From the NCBI GenBank assembly GCA_035477215.1, contig DATIKU010000052.1:1-62154 (forward strand): DNA of 62,154 bases. The letters are read 5' to 3'. The position numbers and the translations under genes are program-made. Every line of letters begins with the position of its first letter. Position 1 is the stretch's first letter. The notes below the pieces were generated by a model. The model did not search any database. It was not told the origin of the DNA and worked only from the letters and a program-made list of their open reading frames with translations. Origin of the DNA: Spirochaetota bacterium. Lineage in GTDB: Bacteria; Spirochaetota; UBA4802; UBA5368. Of this stretch, positions 1-62,154 are shown in pieces.

Positions 1-1
1 A

Positions 2-244
2 AAATTATCGTTAACCAACATTTCTCCGGAAGAGTTGCCCGCGTATGCCGAAAAGGCGGGGTTCGAGATTTTAAGACTATCTCCCGCCGAAGTATCCTCT
101 TTTTACAGACTCCCAAAGTTGAAACATAAAGATCCTTTTGATCGATTATTAATCTGGCAATGCATGAGCAATAATATGTATCTGATTTCCAGGGATTCTG
201 ATTTACTTGATTACAGGGACCATGGCTTACAAATGGTCTGGTAG
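2..244 (+). CDS. PIN-domain (VapC-type) toxin, 3' part
   Basis: The reading frame is open from the window edge and ends at TAG 242-244, so the 5' end lies outside. The visible 80 residues match the C-terminal half of a type II toxin PIN domain: the family hallmark KDPFDRLLIWQ followed by LISRDSDLLDY, where acidic residues complete the metal-binding pocket of these ribonucleases. Known VapC toxins cleave RNA and are neutralised by an antitoxin normally encoded just upstream, which would also be outside the window. The next gene is convergent and unrelated. I am confident of the family; the cellular target cannot be inferred. Confidence 0.8.
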   Translation, partial: KLSLTNISPEELPAYAEKAGFEILRLSPAEVSSFYRLPKLKHKDPFDRLLIWQCMSNNMYLISRDSDLLDYRDHGLQMVW

Positions 245-258
245 CCCGGCGGTATCCT

Positions 259-1890
259 TTATTTATGGTTTAACAGCTTTTTGATGTTCCGTATCCTGAA
301 ATCGTACGGGTTGAGGCGCGCGGCTTTTTCGGCACAGGCGCGCGATTCGTCGCGCCGCCCCAGCGCGAGGAGGCTTTCGGCGCGCTTGAGCCAGCCGCCG
401 TAAAACTTCGGCACGATCTCGGTGACAAAGGCGAAGTCGCGCTCCGCCTCCTGGTAACGCCCGGACATGAAGCGCGCCTTCCCCATGCGGAGGAATGGCC
501 ATGGGTTGAGGGGATGCCGCCGGGCCGCGGCCCGGTATCGTTCCAGCGCGCGGTCGTGGCGTTCCCCGTCGAGGTGGAAGTCGCCTTCCAGTATATCGGT
601 CACCCAGCAGTTCCCGCCGGCAGCGCGCCGGTGCGCTCGGAAATCTTTCTCGCGGTACCACGAGCGCTTTCGGATGGCGCCGAGCTCGTCCGCGAGCGTG
701 CGGACCCAGCGGCCCACCTCGGCGTCGTCGCGCAGGTAGATGCCGTTATCCTTCGAGCGGAACCACAGCGAATCGTCGATGTCGCCGCGCGCCTTTACCG
801 CGTCGTAGAGCGCGGTTCCGGGATAGAGCGCGACCGGCGAAACGATGCCGTCGCCGGGAAGGGTGCGCCGGATGAGCTTGATGGTCTCTTTGATGTCGGC
901 GGCGCGCTCGGTCTCCATGCCGGCCATCAGGTAGAACGAGAGATAGGCCCCCGCGCGGCGCACGGCGGCCGACGCCTTCTCGATGTCGGCGACGGTCGTC
1001 CGTTTATCGTACATCGCGAGTATACGCTCCGAGCCCGACTCCACGCCGAGCTGTATGTGCTCAAGGCCCGCGCGCTTCATCTCGAGGAGCATCTCCCCGT
1101 CGAGCGTGTCGACGCGCGACTGGCAGTTCCACATTATGTAGAGCTTCCGTTCGCGGAGCAGACGGCAGAATTTCAGCACGCGCTCGCGGCGAAGGGTGAA
1201 GTTGTCGTCGCGTATCGAGAAGTAGATGATTCCGTAGGTCTTCACGCAGTGCTCGATTTCGTCGACGATGTGTTCGGCGCTCCGGAACGCGGTGGTGCGG
1301 CCCCACAGCCGCGGCGAACAGCAGAAGGCGCAGCGGTGCGGACAGCCCCGGCTGGTGATGATGTACTTGAACTGCTCGTTGGGGTCCATTCCGCGCATCG
1401 TACCGCCGAAGCGCGCCGGGAAGGGGAGCGCGTCGAGGTCCTTTATACGCTCTCCCTGTACGATGCGCTCCGAGGCCGGGGCCTTTTTTGCGTGCCGCGC
1501 GAGCAATTCGGCGAAAGCGAGCTCTCCCTCCCCGCGCACGACGTAATCGACCGCCTTCACCCGGCGCAAAATTTCTTCGCCCAGAAACGCGGCGTGGGGT
1601 CCCCCGGCGATGATGATGGTTTTCGGCAGTCTCTTTTTAATTTCGACGGCGAGCCGCAGCGAATCGGTCCGGTTGTGCGTGCAGACCGAAAGGCCCACCG
1701 CGTCGGGCTTTATGGACTGGATGTGCGCGGCCGCGGAGCGGACGCCCTCTCTGGAGTAATTCGCGAGCGTTACGTCGTGGCCCCGCGCCTCGAGCGCGGC
1801 GGCGATGGAAACCGCCCCCACCGGCATCAGGGAGAGAAAGTAGTCGTTCCGGTCCCGGTAATCGCACAGATATGCTACGAGTGTTTTCAT
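259..1890 (-). CDS. B12-binding domain radical SAM protein with C-terminal TPRs
   Basis: The 543-residue protein starts at ATG 1890, preceded by a GGGGGA Shine-Dalgarno; an upstream in-frame start would add 12 unconserved residues. The N-terminal ~150 residues form a cobalamin-binding-like Rossmann domain (PVGAVSIAAALEARGHDV, IIIAGGPHAAF, VRGEGE), although I see no DxHxxG cobalamin-ligand motif. The radical SAM core follows, with the iron-sulfur motif CPHRCAFC. The last ~100 residues look like tetratricopeptide repeats (DRALERYRAAARRHPLNPWP, EAERDFAFVTEIVP). Family members modify lipids, cofactors or natural products by radical chemistry; the substrate here is unknown. It stands alone, so context gives no hint. 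Confidence 0.8.
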   Translation of the reverse strand: MKTLVAYLCDYRDRNDYFLSLMPVGAVSIAAALEARGHDVTLANYSREGVRSAAAHIQSIKPDAVGLSVCTHNRTDSLRLAVEIKKRLPKTIIIAGGPHAAFLGEEILRRVKAVDYVVRGEGELAFAELLARHAKKAPASERIVQGERIKDLDALPFPARFGGTMRGMDPNEQFKYIITSRGCPHRCAFCCSPRLWGRTTAFRSAEHIVDEIEHCVKTYGIIYFSIRDDNFTLRRERVLKFCRLLRERKLYIMWNCQSRVDTLDGEMLLEMKRAGLEHIQLGVESGSERILAMYDKRTTVADIEKASAAVRRAGAYLSFYLMAGMETERAADIKETIKLIRRTLPGDGIVSPVALYPGTALYDAVKARGDIDDSLWFRSKDNGIYLRDDAEVGRWVRTLADELGAIRKRSWYREKDFRAHRRAAGGNCWVTDILEGDFHLDGERHDRALERYRAAARRHPLNPWPFLRMGKARFMSGRYQEAERDFAFVTEIVPKFYGGWLKRAESLLALGRRDESRACAEKAARLNPYDFRIRNIKKLLNHK

Positions 1891-1975
1891 CCCATCCCCC
1901 GTTAAAAAATTTCGGGAGCGCGGCACATACTTCTTGATTAAATTATGGCGTTTTTCCTACAATCCGTCCAAAATA

Positions 1976-2082
1976 TATTAACTTGTCGCGTAACCGGGGA
2001 AACCGAATATTCCCGGGCTTTGCGACAGGCCTATTAACTTGTCGCGCATTCCCGGGGTTCGGGTTTTCCCCGGTTACGCGAC
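1976..2082. repeat. Foldback element with 18-bp inverted arms and internal 15-bp direct repeat
   Basis: The gap 1891-2218 holds no gene. It contains a perfect 18-bp inverted repeat, GTCGCGTAACCGGGGAAA at 1985-2002 and its complement at 2065-2082. The 15-mer TATTAACTTGTCGCG occurs at 1976-1990 and again at 2032-2046, and TGCGACA/TGTCGCG forms an inner stem. The unit could fold into a nested hairpin. It looks like a REP- or MITE-like palindromic element rather than a terminator, because no U-run follows. Confidence 0.7.
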
Positions 2083-2218
2083 GGCGCTTTCGCTCGACAT
2101 TAGCATTTTTAAGGGCAAGGTCACCGTTCCCTGTTTTCGGCGCGGTGCGTGGAGCGAACCGGCAGGCGGTTTGAAGGCGGCATCGCTGTTTCGATAACAG
2201 GAGACGAGTACGGTAAAA

Positions 2219-3373
2219 ATGAGTTTATGCACAACCCGCTTTACGCGAAGGATTACGGTCCTGCTTCCGCTCCTCGTCCTGCTTGCCCTTCCCGCGACCG
2301 GGCGCGCCGCGGACCCGCCCGCGGACCCGCTCCCCACAGAGGAGCTCAAACGGGAACTGGCCATCGTCAAGAAGGACGATTTTCTCATTTTCCCCCATGT
2401 GAATTACAAACCCGAAACGCAGATCGCCGGGGGGCTTGCCTTCCTCAGCTATTTCCGGATCGGTTCGGATTTTCCGCTCGATATACGGCCGTCGACCCTC
2501 GCGACCACGCTGACCTACACCCAGAAGAAGCAGTTCATCTGGCAGCTTTTCCCCGAGTTTTATCTGGACAACGAAAAGTACCACCTGGTGGGCGAGCTCG
2601 AGTACTATTATTATCCCAACTATTTTTACGGCGTCGGCAACGACACACCCGACGACGCGCGCGAGCAATACACCTCGTCGACCGTGCGCTTCCGCTCGGA
2701 TCTCCAGCGCGAGGTCGCCAATCGGCTGTACGTGGGCTTCGTCTATCAGTATGAAAAGACGACGGTCGACGAAAGCGAGGAGGGCGGCGTTCTCGAGTCG
2801 GCGGGGGTGCCGGGCAGCTCCTCCAGCCTCGCCTCGGGCATCGGGATTTCGCTCAACCTCGACACGCGCGACAATGTCTTTTATCCCTCGAAGGGCGGCC
2901 TGTACCAGTTCAGCGCGGTGTCGTTCGACCGCATGTTTTCCAGTCGCTTCCAGTTCATCCGCCATACGTTCGATCTAAGGAAGTACGTGCCGCTGTGGCG
3001 AGGTCACGTACTTGCGCTCCAGGCCTATTCCAACATCATCTACGGAGAAGCGCCGTTCGAGATGCTCTCGCTCATGGGGGGAAAAAAGCTGATGCGCGGG
3101 CTTTTCGAGGGACGCTACCGCGACAACACGATGGTGGTGGCGCAGGGCGAGTACCGCATGCCGCTGTGGTGGCGCTTCGGGGCGGCGGCCTTCGCCGGCG
3201 TGGGCGACGTCGCGCGGCGCGTTCAGGACTTCGAGCCGGAGGAGTTCAAGTTCACCTACGGCGGCGGGCTGCGCTTCTGCATCAATCCCCAGGAAAAGAT
3301 CAACGCGCGGCTCGACGTGGGTCGGAGCCGTGACCTCACCGGCTTTTACTTCACCATCGGCGAGGCGTATTGA
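2219..3373 (+). CDS. Omp85/D15-type outer membrane barrel protein without POTRA domains
   Basis: The 384-residue precursor begins with a clear signal peptide (a TRFTRR basic stretch, a leucine-rich core and a cut near ATGRAA). The mature protein is rich in alternating aromatic and polar strands. It carries the barrel signature of the surface antigen/BamA family: LNLDTRDNVFYPSKGG early in the barrel, LMGGKKLMRG in the middle, and a glycine-rich end with GGGLRF. The N-terminal segment is too short for a POTRA domain, which distinguishes it from BamA/TamA. Patatin-linked or lone D15 barrels of this type are known, but their roles vary. An AGGAG sits about 14 bases before the ATG. The protein should sit in the outer membrane; the passenger or substrate is unknown. 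Confidence 0.75.
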   Translation: MSLCTTRFTRRITVLLPLLVLLALPATGRAADPPADPLPTEELKRELAIVKKDDFLIFPHVNYKPETQIAGGLAFLSYFRIGSDFPLDIRPSTLATTLTYTQKKQFIWQLFPEFYLDNEKYHLVGELEYYYYPNYFYGVGNDTPDDAREQYTSSTVRFRSDLQREVANRLYVGFVYQYEKTTVDESEEGGVLESAGVPGSSSSLASGIGISLNLDTRDNVFYPSKGGLYQFSAVSFDRMFSSRFQFIRHTFDLRKYVPLWRGHVLALQAYSNIIYGEAPFEMLSLMGGKKLMRGLFEGRYRDNTMVVAQGEYRMPLWWRFGAAAFAGVGDVARRVQDFEPEEFKFTYGGGLRFCINPQEKINARLDVGRSRDLTGFYFTIGEAY

Positions 3374-3487
3374 CGCGGCGGGGCGCCAATCGAAGCCTCC
3401 AGGCGACGATCATGATCATCGCCCGATCCTGACGCCATATCCGATCACTCCGGCGTGATGAGCTCCTCACCGACACGTTTTTTCAAT

Positions 3488-3771
3488 AAGGCTCTCCTTT
3501 ACCAAAGGAGCGGTGTGACGCACAGGATGTGCTAATGCCGGTGAAGCGACAGGAGGTCGCGCCTTTCGCCGGCGCGGAGGCTGAGATGGTATACATAGGC
3601 CGCGGCGGAAGCGGACCGGTATTCTGAGAAAGGCTCTCCTTTGCCAAAGGAGCGGTGTGACGCACAGGATGTGTTAATGCCGGTGAAGCGACAGGAGGTC
3701 GCGTCTTTCACCGGCGCGGAGGCTGAGATGGTATACACAGGCCGCGGTGAAGGCAGACCGGTATTCTGAAT
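3488..3771. repeat. Two tandem copies of a 142-bp repeat
   Basis: Unit 1 is 3488-3629 and unit 2 is 3630-3771, an exact 142-bp period with a handful of substitutions. Each starts with the short hairpin region CTCTCCTTTACCAAAGGAG and contains GGTGAAGCGACAGGAGGTCG and CCGGTATTCTGA. A third, divergent copy begins at 3772 and runs into the DUF559 gene. Translations of this DNA give the low-value peptide style (SFGKGE, ERRDLLS) typical of repeats found beside DUF559 genes. There are no unique spacers, so this is not a CRISPR array. Confidence 0.85.
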
Positions 3772-3818
3772 AAGGCTCTCCTTTACCAAAGGAGAGCTGC
3801 CGGAGGCTGAGAGGATTC
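3718..3818. repeat. Left 101-bp direct repeat flanking the DUF559 gene
   Basis: From GGAGGCTGAGATGG to GAGGATTC this sequence matches 4304-4404 with about 96 of 101 identities by eye and no gaps. It covers the last 12 codons of the DUF559 gene (stop at 3783), so the protein's ESSQPPAALLW tail is repeat-encoded. It contains the 9-bp stem CTCTCCTTT/AAAGGAGAG with loop ACC. Confidence 0.85.
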
Positions 3819-4190
3819 AATCAGCTTCCGTATCCCATCGCAGACCATCGTAAATTCATTAAGCACATCCTCATTTGAAAAACGTGCTACGCGGAGGCCG
3901 TATCCTTCAAGGACTTGCGTTCTGAATTCGTCATACACCCTGCTCTCGGCGGCAGTATGAATCCCACCGTCAATTTCAATAACGAGTCTGTGTTTCGGGC
4001 AGTAGAAATCGACGATATAGTTATCAAGGGGTTTCTGGCGCAACACCGTGCAGTCGAGATTTTTTAGAAACCCGTGCCAGATTCTTTTCTCGGCATCGGT
4101 CATATTTTTACGCAATTCACGCGCCCGTTCCTTGAGTTTTGGATTATAGGGGATATGGAATCCCGTGGTTATAAGGCCGTTCTTCTTCAT
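3783..4190 (-). CDS. DUF559 domain protein (endonuclease-fold, repeat-associated)
   Basis: The 135-residue protein belongs to the DUF559 family, whose fold resembles Vsr/restriction-type endonucleases. Recognisable blocks are ARELRKNMTDAEKRIWHGF, QKPLDNYIVDFYCPKHRLVIE and EIDGGIHT, with D/E residues at the expected catalytic positions, then LRVARFSNEDVL. ATG 4190 is preferred, with GGGGGGA 11 bases upstream; a TTG at 4199 would be too close to it. The stop lies inside the left flanking repeat. Such genes are often orphaned in small-repeat islands in environmental genomes, and mobility through the repeats is suspected but unproven. No other gene shares its transcription unit. Confidence 0.8.
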   Translation of the reverse strand: MKKNGLITTGFHIPYNPKLKERARELRKNMTDAEKRIWHGFLKNLDCTVLRQKPLDNYIVDFYCPKHRLVIEIDGGIHTAAESRVYDEFRTQVLEGYGLRVARFSNEDVLNEFTMVCDGIRKLIESSQPPAALLW

Positions 4191-4303
4191 GATGTTCAAA
4201 TCCCCCCGCCTCCGGCGCGCCCCCTTCGGTGAAGAGGGCTCCAGTTATGCGTATTTTCAGTGGAAGATTAATGCCTTTATTCTTTCCGACAGCAACACGT
4301 GCC

Positions 4304-4404
4304 GGAGGCTGAGATGGTATACACAGGCCGCGGCGGAAGCGGACCGGTATTCTGAATAAGGCTCTCCTTTGCCAAAGGAGAGCTGCCGGAGGCTGAGAGG
4401 ATTC
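4304..4404. repeat. Right 101-bp direct repeat flanking the DUF559 gene
   Basis: This is the near-identical, same-orientation partner of 3718-3818. Between the two copies lies the DUF559 gene plus about 100 bp of its upstream region. The rest of the 4191-4503 gap shows no gene. Confidence 0.85.
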
Positions 4405-4422
4405 CCCCCTAAAAATCCTCAT

Positions 4423-4439
4423 TTAGAATGCACTTCTAA
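4423..4439 (+). promoter_or_regulatory. Possible operator dyad upstream of flgN
   Basis: The sequence is TTAGAA-N5-TTCTAA, a perfect 6-bp dyad about 65 bp before flgN. It overlaps an ACCGATAG sequence (4439-4446) that recalls the -10 of flagellar sigma-28 promoters, but no TAAA-type -35 lies at the right spacing. This is weak evidence only. Confidence 0.25.
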
Positions 4440-4503
4440 CCGATAGTAGAGTAAGCCGAAGACAGGACGCGGCCGATGACGGCATATTTCCAGGGAGGGA
4501 TCG

Positions 4504-5010
4504 ATGGCGGACCCCATTACGCGGATAGAAAAGGTGTTACGGGACGAGATTGACGTGTATTCCGGCCTCTACGCCCTTGAGGAGCGTAAGAGCGGCGCCA
4601 TAATCGATAAAAACGGCAGACTGATGGAATCGATCTCGCGCGAACAGGAGGCGCTGCTATCGCGTGTGGAAAAGCTTGAGAAGACGCGCGTGCGCCTCAT
4701 TTTCGAGATGGCGGCAGACGGGCCTTCGGATGACGCACCGTCCGCGCCGACGCTTACCGATATCGCCCGCCTCGTGGACGACAACTCGGCGGGGCGGATC
4801 GTCTCGATCGGGATGGAGCTTAAAGGGCTCCTCTCCCGTCTCGATTCGCTGTATAAAACCAACAAGCGGCTTATAGAGGACAACCTGGAATTTTACGATA
4901 TTCTGCTCTCGGGCCTGAAAAGCACGGCGTCGATCTCGACCGGTTATTGCGTGAACGGGGTCGAGAGATCCCGGGTGTCGGGGGCGATGATCTTCAATAA
5001 AACGGTTTAG
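4504..5010 (+). CDS. flgN: FlgN-like flagellar export chaperone
   Basis: This 168-residue, mostly helical protein lies immediately before flgK (12-bp gap), the standard place for FlgN. FlgN binds the C-terminal helices of FlgK and FlgL in the cytoplasm and delivers them to the type III export gate. The N-terminal heptad-rich helix (residues ~5-65, with REQEALLSRVEKLEKTR) and the later conserved patch LEFYDILLSGLK fit the FlgN family. Sequence conservation of this family is low, so the call rests on both fold pattern and position. An AGGGAGG sequence precedes the ATG. It is co-transcribed with flgK and flgL. Confidence 0.8.
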   Translation: MADPITRIEKVLRDEIDVYSGLYALEERKSGAIIDKNGRLMESISREQEALLSRVEKLEKTRVRLIFEMAADGPSDDAPSAPTLTDIARLVDDNSAGRIVSIGMELKGLLSRLDSLYKTNKRLIEDNLEFYDILLSGLKSTASISTGYCVNGVERSRVSGAMIFNKTV

Positions 5011-5022
5011 AGGAGTGCCGCC

Positions 5023-6927
5023 ATGAATTCCACCTTTATGGGGATTGAAATAGGGAAACGGGGCCTGCATTCGCACCAGCAGGCGCTGCACGTCACCGGC
5101 CACAACATCTCGAACGCCGAGAACAAGGAGTACTCGCGCCAGCGCGTGGTTATCACCTCGGCCGATCCGCTGTACGTGCCGGCGCTCAACCGCTCAAATT
5201 CGCCGGGCAACATCGGCCAGGGCTCGGTGGTGCAGACGGTGGAGCGCATCCGCGACAGCTTCATCGACGACCGCATCGTCGCGGAAAAGGACGTAATGGG
5301 ATACTGGAACACGAAAAACGATTTCATCCACCAGGTCGAAATGGTATATAACGAACCCTCCGACCAGTCGCTGCGAAGCCGCCTGGACCAGATGTGGAGG
5401 GCGTGGGAGGAGCTGTCGAAGTACCCGGAGGAGCGTTCGGCGCGCGAGGTGTTGAAGGAGAAGGCCGTAAGCCTCTCGAACGAGGTGAACCACGTCTACC
5501 GCCAGCTCGACGATCTGCAGAAAGACGCCAACCGCCAGGTGTTTCACCGGGTGAGCCAGGTGAACATGTACGCGCGCGACATCCGCGACCTCAACGAGCG
5601 CATTTTAAAGGCCGAGGCGCTGGGCGACAACCCGAACGACCTTAAAGACCGCCGCGACGCGCTCATCGAGAAGCTCTCGAACCTCATCAACATCAGCGTG
5701 GGAAGGAGCGACCGGGACGAGACCATCGTGTACATCGGCGGCGAGAACCTTGTGCAGGGCGAGGTGCTGCGGCCGCTCGAGGCGGTGATGGACCCCGACA
5801 ACCACGGGTACCACAAGGTGGTGTGGCGCGACACAGGCACCGACGTGGAGATAAAGGGCGGCGAGATCGCCGGCCTCCTCGAGGCGCGCGATAAGATCAT
5901 GCGCGAGAACATCAACGACGTCAACGCCTTCGCGATAAACCTGATCGATCTCACCAACGAGATCCACCGCGACGGTTTCGGCCGCCGGGGCGAGACCAAC
6001 GTCGATTTCTTCCGCCATATCATGATAAGCGACAACGTGGAGGGCAACCACGACCTCAACAACGATGGCATCGCCGACGTCACCGCCGTCTTCAAGGTGG
6101 CGGGCGCAAACAGGCTCGACGCCTCGGCGGCGATCGGTATCGCCGGAACGCTCACCTTCGTTGCCAACCGCGAGCCCGAAACCGAGGTTCAAATAGATTA
6201 TTCCCGCAACGACTCGACTAACAGCGTCATCAAAAAGATCAACGACGCGCGCCTTGGCGTGGCGGCGTACATCGACCACAACGGGCATCTCGCCGTCAAG
6301 GCGACCGTCGCGGGCGACACCGACAAAAAGAACTTCATGCTGCGCCACCTCGAGGATTCCGGACAGTTCCTGGTCGGTTTTTCGGGCGTATTGAAACAGT
6401 CGGGCGCGCAGGGGGCCTTCGATTACCGGCGGATCAACGACATCGTCAAACTGCTCCCGGACCGCGAACACATCACGATAACGCCGCAGTACAACCCGGC
6501 GGCCCACATGGCCGTGTCCGACGCGGTGATGGCCGATGTGGACAAGATCGCCGCCGCGAAGGGGCGCGACCTGGGCGGCACGGGCGATTTCAACACCACC
6601 AACGGCATAGGCGACGGCACCAACGCGCTTCTCCTTGCCGCGCTCAGGCACAAGAACGCCATGGTGGACAAAAACTCAACCTTCAACGATTTCTACACTT
6701 CGCTCATTTCGCGTATCGGCTCGCAGGGCGAGGAGGCCGGCGACCGCATCAAGAACCAGGAGACGCTTCTTAAAAACCTCGCCAACCTGCGCGAGTCGGT
6801 ATCGGGCATCAACCTCGACGAGGAGATGGCAAACATGATCGCCTTCCAGCACGGGTATAACGCCTCCGCCCGGGTGATCAACACGATGGACAAGATGCTG
6901 GAAACCATACTGCGGCTGGGGGTATAA
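5023..6927 (+). CDS. flgK: Flagellar hook-associated protein 1
   Basis: FlgK forms the first junction ring between hook and filament. The N-terminus has the conserved rod/hook signature (MGIEIGKRGLHSHQQALHV, then TGHNISNAENKEYSRQRVV). The C-terminus carries the amphipathic export/assembly helix (SGINLDEEMANMIAFQHGYN, ASARVINTMDKMLETILRL). At 634 residues it is somewhat longer than enterobacterial FlgK (about 550), the extra lying in the variable middle domain. It sits 12 bp after flgN and 3 bp before flgL, so a single transcript is very likely. In spirochaetes the filament it supports would be periplasmic. Confidence 0.95.
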   Translation: MNSTFMGIEIGKRGLHSHQQALHVTGHNISNAENKEYSRQRVVITSADPLYVPALNRSNSPGNIGQGSVVQTVERIRDSFIDDRIVAEKDVMGYWNTKNDFIHQVEMVYNEPSDQSLRSRLDQMWRAWEELSKYPEERSAREVLKEKAVSLSNEVNHVYRQLDDLQKDANRQVFHRVSQVNMYARDIRDLNERILKAEALGDNPNDLKDRRDALIEKLSNLINISVGRSDRDETIVYIGGENLVQGEVLRPLEAVMDPDNHGYHKVVWRDTGTDVEIKGGEIAGLLEARDKIMRENINDVNAFAINLIDLTNEIHRDGFGRRGETNVDFFRHIMISDNVEGNHDLNNDGIADVTAVFKVAGANRLDASAAIGIAGTLTFVANREPETEVQIDYSRNDSTNSVIKKINDARLGVAAYIDHNGHLAVKATVAGDTDKKNFMLRHLEDSGQFLVGFSGVLKQSGAQGAFDYRRINDIVKLLPDREHITITPQYNPAAHMAVSDAVMADVDKIAAAKGRDLGGTGDFNTTNGIGDGTNALLLAALRHKNAMVDKNSTFNDFYTSLISRIGSQGEEAGDRIKNQETLLKNLANLRESVSGINLDEEMANMIAFQHGYNASARVINTMDKMLETILRLGV

Positions 6928-6930
6928 ACC

Positions 6931-8193
6931 ATGCAGCGCGTAACAAACCAGATGATCAACAACACCATGCTCCATAACCTGAACCGCCACAAGGCGGAGA
7001 TGGACAAGACGCAGGACATGCTGGGCACGGGCAAAAACGTGCGCTTTCCGCGCGACAACCCGATCGCCACGACGAGCCAGATGATCTACCAGAGCAGGCT
7101 CACCGAGGTGGACCAGTACATCCAGAACCTGGGCGAGGCGAAGTCGCGCCTGGACGAGGTGGACACCGCGCTCCAGTCGGCGATGCGCATCTTCCAGCGC
7201 CTGCGGGTGCTCACGGTGCAGGGGGCCAACGGCATCTATTCCAACTTCGAGCGCAAGGAGGCCGTGGCCACCGAGATCAACGAGATGCTCGAGGAGCTCG
7301 TTGCCATCGCCAATACCAGGGGCGCGACCGGCAGGCCCATCTTCGGCGGTTTCCAGACCGGGACGGAGGAAATCCCCACGCCCTTCGTGCCGATCTACCA
7401 GACGCTCACCGCCGGCAACCAGGGCGATGCCATGACCGGCGTGGAATACCGCGGCAATATCGGCCGCATGCTGCGCGAGGTGGCCAAGGGCGAGTACCTC
7501 GACGTCAATGTTCCCGGCAACGAGGTGTTCTGGGCCACCAACCAGATACTCACCTCGAATAAAGACGCGACCAATTACGCCTCCGAAACCAACCAGCTTG
7601 TAAAAATCGACGGGCGCGAGCTTTCGATCAGCGCCGGCGACAACCTCGACGTGATCATCGACAAGATCAACAACGCCGGCCTCTCGGTCCGCGCGATCAA
7701 GGGCGGGCGCAACAACCTTATCATGGAGAGCACCACGCCCCATCAGGTATGGCTGGAGGACGTGGGCGGCGGGCGCGTGTTCAAAGACCTGGGGCTTGTC
7801 AACACCGATTACCCGCACCCGCCGAACAACCTGGACCCCACGGTCACCGTAAACGGAATGTCGATTTTCGAGATGGTGATCCAGCTCCGCGACGACCTGG
7901 TGCGCGGCGACCAGGAGCTTGTTGGAGGGCGCGACCTGGGGCTTCTCGACATGGCGCTGGATAACATTTTGCGGCATACGTCATCGGTGGGCGCCAAGCA
8001 GAACCGCGCGGACGAGCTCGCGAAGCGCTCGGAATACGACAAGTCGAACGTGCTGGCCATGCTCTCGAAGACCGAGGGGATCGACATTCCCGAGACCGTC
8101 ATGAATTTCAAGTGGCTGGAATCGGTGCACCAGTACGCCCTGGCGGTGGGGGCGAAGACGATCCGGCCCACGCTGATGGATTTTCTGCGATAG
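6931..8193 (+). CDS. flgL: Flagellar hook-associated protein 3
   Basis: FlgL forms the second junction ring and has flagellin-like terminal coiled coils. The N-terminal block MQRVTNQMINNTMLHNLNRH and the TGKNVRFPRDNP motif are diagnostic, as is GRPIFGGFQTGTEE. The middle residues form the D2-like domain, and the C-terminal ~80 residues form the returning helix (LGLLDMALDNILRHTSSVGAK). At 420 residues it is longer than the ~300 typical of Proteobacteria, as in other spirochaete-like forms. It follows flgK after 3 bp, and a hairpin-rich dispersed repeat lies immediately downstream. Confidence 0.95.
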   Translation: MQRVTNQMINNTMLHNLNRHKAEMDKTQDMLGTGKNVRFPRDNPIATTSQMIYQSRLTEVDQYIQNLGEAKSRLDEVDTALQSAMRIFQRLRVLTVQGANGIYSNFERKEAVATEINEMLEELVAIANTRGATGRPIFGGFQTGTEEIPTPFVPIYQTLTAGNQGDAMTGVEYRGNIGRMLREVAKGEYLDVNVPGNEVFWATNQILTSNKDATNYASETNQLVKIDGRELSISAGDNLDVIIDKINNAGLSVRAIKGGRNNLIMESTTPHQVWLEDVGGGRVFKDLGLVNTDYPHPPNNLDPTVTVNGMSIFEMVIQLRDDLVRGDQELVGGRDLGLLDMALDNILRHTSSVGAKQNRADELAKRSEYDKSNVLAMLSKTEGIDIPETVMNFKWLESVHQYALAVGAKTIRPTLMDFLR

Positions 8194-8220
8194 GGCCCTT
8201 GGACGTTCAGTCCTAAGATC

Positions 8221-8391
8221 GCCCCGGTCCCCGATGGGACCGGGGCTCGCAATGACAGGTTATTCCAAGTGGCATGTCATCGCGAGGAGCGTAGCGACGC
8301 GGCGATCTCGAAAGGTGACAGTCCGGTCATGCAACCCGGTGTAAAGCGAGATTGCCGCGCCCCGATGGGACCGGGACTCGCAATGACAAAG
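8221..8391. repeat. Dispersed palindromic repeats (TGTCATYGCGAG type)
   Basis: The flgL-fliW gap contains a perfect 11-bp hairpin at 8221-8246 (GCCCCGGTCCC, loop CGAT). A related copy at 8363-8388 repeats CGATGGGACCGGG and CTCGCAATGACA. Between them at 8276-8292 is the inverted version TGTCATCGCGAGGAGCG. This is the widespread repeat family whose translation reads REERSDAAI in many environmental genomes. There is no U-run, so a terminator role is uncertain. Confidence 0.75.
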
Positions 8392-8470
8392 CATTTGCCA
8401 AACGGTATATCATTATTTTGTTGCGGTATTCTGGGCATCGGCGTATATTGATCCTTCAAGGAGCGGCGCA

Positions 8471-8929
8471 GTGCTGGTAAAAATCACGACAAAACCATTC
8501 GGCGAGACAGAGGTGGATGAAAAGCAGATCATCGATTTCGATGACGGCGTCCTCGGTTTCGATTACATTAAAAAGTTCGCCATCCTCGATTCGAAGGACA
8601 ATTCCCCCTTCAAATGGATGCAGGCGATGGGCAATCCCGAGCTCGCCTTCATCATCATACGCCCGGGCGATTTCATGTCCGACTATCGGCTCGTCGTGTC
8701 CCAGTCCGACCTGGAGGGAGTGGGTGCGGAAAGTCTCGATGGCGTGCTCGTCTTTGCCATCGTTACCATCCCCGCCGATCCCGCGGCGATGACGGCCAAT
8801 CTCCAGGGGCCCATCATCATCAATCCAAAAAACAGGAAGGGGAGGCAGGCGATAAGCCTCAGCGAAGGCCACAGTGTGCGCCACGGGATACTCGACGAAA
8901 TGAAGAAAGCCGCGGCACGGAAGGGATAG
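8471..8929 (+). CDS. fliW: Flagellar assembly factor FliW
   Basis: FliW is a cytoplasmic protein that binds flagellin and, allosterically, CsrA, so that translation of flagellin is released only when flagellin is being exported. This is established for Bacillus and Campylobacter. The 152-residue protein shows the family pattern ([59 protein letters not shown]). The start is GTG 8471 with AAGGAG seven bases upstream. It is followed after 2 bp by csrA, the classic partner order, and preceded by flgK-flgL. Confidence 0.95.
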
Positions 8930-8931
8930 TA

Positions 8932-9225
8932 ATGCTGGTACTGGCGAGAAGGCTCAACGAGAGCATCATCATCGGCGACGACATCGAGGTCGTGGTCATC
9001 GATATCAAAGGAGACCAGGTGAAGCTCGGCATTCGCGCGCCCAAGCGGATCAGCGTCCACCGCAAGGAGATCTACGACGAGATCCAGCAGGAGAACATAG
9101 CCGCCATGGGCTCGAACCTGCGGCCCGAGGCGCTTAAAAACCTTTCGGATTTCCTCTCCGGGGGGGCGGAGGACGGGGCCGGCGATAAGGGCGATGTCGA
9201 TTCGTCCAAGAAAGGCAAGGACTGA
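8932..9225 (+). CDS. csrA: Carbon storage regulator CsrA, with extended tail
   Basis: CsrA is a dimeric RNA-binding repressor of translation that recognises GGA motifs in leaders such as that of flagellin. The first ~60 residues are canonical ([40 protein letters not shown]). ATG 8932 lies 2 bp after the fliW stop, so translation is probably coupled. At 97 residues it is longer than the usual 60-75. The extra C-terminus ([20 protein letters not shown]) is charged and looks disordered. In FliW-containing bacteria the CsrA C-terminus contributes to FliW binding, so the extension may matter, though that is inference. Confidence 0.95.
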
Positions 9226-9231
9226 CCGCCC

Positions 9232-9900
9232 ATGCCGGCCATTTTCTCGATTGAATATTTCATCCAGCTCCTCTGCGCGTTCGCGGCCGTTCTGCTGCTC
9301 AGGGAGTTTTTTGCGTTCAGGCGCGTACTTCCCGCCAAGTACCTGCTTACACCGCTTGTCACCTTCTGTGTCATCCTCTTCGCGCTCCTGGCGATCCACT
9401 CATCGGGCATGACGCGTTATTCGACCTTCATCCTCATGGGGCTCGTACTCTCGCTCGTCGCCGATACGCTCCTCATGATCGAGGAGATCAGCTTCTTCAA
9501 ACACGGGCTGATATTTTTCCTTGCCGCTCACTGCTTTTACCTGGGGGCTTTTACCATAGGTTATTCCTTCAGCCCGTGGCACATCGCCGCCATACTCGTG
9601 CTGTGCGCGGGGATACTGCTGTTTTACCGTAAAATCCATCGTAAAACCGGCACCCATCATGTTTCGGTGCTGGTATACATGTTCGTTCTGGCGGCCATGC
9701 TCTTCTTCGCGATTTCGCACGTGGGCGATTCGGGAAGCACTCGTCCGGTGCTTCTGCCGGCGGGGGCGGCGCTCTTCGTGGTCTCGGACGTGGTGCTGGC
9801 GATCAATATTTTCATCAAGAAGATCCCGCACAGCACGGTCCTCACCTGGTCGCTGTACGCCCCGGCCCAGCTCTTCTTCGCGCTGTCGTGTTTTTATTGA
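9232..9900 (+). CDS. YhhN/TMEM86-family membrane protein
   Basis: This 222-residue integral membrane protein has about eight hydrophobic segments. It shows the YhhN/TMEM86 pattern, including LVADTLLMIEE, HCFYLGAF, VSDVVLAINIF and a terminal YAPAQLFFALS. Mammalian TMEM86 enzymes are lysoplasmalogenases that hydrolyse the vinyl-ether bond of lysoplasmalogens; bacterial homologues are little studied, so substrate is uncertain. It follows csrA after 6 bp, so it may ride on the same transcript without being functionally linked. A second family member is at 55820-56479. Confidence 0.75.
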   Translation: MPAIFSIEYFIQLLCAFAAVLLLREFFAFRRVLPAKYLLTPLVTFCVILFALLAIHSSGMTRYSTFILMGLVLSLVADTLLMIEEISFFKHGLIFFLAAHCFYLGAFTIGYSFSPWHIAAILVLCAGILLFYRKIHRKTGTHHVSVLVYMFVLAAMLFFAISHVGDSGSTRPVLLPAGAALFVVSDVVLAINIFIKKIPHSTVLTWSLYAPAQLFFALSCFY

Positions 9901-9922
9901 CGGCATCCCCCGGCTATTAATC

Positions 9923-9950
9923 TTGACTCCTCCCGGTCGGTACGTATAGC
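9923..9950 (+). promoter_or_regulatory. Putative sigma-70 promoter for the CAP-domain gene
   Basis: The sequence TTGACT, 16-nt spacer, TATAGC ends 31 bp before the ATG at 9982. It lies in the short gap after the YhhN gene. Confidence 0.45.
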
Positions 9951-9981
9951 ATTACCGCCATCCTGTCGGGAGGTTTGATTC

Positions 9982-10959
9982 ATGGAAACGCGCTCGGGAC
10001 AAAGAACCCTGTATCCGTTCATGGTCTGCGCATTGCTGGCCGTGCCCTTCGGCCGCGCGGCGGCCTATACCGATGCCGATTTGCGGCTGGCGATCGCGGA
10101 AAACGGAAAGGAGGAACGTCTCGCCGAATTCAGGGACAACGAGACGACGCTCAAACTCAAGCTCGAGGTGCTCGACCTCATCAACGAAAACCGCGCGCGT
10201 CACGGGATGCCGGCGGTCCGGCTCGATATCCTGGCCTCCCGCGTGGCGAGCAAGACGGCGTCCGAGGCCTCGAAGGGCGATTACTACGGGCACTGGAACC
10301 TGCGCGGCGAAAAGCCCTATCATCGCTATGCCTTCGCCGGCGGCATGGACCACGTGATGGAAAACGCGTCCATGATCCAGGGGGGCGGTCCCATGACGAA
10401 GGACTACCGTCAGGTGCTGTCGTTTATCAAACAGACGCACATGATGATGTACAACGAAACCCCGCCCAACGACGGACACCGGAGGAATATCCTTCTGCCC
10501 TCGCACACGCACGTGGGGCTGGGATTTTCCATGATCGAGAACCGCTTCCGCTACTACGAGCTGTTCGTGGACCGCTACCTCGAGTTCGACGCCGTACCCG
10601 CGGCGGTGAAGGCGGGTGAAAAGGTTACTGTATCGGGCGCCGTCGGCGTGCCGGGATACGGCGTCTTCTTCGCGACGGTGTACTACGAACCATTCCCCGA
10701 GCCGATGACCGCACCCCGGCTCCGCAGCATGGGCGGATATCCGGACTTTACCAGCGCCAGAGTGGTGAACCTGCCGTTCTGGCAGATCAGATACGACGAC
10801 GCGAGCCGGAAGTTTTCGTTCGATTTTCCGACGACGCGCCAGGGCCTCTATTACGTGCATATCTACATCAAAAGGGGACATACCGGCAAGGAGCCGCCCT
10901 CCTCGGTTTCGACGGCAGGGCTTTCGCCGGTGTCCGGCATGGTAATACGAGCCGATTGA
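9982..10959 (+). CDS. Secreted CAP (SCP/PR1)-domain protein
   Basis: The 325-residue precursor has an N-terminal signal peptide (hydrophobic core MVCALLAVPFGRAAA). Its central region matches the CAP superfamily: LDLINENRARHGMPAVRLD at the start, a GDYYGHWNLRG-like central histidine, and NDGHRRNILLPSHTHVGLGF at the end. CAP proteins are exported and stable, and bind lipids or divalent metals. Bacterial members include the YkwD/SafA-like proteins, mostly of unknown role. The final ~120 residues form a beta-rich tail not typical of the family. A GGGAGG Shine-Dalgarno sits before ATG 9982, and a likely promoter precedes it, so it is probably monocistronic. Confidence 0.8.
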   Translation: METRSGQRTLYPFMVCALLAVPFGRAAAYTDADLRLAIAENGKEERLAEFRDNETTLKLKLEVLDLINENRARHGMPAVRLDILASRVASKTASEASKGDYYGHWNLRGEKPYHRYAFAGGMDHVMENASMIQGGGPMTKDYRQVLSFIKQTHMMMYNETPPNDGHRRNILLPSHTHVGLGFSMIENRFRYYELFVDRYLEFDAVPAAVKAGEKVTVSGAVGVPGYGVFFATVYYEPFPEPMTAPRLRSMGGYPDFTSARVVNLPFWQIRYDDASRKFSFDFPTTRQGLYYVHIYIKRGHTGKEPPSSVSTAGLSPVSGMVIRAD

Positions 10960-10997
10960 CGATTGAATGAAATAATATTGTCGCAGGGAGAAATTCC

Positions 10998-11846
10998 ATG
11001 TGGGATTACACCGATAAAGTCAAGGACCTGTATAAACATCCCAAAAACGTCGGCACCATCGATAACGCCGATGCGGTGGGCGAGGTGGGGAGCATTGTAT
11101 GCGGCGACGCGCTGACGCTTTACCTGAAAATAGAAGACAACATCATTAAAGACGCGAAGTTTCAGACCTTCGGCTGCGGAAGCGCCATCGCTTCGTCGTC
11201 GGCGCTCACCGAGATGATCATAGGAAGGACCGTCGAGGAGGCCGAAAAGATCACCAACCGCGACATTGCCGATTACCTGGGAGGGCTCCCCGAGCAGAAG
11301 ATGCACTGCTCGGTCATGGGGCGCGAGGCGCTCGAGAAGGCGCTGGCCGACTGGAGGGGCGAGGAGGTCGCACCGCACGAGGAGACCGAAGGCGATGTGA
11401 TCTGCCAGTGCTTCGGCGTCACCGACCCGCTCATCCGCAAGGTGATCCGCGAGAACAATCTCAAGACGGTCGAGGACGTCACCAACTACACCAAGGCAGG
11501 CGGCGCCTGCGGCTCGTGTATACCCAAAATAGAAGACATCCTGAACGAGGAGCTTAAAAAACAGCCCGCCTCCGCCGGCGCCGAAGTGAAGAAGGAAAAG
11601 CTCCCGCTCTCGAACATAAAGCGCATGCAGCTCGTCGAGGAGACCATCAGCGACGTGGTGCGGCCCATTTTACAGAAAGACGGCGGGAACATCGAACTCG
11701 TCGATATCGACGGCAAGAAGGTGATGGTGGCGCTCCGCGGGGCGTGCGCCAACTGCCTGGTGTCCGACGTCACGTTGAAAAACCTGGTGCAGGAAAAGCT
11801 GCGCGAGTTCGTCGAGGACGACATTGAAGTTATAGAGGTGCGATAG
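10998..11846 (+). CDS. nifU: Iron-sulfur cluster scaffold NifU (three-domain)
   Basis: This 282-residue protein has all three NifU modules. The N-terminal IscU-like scaffold (residues ~1-125) has ligand cysteines in VCGDAL, FGCGSAIASSSA and KMHCSVMG. The central BFD-like [2Fe-2S] domain (~130-180) has CQCFGV and GGACGSCIPKI. The C-terminal Nfu domain (~210-282) has GACANCLVSD. NifU assembles clusters from sulfur delivered by NifS, encoded 12 bp downstream. No nitrogenase genes are near; in several non-diazotrophs this pair does housekeeping cluster assembly, which is my preferred role here. An AGGGAG sequence precedes the ATG. Confidence 0.95.
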   Translation: MWDYTDKVKDLYKHPKNVGTIDNADAVGEVGSIVCGDALTLYLKIEDNIIKDAKFQTFGCGSAIASSSALTEMIIGRTVEEAEKITNRDIADYLGGLPEQKMHCSVMGREALEKALADWRGEEVAPHEETEGDVICQCFGVTDPLIRKVIRENNLKTVEDVTNYTKAGGACGSCIPKIEDILNEELKKQPASAGAEVKKEKLPLSNIKRMQLVEETISDVVRPILQKDGGNIELVDIDGKKVMVALRGACANCLVSDVTLKNLVQEKLREFVEDDIEVIEVR

Positions 11847-11858
11847 GAGGCCATGGCG

Positions 11859-13049
11859 ATGAACAGAACGGTGTATCTCGACAACAACGCGACCACGATG
11901 GTGGACCCGGAGGTCCTCGAAGAAATGCTTCCGTTTCTCAAAGAGCGTTACGGCAACCCCTCCAGCATGCACGACTTCGGCGGCGACGTGGCGCGCGACC
12001 TGGAGCGCGCGCGAATGCGGGTGGCGGAGCTTCTGGGCGCCGAAAACGATTACGAGATCGTCTTTACCGGCTGCGGCACCGAGTCCGACAATTTGGCCAT
12101 CCTGGGAACGCTCGCCTATTTCCGGGACCGGCGCCACATCATCACCTCCAAGGTCGAGCACCCGGCCGTGCTGAACCTCTACCGCAAGCTTGAACGGGAG
12201 GGCTACCGCGCGAGCTACGTTCCGGTGGACCGCGACGGCAAGCTCGATATGGAATTTTTAAAGAAGTCGCTGGGCGATGACACGGCGCTCGTTTCCATCA
12301 TGCACGCGAACAACGAGACGGGCGTCATCTTCCCCGTGGAGGAGATCGGTCGGCTCTGTCGCGAACGGGGAGTGCCCTATCACATAGACGGGGTGCAGGC
12401 CGCGGGGAAGATCCCGATCGACGTGAAGAAAATCCAGTGCGACCTTTATTCGATTTCAGGGCATAAATTCCACGCCCCAAAGGGGATGGGCGTGCTGTAT
12501 ATCCGGCGCGGCACCCGTATCCGGCCGCTCATGTACGGCGGACACCAGGAGCGCGGAAGGCGCCCCGGCACGGAGAACGTACCCGGAATCGTCGCCATGG
12601 GCAAGGCCGCCGAGCTTGCGCTCCAAAACCTGCCCGCGGAAGAAAGGGTGCGCGCGCTTCGCGACAGGCTTGAAAGCGGCATCCTCGCTCGCTTCTCGAA
12701 CGTGCAGCTTAACGGCGCGAAGGACGCTCGCGTGCCCAATACCACGAACGTCGGTTTCGAGTACATCGAAGGGGAGGCGATCCTCCTGTACCTCAATGAA
12801 AAGGGGATCGCGGCGTCGTCGGGGTCGGCGTGCTCTTCGGGCTCGCTCGAACCCTCGCACGTGCTGCGCGCCATGGGGGTCCCTTTTACGGCGGCGCACG
12901 GCTCCATCCGCTTCTCGCTCAGCCGGTTTACGACCGGGGAAGAGGTTGATTACACGATTTCGGCGCTTCCGGAGATCATCGACCGGCTGCTGGAGATTTC
13001 GCCGTTCTGGGACAGCGCGACAAAACAGTGCCGGCCGGTGACGATTTAG
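11859..13049 (+). CDS. nifS: Cysteine desulfurase NifS
   Basis: This PLP enzyme takes sulfur from L-cysteine, making alanine and a persulfide for NifU. The N-terminus has the family hallmark VYLDNNATT. The PLP lysine lies in SGHKFHAPKG (about residue 203), and the catalytic cysteine in SSGSACSSGS (about 325) on the short, ordered loop of NifS/IscS class I enzymes. I chose ATG 11859 because AGGAGG is eight bases before it; ATG 11853 would be only two bases away and adds two residues. The gene is coupled to nifU and convergent with prfC, the stops being 26 bp apart. Confidence 0.95.
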   Translation: MNRTVYLDNNATTMVDPEVLEEMLPFLKERYGNPSSMHDFGGDVARDLERARMRVAELLGAENDYEIVFTGCGTESDNLAILGTLAYFRDRRHIITSKVEHPAVLNLYRKLEREGYRASYVPVDRDGKLDMEFLKKSLGDDTALVSIMHANNETGVIFPVEEIGRLCRERGVPYHIDGVQAAGKIPIDVKKIQCDLYSISGHKFHAPKGMGVLYIRRGTRIRPLMYGGHQERGRRPGTENVPGIVAMGKAAELALQNLPAEERVRALRDRLESGILARFSNVQLNGAKDARVPNTTNVGFEYIEGEAILLYLNEKGIAASSGSACSSGSLEPSHVLRAMGVPFTAAHGSIRFSLSRFTTGEEVDYTISALPEIIDRLLEISPFWDSATKQCRPVTI

Positions 13050-13075
13050 GGCCGAACGGTTACGCCCGGTTTGTT

Positions 13076-14683
13076 TTAATTGGGTTCGGTGGAATGCACC
13101 GGCGAATCGTGCAGCCTGAGTGCGGGATTATTCCCCATGAAATACTGCATCGACCAGACGTCGGGGAAGAGGATGACGGGCCTGCCCCGGTCGTCCGCCC
13201 CCTGCGCGCAGCCGTGGGGAAGCGAAATGTCGGGATTGTCCGTCCCCTGCAGGTCCCCGAGCCATCGCGTAACGCTCCATTGCTTCATTTCGAGTTTCGA
13301 TTCGACACCGTATTCATCCCCGAGCCTGTATTGCAATACCTCGAACTGAAGAGGGCCGACCGCTCCAAGCAGCGGGAGGTTGCCTGGGTGGTTTTTAAGA
13401 AAAAAGGATTGAACGATGTCCTCGGCCAGGAGGTGATCGAGCCCCTTTCGAAACGACTTGTAGCCGGAAGATGAAATGTTTTGAATGTACGCGAAACACT
13501 CCGGCGCGAACCGGGGGATTTCGTTAAAACGCAGGAGCGGGTCCGTGCTGAGAGTGTCGCCGATTCGGAAGTCCGCATTGGTGACGAATCCGATAATGTC
13601 GCCCGCGAAGGCCTCGTTGGCGGTTTCCCGTTCCCGCCCGAACACGTTATGGGAATTAGAGATACGTACTTCTTTGCCGCTGCGCGTATTGAAAACGCTC
13701 ATGTCCCGAAGGAATTTTCCGGAACACACCCTGGCGAAAACCATCCTGTCCCTGTGCTGGGAGTTCATGTTGGTCTGTATCTTGAACACGAACGCGGAGA
13801 AGACAGGGCCCTCGAGCGGTACGGTGACATCGCCCGCCTTCCGGGGCAGGGGCTCTTTCGAATATTCCAGAAACCCTTTCAGCAGATGCTCGACGCCGAA
13901 ATTATTGGAGGCGCTGCCGAAAAAAACCGGCGTCGTCCTTCCCCCGTGCACCTCGGCCGTGTCGAAGCCTCCGTGGGCCACGTCGAGCATTTCGATCTCT
14001 TCGATTATCTGTCTGTACGACGGTTCACTGAGTATGTTTTTTACGAGCGGGTCCGCGAGGTCGTGCACGGAAACGGGCGATTTATACGCGCCGCCGGGGA
14101 CCTTTTCGTAGAGGTGGACCTCCCTGCCGATCCTGTCGTATACGCCCTTGAAGAAAACGCCGCTCTCAAGCGGCCAGCTTACCGGGTAGGCGTGCATGCC
14201 GAGCACCTTTTCGATCTGGTCGAGCAGATCGAGGGGAGGCATGGCGGGACGGTCCAGCTTGTTGATGAACGTAAAAATGGGAATGCCGCGTTTTTTACAG
14301 ATCTCGAAGAGCTTGATCGTCTGGCTTTCAATGCCCTTGCCCGCGTCGATCACCATTATAACCGCGTCAACCGCCGCAAGCACCCTGTAGGTGTCCTCGG
14401 AAAAATCCTTGTGTCCGGGGGTGTCGAGAAGATTAAACCTGTATCCCCTGTATTCGAATTGTAAAACGGTGGAGGATATCGAGATGCCCCGTTTCTTCTC
14501 CAGTTCCATCCAGTCGGAGGACGTTTCCCGCTGCTTTTTCTTCGCGGTCACCGAACCCGCCAGCTCGATCGCGCCGCCGTAAAGCAAGAGCTTCTCGGTG
14601 AGTGTCGTTTTGCCCGCGTCCGGATGGGAGATGATGGCGAGGGTACGCCTCGATCCGATTTCGTTTTCAATGCCGTTGGTCAT
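13076..14683 (-). CDS. prfC: Peptide chain release factor 3
   Basis: RF3 is the GTPase that recycles RF1/RF2 from the ribosome after termination. At 535 residues it has the usual length (about 530). The G domain shows the P-loop SHPDAGKTTLTEKLLL, switch I RGISISSTV, DTPGHKDFSEDTYR and NKLDR. The YGGAIELAGSV insert and ETSSDWMELEKKRGIS distinguish RF3 from EF-G. A weak promoter and AAGGA precede the ATG. It is transcribed divergently from the cold-shock gene. Confidence 0.95.
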   Translation of the reverse strand: MTNGIENEIGSRRTLAIISHPDAGKTTLTEKLLLYGGAIELAGSVTAKKKQRETSSDWMELEKKRGISISSTVLQFEYRGYRFNLLDTPGHKDFSEDTYRVLAAVDAVIMVIDAGKGIESQTIKLFEICKKRGIPIFTFINKLDRPAMPPLDLLDQIEKVLGMHAYPVSWPLESGVFFKGVYDRIGREVHLYEKVPGGAYKSPVSVHDLADPLVKNILSEPSYRQIIEEIEMLDVAHGGFDTAEVHGGRTTPVFFGSASNNFGVEHLLKGFLEYSKEPLPRKAGDVTVPLEGPVFSAFVFKIQTNMNSQHRDRMVFARVCSGKFLRDMSVFNTRSGKEVRISNSHNVFGRERETANEAFAGDIIGFVTNADFRIGDTLSTDPLLRFNEIPRFAPECFAYIQNISSSGYKSFRKGLDHLLAEDIVQSFFLKNHPGNLPLLGAVGPLQFEVLQYRLGDEYGVESKLEMKQWSVTRWLGDLQGTDNPDISLPHGCAQGADDRGRPVILFPDVWSMQYFMGNNPALRLHDSPVHSTEPN

Positions 14684-14703
14684 TTTTCATATATCCTTGC
14701 GTG

Positions 14704-14732
14704 ATATCTTTATCAGGGCGGTTAATTGTCAA
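14704..14732 (-). promoter_or_regulatory. Putative promoter of prfC
   Basis: On the minus strand this reads TTGACA, 17-nt spacer, AGATAT, ending about 20 bp before the prfC ATG. The -35 is perfect but the -10 is poor. Confidence 0.35.
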
Positions 14733-14819
14733 GAAAAGTTTATATATCGCGCAGACCGGCCGCCTGTTGATCGACATTCGGCAATCTCCACCAGTCGCGA
14801 CGAAAAAAATAATTAAACA

Positions 14820-14847
14820 TTGACAATTTTTTACACCTGTGGATAAT
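14820..14847 (+). promoter_or_regulatory. Putative sigma-70 promoter of the cold-shock gene
   Basis: The sequence TTGACA, 16-nt spacer, GATAAT lies about 145 bp before the cold-shock ATG. The long untranslated leader this implies is typical of cspA-type thermo-responsive mRNAs. Together with the prfC promoter it accounts for the 14684-14991 gap, in which I see no other gene. Confidence 0.6.
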
Positions 14848-14991
14848 TGGAAGCTATAAAATGTAATGGCCCGCTTGAAATACTCCTCTTCTTCTTTCCT
14901 ATGAATGATTTCAGGTAAGCAAAAAAGGATTTTTTCGGGGCCGGCACTGCGGGGTTTCCCATGCAGATTATTACAACAGGAGTTTGTCAGT

Positions 14992-15192
14992 ATGGCAGAA
15001 GGCGTAGTAAAATGGTTTAATGACCAGAAGGGCTTCGGATTCATTACGAGCAACACCGGCGGCGACGTGTTCGTCCACCACTCAAGCATCATCGGCGATG
15101 GCTTTAAGAGCCTTTCAGAAGGCGAAAAAGTGCAGTTCGAAATCGAAAAAGGCGAAAAAGGGCTCAGGGCTGTCTCAGTACGCGTTATATAA
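14992..15192 (+). CDS. Cold-shock protein, CspA family
   Basis: The 66-residue protein is a single cold-shock OB-fold domain. It has the RNP1 motif KGFGFIT and RNP2 motif DVFVHHSSI, with [14 protein letters not shown] at the N-terminus, and it would bind single-stranded RNA/DNA as a chaperone. ATG 14992 is preceded by AGGAG nine bases upstream; an upstream in-frame start would give a non-conserved extension lying inside the leader. A long ~140-nt leader and a strong terminator at 15216 make this a monocistronic unit, with regulation probably at the leader RNA. Confidence 0.93.
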
Positions 15193-15215
15193 CACGGTTG
15201 CTGTAATGAGGCGAT

Positions 15216-15250
15216 AAAACCCTGGTTTTCCCAAAAATCAGGGTTTTTTT
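15216..15250 (+). terminator. Rho-independent terminator of the cold-shock gene
   Basis: AAAACCCTG at 15216-15224 pairs with CAGGGTTTT at 15239-15247, followed by a T-run. It lies 24 bp after the stop. Confidence 0.85.
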
Positions 15251-15303
15251 CCGCTTCGATACCGGGAACATTGTGTCTACCAGATTTTTCATAGGAGGTT
15301 TGC

Positions 15304-15516
15304 GTGGCGAAAAAGACCAGAGGATTTAAAAGCGAGAAAAGAAAGAAAGAGGTCGCACGCCAGAAAAAGCAGGAAGAGAAGCGTCTCCGCCGCCTGAACA
15401 AGGGGCCGGATGGCGAAGACCTTCCCGATGGATCCGAAATCGGCGACGAGGCCGGCGATGAGGTTGCCGGAGAAGCCGCTGAAGAAGTCGCCGAAAAGAC
15501 CGCTGAAGAGGCTTAG
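15304..15516 (+). CDS. Small charged protein, unknown function
   Basis: This 70-residue protein starts at GTG 15304 behind a strong AGGAGG. The first ~33 residues are strongly basic (SEKRKKEVARQKKQEEKRLR). The rest is acidic and alanine/glutamate rich (EVAGEAAEEVAEKTAEEA), giving a two-faced, probably disordered or coiled protein. I do not recognise a family; basic-then-acidic tails of this sort occur in nucleic-acid- or ribosome-associated small proteins. It ends tail to tail with the flagellar rod gene, the two stop codons overlapping. Confidence 0.6.
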   Translation: MAKKTRGFKSEKRKKEVARQKKQEEKRLRRLNKGPDGEDLPDGSEIGDEAGDEVAGEAAEEVAEKTAEEA

Positions 15517-16349
15517 CGGATTATTTCGTTAATCAGCTTGCCGAGCGTCTGGTCGTGGGTGTGGATGGTCTTCTGGTTGGCTTCGTAGCTTCGCTGGACC
15601 TCGATCATGTCCACCATCTCGCGAATAGCGCTCACGTTCGATTTTTCCAGAAAACCCTGAATTACCTTGATCTCACCAGGAGGGAGCGCCGGGCCGGAGA
15701 ACTCCGTCTCCCGGTACAGGGTACCGCCTTCTTTTTTAAGCTCGCGGACGTTTTCGAAATCGGCGAGCTTAAGCCGGTCGATCACGACGGGCTGGGCCCA
15801 ATCGTTGCTCGCCATGCTCACCGGATCGCGCGGATCGAGCGACATGTTCGCGTTGACGAGCACCTCTCCCCGCTCGTTTATGATGAAATTATTTTCCTGC
15901 ACCCGGATGGGCCCGTTTTCCCCCATGAGGGGATAGCCCGTGTGGGTGACGATGACGCCTTCCTGGCTGATGGTGAACGCCCCGTCGCGCGTATAGCGCT
16001 CGCCGCGCTCGGTGTTCACCGTGAAAAAGCCTTTGCCTTCGAGTGCTATGTCGAAATTGTTCTCGGTGCGCTGCAGCGAGCCCTGGTCGAACTGGGTGTA
16101 CACCTCGTTGACCTCGACCCCGGTGCCGAGCTTTCCCACAAGGGGCATGGTGTCGTACGAGCCGGCGGGCGTGATGCCGAGGCCGTCATCGTTGATGCGC
16201 CGAATGAGCATGTCCGGGAAGGCCTTGAAGAGCGTGAGATCCTTCTTGAAGCCGGTCTGGTCGACATTGGCCAGGTTGTTCGCGACGACGTCCATGCGCG
16301 CCTGCTGGGCGATCATTCCCGTGGCGCCGGTGTAGATTCCTCGGAGCAT
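15513..16349 (-). CDS. Flagellar basal-body rod protein, FlgF/FlgG (FlhO/FlhP) family
   Basis: The 278-residue protein has the rod-family N-terminus LRGIYTGATGMIAQQARMDV and the conserved VVANNLANVDQTGFKK. The C-terminal helix is also present (EKSNVSAIREMVDMIEVQRS, then YEANQKTIHTHDQTLGKLIN). Such proteins build the proximal or distal rod through the periplasm. FlgF and FlgG are hard to separate by eye; the length (260-270 is usual) and the absence of a partner gene leave both possible. ATG 16349 has GGAGG upstream, lying inside the end of murA, and is 1 bp past the murA stop, so the two are probably co-transcribed. Confidence 0.85.
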   Translation of the reverse strand: MLRGIYTGATGMIAQQARMDVVANNLANVDQTGFKKDLTLFKAFPDMLIRRINDDGLGITPAGSYDTMPLVGKLGTGVEVNEVYTQFDQGSLQRTENNFDIALEGKGFFTVNTERGERYTRDGAFTISQEGVIVTHTGYPLMGENGPIRVQENNFIINERGEVLVNANMSLDPRDPVSMASNDWAQPVVIDRLKLADFENVRELKKEGGTLYRETEFSGPALPPGEIKVIQGFLEKSNVSAIREMVDMIEVQRSYEANQKTIHTHDQTLGKLINEIIR

Positions 16350-16350
16350 A

Positions 16351-17619
16351 TCAGGGCTTTCCTCCTTCCTCCCTGATAATATCGGCACCCAGCGGGGATA
16401 ACTTTTCAGATAATTTTTCGTAGCCGCGGTCCGAGTGATAGATGCGCCGGATCTCGGTGCCGTTCTCGGCGGCCAGCGCCGCGAGCACGAGCGCCGCCCC
16501 GGCGCGCAGGTCGGACATCATGACCGTGGCCGAGGTGAGCCGTTTTACGCCCTTTACGACGGCGACGTTGCCCTCGAGGGTAACGTCCGCTCCCATGCGG
16601 CGGAGCTCGCCGACGTGCGTAAAGCGGTTCTCGAAGATGGTCTCGATAATGACGCTGATTCCCGGCAGGGTGGTCATGAGCGCCATCATGGGTGCCTGGA
16701 GGTCGGTGGGGAAGCCGGGATGGGGCAGCGTGCGCACGATGGTGCCCCTCTGGCTTTTCCCGGGACGTATCCGCACGGTGTCTTTCGTTTTGTCGATGAT
16801 ATAGCCTATTTCGCCAAGGGTCGTCGTGAGCGCCTCGATATCGCCCGGTGCCGACTTCGTGACGGTGACGTCGCCCCGCGTGATCGCCCCTGCCAGTAGA
16901 TACGTGCCGGCCTCAATCCGGTCGGGCATCACCGTGTAGCCTGCGGGAGTGAGTTTTTTGACCCCCTCGATAACGATGCGCTCGGTGCCGAGCCCCTTTA
17001 TCTTCGCGCCCATCTTTATAAGGAAGTTCCCGAGGTCGACGATGTCCGGCTCCATGGCGCAGTTTTCGAGCACGGTGGCGCCCCTGGCGAGCACCGCGCC
17101 CATCATGAGGTTCGCGGTGGCGCCCACCGAGACCTGCCGCATGGGAAACTGGGCCCCGGCCAGACGCGCGGCACGCGCCTTGATGTAGCCGTGGTCGATG
17201 TCGATCTTCGCGCCCATGGCCTCGAAGCCGGAGAGGTGGATGTCTATCGGCCGCTCGCCGATTGCGCAGCCGCCGGGGAGTGACACGTCCGCCTCGCCGC
17301 AGCGCGCGAGCAGCGGCCCCATCACATACACCGATGCCCGCATGGTCTTTACGAGGTCGTAGGGCACCTCGGCGTTGCGAAGGGAGTTGACGTTTATTTT
17401 CAGCGTGTTCCGCGCGGTGTCGAATTCGCACCTGGCCCCGAGGTACTCGATGACCTTTATAATGGTCTTGACGTCCATGAGGTTCGGCACGTTTTTAAGC
17501 ACCGTCTCTCCTTCGGCCAGAAGGCTCGCGACGATGATCGGGAGCGCCGCGTTCTTGGCGCCCGAAACGGGCACCTCGCCCTTGAGTTTTCTGCCGCCGC
17601 GTATCCGGTATATATCCAT
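16351..17619 (-). CDS. murA: UDP-N-acetylglucosamine 1-carboxyvinyltransferase
   Basis: MurA catalyses the first committed step of peptidoglycan synthesis, adding enolpyruvate from PEP to UDP-GlcNAc in the cytoplasm. The 422-residue length is standard. The substrate-binding SGAKNAALP (K22, N23) and the catalytic loop LPGGCAIGERPIDIHL with Cys118 are intact. The cysteine is the fosfomycin target, and its presence predicts sensitivity. It lies 9 bp after tatA and 1 bp before the rod gene on the minus strand, an apparent tatA-murA-rod operon. Confidence 0.96.
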   Translation of the reverse strand: MDIYRIRGGRKLKGEVPVSGAKNAALPIIVASLLAEGETVLKNVPNLMDVKTIIKVIEYLGARCEFDTARNTLKINVNSLRNAEVPYDLVKTMRASVYVMGPLLARCGEADVSLPGGCAIGERPIDIHLSGFEAMGAKIDIDHGYIKARAARLAGAQFPMRQVSVGATANLMMGAVLARGATVLENCAMEPDIVDLGNFLIKMGAKIKGLGTERIVIEGVKKLTPAGYTVMPDRIEAGTYLLAGAITRGDVTVTKSAPGDIEALTTTLGEIGYIIDKTKDTVRIRPGKSQRGTIVRTLPHPGFPTDLQAPMMALMTTLPGISVIIETIFENRFTHVGELRRMGADVTLEGNVAVVKGVKRLTSATVMMSDLRAGAALVLAALAAENGTEIRRIYHSDRGYEKLSEKLSPLGADIIREEGGKP

Positions 17620-17628
17620 CGCCGTATC

Positions 17629-17787
17629 CTAAAATTTTCCTTTCTTGATGTCGTTGATGTCGTCGAGCTTCTTTTTGATGTCGTAAACCTCCCTGCCGAG
17701 GTTTTTGATGGTGCCCATGGCCTTCGTTCCCCCGAAGAGGATTACGAGGATGAGCACGATGATGACGAGTTCCCATATTCCGGGCAT
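17629..17787 (-). CDS. tatA: Sec-independent protein translocase subunit TatA/E
   Basis: This 52-residue protein begins MPGIWELVIIVLILVILFGG, a single membrane helix with the TatA-type FGG hinge, followed by an amphipathic helix (AMGTIKNLGREVYDIKKKLD). TatA oligomerises to form the path for folded proteins in the Tat system. It is at the short end of the family, since many TatA proteins have a longer charged tail. ATG 17787 has GGAGGG immediately upstream. TatB and TatC genes are not in the window. It heads the tatA-murA transcript. Confidence 0.9.
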   Translation of the reverse strand: MPGIWELVIIVLILVILFGGTKAMGTIKNLGREVYDIKKKLDDINDIKKGKF

Positions 17788-17934
17788 AGATTCCCTCCAT
17801 TGAGCGCGGCACGGGCCGTGCCGTTTGTGCGGGTGGTTTCCGGTTGCACAACGGCCGTCTCCCGCCAACGGCCGATATATCCGTCCGGGGCGGGCTTTTG
17901 TCAAATGAAAAAGGGCGGGATTGAGCGGAGCCGT

Positions 17935-18315
17935 CTATTTATATCGAACCACGCTGCCGCGGACGTGGATGATGTCGACGGTTCCCAGCACCCAGTGCTG
18001 GCGTTCGTGCCACGTCCGCACGAAGATGAGATTATCGCCGCCCTTGACGGCCACGGCCTCTTCCATGGCCTTCTCCCTGTCGGCCCGGGGAGTGACCGGG
18101 AAAAACCAGAAGAGCCGGAAGGAACTGTGCTGCCCCTCGGCCTCACCCAGCACCTCGTAGTCCATTTTCTCCATGGGCCTGGCGCTGGCCATGACGTCGG
18201 CCAGATTGGTCCGTACGCTCACGCAGCCGGCAAGTGCCGCGACCGCGACGAAAAGCAGCGAGGGCATGATTACCCGTTTCGCCGAGAAGAGAATCCCCCT
18301 AATTTTTTCGCGCAT
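17935..18315 (-). CDS. Putative lipoprotein, paralogue of the upstream gene
   Basis: This 126-residue protein has a basic N-terminus, a hydrophobic stretch and the lipobox LAGC, so it is probably lipidated. The mature part contains FRLFWFFPVTPRADREKAMEEA and GGDNLIFVRTWHERQHWVLG. The neighbour at 18299-18673 has the matching layout (FLGLWMRGRPDVDRAFAEAI, GDAMVGVTCRERTLWF), so the two are tandem paralogues. I do not know the function. GGAG precedes ATG 18315, and its start overlaps the end of the upstream gene by 17 bp, implying translational coupling. Confidence 0.7.
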   Translation of the reverse strand: MREKIRGILFSAKRVIMPSLLFVAVAALAGCVSVRTNLADVMASARPMEKMDYEVLGEAEGQHSSFRLFWFFPVTPRADREKAMEEAVAVKGGDNLIFVRTWHERQHWVLGTVDIIHVRGSVVRYK

Positions 18316-18673
18316 CTTTTTTCTCCGTCGGGATGAATTTTATCACCTCGCCCTGAACGCTCACCGTGGTGATGCTGAAAAGAATGAACCAGAGGGTCCG
18401 CTCCCGGCAGGTCACGCCGACCATGGCGTCGCCGTTTTTCTTGCGAATGGCCTCAGCGAAAGCCCGGTCGACATCGGGCCTGCCGCGCATCCAGAGGCCC
18501 AGGAACGACCAGGTCGAGGAACTCCCGCCGGACCAGCCCAGGTTTTCGTATTTCGTGTTTTCACCTATCGGCACGGTCGATTCGAGCTTCGATACCGGTG
18601 TGCTCGCGCATGATGTGAACAGCAGTGCGCCGATGAGCGCGATGGCCGCTGTGCCGTGTTTTTTGTTGTGCAT
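18299..18673 (-). CDS. Putative lipoprotein, first of a tandem pair
   Basis: The 124-residue product starts at ATG 18673, with AAGGAG seven bases upstream. Its signal sequence ends in the lipobox FTSC. The body shares a domain with the next gene: a Trp/Phe-rich strand (TWSFLGLWM), a charged helix with DVDRAFAEA, then a GDAMVGV strand and an aromatic WFILFSITTVSVQGEVIKF. This layout resembles small TRL-like or Bor-like bacterial lipoproteins, but I cannot assign one. The final codons overlap the following gene. Confidence 0.7.
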   Translation of the reverse strand: MHNKKHGTAAIALIGALLFTSCASTPVSKLESTVPIGENTKYENLGWSGGSSSTWSFLGLWMRGRPDVDRAFAEAIRKKNGDAMVGVTCRERTLWFILFSITTVSVQGEVIKFIPTEKKDARKN

Positions 18674-18719
18674 TGCGTGCTCCTTGTTCATCATATGGTG
18701 CGGATGCCCGCTGTGGGCG

Positions 18720-18829
18720 CGGGTACTCGCCCTGTGGCGCGGGTACTCGCCGGGCGCGGATGCTCGCCCTGTGGCGCGGATACGCATCCGGGCGTGGATA
18801 CGCATCCGGGCGCGGATTCGAATCCGCGC
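18720..18829. repeat. Short GC-rich repeat array ending in a 20-bp palindrome
   Basis: The stretch holds imperfect copies of GCGGGTACTCGCC and GGATACGCATCCGGGCG. It ends with the perfect palindrome GCGCGGATTCGAATCCGCGC (18810-18829). The 13-mer ATCCGCGCTTTCA (18822-18834) runs into the stop codon of the TonB-dependent receptor. The same 13-mer ends a similar array at 61818-61861, next to another receptor. Confidence 0.7.
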
Positions 18830-18831
18830 TT

Positions 18832-21309
18832 TCAGAACTTCACCTCCACGCCGAAGTTGGGGATGATGGTGAGCCCCTCGGTCTCTACGATCTTCGGGTT
18901 GCTGTCGCTGTCGGTGTACCGGTAGTCCCATTCCTGGGTCGTTTTGGGCTGATGGTTGTAGACGTTGATGAGCTCTATGTACCACGAGATATATCCCCAC
19001 GAGTGGTTGATCTTATACGTGTAGCGCAGATCGAGCCGGTGGTCGGCCTCGAAACGCGCGCTGTTGGGAGTGCCGTATATCGGCACGTATCGATTCCTGC
19101 CGGTTGCAGCCAAATAGTCAGGGTCAGGATCGGCGCCCACGATAGGATAATACGGCATCGACGTGTAATACTGGAACTTGCCGCTCAACTGGTGGCGGTT
19201 GTGCCGGTAGCCCAGCACCAGCTTGAATGCGTGCTCCTGCTCGTAGTCCGAATCGATATAGGTGTCGCCCCATTCGTCGCCCGCCAGGTTAGTGGGAACA
19301 CCGTCATACCCGTCCTCGGTGGGAAGGCCCGATTTGTACTTGGACTGCGTGTAGGTGTAGTTTGCCCATCCGAAGACGCCGTTATGGTCTTCGCGTAAAT
19401 CCTTTTTGATCAGCACCTCGAGGCCGTAGGCCTTTAACTTTCCGCTGGTAAGGCCTACGAGATATTCTCCCTCGCTTGTCGTGTGAGGGTAGGACTCGGC
19501 CAGGTCCCAATAGTTGTTGTAGAAACCTTCCATCTTTATCGTCCACATCCCGATCGCCTGTTCGATGCCGGCGACGCGGTGCAGGGCTTTCTCCGACTCC
19601 AGCTCCTCGCCGATCTTCGCGAGGTGCGGCATGTAATCGAAGAGATTCGGATTGGTCTGGAAGAAATAGCTGTATTTGCCCGCGGCAACCGACAGCGTGG
19701 TGCGGGTGGGGAATTCGTAGCTCAGCATTCCCCGCGGGTCCGAGGTGAGCTCTTTGGAGCGGTCCAGGTACTCGGCGCGGTAGCCGGGTGCGAAGGTGAG
19801 GCCGCCGATCGTAAGTTTCGCCTCGATGTATCCGCCGACGGTCTGGTTGGTGGTGTCTTCATCCAGCAGTATGGGAGTGAACTGGTCGGGATCGGCCGGG
19901 TCCCATCCGTCGTTCAGCGCATTGTTCTGGAGGGTTTTACCCCGGGCCGTGAAATGGTACACCGTGTATTCCGGGCCGCCGCGGATTTCCAGAATCTTCT
20001 CGATAAGTTGGAATTTAACGCGATCCTTCAGGCCGAATACATACGGCAGCGAGGTGATGTTGATATCCTTCCAGACCGGAGCCACCCCGTCGGAGGGGAG
20101 GTTTGCGTAGGTATACGATTTTGTCAGCGAGCCATAGGCGATAAGCCGGTTCGATATCCGCTCGTTGGGCTGCCAGGTGTAATAGAGACCCTGACCGTGC
20201 GCCATCTTGTCGGTCTTGAATTCGAGACCGTCCAGCAGCGGATCCTCGTTTTCTTCAAACTCGTCCTCCTCGGCGAACACGAAATAGTCCTTGCTTCCCA
20301 TTAAGAGCACGGAGATGGAGTTACGGTTATTCAGGTAGTATTTCGCCTTTACCTGATAATCCCAGTAGTCGGGGACGCTTTCCAGCTTGTCGCCCGTTAT
20401 GAGATAATACATGGTGGGGACCAGGAGCGAGAGATACCCGTACCGGCCGGAGACGATGAGATAGCCGGCGTTCTCGGTCTCTTCCTTGTCGATGTATCCT
20501 GTGGGCGAGGGGAAATACGGCTTCCCGTCCTTCGTTTTCAGTATGGGCGTCTGCACCAGGCCCGATGCCGAGATGAGGCCGATATCGGCGTATCCGCCGA
20601 ACTCTTTCACGCTGTCGACTGTGTTGACGCTGATCACCGCCGCGTTCGCCGAGCCGAACCGGGCCGGGAAGGCGGACGAAAACAGGTCTATCTCGCTCAT
20701 GAGATTGTTATTGATGACGGAATGCAGTCCCCCGAAATGCAGCGGCGAGTAGATGGGAATGTCGTCGATGAAATAGTTATTGTTGCGGTCCAGTCCTCCC
20801 CGTATCACCAGCGGGCCGAAGAAGCCGTCGGTGCGGATGACCCCCGGCAGCGAGGTCAGCGCGCTGATGGAATCGCCGAATGAGGCCGGTACCTCTTTCA
20901 GCTCCTTCACCGTCATGGTATAGCGCGACACCTTCTGGATGTCGCGTTCGCCCGTGATGGTGATCGCGGCGCCTCTTATGCTGATGGCGCCCAGGCGGAA
21001 ATCCCGCACCATGTCGCGGTCTATCCTGATCTTCGTTTTAAGCTGCCGAAGCCCTTCCGACTGCACCATGATCGTGTATTCGCCCGGCTGTGGAATCTGC
21101 AGCGTGTAGCTTCCATTCTCGGCCGTGCGCGCCTTTACCCGGGCCTCGAGCACGATGACGGTGCCGAAATCAACCGGCTGGCGCTTGGTGTCGTCGTAGA
21201 CCGTGCCGCGGAGCGTGAGCGCCTGCGCCGCGGCCGGCGCCATGAAAAGCAGCGCCGCCGCGATACACCACGAGCGTGCGGAAATTTTTCGCTTCACTAA
21301 TCGTACCAT
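18832..21309 (-). CDS. TonB-dependent outer membrane receptor with N-terminal carboxypeptidase-like domain
   Basis: The 825-residue precursor has a signal peptide (cut near AAAQA). A CarboxypepD_reg-like beta domain follows (LRGTVYDDTKRQPVDFGTVI, NGSYTLQIPQPGEYTI). Next come a plug (EVPASFGDSISALTSLPGV, FFGPLVIRGGLDRNNNYFID, DDIPIYSPLHFGGLHS) and a large barrel that ends in an aromatic strand (VEVKF). Receptors of this type import large nutrients or metal complexes; the ligand cannot be read from sequence. It is last in an array exbB-exbD-exbD-tonB-receptor, so it is likely the dedicated client of that energiser. Confidence 0.9.
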   Translation of the reverse strand: MVRLVKRKISARSWCIAAALLFMAPAAAQALTLRGTVYDDTKRQPVDFGTVIVLEARVKARTAENGSYTLQIPQPGEYTIMVQSEGLRQLKTKIRIDRDMVRDFRLGAISIRGAAITITGERDIQKVSRYTMTVKELKEVPASFGDSISALTSLPGVIRTDGFFGPLVIRGGLDRNNNYFIDDIPIYSPLHFGGLHSVINNNLMSEIDLFSSAFPARFGSANAAVISVNTVDSVKEFGGYADIGLISASGLVQTPILKTKDGKPYFPSPTGYIDKEETENAGYLIVSGRYGYLSLLVPTMYYLITGDKLESVPDYWDYQVKAKYYLNNRNSISVLLMGSKDYFVFAEEDEFEENEDPLLDGLEFKTDKMAHGQGLYYTWQPNERISNRLIAYGSLTKSYTYANLPSDGVAPVWKDINITSLPYVFGLKDRVKFQLIEKILEIRGGPEYTVYHFTARGKTLQNNALNDGWDPADPDQFTPILLDEDTTNQTVGGYIEAKLTIGGLTFAPGYRAEYLDRSKELTSDPRGMLSYEFPTRTTLSVAAGKYSYFFQTNPNLFDYMPHLAKIGEELESEKALHRVAGIEQAIGMWTIKMEGFYNNYWDLAESYPHTTSEGEYLVGLTSGKLKAYGLEVLIKKDLREDHNGVFGWANYTYTQSKYKSGLPTEDGYDGVPTNLAGDEWGDTYIDSDYEQEHAFKLVLGYRHNRHQLSGKFQYYTSMPYYPIVGADPDPDYLAATGRNRYVPIYGTPNSARFEADHRLDLRYTYKINHSWGYISWYIELINVYNHQPKTTQEWDYRYTDSDSNPKIVETEGLTIIPNFGVEVKF

Positions 21310-21320
21310 GTCCGTTTATC

Positions 21321-21971
21321 CTATACTTCCAGTCTGAATTTCAACGGCATTTCCATCCTGATCGGCACCCGTTTCCCGTTTACCACGGGCGGACTGAACT
21401 GGGCGCCCATAAGGATGATCTTCGCGTCGCGGGCGAACTCCTTGGCGATTTTCGCATGGATTTCGGAGGGCAGGGCCTTCGAAAGCCGGATCCCCAGGAT
21501 GCTCACATTCCGCACTTTCCCATTGGATGAAATCAGGAGTTCCACGTTGATGACGGCCTCGACGTTCATCTCGCTCGCTATCTTTGGATAGCGCTTTTCC
21601 AGTTTCCCGACAGGGCGCGGCGGCGCAATGTTCGGGAAGAACGCGAGGTCGACGGCATTCGGGTCGTCGCTTACTCCAACGGCCCGCTCCGCGTCGGCGC
21701 TGTCTTCGGCGGTGTCGCTTTTATCGATAGAAAGGTCTTTCTTCACGATGCGTCGCGGCGCCTGGACCGTTTCCATGTCAATGAACTGAATATTTTCCAT
21801 CGGTATCAGATCTTCGCTGTTTATCTCCAGCGATTCGCCGGAGAAAAGGAGGAACCCCATAAACAACGCCGACACCAGGAATGAGAATCCATAGGGATGC
21901 CTCGATTCCCAGACCACGAATGTTTTCCATATTTTAAGTATCGTTTCCCTCGCTTTCATTGTCGCTTCCAT
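21321..21971 (-). CDS. tonB: TonB-family energy transducer
   Basis: The 216-residue protein has one N-terminal membrane helix (YGFSFLVSALFMGFLLFSG), a charged linker that is shorter and less proline-rich than enterobacterial TonB, and a C-terminal TonB-like fold (YPKIASEMNVEAVINVELLI, a NGKVRNVSIL strand, FSPPVVNGKRVPIRMEMPLK). TonB links the proton motive force, harvested by ExbB/ExbD, to receptors in the outer membrane. ATG 21971 has GAGGTG upstream. It is 8 bp after exbD and 11 bp before the receptor gene. Confidence 0.88.
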   Translation of the reverse strand: MEATMKARETILKIWKTFVVWESRHPYGFSFLVSALFMGFLLFSGESLEINSEDLIPMENIQFIDMETVQAPRRIVKKDLSIDKSDTAEDSADAERAVGVSDDPNAVDLAFFPNIAPPRPVGKLEKRYPKIASEMNVEAVINVELLISSNGKVRNVSILGIRLSKALPSEIHAKIAKEFARDAKIILMGAQFSPPVVNGKRVPIRMEMPLKFRLEV

Positions 21972-21979
21972 TGTTCACC

Positions 21980-22396
21980 TCACCGTCCCGGCGGCGTCGT
22001 TTCGCGGGGTTCCGACATAAACACTACGTTCAGAAAGTCCTGCTCTTGTAGAATTCCGAGCACCTCGGATATATAGGCGTAGTCGAGGTTTTTGTCGGCC
22101 GTGATGGCGACGGGGCGGTCCTTCTCGCCCTGGCGCATGGCAAGGTCGTCGTGCAGGTTTTCCACGCCCACCCGTGTTCCGTCGAAGTAGATGTCGCCGT
22201 TACGCGAAATTGTCAGGTACAGGCTGTCCTGTTCGGCCCCCTGGGTGGTCCCCTTCGGCAGAATCACCTCGACCCCCTTGGGGGGTTCGGTGGTGGTGGA
22301 AGCCATAAAGAAGATCAGCAAAAGCAGCGCGAGGTCGGCCATCGCCGAGCCTATGGACAGGGGCCGCAGCTTCTTTAAATACGATCCCTTCCTCAT
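21980..22396 (-). CDS. exbD: ExbD/TolR-family biopolymer transport protein (second copy)
   Basis: This 138-residue protein has an N-terminal cytoplasmic stretch, one membrane helix with the essential aspartate (SAMADLALLLLIFFMAST), and a periplasmic ExbD domain (YLTISRNGDIYFDGTRV, RPVAITADKNLDYAYISEVL). The helix aspartate conducts protons in the ExbB-ExbD motor. Its start overlaps the end of the other exbD by 4 bp. Two different ExbD paralogues in one TonB operon suggest a hetero-subunit motor or two alternative partners, a layout known in Bacteroidetes-type and some other systems. Confidence 0.9.
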   Translation of the reverse strand: MRKGSYLKKLRPLSIGSAMADLALLLLIFFMASTTTEPPKGVEVILPKGTTQGAEQDSLYLTISRNGDIYFDGTRVGVENLHDDLAMRQGEKDRPVAITADKNLDYAYISEVLGILQEQDFLNVVFMSEPRETTPPGR

Positions 22397-22845
22397 ATCC
22401 GCCCTCCCCTGTCGGCGTTTTTCAGGGAGACCCGGTTCATCCCGCTCTCCCTGGCGACGCTGAGCGTGTCCACAAGGCGTTCGTAGCGGACGCTTTTACC
22501 CATGTATATGACCAGAACGCCGTCCTTCACCGCACCGCTCCGCGCGATGAGTATTTTTTTAAATCCGTCCCGGTCCAGAACGGCGCTCTCATACCCGAAA
22601 CCGTCGTTCCGGGGGTACACCTCGACAATCTGACGTTCGTGGAGCTGGACCGATCCGGCGGTCCTGGAGGGCAGCGAGAAGAATATGCCCTGGCGCAGTA
22701 CGAATGATCCGGTCACGATGAAAAATATCAGCAGTAAAAAGGCCATGTCGGCCATGGAGGAGGATTCGAACGCGGGTCCCTGGGCCTCCCTGCGTCGCCG
22801 TTCGCGGCGGTGCAGTATTTTTACCAGAAGGTTCCGGTTGCTCAT
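22393..22845 (-). CDS. exbD: ExbD/TolR-family biopolymer transport protein (first copy)
   Basis: The 150-residue protein resembles its neighbour in plan: a basic N-terminus, a single helix with the proton-path aspartate (SSSMADMAFLLLIFFIVTG), and a periplasmic domain (VQLHERQIVEVYPRNDGFGY, YMGKSVRYERLVDTLSVARE). It lacks the usual THREAD-like ExbD ending and is divergent from the second copy, so it is not a recent duplicate. It overlaps exbB by 4 bp upstream and the second exbD by 4 bp downstream. Confidence 0.87.
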   Translation of the reverse strand: MSNRNLLVKILHRRERRRREAQGPAFESSSMADMAFLLLIFFIVTGSFVLRQGIFFSLPSRTAGSVQLHERQIVEVYPRNDGFGYESAVLDRDGFKKILIARSGAVKDGVLVIYMGKSVRYERLVDTLSVARESGMNRVSLKNADRGGRI

Positions 22846-23639
22846 GACGAGTGGTCTCCGTTGATGATTTTATCGGAGAGCCTGGGCATGCCGCCGGTTA
22901 TCGACGCGATGTACTCCTCGGATCGGGTGTACAGGTTCTGAATGGCGTTGGTGAAGACATAATAAAAGAAAAGGGTGGGCGCCGCCACGATCAGGCCGCC
23001 GGCCGTGGTCACAAGGGCCACCTGTATGCCGACCGCCACGACCTTCGCGTTGACGGTGGTGGCCGCGGCGATCGCGGCGAAGGCGCTGATCATGCCGATG
23101 ACGGTGCCCAGGAAGCCGACGATGGGCGCCAGGTTTCCCATTCCCGAAAGGAGGGCCAGTCCCCGCTCGAGCCCGTTGGCGAAGACCTGAAAACGGTTTC
23201 TCAAATCATCTTCCATGTCCTCGCGGAATTTCGCCGGCGAGCTTTCCTTCGCGGCCCTGAGCATTTCGTCCAGCCGCTCTTTTTTCCATACGTTGAAGCG
23301 GGTGAAGAATATCATTCGCTCGATTATTATGGTCATGGATACCAGCCCCAGGAGCAGTATGAAAATCATAAGCGGGCCGCCCTGTTTGACCGTCGAGAAT
23401 AGGTTGGTGCTTTCCGTCGCTTCCGTCGGGTCGCCGGCGACTATGGTATTGTCCGCCTGCACCTTCTCGACGGAATTGGCGTCCGCTTCGGGGGACGTAT
23501 TTTTTTCAAAGGACTTTGCGGTTTCGTGCGTCGGTGCGCTTTTTTCCCGGGCGCCTGCCGGAGCGAACACGGCGGGGACGGCGGTAGACAGCGCCAGTGA
23601 TACGATAACTGCGATACCGGTACGGGTTGTGCGAGTCAT
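22842..23639 (-). CDS. exbB: ExbB/TolQ/MotA-family proton channel protein
   Basis: The 265-residue protein starts at ATG 23639 with GGAGG upstream. It has an N-terminal signal-like helix and a ~60-residue periplasmic segment. The three-helix MotA/TolQ/ExbB core follows (MIFILLLGLVSMTIIIERMI; GLALLSGMGNLAPIVGFLGT; VIGMISAFAAIAAATTVNAK; VALVTTAGGLIVAAPTLFFY). It forms the pentameric channel around ExbD. It is first of the exbB-exbD-exbD-tonB-receptor array, 215 bp downstream of the sensor kinase stop, with phased direct repeats in the gap. Confidence 0.92.
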   Translation of the reverse strand: MTRTTRTGIAVIVSLALSTAVPAVFAPAGAREKSAPTHETAKSFEKNTSPEADANSVEKVQADNTIVAGDPTEATESTNLFSTVKQGGPLMIFILLLGLVSMTIIIERMIFFTRFNVWKKERLDEMLRAAKESSPAKFREDMEDDLRNRFQVFANGLERGLALLSGMGNLAPIVGFLGTVIGMISAFAAIAAATTVNAKVVAVGIQVALVTTAGGLIVAAPTLFFYYVFTNAIQNLYTRSEEYIASITGGMPRLSDKIINGDHSS

Positions 23640-23818
23640 TACGGTTTCCTCCAAAACACGGTTATACTGAGTCCGCTTCAGGCCGAAGCGGGCGGTCATG
23701 CGATTTTGGGTGCGTCATATTCTTTACAACACCGAAGTGCCGTAAAATCGTTACCTGAAAAGCGAAAATTTTCCGGTACCGATCAATCAATCGAATACGA
23801 AAGGAATTAACCATGAAA

Positions 23819-23848
23819 AGATTAAAGGAAGATTAAACGAAGATTAAA
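23819..23848 (-). promoter_or_regulatory. Three 11-bp-phased TTTAATCT direct repeats, candidate response-regulator box
   Basis: On the minus strand TTTAATCT occurs three times at an exact 11-bp period (plus-strand AGATTAAA at 23819-23826, 23830-23837 and 23841-23848). Tandem half-sites about 11 bp apart are the normal binding pattern of OmpR/PhoB-family regulators. One such regulator (25340-26026) is encoded just upstream, and exbB begins about 180 bp downstream. The link is an inference. Confidence 0.55.
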
Positions 23849-23853
23849 ATCCA

Positions 23854-25317
23854 TTAATTGTTGTGAGTTTTCGGCAAAAAGACGAAAAAAACGGTACCCC
23901 GGCCCGGTTCGCTCTCGACTCGTACCATGCCGCGGTGGAGTTCGAGTATTTTTTTTACGATCGCCAGCCCCAGTCCGGTGCCGCCCGTGCTGTGGCTTCG
24001 GGAGGCGTCGACCCGGTAGAAACGATCGAACACCCGCGGAAGCGATTCGGCCGGAATTCCCGTCCCGTTGTCGCCGATGCTGACCATCACCTTCCCCGGT
24101 TCATCGGGCGATTCCCCGCAGCAGATCGTCACCTCTCCTCCCGCGGGAGTATGCCGGAGCGCGTTGGCCAGCACGTTGAAAAAAAGGCGCTTCAAAAGCC
24201 CGGCATCGCCGTCGATGACGACCTGAATGAAGGCGCCGAATTCCAGGGCGACACCCTTCTGCCGGGCGAGAAAACGCAGGCTCTCGCAGCTTTCCAGTAT
24301 CACCCTGTCGAGATCGATCCGGCCGAACCCGGGGTTTATCCTTCCGGCGTCCATGCGCGACAGAAAAAGGAGGTCTTCGACGATACGCTCCAGTTTTTCC
24401 ACCTCCTCGAGGGCGCTTTCGAGCGTGTCTCTGTATTCCTCGCCGCTGCGCACCTGCCGCATCGCCACCTCGATCTCCCCCTTCATTATGGTGAGAGGAG
24501 TGCGCAATTCGTGCGACACATCGTCGGTAAACTGTTTGGCCTGTGTAAAGGAGCGCTCGAGGCGGGCGATCATTTCGTTGAGTGTATCGGTAAGATCGGC
24601 CACTGCATCGCCTCCGCTCGCCGGTTTCAGGCGCAGGGACAGGTCCTCGGCCGTTATGCGCCTTGCCAGGTTGACGATTTCCCGCACCGGATGAAAGGAG
24701 CGTTTTACGAACAGGTAGCCCGCCAGCGAGATGATCCCCAGCAGGAGCGGTCCGACGAGCAGCGAGCGTATCAGTACCGTTCTGAAGGTGGTCTGGATGT
24801 CCTTCATCGTCATGCCTATCTGTAATAAATACCGCTGGCCGTCGAGGTCCCTGAAACGTATTGACGCAACGCGGATCGGAAAGTCGAGGACGTCGTGCAT
24901 CGTCTCGATGACGTATTCTTCATGTTTCAACCGGTCAAGGGTTCCCTGGCCGACGGGAATGAAGTGCCTGGCGAGGGAGCGGTTCTTTATGAGCATGATG
25001 GGTGCGTCGGCGGGGGACGTGGGGAAGTCCCGCACCTGGCCGTAGGAAGGCCTTAGAAAAAAGTCATAATCGACAAGTCGGTCGAAGTCCTCGCGATAGG
25101 TTTCGATATCGGAATAGAAAGGTCCGTGTTTTCCGGAGAGATTCCCGGCCACGCCTCGGGCGTAGTGGGCCAGATTGCCGTCGAAGCGGTCGTTAATGTC
25201 GCTGGAAAAAATCGCATGGGAAAAATTCATGTAAACGAACACGAAAAACGCCACGATCATGACCGCCATGGTGGCGGTATACAGCATGATCAGTCGCGCC
25301 TGTAATGAAAGCCTCAC
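23854..25317 (-). CDS. Two-component sensor histidine kinase (CusS/heavy-metal-sensor-like)
   Basis: This 487-residue membrane kinase has TM1 at ~8-30, an extracytoplasmic sensor domain of ~150 residues, TM2 at ~182-203 and HAMP at ~205-258. HisKA carries the phosphoacceptor H269 (FTDDVSHELRTPL), and HATPase_c has an intact N box (NVLANALRHTPAGG), G1 (GDNGTGIP), F (FDRFYRVD) and G2 (GGTGLGLAI). Overall it resembles heavy-metal-type kinases. It lies 22 bp after its response regulator. The exbB-tonB array follows in the same direction, and the phased repeats suggest this array is a target. Confidence 0.92.
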   Translation of the reverse strand: MRLSLQARLIMLYTATMAVMIVAFFVFVYMNFSHAIFSSDINDRFDGNLAHYARGVAGNLSGKHGPFYSDIETYREDFDRLVDYDFFLRPSYGQVRDFPTSPADAPIMLIKNRSLARHFIPVGQGTLDRLKHEEYVIETMHDVLDFPIRVASIRFRDLDGQRYLLQIGMTMKDIQTTFRTVLIRSLLVGPLLLGIISLAGYLFVKRSFHPVREIVNLARRITAEDLSLRLKPASGGDAVADLTDTLNEMIARLERSFTQAKQFTDDVSHELRTPLTIMKGEIEVAMRQVRSGEEYRDTLESALEEVEKLERIVEDLLFLSRMDAGRINPGFGRIDLDRVILESCESLRFLARQKGVALEFGAFIQVVIDGDAGLLKRLFFNVLANALRHTPAGGEVTICCGESPDEPGKVMVSIGDNGTGIPAESLPRVFDRFYRVDASRSHSTGGTGLGLAIVKKILELHRGMVRVESEPGRGTVFFVFLPKTHNN

Positions 25318-25339
25318 CCCTTACTCCGAACGGACGGCA

Positions 25340-26026
25340 TTATGGTTTATCCGCCTTCGTGTCCGACAGCATGTACCCGGCCCCCCGTATGGTGTGGATG
25401 AGCCGCCGGTTATCGTCGCGGTCTATTTTGTTGCGGAGATGGTGGATGTAGACGTTGACGGTGTTCGTCATGGAATCGTGGTTCATGTCCCAGACATGCT
25501 CGATAATCCGCGATTCCGACAAAACGATGCCGGGGTTTCGCATGAGGTATTCCAGCAGGGCGTATTCCTTCCCGGTCAGCCGGATGTCCACGCCCGCCCG
25601 TGCGACCCGCCGCCTCGACGGATCCATCTCGAGGTCGGCCAGGCGGAGCGTCGCCGTCCTGTATTCCTGTACCCGACGGAGCAGGGCGCGAACCCTGGCC
25701 AGGAGCACGTCGAATGAGAAGGGCTTGGTGAGATAGTCGTCGGCGCCGGAATCAAGGCCGCTGACGATGTCGTCGTTGGAGTCGCGCGCGGTGAGCATGA
25801 GCACGGGGGTCGGTTTACTTTTCGACCTGACATGCCGGCATATCTCCAGACCGCTCATGGAGGGCAGCATCACGTCCAGGATGATGAGGTCGTATTCATT
25901 CTCGACGGCCCAGTGGGCGCCGTCCTCCCCGTCGGAACATGTATCGACCGCGTACCCCTCCTCCTTCAGACCCTTCTGGATGAAGGAGGCCACCTTTGGA
26001 TCGTCCTCTACAAGGAGTATTCTCAT
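25340..26026 (-). CDS. OmpR/PhoB-family response regulator
   Basis: The 228-residue regulator has a receiver domain with the acidic pocket E7/D8, phosphoacceptor D51 (YDLIILDVMLPSMSG), T79 region (VLMLTARDS) and K101 region (DDYLTKPF). A winged-helix DNA-binding domain follows (LTGKEYALLEYLMRNPGIVL, NTVNVYIHHLRNKID, IRGAGYML). It is paired with the kinase 22 bp downstream. The likely target is the set of 11-bp-phased repeats at 23819-23848 ahead of exbB. Confidence 0.93.
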   Translation of the reverse strand: MRILLVEDDPKVASFIQKGLKEEGYAVDTCSDGEDGAHWAVENEYDLIILDVMLPSMSGLEICRHVRSKSKPTPVLMLTARDSNDDIVSGLDSGADDYLTKPFSFDVLLARVRALLRRVQEYRTATLRLADLEMDPSRRRVARAGVDIRLTGKEYALLEYLMRNPGIVLSESRIIEHVWDMNHDSMTNTVNVYIHHLRNKIDRDDNRRLIHTIRGAGYMLSDTKADKP

Positions 26027-26192
26027 CGTTTTCTCCGGCGCTGCCCGTTAATAATAACTGCATCCACCGGAGACCGGACGTGTCAAAACCATTTTATATT
26101 TTTTTGGAAGTCCCGGGCGGTATTATTCGGCCGTATCCGCATGGTGGTTTGTGCGGCTGATATCGGTATCCGTGATGATTACGCAGTCCCCC

Positions 26193-27308
26193 TCAGTGCG
26201 CCGGAACGCGGTCGCGGTCCAGGCGCTTCTCCCTCGGTATGGACAGGTGCAGGCGCAATATGCTCTCAGGTTTCCAGGTGGCCCGTATCACCCCGCCGTG
26301 CTGCATGACGATGCGCTGCGTCAGGGCCAGGTCGAAGTTGAGCTCGCGGTTGCTTGTCGAATAGAAGGGATTGAACAGGAAGAGCGTTTCCTCCTTCTGC
26401 ATGTCGGTGCGTATGTCGAGCATGAAATCCACCTCGAACGGGGTGAAGTTGAGGCGGGCCTTCAGCCTGCTTTCGCTGCGCGACAGCAGTATGGAGTGGC
26501 GCACGAGGTTGTACAGGCCGAGTTTCAGCCTGGCCCGGTCGACGTAGATATGGTATTCGCCCGGGTTTATGGCCGGCGCATCAAACGTCACCCGGTGCTC
26601 CAGCGAGAGCTTCTTCCCGTACTCGATCATCTGCCTGAAGAGGTTTACGATGTTTTCCTTCCGGAGCGATATCTCCGATGCGTCCGAGTATTTCTCGACC
26701 TGATCGACGATCCGGTGCAGGCGCTCGGTGTCCGAATGGATTATATTGAGAAAATTTCTGAAATTCTCCGGCCGCTCCTCTCCCGCATCGAGCTTTTTAA
26801 GCATCAGGTTGGTGTAGCCGCCGATCGAAACGATGGGGTTGCGAACCTCGTGCGCGACGCTCTGGGCGATCTGGCGGAGGTTTTCCATCTGGCTCATGTA
26901 GCTCCTGCCAAGCTGAACCAGCAGGTGCTTTTCGCGCCGGACAAGCCTCCAGACCTCGGTTATATCGCGAAGGATGATGAAAAAAAAGTATTCGCGCGGC
27001 GAGTCTCCTTCCCAGTGTGCGTAAGTCGATACGAGGAGGCGCACTGCACGGCTCTTCTTGTGATAGACGATCTCGTAGTCCTGGTGGTTGTCGCACGATT
27101 GGAAGGCCTGGAAGAGGAAGCGGTACAGTTCGGGGTTTCTGGACTGGAACAGGTTCTTGATGTTGATTTTGTGCCGCGGCCTGATTTTCAGTCCGAGCAA
27201 GGTCTCCGCGGCCCTGTTGCGGACGATCACGTTCTTCTGTTCGTCCAGGACCAGCACCCCCTCGTGGAGCCTGTTGATGAGCTCGATGGTGTGTTTGTCG
27301 AAGTTCAT
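26193..27308 (-). CDS. PAS-domain sensor kinase with degenerate ATP-binding domain
   Basis: This 371-residue soluble protein has a PAS domain (residues ~5-120: LINRLHEGVLVLDEQKNVIV, RDITE) and then a HisKA-like helix with a conserved histidine (H153 in AQSVAHEVRNPI). The C-terminal part keeps the outline of HATPase_c but not its motifs. The N-box asparagine is absent (LYNLVRHSIL), there is no DxGxG G1 box, and where GTGLGLA is expected the sequence reads ELNFDLA after FNPFYSTS. It may be a phosphotransfer or scaffolding protein rather than an active kinase. The Shine-Dalgarno before ATG 27308 is weak. It is divergent from trpS. Confidence 0.72.
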   Translation of the reverse strand: MNFDKHTIELINRLHEGVLVLDEQKNVIVRNRAAETLLGLKIRPRHKINIKNLFQSRNPELYRFLFQAFQSCDNHQDYEIVYHKKSRAVRLLVSTYAHWEGDSPREYFFFIILRDITEVWRLVRREKHLLVQLGRSYMSQMENLRQIAQSVAHEVRNPIVSIGGYTNLMLKKLDAGEERPENFRNFLNIIHSDTERLHRIVDQVEKYSDASEISLRKENIVNLFRQMIEYGKKLSLEHRVTFDAPAINPGEYHIYVDRARLKLGLYNLVRHSILLSRSESRLKARLNFTPFEVDFMLDIRTDMQKEETLFLFNPFYSTSNRELNFDLALTQRIVMQHGGVIRATWKPESILRLHLSIPREKRLDRDRVPAH

Positions 27309-27503
27309 GTTCGCACCGGAAGCGGGCAGCGACGAACGTATACATCCCGCAAATCCCCGACAGCCCGCCGCTATGATAACGGCGCCGGCGGTGGAATGCA
27401 AAAGGATTTTTGACGGCGGCGTGGAATTAATTATTGACGAAAGGGGATGCGACGATATGGGTAGGTGGGCCGCGTTTTCAGCATGGGCCACGGGGAGTGG
27501 ATG

Positions 27504-28475
27504 ATGGCAAGGATTCTGTCCGGTATACAGCCTTCGGGCACGCTTCATCTGGGCAACTATTTTGCGATGATGAAGCGGATGATCGAATTTCAGCACGAGC
27601 ACGAGCTGTTCTGTTTTATCGTCAATTATCACGCCATGACGAGCGTGCAGGACGGCGAAACGCTGCGAAAAAACACGCTTGACGCGGCGATGGATTTTCT
27701 CGCCCTGGGGCTCGATCCGGAGAAGTGCTTTTTCTGGGTGCAGTCGGACGTCCCCGAGGTGGCCGAGCTCACCTGGATACTCGGCTGCCACACCTCCATG
27801 GGGCTCCTCGAGCGCAGCCATTCGTACAAGGACAAGACCGCCCGCGGCGTGACTCCCAGCTGCGGCCTGTTCACCTATCCGGTTCTCATGGCGGCGGACA
27901 TTTTATTGTACCAGGCAAACCTCATCCCGGTCGGCAGGGACCAGAAACAGCACGTGGAGATAACGCGCGACATCGCCCTTCGATTCAACGGAACCTACGG
28001 CGGGACCTTCGTCGTCCCCGAGCCGCTCATCGCCGACGAGATCGCGCTTATACCCGGCGTGGACGGGCAGAAGATGTCCAAGAGCTACGGCAACACCATC
28101 GACATCTTCGAGACCGAGAAGGAGCTGAAAAAAAAGGTCATGCGCATCGTGACCGATTCCACACCGGTGGAGGGGCCGAAGAATCCCGACACCTGCAACC
28201 TGTTCGCGCTCTATCGGCTCTTCGCCTCCACCGGGAAGGTCGGGGAACTGCGCGGGCGTTACCTCAAGGGAGGCACCGGCTACGGCGAGGTGAAGAAGGA
28301 GCTTTTCGGCCTCATCTGGGAATACTTCGCCCCGTTCAGGAATAAGCGCGAGCGGCTGGCCGGCGACCCCGCCGCCGTTATTGAGATACTCGCGAAGGGC
28401 GCCGAAAAGACACGCGCCGTCGCGGCGCTCACCCTGGACGACGTGAAGAAGAAGGTGGGGCTCCGGTACCGGTGA
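27504..28475 (+). CDS. trpS: Tryptophanyl-tRNA synthetase
   Basis: TrpRS charges tRNA-Trp with tryptophan. The 323-residue protein has the class I signatures: GIQPSGTLHLGNYF (the HIGH equivalent) at the N-terminus, VLMAADILLYQ for tryptophan binding, VGRDQKQHVEITRDIA, and GQKMSKSYGN (KMSKS). ATG 27504 has GGAG six bases upstream; ATG 27501 is an alternative. An AEC-transporter gene follows after 1 bp. It is interesting that trpS lies about 14 kb from a trp operon whose leader senses charged tRNA-Trp, but there is no sign of direct co-regulation. Confidence 0.95.
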   Translation: MARILSGIQPSGTLHLGNYFAMMKRMIEFQHEHELFCFIVNYHAMTSVQDGETLRKNTLDAAMDFLALGLDPEKCFFWVQSDVPEVAELTWILGCHTSMGLLERSHSYKDKTARGVTPSCGLFTYPVLMAADILLYQANLIPVGRDQKQHVEITRDIALRFNGTYGGTFVVPEPLIADEIALIPGVDGQKMSKSYGNTIDIFETEKELKKKVMRIVTDSTPVEGPKNPDTCNLFALYRLFASTGKVGELRGRYLKGGTGYGEVKKELFGLIWEYFAPFRNKRERLAGDPAAVIEILAKGAEKTRAVAALTLDDVKKKVGLRYR

Positions 28476-28476
28476 G

Positions 28477-29424
28477 ATGACGCTCCAGGCGTCGTTCATA
28501 CTGCTGCAGATCCTGATCGTTGTGCCGTTTGCCGCGGGATGGGCCCTGCGCCGGCGCTTCGCGCGCCCGGAAGAATTTACTCGGAAACTCATCCTCTATA
28601 ACCTCATTTCAGTCGAACCGGCCCTCGTTCTCTGGAGCACCTGGGGCCTGGCCCCCGCCCGGGACCTGGCCGTCCTTCCGCTCGCCGGGCTCCTCCTCGC
28701 CGCGGCCGGCTGGCTTCTTGGCGTGCCCATCGGCACGGCGCTCGGCCTTTCCGGAAGGCGCAGGACCGCGTTCCATATCACCTCTTCGCTCGCCAATCAC
28801 GGCTTCACCATGGGCGGCTTCGTGTGCTTCATGCTTCTCGGCGAAAAGGGGCTGGGCCTTTCCTTCATCTTCACCGCGTACTTCATGCCTTTCATCTTTC
28901 TTGTCGTGTTTCCCTACGCTAACAGCGCGCGCCGGGGAGGGACCGGATTCGCCCGTCTCGCGCGCGAATTCATCCGCAACCCGAGGAACATGCCGCTGTA
29001 CGCGATTCTGGTCTCGGTCCTTTTTCACACGCTGGGAGTCCCGCGCCCGGACTTCGCGTTTCCGCTTGAAGCGCTCATAGCAGTCTCCATGAGCGTCTAT
29101 TATTTTACGCTGGGCATGAGCTTTTATCCCGGAGAGGTGCGCGGCGCCATGCGCGAGAACGCGTGCGTGGCGCTCCTCAAATTCGTCGTCGTGCCCGCGC
29201 TCGCGGCGCTCGTCCTCGGGATGTTGCCCCTCGACCCGGCCGTGCGGGCGGTGATCCAGATACAGGCGTTCATGCCGGCCGCCGTCTACTCGGTCATTAC
29301 GGCCGTGCTCTACGATCTCGACGCGCCCTTCGCCTCGGGTGTCTTCGTGGTGAATACCCTTCTCTTCCTCGCGGTCGTTCTTCCCCTCATCTTCCTGCTG
29401 CGGAGTGCGTTCGTCCCGGCGTGA
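28477..29424 (+). CDS. AEC-family (auxin efflux carrier-like) transporter
   Basis: This 315-residue polytopic protein has about ten membrane helices. It shows the AEC/PF03547 layout: two five-helix halves, an ANHGFTMGGF crossover in the middle, and a second half with VVPALAALVLGMLPL and FMPAAVYSVITAVLYDLD. Bacterial AEC proteins carry dicarboxylates or amino-acid derivatives. The substrate is not evident. It begins 1 bp after the trpS stop, so it is probably co-transcribed with trpS; a link to aromatic amino acid transport is speculative. Confidence 0.75.
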   Translation: MTLQASFILLQILIVVPFAAGWALRRRFARPEEFTRKLILYNLISVEPALVLWSTWGLAPARDLAVLPLAGLLLAAAGWLLGVPIGTALGLSGRRRTAFHITSSLANHGFTMGGFVCFMLLGEKGLGLSFIFTAYFMPFIFLVVFPYANSARRGGTGFARLAREFIRNPRNMPLYAILVSVLFHTLGVPRPDFAFPLEALIAVSMSVYYFTLGMSFYPGEVRGAMRENACVALLKFVVVPALAALVLGMLPLDPAVRAVIQIQAFMPAAVYSVITAVLYDLDAPFASGVFVVNTLLFLAVVLPLIFLLRSAFVPA

Positions 29425-29558
29425 GACTCCGCCCCGTCCAATCCGACCGCGTCCGGGCGCGGCGGTATTTGCCTTGACGTCGGGTGGCGGATTTGATTCA
29501 TATCGATGAAGTTGCCGCATGTCCCATGAATTACGCCTTACAAAAAGGGTGCACAGTC

Positions 29559-30257
29559 ATGAACCATACAGACGCGGCGTACCTCGAACCCACGGCGATA
29601 CTCGACAGCGACCATCCCAGAGTGCGCGCCTTCGCCGCGGCGGCCATAAATGGCTCCTCGGGGCGGATTGAGAAGGCCGTGCGGCTGTTCTACGCCGTGC
29701 GCGACGGCATCCGCTACGATCCCTATACGCCCTTTCACCTTCCCGGGCATTACCGGGCGAGCGAAGTGATCGCCCGCGGCAGGGGCTACTGCGTGGCCAA
29801 GGCGGCCCTTTTATGCGCGTTGGGCCGCTCGGCGGGAATCCCGTCGCGCATCGGATTCGCCGATGTGCGCAACCATATCGCCACCAGGGAGCTCATCGAC
29901 ACGCTCGGCTCGAACCTCTTCGTCTATCACGGCTTCACCGAGTTTTATCTTGAGGGGAAGTGGGTGCGGGCGACGCCGGCGTTCAACCGTGAGCTCTGCG
30001 AACGGCACGCCACCGCACCGCTGGAGTTTAACGGGCGTGACGACTCGATATTCTCCGAGTACAACCGCGAGGACAGGCGCTTCATGGAGTATGTCGCCTA
30101 CCACGATACGTATGCCGACGTGCCCGTCGGCCTCATCATCGCAGAATGGGAAAAGGAGTACGGCGCAAAACGCGTACGGCAGTGGATCTCGCTCCACGAG
30201 GCCGCCATGGGCGGCCCCGTGCGCGATTTCGACTCCGAAGAGGTCGTGAAGGGGTAG
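29559..30257 (+). CDS. Transglutaminase-like cysteine protease-fold protein
   Basis: The 232-residue cytoplasmic-looking protein has a transglutaminase-like core: a YCVAKAALLCALGRSAGIPS block carrying the nucleophile Cys, then VYHGFTEFYLEGKWVRATPA with the His. Where many members have an Asp after the Trp, this one reads ATPAFN, which I recall as common in this bacterial subfamily. Such proteins may act as proteases, amidases or non-catalytic scaffolds. ATG 29559 is favoured because the domain begins soon after; 29526 is an alternative. It is convergent with the HtrA gene, whose stop is 2 bp away. Confidence 0.75.
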   Translation: MNHTDAAYLEPTAILDSDHPRVRAFAAAAINGSSGRIEKAVRLFYAVRDGIRYDPYTPFHLPGHYRASEVIARGRGYCVAKAALLCALGRSAGIPSRIGFADVRNHIATRELIDTLGSNLFVYHGFTEFYLEGKWVRATPAFNRELCERHATAPLEFNGRDDSIFSEYNREDRRFMEYVAYHDTYADVPVGLIIAEWEKEYGAKRVRQWISLHEAAMGGPVRDFDSEEVVKG

Positions 30258-30259
30258 GG

Positions 30260-31714
30260 CTATTCGGCCCCGTCGCGGCTGGCGAGGTCCAGGATTAGGA
30301 ATTTGTGCGTGCCCGCGCGGTTTATGAGCAGAAGCACCTTGGACCGTCCCTTCAGCGAGCCGACCGCTTTGTTGTACGTGTTGACGCTGTCGATCGGACC
30401 GCGCTCAATTTCCTTGACGACGTCGCCCGGCGCGATTCCCGCGCGCATGGAGGGCGAGCCGGGCTTCACCTGCGTGACGATCACCCCCGACTTCTCCGGC
30501 GAGCGGTACTTGTAGGCGAGATCCTCGTCGATGTCTTTCACCACCATGCCGAGCATGTCCTCCCTGTCGCGGACGTCGCGGTCGGCGACGGGCGGCGTTA
30601 CGGGCATGGCGCCGATGGTCATCTCGAGCGGGACTGCCTTCCCCTCGCGAAAGACGTCAACCTTCACTTTAGAGCCGGGCTTTCTGACAGCAACGACGCG
30701 GCGCAGGTGATTGACGTCGCTTATCGCGACGCCGTCGATCATGGTTATGATGTCGCCTTTGTTAAGCCCCGAGCCCTCGGCGGGCGATTCCTTTATGATG
30801 TCCGCCACGAGCGCACCGCCCGTGCCCGCGTACTTGAAGGCTTCGGCGATGTCCCTGGTGACGTCCTGGATGTAGACGCCCAGCCAGCCGCGCGTCACCT
30901 TTCCGCCGGCGATGAGCTCGCCCGCAACCTCCTTTACCATGTTGGCCGGGATGGCGAAGCCGATGCCCATATAGCCGCCGCTCTTGGAGAAGATCGCCGT
31001 GTTGATGCCGACGAGCTTTCCGTCTATATTGATAAGCGCACCGCCCGAATTCCCGGGATTGATCGCCGCGTCGGTCTGGATGAAATACTCGTAATCGGCC
31101 AGTCCCACGCTCTGGCGGCCGGTTGCGCTTACGATTCCGGTGGTCACCGTGTGCGAGAAGCCGAAGGGATTGCCGATGGCGATGACGAGCTCCCCGACCT
31201 CGAGCTTCTCCGAGTCGGCCATCTCGATTGCCGGCAGGTCGGCGGGCGCCTTGCCGTCGATTTTAATTACGGCGATGTCCGTGGCGGGGTCGGCCCCCAG
31301 CACCGAACAGTTGAACTCCCTGCGGTCCGAGAGGGTTATCCTGATCGACCTTGTGTCCTTTATGACGTGGTGATTGGTCACTATGTAGCCGCGCTTGTCG
31401 ATGATGACTCCCGAGCCCATCGCCTTGGGCTCGATCTGGTTTTTGAACGGAAATTTATTGAGCGGATTACCGAACATGTCGTATTCGTGCAACTGGTTTT
31501 TCGGCATCTCCCTTATCGCTGAGATGTTCACCACCATCGGCATGCTGCGCCGTATGACGGGTATGACGCTCTCGTTGTATTTTTTAAGAAAATTTTCCTT
31601 TATCTCCGGCGGCTTCTTCACGGGGGCCTTTTTTTCGGCCGAAAAACCGGCTGCGGAACCGAAAAACAGGCAGGCGATTGCGGCCGCTGTAGTGCATGAT
31701 CGTAAACGCTTCAT
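30260..31714 (-). CDS. Periplasmic serine protease of the HtrA/DegP (Do) family
   Basis: The 484-residue precursor has a signal peptide (AAAIACLFFGSAAGFSA). Its trypsin-like domain has the intact triad H116 (TNHHVIKD), D146 (DPATDIAVI) and S223 (NPGNSGGALIN). Two PDZ domains follow (residues ~260-350 and ~390-475, with RGWLGVYIQDV and GVIVTQVKPGSPSMRAGIAP). HtrA proteases degrade or refold misfolded envelope proteins. ATG 31714 has AGGAG eight bases upstream; longer N-terminal extensions are unconserved. It appears monocistronic. Confidence 0.93.
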   Translation of the reverse strand: MKRLRSCTTAAAIACLFFGSAAGFSAEKKAPVKKPPEIKENFLKKYNESVIPVIRRSMPMVVNISAIREMPKNQLHEYDMFGNPLNKFPFKNQIEPKAMGSGVIIDKRGYIVTNHHVIKDTRSIRITLSDRREFNCSVLGADPATDIAVIKIDGKAPADLPAIEMADSEKLEVGELVIAIGNPFGFSHTVTTGIVSATGRQSVGLADYEYFIQTDAAINPGNSGGALINIDGKLVGINTAIFSKSGGYMGIGFAIPANMVKEVAGELIAGGKVTRGWLGVYIQDVTRDIAEAFKYAGTGGALVADIIKESPAEGSGLNKGDIITMIDGVAISDVNHLRRVVAVRKPGSKVKVDVFREGKAVPLEMTIGAMPVTPPVADRDVRDREDMLGMVVKDIDEDLAYKYRSPEKSGVIVTQVKPGSPSMRAGIAPGDVVKEIERGPIDSVNTYNKAVGSLKGRSKVLLLINRAGTHKFLILDLASRDGAE

Positions 31715-31884
31715 TCGTCGTGCTCCTCTCTGGTGCATGCTCTTCCCCGGAGGCGCGCCTTCGGGGGGCGGGGGCGTCCGCTTTCGCGGCTGTCCGTGCC
31801 ATTCCGGAATGGTGGGTGTATTTCCACGATTTGTAAAGATATTTTTCAATTCATGCCGTGTTGATAACAGGGGCGGTATTTTTA

Positions 31885-31913
31885 TTGATTCGGACGCGTG
31901 GCATTTATATACT
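31885..31913 (+). promoter_or_regulatory. Putative sigma-70 promoter
   Basis: TTGATT, 17-nt spacer, TATACT lies about 90 bp before the ATG of the secreted protein at 32005, in the divergent gap between it and the HtrA gene. Confidence 0.5.
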
Positions 31914-32004
31914 GCATACAAAACCGGCGGGCAATTTTCCGGGGGAGTGTTATAAAGCGCGCGATTGGTCCTTTCGAATCATCATGCAGTACGGGGAGTC
32001 TTCC

Positions 32005-32724
32005 ATGGGTAAAATCACTCGATGCGGAATAGCGCTCTCGTTCGCGGTGCTTGCAGCGGCAGTACCGCTTCGCGGGGGCGCCGCCCCCGCACCGCACGGG
32101 GAAATCCTCGCCGCAATACGCGAAAACGCCGTACGCGCATACAGGGCCTACGACGGCGTCGAGTCTCACCGGCTGGGCCGTTCGCACATCTACGATTCGC
32201 GCACCGGTGAGCTCGTCGAGTCGTCGGAGGTGCTCATGATTCGCAGGGAGTATTTCCGCAGGCGACCGGAGTTCACCGCGCTGCGCTACATAAAGAACGG
32301 CGTGGAGCTGCCTCCCCGGAAATTCGGCTACCGGACGCGCGAACCGTTGCACTTACCCTTCGACGACGACAACGACCTCAATTACAATGAGCGGATCGTG
32401 GGGACGGCCGTCATAGAGGGCGAGCGCTGCCATGAGGTCGAGATAATCCCGAAGCGGAAGACCACGCGCCACTTCAACGGCCGCGCCTTCTTCGCGGTGA
32501 ACGGGCTCGCCCTGCGCTATCTCGAGGGCACCCTGGCGGACAACCCGCTGGGAGTGAAGAGCCTGCGGCTCCGCGTCCACTTTCGAAGCCTCGGCGAGGC
32601 CGCGGTGATCGAGCGTGGGGAATACCTCATCGACGTCCACGTGCCCATCCTCTATCCGCACAGGAGGATCGTTCACAGCTTCACCTCGAGCGACGACCGG
32701 CTAATCCCGAAAAAAACGGACTGA
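32005..32724 (+). CDS. Secreted protein of unknown function (LolA/LppX-like outline)
   Basis: The 239-residue precursor starts at ATG 32005, with GGGGAG six bases upstream, and has a signal peptide (GIALSFAVLAAAVPLRGGAA). The mature part is beta-rich: MIRREYFRRRPEFTALRYIK, VGTAVIEGERCHEVEIIPK, RAFFAVNGLALRYLEGTL and GEYLIDVHVPILYPHRRIVH. This strand order recalls outer-membrane lipoprotein-sorting-like (LolA fold) proteins, but I cannot assign the family. A short terminator-like hairpin follows. It is likely periplasmic. Confidence 0.6.
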   Translation: MGKITRCGIALSFAVLAAAVPLRGGAAPAPHGEILAAIRENAVRAYRAYDGVESHRLGRSHIYDSRTGELVESSEVLMIRREYFRRRPEFTALRYIKNGVELPPRKFGYRTREPLHLPFDDDNDLNYNERIVGTAVIEGERCHEVEIIPKRKTTRHFNGRAFFAVNGLALRYLEGTLADNPLGVKSLRLRVHFRSLGEAAVIERGEYLIDVHVPILYPHRRIVHSFTSSDDRLIPKKTD

Positions 32725-32730
32725 CACGAC

Positions 32731-32747
32731 GCCGCGCGGCTTTTTTT
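32731..32747 (+). terminator. Short terminator-like hairpin
   Basis: GCCGCGCGGC at 32731-32740 is followed by seven Ts. The stem is only 4-5 bp, so it is weak, but it lies 6 bp after the stop of the secreted protein. Confidence 0.4.
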
Positions 32748-32844
32748 GTTGAAAGCCGGCGTGCGCGGACGATCATATGAACATCGTGCAGGCCATTCCG
32801 GGCGTGGTGGTACGGCCGCCCGAATGACCGCGGCGGAGGGGGCG

Positions 32845-33417
32845 ATGATAACATCAGTCTGCGTGTACAGCTCGTCGAGCGACGCCGTCGATTTGGAGTA
32901 TTTCCGCGCGGCCGCGGAGATGGGTGCGCTCATCGGGGCGCGGGGAATGGAGCTCGTCTACGGCGGGGCGAACGTGGGGCTGATGGGTACGCTCGCCCGC
33001 GCCGCGAAGGATGCCGGGGGCCGCGTGACCGGCGTGATCCCCCGGACTTTCAGCGCGCGGGGACTGGCGTTCGAAGCGGCCGACGAGCTCGTCCTCACGG
33101 ATACGCTGCGTGAACGCAAGGCCGTGATGGAGGAACGCGCCGGAGCCTTCGTCGCACTCCCGGGCGGTTTCGGCACGCTCGAGGAGACGCTCGAGGCGAT
33201 CACGCTCAAACAGCTTGGAAGCCACGACAAACCCGTGGTGTTCGTCAATACCTCCGGGTTCTATGACCGCCTCATCGACCTGTTCGAGCGCCTTTACGCG
33301 CTCTGTTTCGCGAAGGGCGAAAGCCGCTCGCTCTATCACCTCGCTCCGGATCCGGAAGGCGCGATGGCGTACATCGACGGATACAGCCCTGTCGCGCTTC
33401 CGGAGAAATGGTTCTGA
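32845..33417 (+). CDS. LOG-family (TIGR00730) nucleotide 5'-monophosphate phosphoribohydrolase-like protein
   Basis: The 190-residue Rossmann-fold protein carries the LOG signature PGGFGTLEE, together with LVYGGANVGLMG at the nucleotide site and ERKAVMEERAGAFVALPG. LOG proteins cleave cytokinin ribotides or, in bacteria, other 5'-monophosphates. The physiological substrate here is unknown. ATG 32845 has a GGAGGGGG Shine-Dalgarno; upstream in-frame starts have none. It stands between the secreted protein and a small hypothetical gene. Confidence 0.85.
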   Translation: MITSVCVYSSSSDAVDLEYFRAAAEMGALIGARGMELVYGGANVGLMGTLARAAKDAGGRVTGVIPRTFSARGLAFEAADELVLTDTLRERKAVMEERAGAFVALPGGFGTLEETLEAITLKQLGSHDKPVVFVNTSGFYDRLIDLFERLYALCFAKGESRSLYHLAPDPEGAMAYIDGYSPVALPEKWF

Positions 33418-33562
33418 GGGTGCGCTGCCGGGATGCGTGTCCGCGAACGCGCCGCTTCCCGCTCGGTCCGTCGGGCAGAAATTGTGGTTGATCGCCGTCC
33501 CAGTTTTGGAGTACCCTGTCCGGAGAAGACGTGCGGTGGATCCGCAAGCCATGCAATAGCCC

Positions 33563-33799
33563 ATGATGAAAACCGAAAGCCCCTTCACCGACGCCGCCGG
33601 ACGGCGCATCCGCGGGCGCGACGCGATCGAAGTCAAATACGGCGATCGCTATACCGTCATCCACGACGCCGCGAGCGGCCGCTTGACCGCGGTCGATTTC
33701 ACCGGCCATCACCGCATTGCGCCCGCGCGCCTTATGCGCTATTGCAAGGTGGTGGAGCTTCGCGACCCGGCTGAGGCGGGGATAGTATGCGCGGACTGA
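33563..33799 (+). CDS. Small hypothetical protein coupled to an outer membrane barrel gene
   Basis: The 78-residue protein is soluble and beta-rich, with a compact DAIEVKYGDRYTVIHDAASG hairpin and FTGHHRIAPARLMRYCKVVE. I do not recognise a family. No strong Shine-Dalgarno precedes ATG 33563. The last 13 bp overlap the start of the downstream POTRA-barrel gene, which suggests translational coupling and supports this being a real gene. Confidence 0.5.
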   Translation: MMKTESPFTDAAGRRIRGRDAIEVKYGDRYTVIHDAASGRLTAVDFTGHHRIAPARLMRYCKVVELRDPAEAGIVCAD

Positions 33800-35418
33800 T
33801 CATCCGCATACTGGGCGTCCTCGCCGCCGCGCTCATCGCCGGGCACTCGTCCGCGCAGGCCGAGTACAAGGAGGTGAGGCTCCAGGGAACGGAGCTCTAC
33901 TCCGAGCTCTTCCTGCTCGAAGAGCTCGACCTCGCGACGCTCGAGACGGGGCGGGACCACTTCGACGCGGCCTCGCGCAAAATAAACGCATTCTACCATA
34001 AACAAGGCTACATCCTCGCTATCTGCTATCTCGTAAAGGAAACCGACACCCATCTCGTACTCCATGTCGACGAGGGGAAGCTTGGCCGGATCGTCTTCCA
34101 GCGGCTGAACACGCTCGACACCATTCGGGTGCGCTACGACTTCAGACTGCCGTTCAGGCTCTACAACAAGTATACGGTGCAGGACCGCATCAACCGCCTT
34201 AAAAAGAAATACGGATTCAAGAACATCCAGGCCGTCCTGAAACCCACCAGGAGCTATGAGCGGGCCTTCTTCCAGATCGACCAGAAAATCGGCATACCCA
34301 TCGTCGGAGGCGTGCAGCTTCCATTTTTCAGGGATTTTGACTATCGATATGACCTCGATATAAACATCGTGCGCACTCCGTCGGCCGTGTCGGGCGGGGC
34401 GGCCGTGAGCTACGGCTTCGACATCAACTACACCAAGGGGCTCATCCCTTATGCCAAGTACCGCCATCCCTCGCTCATCACGGAGGGCGACCGCCTGGAA
34501 GCGGGGACGTCGATGGGAATCTACTACGGCCTGGACCTCGATTTTGCGGCCATCCCCCGCTATACCTTCATCGAGGTCGAAACGAGGTACCGTTTCACCC
34601 CGACGCTCGGCGGCTACTTCACGCCGCTTATCAAGGGCAAGGGGCACAACTCGCGCGCCTCGCGCGCCGATCTCGGTCTCTCGGAATACAACTTCACCAT
34701 CCTCCGCGCCACGGCCGATCCGGGCGTCACCCTGTTAAAGAAGCTCAGCATGTACGCCGGTTATGGCGCCGAGAAGGCCTTTGTCTTCGACAGCACCGTC
34801 GATGAGAGCGCCCCGCGGCCGGTTGAAGTCAACAAAGAGACGCAGTTCTGGAACATCGCCGAGGGGTCGATCGTGCTCGACTTCCTGCCCTTCGCCGAGG
34901 ACGACATCATCCAGAGGAAATTCAACCTGTCGTACAGCCATTATTTCGAGAGCACCGGTATCCATCGGCAGCGCTTCAACGAGTTCCTGTTCGACGGGCG
35001 CCTCGATATCGACCTGCCCAACCTGGACATCTTCGCCTTCAGGTTCGATTACGCGCGCCTTACGGGGGATGTGCCGTTTTATCACGATCGTGCGGTGAGC
35101 GGCAGGAGTTTCAAGGGGTTTATGGGGAAGGGGTACTACTCGCACGAAATCGCGCGCGTCTCGAACGGGTACATGATGTCGTTTTACCGCGAGTTTTTCT
35201 ACGCGGGGGTTTACGTCGACGGCGTGCACTTCAAGGGATACGGCCACAATTTCAACAACGACCTCAAGGGCGACCAGTACGGCCTCGCCTCGGGCCTGGC
35301 GGGCCATTTCATAGTTTTCGACCAGTTCGAGTTCAATATCTCTTACGGGCCCGACTACCTGTACTCGGATAAATCCTCGCAGATGAACCTGAGCTTCGAC
35401 CTTCGAAAAAAGTGGTGA
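33787..35418 (+). CDS. Omp85-family outer membrane protein with POTRA-like domain
   Basis: The 543-residue precursor has a signal peptide (IRILGVLAAALIAGHSSAQA). A POTRA-like region follows at residues ~30-110 (ASRKINAFYHKQGYILAICY, VDEGKLGRIVFQ), then a second structured segment, then a long barrel with repeated aromatic strands. It ends MNLSFDLRKKW, lacking the classic terminal Phe/Trp only in that a lysine precedes the Trp. It is related to the BamA/TamA/TpsB superfamily but is not BamA itself, since it has too few POTRA domains. The role may be secretion or lipid/protein insertion. It overlaps a small ORF at its start and is convergent with trpA. Confidence 0.72.
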   Translation: MRGLIIRILGVLAAALIAGHSSAQAEYKEVRLQGTELYSELFLLEELDLATLETGRDHFDAASRKINAFYHKQGYILAICYLVKETDTHLVLHVDEGKLGRIVFQRLNTLDTIRVRYDFRLPFRLYNKYTVQDRINRLKKKYGFKNIQAVLKPTRSYERAFFQIDQKIGIPIVGGVQLPFFRDFDYRYDLDINIVRTPSAVSGGAAVSYGFDINYTKGLIPYAKYRHPSLITEGDRLEAGTSMGIYYGLDLDFAAIPRYTFIEVETRYRFTPTLGGYFTPLIKGKGHNSRASRADLGLSEYNFTILRATADPGVTLLKKLSMYAGYGAEKAFVFDSTVDESAPRPVEVNKETQFWNIAEGSIVLDFLPFAEDDIIQRKFNLSYSHYFESTGIHRQRFNEFLFDGRLDIDLPNLDIFAFRFDYARLTGDVPFYHDRAVSGRSFKGFMGKGYYSHEIARVSNGYMMSFYREFFYAGVYVDGVHFKGYGHNFNNDLKGDQYGLASGLAGHFIVFDQFEFNISYGPDYLYSDKSSQMNLSFDLRKKW

Positions 35419-35434
35419 TGTTTCCCTTCGCCCC

Positions 35435-36172
35435 TCACTCCCCCGCGAAGAGCGAGTCCAGATAGCGCCCGTACCCCTCAATGCCGCCCGAGCCCAGCGC
35501 CTCGACGACACCGGTGCCCACGATGAAACCGCCCGCAAGAGCCGCCGCCGCGCGCGCGTCGTCGGCGCTTCGTATGCCGAAGCCCAGCACCACCGGGACG
35601 GCGCTCGAGCGGCGCGCCTGCCGTATTTTCGAGCGCGTCGAGGAATCGAGGGTGAAGCCGCTTCCGGTTATGCCCCGGATCGAGACGAAATAGAGGAAGC
35701 CACGCGCCGCGCGCGCGATCTCGCGAATCTGCCCTGGGGTGTTCTCGGGCGTTGCGAAGTTGATGTAGTCGAGTCCCTGTGCGCCGAAGGCGTCGCGGAA
35801 GGGCGCGCTCTCGACGAAGGGGACGTCGGGCACAATGACGCCGTCGGCGCCCGCGCGCTTCGAGAGGTCCGCGAAGCGCGCGAGGCCCCTGTTATGGACC
35901 GGGTTCGCGTAGGTCATGAAGTAGATACGCTTCCCATCCGGCGCTTTCGCGCGGATATCCGAAACCGACCGCGCGAGGTCGTCCAGCCTGAAGCCGCGCT
36001 CCAGCACCGCCTCCGCGGCGCGGGCGATAACGGGCCCGTCGGCCACGGGATCGGAGAAGGGGACACCCACCTCGAGGAAATCGAATCGCTCCATGCCCAG
36101 AAGCGCGGCCGCTTTGAAGCGCTCCGCGTCGGGATAGTCGCCCATCAGGTATACGCCGTTATAGCCGTTCAT
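35435..36172 (-). CDS. trpA: Tryptophan synthase alpha chain
   Basis: TrpA splits indole-3-glycerol phosphate and channels indole to TrpB. The catalytic glutamate and aspartate are E34 ([13 protein letters not shown]) and D45 (PVADGP). Both are offset by exactly 15 from the Salmonella enzyme (E49, D60), so the N-terminus is about 15 residues shorter than usual, and total length is 245 versus 268. The phosphate-binding loop [12 protein letters not shown] and GFGIRSADD are intact. ATG overlaps the trpB stop (ATGA), and it is the last gene of the trp operon. Confidence 0.96.
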
Positions 36173-37350
36173 GCCTTTAACGCCTCCTCGATTATTCCCA
36201 CGTCCTTGTCGCCGCGACCCGAGAGATTGACGAGCACGGTCTTTCCGCGAAGTTTGCGGCGGTTCCTCATGACATAGCCCAGCGCGTGGCCGCTCTCGAG
36301 CGCCGGGAGTATTCCTTCGATGCGCGAGAGCGCCAGGCAGGCGTCGAGCGCGTCGCGGTCGGAGCATTCCGCGTAACGGACCGCGCCGCTGTCCTTGAAG
36401 AAGCTGTGCTCCGGGCCCACCCCGGCATAGTCCAGGCCCGCCGAGACGGAATGCACCGGGAGCACCTGCCCCTCGTCCGTCTGCAACAGATAGGTGCGGC
36501 TCCCCTGGAAAATTCCGGGGCGGCCCCTCCCGAGCGAGGCGCTGTGGTCGCCCGGCGCGTGCGAGCGCCCCCCCGCCTCCACGCCGACGAGCGTGCCGCC
36601 GGGCGATCCGAGAAATGCTGAAAATATCCCGGCGGCATTGCTCCCCCCGCCCACGCAGGCGACCACCATGTCCGGGTCGCGCCCCGTTATGCGGCGCATC
36701 TGTGAGCGGGCCTCCCCGCCTATCACCGACTGGAAATCACGCACAATCCGGGGAAAGGGCGCCGGGCCGATCACCGAACCGATGAGATAGTGGGTGCGCC
36801 GCGCGCTCGCCACCCAGTCGCGCATGGCCTCGCTCACGGCGTCCTTGAGCGTTCGCTGTCCCGATTCGACCGGCACCACCGAGGCGCCAAGGAGGCCCAT
36901 GCGGTGGACGTTCGGCGCCTGGCGCGCGACGTCCTCGGCCCCCATGTAGACGCAGCACTCCATGCCCAGAAGGGCCGCCGCCGTGGCCGTGGCCACGCCG
37001 TGCTGACCGGCGCCGGTCTCGGCGATGACGCGCCGCTTGCCCATAAATTGAGCCAGGAGTATCTGCCCCAGCGTGTTGTTGAGCTTGTGCGAGCCGGTGT
37101 GCACCAGGTCTTCGCGCTTGAGGTAGAGTTCCAGGCCAAGCTTCGCGGAGAGCCGCCGCGCATGGTAGACCGGCGTGGGCCTTCCCGCGTAGTCGGCGAG
37201 GAGCCGCCGGTGCTCGCGGCGAATGGCCGCGTCTTTCCGGAAATGCCGGTAGGCGGCCTCCAGTTCGTACAGCGCGTTCATCAGGCTTTCGGGGACGAAA
37301 CGACCGCCGTACTCGCCGAAGTAGCCGCGTTTATCGGGCATGTTTCTCAT
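36169..37350 (-). CDS. trpB: Tryptophan synthase beta chain
   Basis: TrpB condenses indole with serine using PLP. The 393-residue protein has the TrpB1 hallmarks: [13 protein letters not shown], the PLP lysine in [31 protein letters not shown], the phosphate-binding [13 protein letters not shown], and [15 protein letters not shown] 37350 is chosen for GAGGTG upstream. The gene overlaps trpF by 20 bp and trpA by 4 bp. It lacks the N-terminal extension of TrpB2, so it is the standard alpha-partnered form. Confidence 0.97.
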
Positions 37351-37963
37351 GATACACCTCACTCAGTGCGTCGAATAATTGCCGAATCTTTTCCTTCGAT
37401 TTGATGCCGGGCGCGTCCTCTATCCCCGACGACACGTCGATGCCGAAGGGTCGCGCCGCGGTGAAGAGCCGTTCGACGTTCGCCGCGTTTATACCGCCCG
37501 CGATGATGGTCTTTTTGACATGCATAAAGCCGCAAAGCGCCCCCCAGTCGAAGGACTTTCCCGTTCCGCCGCCGGAGAGTTCGTCGTAGCGGTCGAGAAG
37601 CAGGAGGTCGTCGTCCACGGGCGCCCGGACCGACGCTAAATCAGCCGCATCGCGCAGGCGGTGTGCGTCGATGATCCGGATACGCTCCCGCAGCTTTTCG
37701 GCCGTCGCGCGGTCGTACACCTGCGCGAAGTCAAGCCGGGCGCTTTCCGCCAAGCGCGCAATCCCGTCCGCGTCGGTGCCGGTGAAGACGCCCACGCGCA
37801 GAATGCCCGTGCCGTCGAGCACCCGGGCGAGCACGCCGGCGCGCTGTGCGCTCACGAACCGTGGCGATGCCGGATGAAACACAAAGCCCGCTGCCGACAC
37901 CGGAAACTCCGCCGCCGCGGCCAGGTCCTCCTCGCGCGTGAAGCCGCAGAGCTTAACAAACAC
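37331..37963 (-). CDS. trpF: Phosphoribosylanthranilate isomerase
   Basis: TrpF catalyses the Amadori rearrangement of PRA to CdRP. The product begins at GTG 37963 ([13 protein letters not shown]), behind GGGGAG, giving 210 residues, the standard length. The catalytic cysteine lies in KLCGFT, and later motifs include [22 protein letters not shown] and AGGINAANV, then [19 protein letters not shown]. Its start overlaps the trpC stop by 11 bp. Separate trpC and trpF genes are usual outside enterobacteria. Confidence 0.95.
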
Positions 37964-38723
37964 GGCGCATCTCCCCGAGGAGGACTTGGGGATCGGCCGC
38001 GCGCATGAGGGCCGTCCCCACCAGGAAGAGCCGCACGCCCGTATGCTCGCGTGCCCGGCGCACGTCATCGGCCGAATCGATTCCGCTGGCGCAGACGCGC
38101 GTGATGCCGTCGGGAACGGCGCGCAGCGTTGCGAAGGCGGCATCGCGCTCGATCGCGAGCGTTTCGAGGTTTCTGGTGTTTACCATTACGATTCGCGGCG
38201 AAAGGGCAAGCATGCTGTCGAGCTCGCGTTCATCATGCACCTCCACAAGCGGCGCAATGCCGATGTCGAGCGTGCGGCGGTAGAGCGCGGCGAGGTCGCG
38301 CCGCGAGAGCATGCGCGCGACCAGGAGCACGAGGTCGGCCCCGAGCGCCGCGGCCAGGTCGATCTGCTCCGGGAAGCGAACAAACTCCTTGCAGAGCACG
38401 GGAACTTTTACCGCGCGCGCGGCGGAAGCCAGATCGTCCCACGAGCCACGGAAATACGTGGCGTCGGTGAGGACGCTGATGGCGGCGGCCCCCGCTTTCG
38501 CGTAGCGCGACGCCCGTTCACCGGCCCCGGCATCGGAGATGCGTCCCGCCGAGGGCGAGGCCTTTTTTATTTCGGCGATGATGCCCGTCGCGCCCTCGAG
38601 CACGGCCGGGCCGTTTGCCGCGCGCGAACGCGGCGGCGCGGCTGCAAGGCGCGCGCTGATGTCCGGAAGCTCGCGGCGCTTCAGCGCGGGCATTTTTCCC
38701 AGGCTGAAGCGCTTAGTGCGCAT
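37953..38723 (-). CDS. trpC: Indole-3-glycerol phosphate synthase
   Basis: TrpC closes the indole ring from CdRP. The 256-residue protein has the IGPS core: IIAEIKKASPSAGRI with the catalytic lysine, VLTDATYFRGSWDDL, VPVLCKEFVRFPEQI, APLVEVHDEREL, and MVNTRNLETLAIERD. The C-terminus has VCASGIDSADDVRRA. ATG 38723 overlaps the trpD end by 11 bp. Note the FVRFPEQI variant of the usual FIIDPYQI motif. Confidence 0.95.
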   Translation of the reverse strand: MRTKRFSLGKMPALKRRELPDISARLAAAPPRSRAANGPAVLEGATGIIAEIKKASPSAGRISDAGAGERASRYAKAGAAAISVLTDATYFRGSWDDLASAARAVKVPVLCKEFVRFPEQIDLAAALGADLVLLVARMLSRRDLAALYRRTLDIGIAPLVEVHDERELDSMLALSPRIVMVNTRNLETLAIERDAAFATLRAVPDGITRVCASGIDSADDVRRAREHTGVRLFLVGTALMRAADPQVLLGEMRRVC

Positions 38724-39732
38724 GGCGCTCTTCCCTGAGTGCCGAGAGCGTGGAGAGCACGGCCCCGCCGTGGATTGCACCCAGGGCCGTCGTGTAATAC
38801 GACGGGATATCGCCCTCGCCGCGGTGGGCGAAGAGCGAGAGCGCGGCGTTGAGCGCGATGAGCTTGCCAAGGGGCGTTGGCGCGGACGAACCGATGGTTT
38901 CGATAAAACGGTCGGCGTTCTCCGCAGCCGTAAGGTTTTTGGGAAGCGTCGATGCTTCCTCGGATGTGATAAAGCGCTCCGGCTCGATGGTAAACGAGCG
39001 TACGCTTCGCCCGCTGACCACGCGCACCTCGGTGGGCGCCACGGGCGAGACCTCATCCATGCCGTCCGCCGCCGAGTAGACCACCGCAAAGTCGTAATCA
39101 AGCTGTGCGGCGACGCCCGCGTAGAGCGGGAGCAGGGACGGGTGAAACAGGCCGATCGCCTGCCGGCGCGGCGCGGCCGGGTTGGTGAGCGGCCCCAGGT
39201 AGTTGAAGATGGTGCGCACGCCAAGGGCCTTGCGCACCGCGCCGGCGAACCTCATGGCGGGATGATAATTCGGCGCGAAGAGGAAGACGAAACCGCGCTT
39301 TCGGAAATAGGCGGAGGCGTCGACGCCCGTAAGGCCTATCGGCACATCCAGCGCCTCCAGGAAATCGGCCGAGCCGCTTTTACTCGACACCGAGCGGTTG
39401 CCGTGTTTGGCTATGGGAACGCCGAGCGCGGCGAGCGTGAGCGCCACGGCGCTGGACACGTTGAACGAGCCCGAGTGGTCGCCCCCGGTGCCGCAGGTGT
39501 CGAAAAGCCCCCTGTCGCCGAGCTCGCAGGGCGCGGCGAATGCGCGCATGGAGCGCACCGCGCCCAGTATCTCCTCCGGCGTCTCGCGCCGCACTTTAAG
39601 CGCCACCACGGCCGCGGCGATCTCGATCTCCGAGACGGCCCCCTGGAATATGGCATTGAAAAGCCCCTCGCTCTCGAGGGCCGAGAGGGTGCCCCCCTCG
39701 GAAAGCCTTCGTATCTCATGTATCGCGCTCAT
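38713..39732 (-). CDS. trpD: Anthranilate phosphoribosyltransferase
   Basis: TrpD transfers phosphoribose from PRPP to anthranilate. The 339-residue protein has FDTCGTGGDHSGSFNVSSAV, KHGNRSVSSKSGSADFLEAL, FLFAPNYHPAMR and IFNYLGPLTNPA. It has no fused TrpG domain. ATG 39732 is selected over 39738 because AGGAGG lies six bases upstream of it. It overlaps trpG by 4 bp (ATGA) and trpC by 11 bp. Confidence 0.96.
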   Translation of the reverse strand: MSAIHEIRRLSEGGTLSALESEGLFNAIFQGAVSEIEIAAAVVALKVRRETPEEILGAVRSMRAFAAPCELGDRGLFDTCGTGGDHSGSFNVSSAVALTLAALGVPIAKHGNRSVSSKSGSADFLEALDVPIGLTGVDASAYFRKRGFVFLFAPNYHPAMRFAGAVRKALGVRTIFNYLGPLTNPAAPRRQAIGLFHPSLLPLYAGVAAQLDYDFAVVYSAADGMDEVSPVAPTEVRVVSGRSVRSFTIEPERFITSEEASTLPKNLTAAENADRFIETIGSSAPTPLGKLIALNAALSLFAHRGEGDIPSYYTTALGAIHGGAVLSTLSALREERHAH

Positions 39733-40292
39733 CCGCATCCTCCTGTAAAATTCCTGAGCATTGTCAGACCGTGTTCGGTCAGGTACGACTCGGGGTGAAA
39801 CTGCACGCCCCATGCGTTTCGTTCGCGGTGGCGCACCGCCATGATCTCGCCATCGGAGGCGCGCGCCATTACCTCCAAACACGCCGGAAGCGAGTCCTCT
39901 CGCGCGGCCAGGCTGTGGTAGCGCACCGCGTCGAACTCCTCCGGCACGCCGGAAAAGAGCTCGCCGCCGCGATGGCGCACGCGGTCCACCTTGCCGTGCA
40001 TCACTCGCATGGCGCGCACCACTTCTCCACCGAGAACAAGCACCATGGCCTGCATCCCCAGGCACACGCCCAGAAGCGGCGTGCCGTTACTCGTACGGAT
40101 GATGTCGAGCGTAATGCCGGAGTTCTCCGGTCCGGAAGGCCCCGGCGAAAGAATGATGCCGCGATAGCGGTGAAGATCGATCGACGAGAGCGGCGTGTCG
40201 TTGCGCACCACCTCGATCTCTTCGCCCAGCACGCGGAAGTACTCCACCAGGTTGTAGGTGAAGGAATCGTAGTTATCTACCATTAGCAACAC
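39729..40292 (-). CDS. trpG: Anthranilate synthase glutamine amidotransferase component
   Basis: TrpG supplies ammonia to TrpE from glutamine. The 187-residue class I amidotransferase has the nucleophile in LLGVCLGMQ, the oxyanion-associated LSPGPSGPE, and the His/Glu pair in VQFHPESYL. The start is GTG 40292, with GGAGG upstream; ATG 40283 would be too far from it. It overlaps trpE by 20 bp and trpD by 4 bp. It may also serve folate synthesis (PabA role), which cannot be excluded. Confidence 0.95.
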   Translation of the reverse strand: MLLMVDNYDSFTYNLVEYFRVLGEEIEVVRNDTPLSSIDLHRYRGIILSPGPSGPENSGITLDIIRTSNGTPLLGVCLGMQAMVLVLGGEVVRAMRVMHGKVDRVRHRGGELFSGVPEEFDAVRYHSLAAREDSLPACLEVMARASDGEIMAVRHRERNAWGVQFHPESYLTEHGLTMLRNFTGGCG

Positions 40293-41790
40293 GGGCGGCC
40301 TCCTCCATATCGTTTTCGCGCGCGTACCGAAGGCTTATCGAAAGGGCGCGCAGCTTGTGGACGATCTCGTCGTACTCGCGCTCGGGCACGCTGTCGTGCA
40401 CGATGCCCGCGCCCGCCTGGATGTAGCGATGAACGCCGTCGAACACCGCGGTGCGGATGGTGATGCAGGTGTCCAGGCAGCCGTTGTAGCCGATATAGCC
40501 GACCGCCCCTGCGTAGACGCCGCGCGCGTGTCCCTCCATGGAGTCGATGAGCTCCATCGCGCGCACCTTCGGGGCGCCGCTCACCGTGCCCGCCGGGAAG
40601 GTCTCGCGCAGCGCGTCCACGGCGTCGCGCCCGGGGCCGAGCGTACAGCGCGTAAGGGAAACGAGGTGGATGACGTGCGAGTAGTCCTCGGGCTCCATAA
40701 AGCGCTCCACCCGTACGCTCCCTGGCGCGGCGATGCGGCCCAGGTCGTTGCGCGCGAGGTCGACCAGCATGAGGTGCTCGGCGCGCTCCTTGGGGTCGCC
40801 GAGGAGCCGGGCGCGGTTCTCGCGGTTTTCGCGCGCCGTCTTCCCGCGCGGCAAGGTTCCCGCTATGGGTTTAAGGAACACCGTGCCACGGTCCACCTTA
40901 ACGTGGATCTCGGGCGAGCTTCCCACTATGTAGCGCCCATTCTGTTTAAGGAAGAACATGTAGGGCGACGGATTGACCGAGCGGAGCTTGAGATAAAAAA
41001 GGTAGGGGTCCACGCGGTCACTGATGTCGGCGCGCATGCTCAGCACCACCTGTATGGCCTCGCCGGCGGCGATCTCTTCCTTCGCGGCGCGCACCTTCTC
41101 CTCGAAGACCGCGCGCTCCTCGCGGAAGCTCATGGAAATCGGCTCCGGGCGCGAGGGAAGATACGGCAGGGTGGTGCGCGAGACGCGCGCGATGATGTCG
41201 CGCTCCATCTCCTCCAGGCGCCCGGCCGCCCGGAGGTATTGTTCGGCGATCGGCCGCTCCGGGTCCACGTACAGGCAAACGGCCGCATGACTGCGATCCA
41301 ATCTATTGTCGTACACGATGAAGTCGTCAACTTGAACAAGGAAGGCCGCGGGAACGTCAGCATCACGCCGAACGCTTTTCCGCAGAATTCCGGTCTCGTT
41401 CACCAGGTCGTACGCGAAATAGCCGGCCAGCCCACCGTTGAAGCTCCCGAAACGCGGGTATGAGGGCGAGCTGAGGCGGGCCAGGTCCTCTTTCAGGAAG
41501 TCGAAGAGGTTGATGCGCCGGCGCGTGCGCACGCCGTCGACCTCCTCATCCACAAAGGGCGGCGTGCAGCACAGCGTGCGGCGCGCCCCCAGGCCGATGA
41601 ACGAAAAACGGTTCCACGCCCCGCCGGCGCGCGCGCTCTCGAGGAGCACCACCTGCGGCGCGTCCTCGAGCGCCTTCAGGAGCGAAAGCAGCCCCACCGC
41701 CGAGAGGTTGAGCTCGCGGTAGAGCGGTATCCGGTTGTGGCGGCGCGCCAGGCGTCGCACGGCCGGCAGCGAAGGATAGAGGGGCGTCAT
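40273..41790 (-). CDS. trpE: Anthranilate synthase component I
   Basis: TrpE makes anthranilate from chorismate. The 505-residue protein has the N-terminal feedback-binding region (VVLLESARAGGAWNRFSFIG, including the LLES motif linked to tryptophan inhibition in other TrpE enzymes). The chorismate-binding C-terminal half is intact (AGEAIQVVLSMRADI, PIAGTLPRGKT, LVDLARNDLGRIA, FPAGTVSGAPKVRAMELI, AGAGIVHDSVPEREYDE). It is the first gene of trpEGDCFBA. AGGAG lies before ATG 41790, and the gene is preceded by an attenuator leader (41816-42015) and a strong promoter. Confidence 0.96.
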   Translation of the reverse strand: MTPLYPSLPAVRRLARRHNRIPLYRELNLSAVGLLSLLKALEDAPQVVLLESARAGGAWNRFSFIGLGARRTLCCTPPFVDEEVDGVRTRRRINLFDFLKEDLARLSSPSYPRFGSFNGGLAGYFAYDLVNETGILRKSVRRDADVPAAFLVQVDDFIVYDNRLDRSHAAVCLYVDPERPIAEQYLRAAGRLEEMERDIIARVSRTTLPYLPSRPEPISMSFREERAVFEEKVRAAKEEIAAGEAIQVVLSMRADISDRVDPYLFYLKLRSVNPSPYMFFLKQNGRYIVGSSPEIHVKVDRGTVFLKPIAGTLPRGKTARENRENRARLLGDPKERAEHLMLVDLARNDLGRIAAPGSVRVERFMEPEDYSHVIHLVSLTRCTLGPGRDAVDALRETFPAGTVSGAPKVRAMELIDSMEGHARGVYAGAVGYIGYNGCLDTCITIRTAVFDGVHRYIQAGAGIVHDSVPEREYDEIVHKLRALSISLRYARENDMEEAARVANGR

Positions 41791-41815
41791 GTCGTTTCTC
41801 CTGTGTGCTGAAAAT

Positions 41816-41856
41816 AAAAAGGCCGCGGGATCGCTTGCGATTCCCACGGCCTTTTT
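41816..41856 (-). terminator. Second terminator-like hairpin in the trp leader
   Basis: On the minus strand, about 19 bp pair with one bulge (AAAAAGGCCGUGGG to CCCGCGGCCUUUUU, then AUCGC with GCGAU, AA loop), followed by a U-run. It lies between the attenuator and trpE, so RNA polymerase must pass two hairpins. Its 3' arm CCCGCGGCC is also perfectly complementary to GGCCGCGGG in the first hairpin. Confidence 0.8.
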
Positions 41857-41862
41857 GCCCGT

Positions 41863-41894
41863 AAAAAAGCCGCGGGTGGTTGCCCACCCGCGGC
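41863..41894 (-). terminator. trp attenuator terminator (3:4 hairpin)
   Basis: The RNA forms a perfect 11-bp stem (GCCGCGGGUGG with CCACCCGCGGC) closed by a GCAA tetraloop and followed by six U. The alternative 2:3 pairing uses GGGCAACC (41878-41885), at the heart of this hairpin, with GGUUGUCC (41929-41936) in the leader peptide region. This matches the mutually exclusive structure of classical trp attenuators. Confidence 0.9.
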
Positions 41895-41907
41895 CTGCAT
41901 TTTCAGA

Positions 41908-42015
41908 TTATGCCATAACCGTGCCGGAGGACAACCCCTTGGTCGTCCACCACCAGCACTGCCTCGCGATGTTCGTTCTCGTTTTCATTGCGCTTGTGTG
42001 CGTTCCGGTTCTCAT
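41908..42015 (-). CDS. trpL: trp operon leader peptide with three consecutive Trp codons
   Basis: A 35-codon frame runs from ATG 42015 to TAA 41908 and has three consecutive TGG codons at 41947-41955 (residues 21-23, preceded by RQC). Stalling there when charged tRNA-Trp is scarce would cover region 1 (41921-41959 forms the 1:2 hairpin GUGC...GCAC) and leave region 2 free to pair with region 3, preventing the terminator. There is no clear Shine-Dalgarno: the ATG lies only a few bases after the predicted transcription start, so translation may be near-leaderless, or may begin at the internal ATG 41988 (codon 10). Its function is regulatory; the peptide sequence outside WWW looks unconstrained. 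Confidence 0.88.
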   Translation of the reverse strand: MRTGTHTSAMKTRTNIARQCWWWTTKGLSSGTVMA

Positions 42016-42025
42016 TGACTGCGGG

Positions 42026-42055
42026 ATTATGGGGGATGTATCGTGTGGGTGTCAA
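42026..42055 (-). promoter_or_regulatory. trp operon promoter
   Basis: On the minus strand TTGACA (42055-42050), an 18-nt spacer and CATAAT (42031-42026) make a strong sigma-70 promoter about 10 bp ahead of the leader-peptide ATG. No TrpR-type operator dyad is obvious over it. Confidence 0.8.
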
Positions 42056-42253
42056 GGATTTTTTAGAATTTTTTTTGGGGCGATTGCAAGTAAGCAAGCG
42101 AGCTGCAAACATCCCGGAAAACACGCCAGATGCGGCCTCATCGTACAGGCGGAAATAATGGTTTTAACGCTTGATAAAAACATCCCCCCATTGTCATCTT
42201 GCAAAATAGTAGTGATAGATAATAAATCCATGAAATCATGTACGCGGTAATAA

Positions 42254-43831
42254 TTGAAATCGATAATCAATAAACCACTGTCCAAATGGTGGAACGACGT
42301 CAAAGAACACTACCGGCCCGATGAAATATTGAAATTTCTTCAGAATAACAGGCATATTCTTGAAGATCGCATCTCCCGACTGGATAACAATAAGTACCTG
42401 TACAGATGGGTGCACCGATTCTTCTCGCTGTTCTCGGAAGTCGCGGGAATAATCGACCGCGTTTTCTCGCTCGTCCTGCGCCTTCTCCTGCTCATGCCCG
42501 TGGTGCGAATCGGAATTCAAAAATATCGGGACTGGATAAACCATTTAAATTTCAGGGAATTCGTCGAGTTTATAAGGGCGAAAATGTACTCTCTCAGACA
42601 TCCTCCGCACAACGAGGGCGAGATGAGACTCATCGAAGAGATCATGGAGTACGCCTCGAAACATGGTTTCGATTATAAAACGCTGATTCCCGGAGCCCGG
42701 AAAAAATACGTTGAAAAGAAAAACCAGTTGATGCAGCATAAATATTTTCAGGAGTTTTCAAAAACGGTGCTCGAAAGGCTTCTCGCCATTCAGTTTTCAT
42801 TTCACCGCAATATTTTCCCCGTACTCCCCGATTCGGCGTTCTGGCATAAATTCTTCGAGTTCCTTGAGCGCAGAAAAGTCATCGATGTAATCCTCGTAAA
42901 TAAAAATGAAAAACGCACCTCTTTCAAATCTGGCACATCGGAAGAAATAGCCTCGACTGACGTAATGGGTATTCTGAAACGTTTGACCGCGATCAAAAAC
43001 GCCGGCCGCCGTATCTTTTTTATCGGCCATCACGAGGGATATCTCGGACCGTATTTTGTACGAAGCGTCATCCGCAAACTCGGGTTCGATACGCTGACGA
43101 AAAACTGCAACACGGTTGTTGGCCCAAGAATGTTTTCCAATCTCGTTCTTCGAAACGGCGCGGCAAATGTCGGGAATCTTTTTCTCACCGTGCCATCGCA
43201 GAAAACGACGTCAATCCAGACCCGCGGGCTCGCCGAGGAGCTCCGGAAAACCGCGAAACGGACCCAGTGCCTCATAAAGATGCCCGACCCCGGTCTTAAA
43301 ATGATACTGGAAAACGAATACGCCGACTTCATGAACGCGTTCGTACGGGGCGACGCCAAAAGCTTCGAGATCTGCACCTCCTCGCTCGAACTGGGCGAGC
43401 TTCGGGATCTCAGGGCGTTTTTCAAAAAATACGGCTTCCCCGAAACCATGAAAGAGTTCAGCATGGAGGATTACACCCTGTTCAAAAATGTCCTGGGCGA
43501 GAGTTTCCTGATCTTCCCCGAGGGCTCGCGCTCCTACGTGGACCCCGACGGTGCGGTGGTGATGAAATACATCAACCCCAAATACTTCGAGGCGTACATG
43601 AGGCCGGGCGATTACATAGCCCCCGTCAACCTTGTCGGCGGATCGGACCTCACCCGGGGCTGGCGCCTCAAACGCGCGATGCTCGGCATATCGATGGACG
43701 ACCCGTTCGAGGTAACGGCCAAAATGCTGAAAAACTTCGAAGAAGCCGGCCTCGCCGTAATGAAAAAAATAGCGGCCCTCCCCAATATAAAAATCGTGCG
43801 GTTCAAGGAAGAGATACAGTTCAGATCGTAA
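42254..43831 (+). CDS. Glycerolipid acyltransferase-like protein (PlsB/PlsC superfamily)
   Basis: This 525-residue protein has a long helical N-terminal half and a C-terminal acyltransferase domain with LGESFLIFPEGSRS, the FPEGTRS-like substrate motif of glycerol-3-phosphate and 1-acyl-G3P acyltransferases. The usual catalytic HX4D is not clear: the expected place reads FFIGHHEGYLGPYF, with no Asp at the right spacing. The length is intermediate between PlsC (about 250) and PlsB (about 800). An in-frame stop lies immediately upstream, so the start must be the TTG at 42254 or later. It should act at the membrane. It is divergent from the trp promoter. Confidence 0.65.
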   Translation: MKSIINKPLSKWWNDVKEHYRPDEILKFLQNNRHILEDRISRLDNNKYLYRWVHRFFSLFSEVAGIIDRVFSLVLRLLLLMPVVRIGIQKYRDWINHLNFREFVEFIRAKMYSLRHPPHNEGEMRLIEEIMEYASKHGFDYKTLIPGARKKYVEKKNQLMQHKYFQEFSKTVLERLLAIQFSFHRNIFPVLPDSAFWHKFFEFLERRKVIDVILVNKNEKRTSFKSGTSEEIASTDVMGILKRLTAIKNAGRRIFFIGHHEGYLGPYFVRSVIRKLGFDTLTKNCNTVVGPRMFSNLVLRNGAANVGNLFLTVPSQKTTSIQTRGLAEELRKTAKRTQCLIKMPDPGLKMILENEYADFMNAFVRGDAKSFEICTSSLELGELRDLRAFFKKYGFPETMKEFSMEDYTLFKNVLGESFLIFPEGSRSYVDPDGAVVMKYINPKYFEAYMRPGDYIAPVNLVGGSDLTRGWRLKRAMLGISMDDPFEVTAKMLKNFEEAGLAVMKKIAALPNIKIVRFKEEIQFRS

Positions 43832-43850
43832 GCCGCGGACCGTTTCGACC

Positions 43851-43980
43851 TCACCCCCTCACCCCCTCACCCCCTCTCCCATTAAGCTCGGAAGAAAGGA
43901 GAGGGGGAGTTGACATGATGAGCTTAAGGTTTAAGAGCCCTCGCCCTTCGGGAGAGGGCGCGCCGGCGGCGGGGTGAGGG
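43851..43980. repeat. CACCCCCT-type intergenic repeat with hairpins
   Basis: Just after the acyltransferase stop are repeated TCACCCCC units (43851-43880). CCCCCTCTCC then pairs with GGAGAGGGGG near 43899-43909, and a second block has CCTCGCCCTTCGGGAGAGGGCG. This is the repeat style found with DUF559 islands elsewhere, though no DUF559 gene is here. Confidence 0.6.
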
Positions 43981-44322
43981 CGAAACGGGCCCGGCGTCGT
44001 TTCGCTCGTCCTCGCCGATGGAAGGCAGTCCGGCGACATGCAGATCGGCGGGCTTCTCTCGCTCGGCGTGTCGAACGCCGACGAAACGGGACCGGCGCCT
44101 CGGCCGGGAATTATCTTGACGGCGACCCCGCGCCATGGGGGGACGCGTCGATGGACCCCGGCGCTTAATACGAGCCCGTACTTTATCGCCAAGAGCTTCG
44201 CGGTGCTCTACCCGGCGCGGACGGCGGTGTCCGACCTCGAGATGGAGGGCATGGCCTATTTCGCGACGGTGCCGCCGGGCTTTCGTGTCGCTTTGCATTG
44301 TTCCCGATACCGCTCGGAATGA
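43981..44322 (+). pseudogene. Unrecognised gene remnant
   Basis: One frame is open to TGA 44320-44322 and contains plausible protein-like runs (VSLVLADGRQSGDMQIGGLL, then PYFIAKSFAVLYPARTAVSD, EMEGMAYFATVPPG). The runs are separated by low-quality segments and there is no convincing start or family. The stretch EMEG would fit a nucleoside phosphorylase-like remnant, but this is a guess. Composition and the surrounding repeats point to decay. Confidence 0.3.
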
Positions 44323-44419
44323 ATCACTGTTTGCTGCCGTGCGTGGAAAACAACCGGGTATGGTATCGTTCCGCCGAAATCTTTGCGGAATATATAAAAA
44401 CTGGTTCTTGAACACATGA

Positions 44420-44707
44420 CGCTATTGCTGGAAAAATATAATAAGTTACATAGCGGCAAAACAATCAACCGAACTCGAATCCGCCGCTCTCAGGGCCCGG
44501 TCGGAGGGGAGGACCGTTTTAGCGGAGCTTGCCGATGGAAGGATAATCGGTTTCCCGGCGGATCGTTTTGCCATTTTGAAAACCGCCGGCGAAGACCAAC
44601 TCAGGGAAGTCCCCCTGCGCCCGAATGGATACGCGCTGCGCTGGGAATCGCTTGAAGAAGACATCACGGTGCCGGGCATAATCGCCGGTCATTTCGAGCC
44701 GCCCTGA
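44420..44707 (+). pseudogene. DUF2442-family remnant lacking a start codon
   Basis: The frame ending at TGA 44705 encodes LAELADGRIIGFPADRFAIL, REVPLRPNGYALRWESLEED and ITVPGIIAGHFEPP, a good match to DUF2442. These proteins often accompany DUF4160 or toxin-like partners. Between the upstream stop (44417) and the domain there is no ATG or GTG at a sensible place, while an overlapping frame has an ATG (44416), so a frameshift or 5' truncation is likely. No DUF4160 partner is visible upstream. Confidence 0.55.
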
Positions 44708-44732
44708 TTCATCCTCTAATTCCCCATCCTCC

Positions 44733-44785
44733 ACAAAAACCGCGTGACAATCCGCTCCCCCAGCCGTAGCCTTGCGCGCATGGTG
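44733..44785. repeat. Left exact 53-bp direct repeat around the HEPN/MNT module
   Basis: The sequence from ACAAAAACCGCGTGAC to GCGCGCATGGTG is identical over 53 bp to 45664-45716. It carries a copy of the start codon of the downstream MBL-fold gene, here followed by a 17-codon dead end. Copies are 931 bp apart. Confidence 0.9.
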
Positions 44786-44885
44786 TTCGTAGCGCAATGT
44801 TTCAACCGGATAGTCCCGGTATGCGAAAAGTGAACCGGCCTGCGACCCGCCTGCCGGGACAATGCGGATCAGGTGGTAAAATACA

Positions 44886-44913
44886 TTGACATCCGTCGCG
44901 ACTGATGTACAAT
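44886..44913 (+). promoter_or_regulatory. Putative promoter of the HEPN/MNT pair
   Basis: TTGACA, 16-nt spacer, TACAAT, about 58 bp before the HEPN ATG. It lies inside the module bounded by the 53-bp repeats, so it would travel with it. Confidence 0.55.
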
Positions 44914-44971
44914 AAAGACACCTGAGAAAATGAGTCAAACGCGAGACGTTACATAAACATCTGTTGCGGCC

Positions 44972-45370
44972 ATGGAAATTAAAGAAAAAACCGGCTATTG
45001 GACCAACCTTGCCGTCGACGACCTCGACTCGGCCGAGATAATGCTGGAAAAGAAGAAATACTTGCAGTCGGGCTTTTACTGCCATCAGACGATTGAGAAG
45101 ATTTTAAAGGCGTATTACTGGTACACCAGAGAGCAGGATCCACCCTATACCCACAACCTGATGAAACTTGCGGAGGCCGGCGGCCTGGTAGAGCTGTTGA
45201 CCGAGGAACGGAAAAGGCTTATGGATATATTGATGCCTCTTAATATCGAAGCGAGGTATCCCGATAACAAGATGGCGTTGCTGAAAACGCTCACTCATTC
45301 GAGATCAACGGGACTATACCGGCAGACAAAAGAGATGTTTTTATGGATGAGATCACTGATAGAAAAATAA
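44972..45370 (+). CDS. HEPN-domain protein (toxin-type partner)
   Basis: The 132-residue helical protein matches the HEPN family: AVDDLDSAEIMLEKKKYLQS, FYCHQTIEKILKAYYWYT, the THNLMKLAE helix and a conserved EARYPD. HEPN proteins paired with MNT nucleotidyltransferases act as RNases or as the antitoxin-controlled half of a toxin-antitoxin system, where the MNT enzyme AMPylates the HEPN toxin. I did not find a textbook RX4-6H motif at ideal spacing. There is no clear Shine-Dalgarno before ATG 44972. It overlaps the MNT gene by 28 bp. Confidence 0.83.
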   Translation: MEIKEKTGYWTNLAVDDLDSAEIMLEKKKYLQSGFYCHQTIEKILKAYYWYTREQDPPYTHNLMKLAEAGGLVELLTEERKRLMDILMPLNIEARYPDNKMALLKTLTHSRSTGLYRQTKEMFLWMRSLIEK

Positions 45371-45648
45371 GGGAATACGCCGATCTTGTCAGGCGCATCA
45401 TGCCCGTCAGCGCGATCGTTTTATACGGCAGCCATGCGCGAGGGGAAGAGCGCGGGGACAGCGATATCGATATCGCCGTTGTGGTCGACGAGCTGAGAGG
45501 GGATTTTCTCGATGTAAACGCGCGCCTGTTCGCCCTGTGTCGCGAAGTGGACGTCGCGATAGAGCCGAAGCTCATTGTAAAAAAGAACAACGCGAGCGGG
45601 TTCCTCGAAAGCATCTTGAAGTACGGTAAAGTGATCGATCCCGAATAA
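45343..45648 (+). CDS. MNT-type minimal nucleotidyltransferase (antitoxin-type)
   Basis: The 101-residue protein has the nucleotidyltransferase signature GSX10DXD exactly: G29-S30, then D41 and D43 (YGSHARGEERGDSDIDIAVV), with a third acidic residue likely in REVDVAIE. MNT proteins modify or bind HEPN partners with nucleotides. It overlaps the HEPN gene, giving a coupled HEPN-MNT cassette bounded by the 53-bp direct repeats. Confidence 0.87.
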   Translation: MDEITDRKIREYADLVRRIMPVSAIVLYGSHARGEERGDSDIDIAVVVDELRGDFLDVNARLFALCREVDVAIEPKLIVKKNNASGFLESILKYGKVIDPE

Positions 45649-45663
45649 TCTCCCCCGCCCCGA

Positions 45664-45716
45664 ACAAAAACCGCGTGACAATCCGCTCCCCCAGCCGTAG
45701 CCTTGCGCGCATGGTG
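45664..45716. repeat. Right exact 53-bp direct repeat, covering the MBL-fold start
   Basis: Identical to 44733-44785, it starts 16 bp after the MNT stop and ends two codons into the MBL-fold gene (ATG 45711). It is consistent with duplication at an insertion site. Confidence 0.9.
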
Positions 45717-46478
45717 CTCATCTCGCTCCAGTCCGGAAGCAACGGCAACTGCGTTTACGTGGAGTCCGGCGGCGTGCGCCTCCTCTTCGACGCAGGGATC
45801 AGCGGCCGAAGGGCGCGCGAGCGGCTGGCCGCACACGGGCGCGACATCCGCGGCGTCGACGCGCTCATTATATCGCACGACCACGCCGATCACGTCTCAT
45901 GTGCGGGCGTGTATCACCGCATGTTCGGAGCGCCGCTTCTCGTCTCCGATCGCACGCTCGATGCGGCGTGCGCGAAGTATGAGATGCGACGCCTGAGCGA
46001 CGTGCGCCATTTCCGGCCCGGCGAAACGCTCCGCTTCGGACACGTACGCGTACAGACCATCCCAACGCCCCACGACGGCGCCGACGGGGCCGCCTTCGTG
46101 GTCGATGACGGAAATGTCCGTCTTGCCGTCCTTACCGACCTGGGGCACGTCTTCGGCGACCTGCGTTCGGTCATCGCCTCGGCCGACGCCGTTTTCCTGG
46201 AAAGCAACTACGATCCGGGCATGCTCGCCGGTGGGCCGTATCCCGCCGCGCTCAAGCGGCGTATCAGCGGCGCGGGCGGGCACCTCTCGAACGAGGAGGC
46301 GGCGGCGCTCCTTGCCGGTTCCGCTTCGTCTGGGCTCAGATGGGTGTGCCTGGCGCACCTTTCGCAGGAAAACAATACGCCCGAACATGCGCTTGCCGCG
46401 CACCGGAACGCGCTGGGAAGCGGCGTTGTCCTGCACCTGGCCCCGCGTTACGGCACATCCCCCTTGCTCAAACTCTGA
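45711..46478 (+). CDS. MBL-fold metal-dependent hydrolase (YycJ/WalJ-like)
   Basis: The 255-residue protein has the beta-lactamase-fold signature SHDHADHVS (HxHxDH) and the N-terminal SLQSGSNGNCVYVESGGVRL of the YycJ/WalJ branch. IPTPHDGADGAAFVV, AVLTDLGHVF and a late LAHLSQENN complete the metal site. YycJ-type proteins are implicated in DNA repair or cell-wall stress control; the substrate here is unknown. ATG 45711 lacks a Shine-Dalgarno, and GTG 45675 is an alternative. The start sits inside a repeat generated next to the HEPN/MNT insertion, so the original 5' region may have been replaced. Confidence 0.82.
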   Translation: MVLISLQSGSNGNCVYVESGGVRLLFDAGISGRRARERLAAHGRDIRGVDALIISHDHADHVSCAGVYHRMFGAPLLVSDRTLDAACAKYEMRRLSDVRHFRPGETLRFGHVRVQTIPTPHDGADGAAFVVDDGNVRLAVLTDLGHVFGDLRSVIASADAVFLESNYDPGMLAGGPYPAALKRRISGAGGHLSNEEAAALLAGSASSGLRWVCLAHLSQENNTPEHALAAHRNALGSGVVLHLAPRYGTSPLLKL

Positions 46479-46608
46479 GGACTCGGGAAGGGCCGCGAAT
46501 CGCCCGCCGGTCTGCCTCTAAAAACGGATTGACCGCGGGCCCGAAGCGTGTGTATACAGCCTGTTATGGCGCCACGGCGCCGATATCATACTGCATGGAG
46601 GAAGCACG

Positions 46609-47016
46609 ATGCCGTTTCTATCCTGGAACGATAAATACGCGGTCGGCGTCGCCGAGATCGACGAGCAGCACCGCCACCTCTTCAAACTCACCAACGATTT
46701 CCACGACGCGCTGACCGTCGGCTCGGCGAGGCGGAACCTGGGCGACGCGCTCGACGCGCTGGTCGACTACGCCCGCCGCCACTTCGGCTCGGAAGAGAAG
46801 CTCATGAGCGAGTGCGCTTATCCGGAGCTCGCGAACCAGAAGATCGAGCACGACCGGCTTACACGCGAGGCGCTCGAATTCAGGGCGCGCTTCATGGAAG
46901 GGAAGCCCGTCTCGACACTCGAGTTCGCCAAAGTTCTCTCGGACTGGCTCGTCAATCATATCATCGTAATGGACAAGAAGATCGGCATCTACATCAAAAC
47001 GAGGGGCGCGAAGTAG
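46609..47016 (+). CDS. Bacteriohemerythrin with one changed iron ligand position
   Basis: This 135-residue four-helix protein has the hemerythrin pattern: H21 (IDEQHRHLF), H58 and E62 (RRHFGSEEKLM), H81, H117 and D122 (WLVNHIIVMDKKIG). The expected HxxxH of helix three reads ANQKIEH, so the first histidine is replaced by Q77 (codon CAG 46837-46839). Hemerythrins bind oxygen or sense it through a di-iron site; loss of one His may change affinity or chemistry. AGGAAG precedes the ATG, and a strong GC hairpin follows. It is monocistronic. Confidence 0.88.
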   Translation: MPFLSWNDKYAVGVAEIDEQHRHLFKLTNDFHDALTVGSARRNLGDALDALVDYARRHFGSEEKLMSECAYPELANQKIEHDRLTREALEFRARFMEGKPVSTLEFAKVLSDWLVNHIIVMDKKIGIYIKTRGAK

Positions 47017-47028
47017 CGGTAATCGCAA

Positions 47029-47059
47029 ACACGCCGCGGGTATCGCTCCCGCGGCGTGT
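47029..47059 (+). terminator. Hairpin after the bacteriohemerythrin gene
   Basis: ACACGCCGCGGG pairs perfectly (12 bp) with CCCGCGGCGTGT across a 7-nt loop. There is no U-run, so termination efficiency is uncertain. It lies in the convergent gap with the symporter gene and could serve both strands. Confidence 0.5.
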
Positions 47060-47098
47060 CGGTAATAAGCGTCAGGGTGCGCGTTCAGCCCTCCGTCA

Positions 47099-48517
47099 TC
47101 AGTATTCCCCGTTTTCGACCGGGAATTCGTATTCGGATGCCGGCTTAACCGGAAGCAGCTTTTTGTAAATCGCTATCGAGATAAATCCCGCCACGTACAT
47201 CCACAGGCCGAAGATCGCCGAGGTGAAGAACATCGAGCTGTAGAAGTCGCCCATGTAATCCTGAATGAGAAGAGCGATCGCCATGGCGAGCGAGGCGTTG
47301 CGCAGTCCCGTCTCGAGCGAAATGGCCCTGGTCTGATAGTTGTTGATGCCGATGAGCTTCGGAATCACGGCCCCGAGGAGCATTCCCATCAGCGTCAGGA
47401 CGAAGACCATGGTGTAAAACGCGAATCCGTAGCGCTCGGTGTCGGAGAACATATCGAGGTTGCCGAGCAGCCCCGCGCCGATGAGGAAGAGGAGCGCGAT
47501 GACGCCAAGCGCCGAGAAGAAAGGCGTCGCCTTCGTCGCGAAGTTCGGCCAGCGGTTGCGGACCGACATGCCCACCGCAAGCGGGACGATCACCAGTATG
47601 ATGATGGTCTGGATGACCATTTTCACCGGGATGCTGACCTCGGGAACATGAGCGCAATAGACCGTGAGCAGAAGCGGTGTGAAGAAGATGGAGAGCACCG
47701 TCGAGAACGAGGTGAGCGAAATCGAAAGCGCGAGGTCGCCCTTGGCATAGTAGGTCATGAGGTTCGAGGTGACCCCGCCGGGGCTCACCGCGATGAGCAC
47801 CATTCCGACGAAGACGAAGGGGAATGCCTCGTAAAAACCGAGCGCCCTGCCAAGCCCGACGGCGACAAGCGGCATGATCGCCCACTGTAAAAACGCGCCG
47901 GCAAGCATACCCTTCGGTTTCTGGAACACGATCTTGAAGTCCTTCATGGTAAGAGTGAGGCCCATGCCCAGCATTACGAAAAAGAGCATGAGGACGATCG
48001 ATATCTTGAATATCCTGTCCAGAGGGAGCTGTTTGGGCTTCTCCATGAAATGGGCGAATAAGTAGGTCTCGCCGTCCACGGTTCCCTTTATGGTCTGGAT
48101 CTTGAACGTCAGCCTGTCCTCGAGCATTTTTTCGAGGTTCGCGTAGCGCGACGCTAAGCCCTCTTTTTCGAGTGTTTCCTTCGACGGTACGGCGAGGATG
48201 AAAAGCTCTCCCTTGATGCTGCGCACCAGAAAGATGCTGGTCGCATCACCGGTCACCGTGGCCGCGCTTGCTTTTAAAAGCCTCAGGTGGCCCTGAAACT
48301 CGGTTTCGTTCGCGTTCCTCCAGTCCAGCTTCCTCGACGCCTCGTTGAGCTTCTTGATGAGCGTCAGGTCTCCGGTGCCCTTTGCGGCTATGGAAAGGCG
48401 GCGGTACATATCTTCGTCGGCGTATGCGATGGATGAAACGAATAGCGCGATGACCAGCGCCACCGTCGCTCGAATGGCGGTTGCGGCTCTTCCGCCTTTT
48501 AGACCGGTTTGATTCAT
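47099..48517 (-). CDS. Bile acid:sodium symporter (BASS/SBF) family protein with N-terminal extracytoplasmic domain
   Basis: The 472-residue protein has a signal-like helix (VALVIALFVSSIAYA), then a soluble ~135-residue domain (residues ~35-170: YRRLSIAAKGTGDLTLIKKL, WRNANETEFQGHLRLLKASA). The ten-helix SBF fold follows: FFVMLGMGLTLTMKDFK, LIAVSPGGVTSNLMTYYAKG, TRAISLETGLRNASLAMAI. These motifs match the BASS sodium-site regions. The extra domain is absent from ordinary BASS transporters (about 310 residues). The substrate is unknown. A GGGGG Shine-Dalgarno precedes ATG 48517, and there is no operon partner. Confidence 0.83.
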   Translation of the reverse strand: MNQTGLKGGRAATAIRATVALVIALFVSSIAYADEDMYRRLSIAAKGTGDLTLIKKLNEASRKLDWRNANETEFQGHLRLLKASAATVTGDATSIFLVRSIKGELFILAVPSKETLEKEGLASRYANLEKMLEDRLTFKIQTIKGTVDGETYLFAHFMEKPKQLPLDRIFKISIVLMLFFVMLGMGLTLTMKDFKIVFQKPKGMLAGAFLQWAIMPLVAVGLGRALGFYEAFPFVFVGMVLIAVSPGGVTSNLMTYYAKGDLALSISLTSFSTVLSIFFTPLLLTVYCAHVPEVSIPVKMVIQTIIILVIVPLAVGMSVRNRWPNFATKATPFFSALGVIALLFLIGAGLLGNLDMFSDTERYGFAFYTMVFVLTLMGMLLGAVIPKLIGINNYQTRAISLETGLRNASLAMAIALLIQDYMGDFYSSMFFTSAIFGLWMYVAGFISIAIYKKLLPVKPASEYEFPVENGEY

Positions 48518-48853
48518 TATCCAACCCCCTGTTGTTTTTATCTGCCCGTCTCTCAGTCGCGGCGGGCCGCGATAGAGGTGATGTACAAGACGCCGGCCGT
48601 CCGTGTGTCCCCGGATCGTAAAGTGATTTGTTCAAAAGACCACCTGCCGAATTTCTCCGGCCATGGCGGAATATCCGTACGCCGTTTAGCGTGTCCAAAG
48701 AACAAAATTTACATGAAGACGACACACTGTACACATATAACCTTATCGAGAATGTGTCAATTATTTATTGCGGGACCGGCCTCGCCTCTGAAATACTATT
48801 TGCATTAATAATCCGGCGCTTCCATAATCAGGTATCTGGTGTGAGAGAATCAA
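48518..48853. other. Divergent intergenic region
   Basis: This 336-bp gap between the symporter and the binding-lipoprotein genes shows no gene. It holds a promoter for the lipoprotein (48800-48828). It also has TGTACACATATA at 48728-48739, whose complement TATATGTGTACA recurs ahead of the RHH antitoxin at 58997-59008. Confidence 0.5.
48800..48828 (+). promoter_or_regulatory. Putative promoter of the binding-lipoprotein/kinase pair
   Basis: TTGCAT, 17-nt spacer, CATAAT, about 25 bp before ATG 48854, the first gene of the pair. Confidence 0.5.
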
Positions 48854-49936
48854 ATGACCGGGAAACGATATATCGCCGCGATTGCGGTACTGGGCCTTGC
48901 CGGAATGGTGTTGCATGACGGGTGTTCCCGCGGGGACAATGTCAAAATAGCCGTCATGACCAGGCTCCAGTCCGGGTCCACCGTAGGGTCGAGCGAGATC
49001 AACGCCTGCAAGCTCTTCCTTGAAGAGCGCGGAGTGCGGAACATCGAGATCGCGCCTTTCAACGACGACTGGGAGCCAAGGCGGGCCCTCGAGGCATATG
49101 CCGAGATGCGTTCGCAGGGTGTACGGATACTGATTACCAGCCACGTCTCCACCTGCGCGCTCGCCCTGCGGGAATCGATAAACAGGGACCGGGTCTTCAC
49201 CATGGTCACCGGCTCGGCCACTGAAGAGCTCTCGGGAAGCGACGATTATATATTCCGCAACGTGCAGGACGTCCGCACCGAGCAGAAGAGCATGGCCGAA
49301 TACGTCAACGGCCTTCCGGGAGGGGCGCTTCTCGTTATCCGCGATACTGACAACCATTCATACACCACGCCGGCACTGGGGTATTTCCTGGCGGGTCTTA
49401 AAAAGCACTCGGTCCGGGTGATCGACTTTTCGGTCTCCTCGCTCGATACGGCGGCGCTCGAGGGCGAAATACGAAAACGGCCCTTCGATAACGTTTATAT
49501 GCTTGTGGGCGGATACAAGGTGGTGGCGGGAACGATCGCCCAGATGGCGAAAAAGGCGAGCCCCGGCGCCCGGATACTCTTTACCCCCTGGATGAAGACC
49601 CCGGCCCTTCTGCAAACGCTCGGCGGCGCCGTGAAGGACGCTGTTATGCCTTCGCATTACCCGCCCCGGGGCGAGTCCAGGGCCGTCGACGAGTATGTGA
49701 CCGAATTCAAAAAGCGTTTCGGCTACGCCCCCACGTACATCAGCCTGAACGTCTACGCGGCCCTGGAGATACTTTCGGCCGCGGTCGCGGAGGGAAACAC
49801 GACACCCGATGAAATCAAATCCTATATTCTCGAAACAAAAAGGTTTGAGACCAGGTTCGGCCCGGTGGTCTTCGATGCGTACGGCGACGTCACGAGGCCG
49901 TTGTACTTTATAACAGGTCTCGAAAATGAATTTTAG
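48854..49936 (+). CDS. Periplasmic binding protein type 1-like lipoprotein, sensor partner
   Basis: The 360-residue precursor has a signal sequence with a possible lipidation cysteine at 24 (LHDGCS). The mature part is a Leu/Ile/Val-binding type bilobed fold: VKIAVMTRLQSGSTVGSSE, INACKLFLEERG, RILITSHVSTCALALRESIN, NVYMLVGGYKVVAGTIAQMA and RFGYAPTYISLNVYAALEIL. No ABC permease or ATPase is nearby. Its last 11 bp overlap a membrane sensor kinase gene, which suggests it binds a ligand and signals through that kinase, in the way periplasmic proteins assist LuxQ or similar sensors. The ligand is unknown. Confidence 0.8.
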   Translation: MTGKRYIAAIAVLGLAGMVLHDGCSRGDNVKIAVMTRLQSGSTVGSSEINACKLFLEERGVRNIEIAPFNDDWEPRRALEAYAEMRSQGVRILITSHVSTCALALRESINRDRVFTMVTGSATEELSGSDDYIFRNVQDVRTEQKSMAEYVNGLPGGALLVIRDTDNHSYTTPALGYFLAGLKKHSVRVIDFSVSSLDTAALEGEIRKRPFDNVYMLVGGYKVVAGTIAQMAKKASPGARILFTPWMKTPALLQTLGGAVKDAVMPSHYPPRGESRAVDEYVTEFKKRFGYAPTYISLNVYAALEILSAAVAEGNTTPDEIKSYILETKRFETRFGPVVFDAYGDVTRPLYFITGLENEF

Positions 49937-52073
49937 GCCGATGCGCTCCATACGAAACATCTTCGCAGCGCTCGAGGGCGTCACTCTGGTTGTCGCGATC
50001 CTCTTTGTGGTGGTGCTTTTCCGCCTCATTGGGGGCGAGATTAAGAATTCTTTTCTTAGAGGCCAGGCGCTCGATGTAGACATGGTCGAGACGACCATCA
50101 TGCGTTTCATCGAGGAGAACAGAAGCCTGTTCGCCGTTTTTGTCGGCATACCCGACAAAAACACGTCCTCCACGCTCCTTGACAATTTTACCGATATATA
50201 TTACTGCGATACCGGTTACGTCATTACCCGTATCGTCAAGAAAGAGCCGGGAAGCCCGATTTTTCCCGGTTACGACCTGGGCGAAAACATGCTCTCGGGA
50301 ATGCTCGCGAAGATCGACGGCTCAACGCCGGTTGTTTCGGCCGTGTTTCGCTCGCCCGAGGACGAGCGGCTGAGCGTCTACGTGGGCGCGCGGACGGGTC
50401 CGGGGTATTTGGTTGGCAGGATCGGGTTCGCCCCTCTCAACTCGGCGCTTCAGAGAATCGCGGATCACAGCGGCAGTATCGTGATCATCGCCACGGAGGA
50501 CGGTTATATTCTTTCGAGTTCGGGAAACCCGCTGAACATCCATATATTGCCCGACGGAGAAAGCAGCGAGATGAACGTCGCCGGGGTCGATTACCTTTAC
50601 ATGCGCAAGCACAGCCAGGCACTCGGCAAAGACATCGCCATCCTCACGCCGGGCAGCACGGTGTACGCGCTTTTAAACAGCGTAGAGCGTTACTCGCGCC
50701 TGTTCATCATACTCTTCGCGCTGATAATACTCGCCAAGATCGTCGGGCAGACGGTGCTGATCATGCGCCCCTTCGACAGGTTCAGCGCCCTCATACGGCG
50801 CTGGGAGCCCGACGCGCCGGCCACCGAGGTCCCGCCGGAATTTTTTCAGTACGAGGAGATCGCTTCGCTCTATAAAAGCTTCAACGACAAGTCGGAGCAG
50901 ATACATGACGCGGTGAAGGCGCTCCGGGAAAGCGAGGGGCTCCTTAAAATTCAGCGCGATCTCGGCATGGCGCTGGGAAGCGCCGCGGAGCTCGCTCCGG
51001 CGGTCGAGCTCATACTCGAGGCCGCGCTCAGGATCGAGGGGATTGACAGCGGGGGCATCTATCTCGTCGACGAAGAGACGGGTGCGGTCGAGCTGGCGTG
51101 CTCCGCCGGCCTTTCAATTGAATTCATGAACGCGGTGAAACGGTACGACGTTGATTCCCCGAACGCGCGCGTTGTCATGGAGGGGCTGCCGCGCTATCTC
51201 GAGCGTCACGAAATCGGCGATAATACGCCGGACATAACACGGCAGGCGACTGTCTTGCGGGAGGGACTAAAGGCGCTTGCCGTGGTGCCGGTCCAGTACC
51301 GGGGCAAGAGCATCGCCTGTATAAACCTTGCCTCCAGGAGCGTCTCCCTCATCCCGCAGTCCTTGCGCGACACGCTCGAGTCAATGGCCTCCATGCTGGG
51401 TAGCGCTATCGTCCGCATACAGAACCAAGGCCGGGTGGCGGCCTCGCTGCGCGAAAAGGAAATCCTCCTTAAAGAGATACACCACCGGGTGAAGAACAAT
51501 TTCCAGGTGATAATAAGCCTGCTCAACCTGCACTCGAATAACATAAAGAACGAGGAGCTGCTGCGGCATTTCAACGATTCGCGCAACCGCATCCGCGCGA
51601 TGGCCCTCATCCACGAGAAGCTCTACCAGTCAGGCGATTTCGCCAACGTAGACTTCGCCGCGCACATGGAGACGCTCGCCTCGGAGCTCTGTTCGCTCTA
51701 TTCCTCTCCCTCGAATCCCGTCGCGTGCAGGTTCAACGTCGAGCGGATCAACATCCCGATCGATCTCGCCATTCCCTGTTCGCTCATCGTCAACGAGATC
51801 CTTTCCAACTCGTTTAAATACGCGTTCCCCCCTTCGTGGGGGGGGAGCGCCGAAATACTTCTAAAAATGCGCGGGCGGGAAGACGGTTCGGTCGAGCTTG
51901 AAATATCGGATAACGGCGTCGGAATCCCGGAGGGCGTCGAGATGGGGGCGGCCGATGCCCGGACGCTGGGCCTTTCCCTCATCGGCCTCCTCGCCCACCA
52001 GATAAAGGCGACGCTCGAGCTTGACAGGGCCGGCGGAACGCGCTACACCATCGTTTTCCGGGGCGGGGAGTAG
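49926..52073 (+). CDS. Membrane sensor kinase: extracytoplasmic sensor, GAF and HisKA_2 domains
   Basis: The 715-residue protein has TM1 at ~15-36, a ~220-residue extracytoplasmic domain of the dCache-like type (ATEDGYILSSSG), TM2 at ~258-280 and a HAMP-like linker. A GAF domain follows at ~345-500 (GIYLVDEETGAVELACSAGL). HisKA_2 has the HHRVKNN box (H519/H520, LLKEIHHRVKNNFQVI), and HATPase_c has an N box (VNEILSNSFKYAF) and G1 (SDNGVGIPEG). HisKA_2 kinases often serve general stress or light/redox signalling, usually with a separate response regulator. None is adjacent. It overlaps the binding lipoprotein by 11 bp. Confidence 0.9.
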   Translation: MNFRPMRSIRNIFAALEGVTLVVAILFVVVLFRLIGGEIKNSFLRGQALDVDMVETTIMRFIEENRSLFAVFVGIPDKNTSSTLLDNFTDIYYCDTGYVITRIVKKEPGSPIFPGYDLGENMLSGMLAKIDGSTPVVSAVFRSPEDERLSVYVGARTGPGYLVGRIGFAPLNSALQRIADHSGSIVIIATEDGYILSSSGNPLNIHILPDGESSEMNVAGVDYLYMRKHSQALGKDIAILTPGSTVYALLNSVERYSRLFIILFALIILAKIVGQTVLIMRPFDRFSALIRRWEPDAPATEVPPEFFQYEEIASLYKSFNDKSEQIHDAVKALRESEGLLKIQRDLGMALGSAAELAPAVELILEAALRIEGIDSGGIYLVDEETGAVELACSAGLSIEFMNAVKRYDVDSPNARVVMEGLPRYLERHEIGDNTPDITRQATVLREGLKALAVVPVQYRGKSIACINLASRSVSLIPQSLRDTLESMASMLGSAIVRIQNQGRVAASLREKEILLKEIHHRVKNNFQVIISLLNLHSNNIKNEELLRHFNDSRNRIRAMALIHEKLYQSGDFANVDFAAHMETLASELCSLYSSPSNPVACRFNVERINIPIDLAIPCSLIVNEILSNSFKYAFPPSWGGSAEILLKMRGREDGSVELEISDNGVGIPEGVEMGAADARTLGLSLIGLLAHQIKATLELDRAGGTRYTIVFRGGE

Positions 52074-52213
52074 CGCGAATTTATTTGTTGATTATTCACG
52101 GTTCGAATGTAGCATCTGCGTATCTTCTCCGTGATTTACGTCCCCGGCGGTCTCCGGTAATCGCGAAGGTAGCGGACCCTCCGGGCAACTCCACCGATTA
52201 AGGGGTATTCCAT

Positions 52214-53542
52214 ATGGCGACCGTTGCGAGGGCCTCGAAGAAGGAGATTTTCGGCTGGGCGATGTTCGATTTCGCCAACTCGTCGTACACCACCGTCATC
52301 GTCACCGTGGTCTTCAGCGTCATCTTTCCGCGGCTCATCGTGGGCGACGCGCCCGAGTACCGCACCGGCAATCTGCTCTGGAGCCTCTCGCTCTCCATGA
52401 GCTATTTCCTGGTGCTGCTCTCCGCGCCCGTGTTCGGCGCCATCATGGACTACACCGCCGCCAAGAAGAGGTTCCTCTTCGCGGCGACCCTGCTGACGGT
52501 GCTTGCCACATCATCACTTTATTTCGTGACTCCCGGCGCGGTGTATCTGGGGATGTTTCTCATCGTGATCTCGAACATCGGCTTCTCGCTCTCGGAGTCG
52601 TTCGTATCGAGCTTCCTGACCAACCTCGGGCCTCCCGAGGACCTTGGCAAGATCTCCGGCTACGCTTGGGGCTTCGGCTATTTCGGAGGCCTTTTTTCGA
52701 CGGCGCTGGTGATGTTCGGGCTCGGCGCGATCACCATGGAGAACTTCCCAAGCCTTCGCTTCGTCGGTCCCATTACAGGCGCCTTCTTCCTGCTGGCGGC
52801 CATTCCCACCTTCCTGTGGGTGCGCGAGCCCGGGAAGCCGCGGACGCTTCCCGCCGGCCGCAGCTACGTCGGTATCGGTATCGAGCGCATCCGCAAGACC
52901 ATCGTCGACATAAAGGATTATCGCGACCTCGCCATCCTTCTCGGGTCCTTCTTCTTCGCCTATGCGGGACTCTCGATCGTCATAAGCTTTGCGTTCATCT
53001 ACGGCGACCAGGTGATCAAGTGGACGCCGCTGACGCAGATGCTCATGTTCGTCATCACGCAGTTCACCGCGGCCGGCGGCGCGTTTTTCTTCGGCCTCCT
53101 TCAAGACCGCTGGGGCCCCAAGCGCACCTTCATGCTGACGCTCGTGCTGTGGGTCATCGCCGTCACGCTCATCTACGGGGTCGACGACGTTACCGGCTTT
53201 CTCAACGGCCTCATGGGCACGTCGATCGAAACGCAGAAGATGTTTCTGGTCGTGGGATCGCTCGCGGGCCTCGGCCTGGGCGCCACGCAGTCGGCCTGCC
53301 GGGCAATGGTCGGAATCTTCGCGCCCGAGTCCAAGTCGGGCGAGTTCTTCGGCCTGTGGGGGCTTACCGGCAGGCTCGCCGCGATCTTCGGCCTCATGGG
53401 ACTGGGCTTTTTACAGGTGTTGTTCGGGCTGAAGAACGCGGTGCTGTTGTGTTCGATATTCTTTGTCATCTCGATCTGCGTGGTCTTCTTCGTCAACGAG
53501 AAGCGCGGCCGTGCGGCCGCCGTTGAGCACGAAGGCGAGTGA
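52214..53542 (+). CDS. UMF1-family MFS transporter
   Basis: This 442-residue, 12-helix protein has the UMF1/Atg22-like hallmark WAMFDFANSSYTTVIVTVVF at the N-terminus and SPVFGA-like, GFGYFGGLFSTAL and GLGLGATQSACRAMVGIFAP segments later. Atg22 in yeast exports vacuolar amino acids; bacterial members are uncharacterised. AAGGGG precedes ATG 52214. The stop overlaps the ATG of the flavoprotein gene (TGATG), so the two are coupled. Confidence 0.85.
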   Translation: MATVARASKKEIFGWAMFDFANSSYTTVIVTVVFSVIFPRLIVGDAPEYRTGNLLWSLSLSMSYFLVLLSAPVFGAIMDYTAAKKRFLFAATLLTVLATSSLYFVTPGAVYLGMFLIVISNIGFSLSESFVSSFLTNLGPPEDLGKISGYAWGFGYFGGLFSTALVMFGLGAITMENFPSLRFVGPITGAFFLLAAIPTFLWVREPGKPRTLPAGRSYVGIGIERIRKTIVDIKDYRDLAILLGSFFFAYAGLSIVISFAFIYGDQVIKWTPLTQMLMFVITQFTAAGGAFFFGLLQDRWGPKRTFMLTLVLWVIAVTLIYGVDDVTGFLNGLMGTSIETQKMFLVVGSLAGLGLGATQSACRAMVGIFAPESKSGEFFGLWGLTGRLAAIFGLMGLGFLQVLFGLKNAVLLCSIFFVISICVVFFVNEKRGRAAAVEHEGE

Positions 53543-54192
53543 TGAACCTCTCGGTCATGGGCGTTTCCGGGAGCCCCGTTAAGAACGGCAATGTCGAGCT
53601 TTTCATGCGCGCGATGCTCGGCGAGGCGGCGCGGCGCGGCGCCTCGGTCGAGGCCGCGCACCTCTCGCGGCTCGACGTCCGCGACTGCGTGCACTGCAAT
53701 TTCTGCCTGCGGAAACAGGAGCCGGGCCGCTACTGCTCCATCAAGGACGACGCGCAGGGACTCTTCGAAAATGCCGAGCGCGCCGACATCCTCCTGCTCG
53801 CAAGCCCGGTCTATTTCATGCGCACGAGCGGCCGCATGGCCTGTTTTCTGGACCGCCTGCGCGTCTTCGTCTTCGGAAACGTCGCCGGCGGAAGGATGCG
53901 CGACAAGATCGGCGTGAGCGCCGCGGTGGCCTGGGCGCGCCACGGCGGGTTCGAGACCACGCACCTGTCGCACCTGTACGCATTCCTCACCCTCGAGATG
54001 ATACCCGCCAGCGCTCACGATTCCATAAGCCCGCTGGGCGCCTCGGCCGTGGCGAGCAAAGAGGGCGCCGGGGGATTCGACCCGGAGGTGCGCCTTGGCG
54101 CGGAACGCGACCTCGCGGGCATCGAATCCGGCCTGGCGATCGTCGCGCGCGCGATGGATCTCGCCGCGGTGATGAAGCGGGGAATGTGTTAG
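53542..54192 (+). CDS. Iron-sulfur flavoprotein / NADPH-dependent FMN reductase family
   Basis: The 216-residue flavodoxin-fold protein begins with the FMN-phosphate loop GVSGSPVKNGNVELFM. It has the compact cysteine cluster of Isf-type proteins (DCVHCNFCLRKQEPGRYCSI), typical of a [4Fe-4S] site next to FMN. LLASPVYFMRTSGRMACFLD is the FMN side. Such proteins move electrons to small acceptors or detoxify oxygen species. It starts at ATG 53542, overlapping the UMF1 stop, and is 22 bp ahead of the LarA gene. Confidence 0.87.
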   Translation: MNLSVMGVSGSPVKNGNVELFMRAMLGEAARRGASVEAAHLSRLDVRDCVHCNFCLRKQEPGRYCSIKDDAQGLFENAERADILLLASPVYFMRTSGRMACFLDRLRVFVFGNVAGGRMRDKIGVSAAVAWARHGGFETTHLSHLYAFLTLEMIPASAHDSISPLGASAVASKEGAGGFDPEVRLGAERDLAGIESGLAIVARAMDLAAVMKRGMC

Positions 54193-54214
54193 GCCCCGCC
54201 GAAGGAATAATCGC

Positions 54215-55483
54215 ATGAAACTCACCCTGCCATACGGGCGAACGGGGCTCGAACTCGAGCTTCCCGATTCAGTCACCATCATTCGGGGAGCGGGCGCAGC
54301 GGCGCTTCCCGATCCCGTCCGCGCGCTTGCCGCGTCGCTCGAAAAACCGATCGAATCCGCGTCCCTGCGGGACCGAGTGAAGGGTAAAGACCGCGTGGCG
54401 ATTGTCCATTCCGACATCACCCGCGCCACGCCGAACGGCCTCATCCTGCCGCCCATCCTCGAAGTCCTGGCGGCGGCGGGCGTGCCTGAACGTAATATTA
54501 CGCTGATCAACGCCACCGGTATGCACCGGGCGCAGACCGACACGGAGCTGCGCTCCATGCTGGGCGACGATATCGTCGCGCGCCATAAAATCGTCCAGCA
54601 CGACGCGCGTGATACCGCGATGCTCGTCCGTGCGGGCGCCACCTCTTCCGGAAACGAGTTGTACCTCAACCGCGCATGGATGGAGGCGGATTTCCGCATA
54701 GCGACCGGCTTCATAGAGCCGCACTTCTTCGCCGGGTACAGCGGAGGCCCCAAGGCCGTATTGCCGGGTGTAGCCGGAGAGTCGAACATCCTGTACAACC
54801 ACCGCGCCTCGAACATCGATCATCCGCGCGCGACATGGGGCGTTACCGACGGCAATCCTGTATGGGAGGAGATGGCGGAAGCGGCACGAATCGCGCGTAT
54901 GGATTTCCTCGTAAACGTTGCGCTGGACGGCGCCGGGAATATAACCGCGGTATTCGCGGGAAGCCCGGAGGCCGCGCACCGGGCCGGTTGCGCGCACGTT
55001 CGAGCGCACGCCATGGCGGTCGTCGACGCGCCGTTCGATATCGTGATAACGTCGAACAGCGGCTATCCGCTCGACCAGAACCTCTACCAGGCCGTGAAGG
55101 GGATGAGCGCCGCCGCCGGGGTTACGGCATACGGCGGCTCGATCATTCTGGCGGCCGCCTGCGAGGAGGGCCTGCCCGAGGGGAGCTGTTACGACCGGCT
55201 GCTCTCGCGCTTCCGCGACCCCGAGTCGTTCCTTACGGCGCTCGAGGACGGCGGCGTTTACGAGGCCGAGCAGTGGCAGGTGCAGGTGCAGGCGAAGATT
55301 CTTTTTAAAAACGAGGTGTTTCTCTACAGCGACGGACTCGCCGATTCCGAGATCGAGCGGGCGATGCTTCGCCCCTGTGCCGATATCCCATCAAAGCTTG
55401 CCGAGCTCCTCAAGCGCTACGGGGAGCGCGCACGCGTCGCCGCGCTCCCCGACGGGCCGCAGTGCATACCGTATGTGCGGTAG
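54215..55483 (+). CDS. larA: Nickel-dependent lactate racemase-like protein (LarA family)
   Basis: LarA enzymes racemise 2-hydroxyacids using a nickel-pincer nucleotide cofactor. In this 422-residue protein the four key residues of the Lactobacillus plantarum enzyme (H108, H174, K184, H200) align at H104 (TGMHRAQT), H170 and K180 (IEPHFFAGYSGGPKAVLPGV) and H196 (YNHRASNIDHP), a constant offset of four. The cofactor tether K and catalytic histidines are thus intact. Maturation genes larB, larC and larE are not in the window. The substrate may be lactate or another 2-hydroxyacid. Confidence 0.88.
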   Translation: MKLTLPYGRTGLELELPDSVTIIRGAGAAALPDPVRALAASLEKPIESASLRDRVKGKDRVAIVHSDITRATPNGLILPPILEVLAAAGVPERNITLINATGMHRAQTDTELRSMLGDDIVARHKIVQHDARDTAMLVRAGATSSGNELYLNRAWMEADFRIATGFIEPHFFAGYSGGPKAVLPGVAGESNILYNHRASNIDHPRATWGVTDGNPVWEEMAEAARIARMDFLVNVALDGAGNITAVFAGSPEAAHRAGCAHVRAHAMAVVDAPFDIVITSNSGYPLDQNLYQAVKGMSAAAGVTAYGGSIILAAACEEGLPEGSCYDRLLSRFRDPESFLTALEDGGVYEAEQWQVQVQAKILFKNEVFLYSDGLADSEIERAMLRPCADIPSKLAELLKRYGERARVAALPDGPQCIPYVR

Positions 55484-55578
55484 TTTGTTAAATTTATATT
55501 AGAGTTGTTGAGTAACTGGGAATGAGGGCCGTTTTACAAGTCTATTCTAAATAAAGCCGATCTCCGGTTCGGCTGAAC

Positions 55579-55700
55579 GGCAGCGCGCGGGGAAAAGGCT
55601 CCGAAGCCTGCGGAACTCGGACAGAGCGGGGAAGACTCGGACAGAGCGGGGAAGACTCGGACAGTCCTCGGCTTCTCCGCCCTTTTCCCCGCGCGCTGCC
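55579..55700. repeat. Foldback element with 20-bp inverted arms and internal 20-bp tandem repeat
   Basis: Between two convergent genes, GGCAGCGCGCGGGGAAAAGG (55579-55598) is a perfect inverted repeat of 55681-55700. Further in, GAAGCC and GGCTTC continue the stem. The loop has two and a half copies of the 20-mer starting ACTCGGACAGAGCGGGGAAG at 55615, 55635 and 55655. The gap 55484-55819 holds no gene. Like the element at 1976-2082, it combines long GC-rich arms with internal direct repeats. Confidence 0.8.
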
Positions 55701-55819
55701 GTGGCATGTTTGAATTAAAATGACCCAGCCGACCTCCATCAGTCGACAAGGCCGAGCGGTCTGCCGTATGCCATGTTCCTCCCGCGCGGACTCCGGGGCG
55801 GAAATTTTTAATCGAAATT

Positions 55820-56479
55820 TTAGAACATCAGGTACCCCTGCACCAGCAGAAGCTGGCCGGCCAGGTAGGTGCTCATGGTGTACACGCGCTCGTTCGCGAT
55901 CTCGCGGGCGAACTTGTTGTAGGCGTTGATGATGTCCGAGACCATGAAGACGAAGGAGCCCGCCATCGCCGTAAGCACTCCGCCGAGCAAGGCCGATCCC
56001 ATGGGAAGCACCGTGGCGGCGCCCATCGCCACGAAGATGACGGTGTAGGCGAGTATCGCTTTTTTCATCGCGCCAGCATGCGGCCCTATGAGCCGGTAGC
56101 CGAACACGCCCGTGGCGATATAGGGAACAAGGAGGAGCCATGCGGCCGCCGGGAACCTTTCCATCCCGGAAATATACGACGCGAAGACGATGATGTAAAA
56201 AACGTGTCCCAGCAGAAAAGCCACAAGCCCCGGCCGGAAGTAGCGCCGCGTTTTGTCTGGATCGGGAACCATCAGGAAGATGTCGCCCAGCCAGCCGAAA
56301 CCTATCGCCGCGAGCATGAAGCCGTTGGGCGCCTCGGTGGAAAACAGGTAATAGAGCGCGAGCGCGGGCATTAGCAGGGGTTTCACGAAGTAGCGCCCCG
56401 GCATGTATTTGAATCCTTCGCTTACAACGTGCGCCGCCGCCAGCGCGATGAATACCACAAGTAAAACGGTTGGCGTCAT
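55820..56479 (-). CDS. YhhN/TMEM86-family membrane protein (second copy)
   Basis: This 219-residue, multi-helix membrane protein is of the same family as the csrA-linked gene at 9232: FKYMPGRYFVKPLLMPAL, GWLGDIFLMVPDPDKTRRYF, FLLGHVFYIIVF and VSDIINAYNKF. The D in LGDIFLM and the SD near the end match the family's putative catalytic aspartates of lysoplasmalogenases. AAGGAGG precedes ATG 56479. It is monocistronic and convergent with larA. Confidence 0.78.
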   Translation of the reverse strand: MTPTVLLVVFIALAAAHVVSEGFKYMPGRYFVKPLLMPALALYYLFSTEAPNGFMLAAIGFGWLGDIFLMVPDPDKTRRYFRPGLVAFLLGHVFYIIVFASYISGMERFPAAAWLLLVPYIATGVFGYRLIGPHAGAMKKAILAYTVIFVAMGAATVLPMGSALLGGVLTAMAGSFVFMVSDIINAYNKFAREIANERVYTMSTYLAGQLLLVQGYLMF

Positions 56480-56637
56480 TGAGGCACCTCCTTGTCTCAG
56501 GGTGTCGATCCGCTTATTAACGAACATCTACTTCTTTAGATCAATTCTTTTTCACTTACGCCGTTGTACCGCCCGCGGTGAATCGTCATCGAACGGCCGC
56601 TTCGAGACAGGGCCCGGTCGCGCTGTTCGCGGGCCGA

Positions 56638-56730
56638 TCAGGCCTTTTTAAGCGCCTCAATGAGCTTTTTGAGATGCCGCTCGGTCGCGCGGATGATTTC
56701 CTCGGACGCTACGTCATCATGGTATTGCAT
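56638..56730 (-). CDS. Small ORF, 30 residues, unknown function
   Basis: ATG 56730 is preceded by GGAGG with a 5-base spacing, and the frame ends at TGA 56638. The peptide is MQYHDDVASEEIIRATERHL followed by a KKLIEALKK helix, strongly amphipathic. It lies in a 505-bp gap between the YhhN gene and the acyl-CoA dehydrogenase. The good Shine-Dalgarno and helix-like composition support it, but no family is known to me. Confidence 0.4.
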   Translation of the reverse strand: MQYHDDVASEEIIRATERHLKKLIEALKKA

Positions 56731-56859
56731 GATGTCCTCCACAGTCAAGTGTAGTTTATTTCCGAACCTTCATGGCCTGCCGCTCTCACGCCGCGGGAAA
56801 TATACCACCGGAAACGGGGGCCTTACACTTAATTAATCGGCAGGGGCGGAAAATCATAA

Positions 56860-56887
56860 TTGACAAAAAATACACTAATATTATTTT
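56860..56887 (+). promoter_or_regulatory. Putative promoter of the acyl-CoA dehydrogenase gene
   Basis: TTGACA, 16-nt spacer, TATTTT in an AT-rich stretch (56840-56930) that stands out from the GC-rich surroundings. It is about 100 bp before ATG 56985. Confidence 0.4.
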
Positions 56888-56984
56888 ACAACATACAAGC
56901 ATATATAATGATATATAAAAATACAGTCATGCCCATTGGGGCGACACGTCGCATATTGATCTATGATAAGCACAGGAGGACGCA

Positions 56985-58856
56985 ATGGCACTCAATCCGC
57001 TCGTCGATTCACGTGATCTCCGCTTCACCCTCTTCGAACTGCTCGAGGTCGACAAACTTACCGCGCTTCCGAAGTACGCCGACTTCGACCGGGGCATGTT
57101 CGAGGACGTCATTGACCTGGCCGAAAAGATCGCCGTGGAGCAGGTATACCCAATAAGCGCCGAGTCGGAAAAGCAGGGCGTTAAATACGATCCCGCCACC
57201 AAAAAGGTGACCGTGCCCGAGGGATTCAAGCCGGCGCTCAAGGCCTATAACGAGGCCGGTTTCATCGCAATACCCGAAGACCCGGAAATCGGCGGGATGG
57301 GAATGCCCGCCTGCGTCGCCATTGCCGCCAGCGAGATCTTCACCGCGGCAAGCCTGGCCTTTACGACGTATCCGGGCCTCACGCACGGCGCGGCGATGCT
57401 CATCGAGAGCTTCGGCAGCGACGAGCTTAAAAAGCAATTTATCCCGAAGATGTTTTCCGGGGAGTGGGGCGGTACCATGTGCCTTACCGAGCCGGACGCG
57501 GGCTCGGACGTTGGCAACCTCAAGGCGAAAGCGGTTCGCCAGGCCGACGGCACCTTTAAAATCACCGGGCAGAAGATATTCATCACCTCCGGCGACAACG
57601 ACGTCTATTCGAACATCATCCACCCGGTGCTGGCCCGCATCGAAGGCGACCCGCCCGGGACCAAGGGCATCTCGATATTCATGGTGCCAAAGTTCCGCGT
57701 AAAGTCCGACGGAAGCCTTGGCGAGTTCAACGATGTCGTCTGCACCGGTATCGAACACAAGATGGGCATCCACGCCTCGGCCACCTGCACGCTCTCCTTC
57801 GGCGACAACGGCGACTGTATCGGCTGGATCCTCGGCAAAGAGCGGCAGGGCATGAAAATCATGTTCCAGATGATGAACGAGGCGCGCCTTGGCGTGGCCA
57901 TGCAGGGCCTCGCGCTCTCAACCACGGCATATATGCACGCGGTCACCTACGCGAAGAACCGGATACAGGGCGTGCACGTAACGCAGATGCTCAACCCCGA
58001 CGCGCCGAAGGTCTCCATCAGCCAGCACCCCGACGTCAAGCGGATGCTGCTGTGGATGAAGTCCCATGTTGAAGGCATGCGGATGCTGGTCTACTGTCTG
58101 GCGCACAATATCAACCTCATGCACGTGCTCGAGGGCGACGCGATGAAGGAGGTTCAGGGCCTTGTCGAAATCCTCATCCCCATTTGCAAGGCGGGATGCA
58201 CCGACAGCGCGCTCTATGTCACCTCCGAAGCCGTGCAGGTCTACGGCGGCTACGGCTACTGCTCGGACTATCCCGTGGAGCGGTATCTGCGCGACGCAAA
58301 GATAACCGCCATCTACGAGGGCTCTAACGGCATCCAGTCCATGGACCTCACCATGCGAAAAATCCTCATGAACCCGGAGCAGTTCAACTTCACGACCTGG
58401 AAGAAGCGCGTGGCCGAAACGGTCGCGAAGGCGAAGGGTGTCGTCGAGGACAAGTATATCAATGTAGTGGAAAAGGGCATGGCGCGGCTCGACGAGGTGA
58501 TCGAGTCGCTCAAGGCCGATATGGCGGGCGGCAAATTCCTCAACATCTTCGCCAACGCAACGCCGTTGCAGCAGGCCATGTTCATGATGTCGCTCGCGTG
58601 GGTGCACCTGTGGAGCCTCACCATCTGCATGCCGAAGATGAAGGGCCTGGTCGGCGACGCAAAGGGAGAGGAGCGCGAAAAGCTCCTTAACGACAACGCC
58701 GAGGCCGCTTATTATTCCGGGAAGGTGCTCTCGTCGCAGTTCTACCTGGGCGCCGAGTTCCCCAAGTTCTTCGGCAGGGCCGACGCCATACTCTTCGGCG
58801 AGATGTCCCCCGTCAAGGCGTCCGACGCGGTCTTCACCGGTGCGCCGCTCGAGTAG
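56985..58856 (+). CDS. Acyl-CoA dehydrogenase, long (DmdC-like) type
   Basis: The 623-residue protein has the three acyl-CoA dehydrogenase domains plus the C-terminal helical extension of the ~600-residue subfamily that includes 3-methylmercaptopropionyl-CoA dehydrogenase. Signatures are CLTEPDAGSDVGNLKAKA, GQKIFITSGDND, QVYGGYGYCSDYPVERYLRD and the catalytic glutamate in ITAIYEGSNGIQ. It oxidises acyl-CoA to enoyl-CoA with FAD; the natural chain is unknown. AGGAGG precedes the ATG, and a terminator follows, so it is monocistronic. Confidence 0.93.
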   Translation: MALNPLVDSRDLRFTLFELLEVDKLTALPKYADFDRGMFEDVIDLAEKIAVEQVYPISAESEKQGVKYDPATKKVTVPEGFKPALKAYNEAGFIAIPEDPEIGGMGMPACVAIAASEIFTAASLAFTTYPGLTHGAAMLIESFGSDELKKQFIPKMFSGEWGGTMCLTEPDAGSDVGNLKAKAVRQADGTFKITGQKIFITSGDNDVYSNIIHPVLARIEGDPPGTKGISIFMVPKFRVKSDGSLGEFNDVVCTGIEHKMGIHASATCTLSFGDNGDCIGWILGKERQGMKIMFQMMNEARLGVAMQGLALSTTAYMHAVTYAKNRIQGVHVTQMLNPDAPKVSISQHPDVKRMLLWMKSHVEGMRMLVYCLAHNINLMHVLEGDAMKEVQGLVEILIPICKAGCTDSALYVTSEAVQVYGGYGYCSDYPVERYLRDAKITAIYEGSNGIQSMDLTMRKILMNPEQFNFTTWKKRVAETVAKAKGVVEDKYINVVEKGMARLDEVIESLKADMAGGKFLNIFANATPLQQAMFMMSLAWVHLWSLTICMPKMKGLVGDAKGEEREKLLNDNAEAAYYSGKVLSSQFYLGAEFPKFFGRADAILFGEMSPVKASDAVFTGAPLE

Positions 58857-58883
58857 GATGCATCCTAAAATCATGCCGATAAC

Positions 58884-58915
58884 AAAGGCCGTCCCGTGAG
58901 AGCGGGGCGGCCTTT
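58884..58915 (+). terminator. Terminator of the acyl-CoA dehydrogenase gene
   Basis: AAAGGCCG-CCCG pairs with CGGG-CGGCCTTT (about 12 bp, loop TGAGAG), with a short T-run. It lies 28 bp after the stop. Confidence 0.75.
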
Positions 58916-58996
58916 CCGTTCTTGTATCAGCGAAAAACCGCGCCGGATAGGGGTGTCGGAGTATTATTTCCCGATTTTTCCTTGATTGATTCACGG

Positions 58997-59021
58997 TATA
59001 TGTGTACACTTAATATGTGTA
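58997..59021 (+). promoter_or_regulatory. Possible operator of the RHH/PIN toxin-antitoxin pair
   Basis: ATATGTGTA occurs at 58998-59006 and 59013-59021 (15-bp period), and GTGTACAC is palindromic (59002-59009). RHH antitoxins usually repress their own promoter through such paired sites. TTGATT at 58982 could be the -35. Confidence 0.35.
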
Positions 59022-59035
59022 AAAGGAGGTTCCCG

Positions 59036-59260
59036 ATGCCCAATATTACGCTGTCGCTGGACGAGGCCCTGTTAAATAAAGCGCGGGAACTGGCCCGCCG
59101 CCAGTCCACGAGCCTCAACGGTCTCGTCCGCGCGCTGCTCGAAGAGCGTGTTTCCGGGGAAAAGGAATTATGGCTTGAGGACGTGTTCGCGAGGACCGAC
59201 AGCAGCCGTGTCGGCTCGCACGGGCGCAGGTGGAAGAGGGAAGACCTTTATGAAAAATAA
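59036..59260 (+). CDS. Ribbon-helix-helix antitoxin (DUF6364-like)
   Basis: This 74-residue protein begins with a typical RHH fold: ITLSLDEALLNKARELARRQ, then STSLNGLVRALLEERV. The C-terminal ~25 residues (DSSRVGSHGRRWKREDLYEK) would wrap round the toxin. ATG 59036 has AGGAGG five bases upstream. It overlaps the PIN toxin gene by 11 bp. Confidence 0.82.
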   Translation: MPNITLSLDEALLNKARELARRQSTSLNGLVRALLEERVSGEKELWLEDVFARTDSSRVGSHGRRWKREDLYEK

Positions 59261-59663
59261 GGTCTTTCTCGATACGAATGTGCTGGTATATTCGATCGAT
59301 TCCGATGCCCGCAAGAAGAGGGATGTGGCCAGGACCCTGCTCGGGAACGTCTTTAAAGAGGGAAATGGATTTCTCTCCACCCAGGTGCTTCAAGAGTTCT
59401 TTGTCGCGGCGACCCGAAAGCTCGGCATGGAGCCGCTCGAGGCGAAGGAGCTTATACGGGCCTGGGGGCGCTATAACGTGATCACTGTCACCCGTGAGAT
59501 CATCGAAGAGGCGGTCGATATTTCAATACTCAACCGGCTGTCGTACTGGGACGGAGCGATTATCGCCTCGGCCCGGGCCGCCGGGTGCGGTGTTCTCTAT
59601 ACTGAAGACCTCAGTCACGAACAGGTGATCGGCGGCGTGCGGATTGAAAATCCCTTTGCGTGA
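59250..59663 (+). CDS. PIN-domain toxin (VapC-type ribonuclease)
   Basis: The 137-residue protein has the PIN motifs FLDTNVLVYSIDSDARKKRD (acidic D at the first site), QEFFVAATRK with the conserved E, and LSYWDGAIIASARAAGCGVL followed by YTEDLSHEQ. These D/E/D/D residues coordinate Mg2+ for RNA cleavage. It overlaps the RHH antitoxin by 11 bp, forming a complete type II cassette. It differs clearly from the PIN remnant at the left edge. Confidence 0.87.
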   Translation: MKNKVFLDTNVLVYSIDSDARKKRDVARTLLGNVFKEGNGFLSTQVLQEFFVAATRKLGMEPLEAKELIRAWGRYNVITVTREIIEEAVDISILNRLSYWDGAIIASARAAGCGVLYTEDLSHEQVIGGVRIENPFA

Positions 59664-59722
59664 AGCGATCGACGGTCACGCGCTTTGAGCAACTCATTGC
59701 GCGCCGGAAAGCGGCGCATACC

Positions 59723-60409
59723 CTAAAACTTCGACAGGACCGGCTGTGTATAGTTGAATACAATCGCGAGGAGCTGCCACCCGAAGTAGCCGATGAGGAC
59801 GACCAGGAGCGCCATCAGCCCCACCTGCATGCGGTCGATGTACCTCTCGGGGAAGGCCTTTCCCATCCGGTGAAGCACATACGCGATAAAGACCAAGTAA
59901 CTCCCGAGACCGGTACAGCCCCCGAGTATAAAGATAAGCTTGATGGGCGCGGTGATCTCGCTGAAAACCGACAGATCGATAAAGAGCTTGAATCCTATGA
60001 CCCACCAGATGATAATTCCGGGATTGGTTATGGCGATGCTGAACCCGGTGAGAAATGAAAAGCGCTTTTTATAGACGAGCGGCGAATCCCCGGGATGGCA
60101 GACGTGGCGGAATTCCCGGTACGATCGGTACAGCAGAAACGACAGAACGAGTACGCCCAGCGAATAGATGATGATCTGCGACTGCTTGAGCACGAGGAAG
60201 TGCCCGATACCGAAGAGCGTGAGCGCGCCGTAAATGAAGTCCGAAGTCACCGACCCCGCCGCCACGGCGAACGCGGGAAACAGGTGTCCGTTTATGGCCC
60301 TCCTGGCAACGTCGACCTGCACGGCGCCAACGGGTATAGCGGACAGGAAGCCAAGGAACATGCTGAATCCGATCAGCACGGCGAATTTCGAACAGATGAT
60401 CCAGTTCAT
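59723..60409 (-). CDS. LysE/RhtB-family amino acid exporter
   Basis: This 228-residue, six-helix protein starts with the LysE pattern MFLGFLSAIPVGAVQVDVAR. It has the characteristic GFSIAITNPGIIIWWVIGF in the middle (NP motif) and a C-terminal helix pair. LysE proteins export basic or other amino acids. There is no regulator gene beside it. A promoter precedes ATG 60409. Confidence 0.8.
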   Translation of the reverse strand: MNWIICSKFAVLIGFSMFLGFLSAIPVGAVQVDVARRAINGHLFPAFAVAAGSVTSDFIYGALTLFGIGHFLVLKQSQIIIYSLGVLVLSFLLYRSYREFRHVCHPGDSPLVYKKRFSFLTGFSIAITNPGIIIWWVIGFKLFIDLSVFSEITAPIKLIFILGGCTGLGSYLVFIAYVLHRMGKAFPERYIDRMQVGLMALLVVLIGYFGWQLLAIVFNYTQPVLSKF

Positions 60410-60721
60410 GGCGCAATCCGCATTTGTATCCCTTTTAACGGGGATTTGTCAAATAAAAATATACCTCGCGGCGTCGATTCAAGCCGCTTTAAGTTATTTA
60501 AGTTGTCAAGGAGGCTATTTGTTTTATGTGCGATAAATCCCGCATATGTTACCTATCCGGGAGTGCTCCGGTTCCCCGCCGGGAGAGCTTTTTTCTCCGT
60601 CTCTACCGTAAGGAGTGTCGGCTATCTGCGGGATTCGTGGCAACTCCGGCATACAATGAGACGTAGAGGTTTTTGTTTTGGAGTATATACATTCAAAGTA
60701 ATATAGTGGGGATGCATTACG
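60410..60721. other. Divergent intergenic region
   Basis: The 312-bp gap between the LysE gene and the hydrolase shows no gene. It holds the LysE promoter (60425-60452) and TTTAAGTTATTTAAGTTG (60488 onward), a short AT-rich direct repeat. An AATATAG stretch before the hydrolase could be a weak -10. Confidence 0.4.
60425..60452 (-). promoter_or_regulatory. Putative promoter of the LysE-family gene
   Basis: On the minus strand TTGACA (60452-60447), 16-nt spacer, GATACA (60430-60425), about 16 bp before ATG 60409. This leaves a very short leader. Confidence 0.4.
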
Positions 60722-61816
60722 GTGATCATACAACGGTACTGGCGGGTCGCGGTGATAATTCTCGCGGCCGGAGTTTTCCTGGCGTCGCATTCGCCGCCGG
60801 GCGCCGAAGGTTTTGACGAGGCGGCCTGGAGGGCGAAGGTGCTCGGGGCCGAGCCCGCGAAACTCAGGGGGCCGAACATCGAAAACGGGCGTTTTCTGAA
60901 TCCGTGGATGCCCATGGAGCACGCCGGTTTTTCCCGCATGATCAAGTGGCGTCTGACCCGAAAGGCGGAGTATAGCGATGAGGAAAAGAAGCATCTTCCG
61001 GTGATCCAGAACGGCGCGCCGCGGAGAATCGCCGCCCTCAATGGTAATGATTTCATCCTCTGGGTCGGACACGCGAGCTTTCTCATCCATTCCGGGGGCG
61101 AGTACTGGCTGACCGACCCGGTCTTCTCCAAACGGGCGGCTCTCCCGGCGCGGAAGACCCCGCCGGGCATGAGCGCGCGAGAGGTGAACGACCTGGGCGG
61201 AAGGCTAAACGTTGTCATCTCGCATAACCATTTCGACCACCTGGATTCCGCCAGCATACGGGATCTTCGCGACGACGCGCGCTTTTTCGTGCCGAAAGGG
61301 CTCGGCGGGTATATCCGTTCGCTCGGCAAGAAAGACGTCGTCGAGATGGACTGGTGGGAAGAGCGCGACCTTGGCGGCGACAGGAAGATGGTGTGCCTTC
61401 CGATGCAGCACTGGTCGCTCCGCATCGGCCAGGGGCGAAACACCACGCTGTGGGCGAGCTTCCTCATCATCACCCCCGAACGAAAAGTTTACTTCGCGGG
61501 CGACAGCGGATACTTCATCGGCTACCGCGAGATCGGACGCCGCTGGCCGCACATCGATTACGTGCTCATGCCGGTTACGGCCTACCATCCGCGCTGGTTC
61601 ATGCACTACGCGCACATGAACGCCGACGAGGCGCTCGATGCCTTCGCCGATCTGGGCGCGCGGCACTTCATCCCTACCCAGTGGGGGACCTTCCCCCTCG
61701 GCGACGAGCCGCCCGGCTATCCCGCGCTCGATCTTCGCAGAAAAATACGCGCGCGGGGTCTGGACGCATCGCGCTTTCACATCATGGACATCGGCGGGAT
61801 CGTGGAGATGCGGTGA
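60722..61816 (+). CDS. MBL-fold hydrolase, NAPE-PLD/UlaG-like
   Basis: The 364-residue protein has an N-terminal hydrophobic helix (VAVIILAAGVFLASHSPPG), so it is exported or membrane-anchored. The MBL core has WVGHASFLIHSGGEYWLTDP, SHNHFDHLD (HxHxDH), MQHWSLRIGQG, YFAGDSGYFIGYREIG and a late histidine in YAHMNADEA. This order matches the NAPE-phospholipase D/RomA-like branch, which acts on phospholipids or lactones. The start is GTG 60722, with GGGGA about 14 bases upstream; no better start was seen. Confidence 0.82.
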   Translation: MIIQRYWRVAVIILAAGVFLASHSPPGAEGFDEAAWRAKVLGAEPAKLRGPNIENGRFLNPWMPMEHAGFSRMIKWRLTRKAEYSDEEKKHLPVIQNGAPRRIAALNGNDFILWVGHASFLIHSGGEYWLTDPVFSKRAALPARKTPPGMSAREVNDLGGRLNVVISHNHFDHLDSASIRDLRDDARFFVPKGLGGYIRSLGKKDVVEMDWWEERDLGGDRKMVCLPMQHWSLRIGQGRNTTLWASFLIITPERKVYFAGDSGYFIGYREIGRRWPHIDYVLMPVTAYHPRWFMHYAHMNADEALDAFADLGARHFIPTQWGTFPLGDEPPGYPALDLRRKIRARGLDASRFHIMDIGGIVEMR

Positions 61817-61817
61817 A

Positions 61818-61861
61818 GGCGCGGATGGCGCGGATGGCGCGGATATCCATCCGCGCTTTCA
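61818..61861. repeat. GGCGCGGAT triplicate with hairpin
   Basis: GGCGCGGAT occurs three times in tandem (61818-61844). GCGCGGAT then pairs with ATCCGCGC (61849-61856) over an ATCC loop. The end ATCCGCGCTTTCA (61849-61861) is identical to 18822-18834. Both copies sit at the 3' end of a TonB-dependent receptor gene. Confidence 0.7.
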
Positions 61862-61892
61862 CCGTGCCATCCTCCCGCATATCGGATATATA

Positions 61893-62154
61893 CTACATCG
61901 TCGCCTTTGCACCGGCGTAGAACGAGCGTCCGGCGGTCTTGTATCCCGCTACGTTCTGGTAGTCCGCGTCGGTGAGGTTTTCGACGCGGCCGAACACCTG
62001 GAAATGATCCGTAATCCAGTACGAGGCGTACAGGTCCAGTCGGTGGTAGTCGTCGAGCGTTACATTATGCGTTGTCCATCCCTCAAACCATACATCGTCG
62101 CGCTTGCCGCCGTAGGTGTACGACAGGTTCAGGTTGCCGCCGGGCAGGAAAGCC
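61893..62154 (-). CDS. TonB-dependent receptor, C-terminal part
   Basis: The minus-strand frame is open from the right window edge to TAG at 61893-61895. It encodes 86 residues, including LPGGNLNLSYTYGGKRDDVW, LDDYHRLDLYASYWITDHFQ and VFGRVENLTDADYQNVAGYK, followed by TAGRSFYAGAKATM. The NLTD...Y pattern and the RSFYAGAKATM-type last strand are those of BtuB-like TonB-dependent receptor barrels, although the usual terminal Phe is Met here. The substrate is unknown. It has no link to the tonB array at 18.8-23.6 kb apart from the shared terminal repeat. Confidence 0.85.
   Translation of the reverse strand, partial: AFLPGGNLNLSYTYGGKRDDVWFEGWTTHNVTLDDYHRLDLYASYWITDHFQVFGRVENLTDADYQNVAGYKTAGRSFYAGAKATM

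Follow-up and report, generated by a model that had tools for sequence, protein, structure and literature searches.

The leader of the trp operon in the 62,154-nt stretch of Spirochaetota DNA analyzed here (the window) is probably, with a likelihood that we put at roughly 70%, a ribosome-mediated trp attenuator in which two successive terminators are joined by a ladder of alternative helices. The case for this reading is built from the parts of the leader, their conservation, the complementarity of the helices with its covariation, and folding preferences, all of which were computed here.

Architecture of the trp leader

The operon, in the order trpEGDCFBA, lies directly downstream of the leader (Table 1). 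The features expected of a trp attenuator were found: a trp operon leader behind a promoter, a conserved short open reading frame (ORF) with clustered Trp codons, and exclusive helices. In the window leader the 1:2, 2:3, and 3:4 helices are mutually exclusive and placed so that a stalled ribosome would mask segment 1. The 233-nt leader folds 6.5 standard deviations below dinucleotide shuffles. A preliminary description of this DNA had read the region as a classical ribosome-mediated trp attenuator, and its promoter (TTGACA-N18-CATAAT), its leader frame with three Trp codons (35 codons if ATG 42015 is the start), its 1:2 hairpin near those codons, its 8-bp 2:3 pairing, and its perfect 11-bp 3:4 terminator (T1) were all recovered from the minus strand. 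Operon context, Trp codons, alternative helices, and conservation uphold that reading; T2 and 4:5 had been overlooked, which alters the mechanism to be explained. The attenuator had been called complete at 41863, and that claim fails because a second terminator, T2, stands between T1 and trpE.

Table 1. Features of the window leader and operon, and loci of the palindrome found near trpE in relatives
Feature	Position or locus	Strand	Details
trpE, first gene of the operon, 505 aa	40273..41790	-	Best model TIGR00564 trpE_most, 1.6e-128, below the model cut-off
trpG, trpD, trpC, trpF, trpB, trpA	35435..40292	-	Profile matches
Sigma-70-type promoter	42026..42055	-	TTGACA 42055-42050, 18-nt spacer, CATAAT 42031-42026; 11 of 12 consensus matches
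trp leader ORF	41908..42015	-	MRTGTHTSAMKTRTNIARQCWWWTTKGLSSGTVMA; 35 codons from ATG 42015; TAA 41910-41908; alternative in-frame ATG 41988
Three Trp codons in succession, predicted ribosome stall site	41947..41955	-	Direct reading; within QCWWWTTKGLSS
1:2 hairpin, 8 bp	41929..41948	-	GGACGACC 41948-41941 with GGUUGUCC 41936-41929; folding
2:3 antiterminator helix	41878..41936	-	Core 41936-41929 with GGGCAACC 41885-41878; extension into arm 3 gives 15 bp
T1 (3:4 terminator)	41863..41894	-	11-bp stem with GCAA loop 41894-41869, U6 41868-41863; -26.0 kcal/mol
4:5 hairpin, 14 bp	41843..41876	-	CCCGCGGCUUUUUU 41876-41863 with AAAAAGGCCGUGGG 41856-41843; -21.9 kcal/mol; predicted to sequester T2 arm 5
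T2 (5:6 terminator)	41816..41851	-	GGCCGUGGGAAUCG-CAAG-CGAUCCCGCGGCC 41851-41821, then U5 41820-41816; -22.9 kcal/mol
GTTTCTAnnnnTAGAAAC at trpE promoters, within the class	L012-L015, L021-L026, L028-L031, L034-L036, L041, L042, L046-L049		
GTTTCTAnnnnTAGAAAC outside the class	e.g., L053, L055, L057, L063, L100, L104		

T2 begins 11 nt past T1 and is followed by AGGAG and then the trpE start codon. The 4:5 helix consists of the T1 3' arm and U-tract paired with an A-tract and the 5' arm of T2, and it reaches 14 bp because the T1 U-tract also pairs with the A-tract preceding T2. The gene on the far side of the leader appears to be divergent (ORF from 42254, plus strand), and T2 is therefore not needed for ending a convergent transcript. 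The gap between T1 and T2 is roughly 10 to 25 nt across leaders and offers no evident space for another sensing ORF.

The start of the leader ORF is ambiguous, with equal odds for ATG 42015 and the in-frame ATG 41988, and both lack a clear Shine-Dalgarno sequence. Only about 4 nt separate ATG 42015 from the expected start of transcription, and this codon is missing in the close relative L003. It is possible, judging from these positions, that the leader peptide is translated in near-leaderless fashion from ATG 42015.

In the mechanism that we infer, the ribosome on the leader peptide would sense Trp-tRNA. When tryptophan is present, the ribosome would reach the stop codon and cover segment 2, 3:4 would form, and the polymerase would stop at T1; a polymerase that escaped T1 would then meet T2. 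The stop codon lies inside segment 2 (TCCGACTGA) in the relatives L003 and L009 and a few codons further downstream in the window. When tryptophan is scarce, the ribosome would stall on the Trp codons and cover segment 1, 2:3 would form, and T1 would be blocked, while arm 4, now free, and its U-tract would pair with the 5' arm of T2 and the A-tract before it, disfavoring T2. A single stall event would thereby open both gates. Attenuation of T1 through the Trp codons is very likely; that T2 is slaved to the choice made at T1 through 4:5 appears somewhat more probable than the opposite.

Leader peptides, tandem terminators, and TrpR among relatives

The window leader (L001) belongs to family f1 and to an assembly of 3.57 Mb. 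It was compared with a class sample of 46 genomes, all of one order, from which 38 trpE leaders were examined; most of the relatives are metagenome bins. That the host is a spirochaete, as had been presumed, agrees with the names of the relatives (Spirochaetia bacterium UBA5368, UBA5763, and UBA5550 and Spirochaetes bacterium Go_SlDig_bin_460) and with the placement of UBA5368 in Spirochaetota. A search of related trpE leaders for TGG runs, proposed in the preliminary description, yielded a short ORF encoding consecutive Trp residues (WW) in 27/38 leaders of the class, compared to 2.5% of dinucleotide shuffles. The number of Trp codons per run is three in the window and two to four in relatives. 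Trp leaders also precede trpE outside the class, as in MKEQKMINNTLSFRFWWWFWQ (L062) and MIDYSAVINYWWWFWE (L078). Rather than an isolated occurrence in a spirochaete, as first supposed, WWW leaders are the rule in the class and are also found in spirochaete families outside it.

Loss of the TGG run or of the pairings in close relatives, which would have counted against attenuation, was looked for and not seen: WWW, 2:3, T1, and T2 are all kept in L003 and L009 despite changes at other positions, and the peptide motif QCWWWxTKGLSS is conserved in L003 and L007/L009. L003 (MWBW01000069.1) is titled Firmicutes bacterium ADurb.Bin248; its trpE is 81% identical to that of the window and its leader is very similar, and it is probably a mislabelled or mixed bin. 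The genus mates G001-G004 offered no leader for comparison because no trpE was found in them; the leader DNA of the window was not found there either. G001, which is 95% complete, has a trpB with 58% identity to that of the window, and G002 has one with 88%. Judged by gene content, the genus may carry trp genes in only some of its members.

The tandem T1-T2 layout was found in 21 leaders from eight Spirochaetota families (f1, f4, f6, f3, and f7 in the class; f28, f10, and f8 outside it). Leader L033 (G034) shows another arrangement: about 325 nt upstream of trpE lie a leader encoding WRFFWWNTP, a hairpin, and an operator half-site, with seemingly about 200 nt of extra sequence before trpE. It is possible that an insertion uncoupled this attenuator from trpE.

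The Trp repressor (TrpR; Pfam PF01371) is absent from f1, the family of the window, and from genus g14 of f6, and most of the remaining genomes in the class possess it. The tandem-leader genomes outside the class G048, G079, G091, G085, and G070 are also without TrpR. Of the genomes with TrpR, 23 of 27 carry the palindrome GTTTCTAnnnnTAGAAAC upstream of trpE, as against none of the 11 genomes without TrpR (Fisher p = 1.1e-6), and the palindrome lies near trpR in 6/6 loci (L131-L136). Because it co-occurs with TrpR and adjoins trpR, this palindrome is probably the TrpR operator of Spirochaetota, and it appears to have been lost together with TrpR in f1. The lineages whose tandem attenuators are strongest lack both TrpR and its probable operator; with phylogeny ignored and some genomes incomplete, the tandem layout was found in 14 of 18 genomes without TrpR versus 6 of 20 genomes that have TrpR (p = 0.004).

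Predicted pairing between the two terminators

The main alternative is a classical single attenuator at T1 followed by T2 as an independent, leaky fail-safe that imposes a constant-factor reduction, with 4:5 as a by-product of terminator duplication. In most leaders the two terminators have arms of similar sequence, as duplication would predict, and part of the 4:5 signal could therefore reflect concerted evolution of a duplicated terminator. Many f7 relatives have only a single terminator, which suffices for them and also fits T2 as a backup.

The T1 3' arm can pair with the T2 5' arm in all 21 tandem leaders. The mean energy of native 4:5 was -17.9 kcal/mol, compared to -10.1 kcal/mol when T2 was swapped between clades, a swap that ignores phylogeny. 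In the f6 leader L017 the 4:5 energy is -24.9 kcal/mol. Compared with 152 other terminator-like hairpins of its own genome, native 4:5 was among the few best pairings in most leaders; a stricter subset of this control was also used because the pool, drawn from about 0.34 Mb of the same genome, partly consists of false terminators inside genes. In an alignment of the 4:5 core that the author had trimmed to the register of the predicted pairing, paired cells make up 92.4%, versus 37 to 63% for slid partners. Cells with double changes numbered 12, at five pairs, compared to 2.8 ± 1.8 in shuffles that ignore relatedness, and the covariation score was 0.242 versus 0.160 ± 0.023 (0/500 shuffles, with relatedness again ignored). 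Across relatives, the complementarity of the aligned 4:5 segments exceeds chance and is mostly well above controls; individually, L010, L012, L021, and L048 are no better than controls.

This excess over swapped and genomic controls, together with the double changes, argues against an independent backup terminator, as does the extension of 4:5 past the stems in several lineages (UGU/ACA, U-tract/A-tract). In L062, L072, and L078 the T1 U-tract forms the loop of 4:5, and adjoining UGU/ACA or UUGU/ACAA pairs lie outside both terminator stems. In f10/f28 such UGU/ACA pairs belong to the 4:5 helix, and stem duplication alone would not yield them. Furthermore, a strong constitutive T2 would hold the operon off even in starvation.

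In order to model a stalled ribosome, as the preliminary description had advised, the RNA of each of the 21 tandem leaders was masked up to a point 12 nt beyond the first codon of its Trp run, and the emerging RNA was folded. With segment 1 masked, a 2:3 helix of 7 to 16 bp formed in every one, and when the transcript ended at arm 5, the best fold was 2:3 with 4:5 in 17/21, including the window; L003, L010, L011, and L078 favored T1. Full-length transcripts with segment 1 masked mostly reverted to 3:4 with 5:6, and antitermination must therefore rest on folding kinetics, like that of the classical attenuator. Once 2:3 had formed, exchanging 4:5 for 5:6 cost energy in 12/21 leaders, with crude barriers of 2 to 14 kcal/mol. 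These barriers were computed with 2:3 retained; a barrier to the global minimum was discarded, the path to it having also unfolded 2:3. In a local comparison, 5:6 was not ahead of 4:5 in 8/21 leaders versus 1.3% of controls.

The window itself is less favorable to coupling. With 2:3 in place, 2:3 with 5:6 is about 2 kcal/mol better than 2:3 with 4:5 (crude barrier, 5 kcal/mol), and in the local comparison 5:6 is better by 5.6 kcal/mol; T2 may therefore form even under ribosome stall. T2 is also favored over 4:5 after 2:3 in L003, L078, and L079, a result in line with a backup terminator. T2 coupling was graded by leader on the basis of step energies, barriers, and the local comparison. In these models it appears to have a sound basis in most of f6 and in L011, L013, and L009; in the window, L003, L078, and L079, 4:5 is not convincing as a helix that would hold T2 off, and in the window itself the coupling is probably weak energetically. 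The independent backup terminator is an unlikely, though substantial, alternative.

A very unlikely alternative is that T2 terminates a stable leader-derived small RNA or serves as a processing or stability hairpin at the 5' end of trp mRNA. Tandem stable hairpins could protect a released leader RNA, and a trans-acting attenuator leader peptide is reported for Sinorhizobium (PMC7298713). This explanation leaves the 4:5 complementarity, and its tie to the choice between 2:3 and 3:4, unexplained.

The least probable alternative, another sensor (a T-box, an orphan riboswitch akin to the trpB motif, or a protein of the TRAP type), draws on weak RF04312 matches below the gathering score in three f6 relatives and is disfavored, as the conserved Trp-codon runs would be superfluous for such mechanisms and no Rfam family, with trp, his, T-box, and trpB-motif families included, reached its gathering score in a covariance search of the window. 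The RF04312 trpB motif, a riboswitch candidate of Firmicutes and Fusobacteria, consists, like the tandem leaders, of two hairpins, of which the second is a terminator (PMC11109978); the window gives no match to it. Subthreshold matches to SSRC10, His_leader, and the trpB motif were judged to be generic two-hairpin similarity. Elsewhere in the window, a purine-rich/pyrimidine-rich inverted repeat of GGGGGTGAGG units (43850-43923) gave spurious matches to Rfam microRNA families.

Relation to known attenuators

The E. coli trpL-type attenuator has the same short ORF with tandem Trp codons, the same 1:2, 2:3, and 3:4 helices, and a U-tract terminator before the trp operon. The window differs in the addition of T2 and 4:5 before trpE, in its three Trp codons, and in its Spirochaetota host. 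The enterobacterial his leader has six segments, A to F, in which A:B, C:D, and E:F alternate with B:C and D:E and only E:F terminates. The window leader shares this ladder topology, but its C:D-like helix (3:4) has its own U-tract, so that the C:D-like and E:F-like helices are both terminators. The run of His codons typical of the his leader was not found in the leader peptides, which have Trp codons instead.

Two attenuation steps in one leader, as here, are also found in the Salmonella mgtCBR leader, but there two ORFs sense two signals, ATP and proline, independently (PMC3641672), whereas here one ORF precedes two terminators. The same source states that a single attenuator per biosynthetic operon is normal. 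Tandem terminators are shared with the rimP-leader of Gammaproteobacteria, which has a second upstream terminator with a potential antiterminator (PMC2965389), but its sequence is unrelated, and the available part of that source describes no amino-acid-sensing leader peptide for it. To the knowledge of the authors of that 2010 survey, leader-peptide attenuation had not been shown beyond Proteobacteria and Actinobacteria before its Firmicutes cases. Chains of helices in attenuation are attributed to Lopatovskaya et al. 2010 in PMC4833913.

Sensing in the window leader is of the classical kind. No description of a spirochaete trp leader, of linked tandem terminators, or of one stall site governing two terminators was found in open-licence literature, and for this reason the two-terminator ladder is taken as a new variation, apparently undescribed as a design.

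These results point to leader-peptide attenuation as common in Spirochaetota and doubled in many of its members. We propose tentatively, at slightly less than even odds, that the window represents a widespread Spirochaetota class of attenuators in which a five-helix ladder lets one stall switch both intrinsic terminators, for a tighter shut-off than a single terminator would give, and which takes the place of TrpR where that repressor has been lost. Should 4:5 act in this way, the position of one ribosome would relay a decision down a cascade of hairpins. The pattern of TrpR presence and absence also constitutes a natural experiment on the trade between a DNA-binding repressor and control by RNA.
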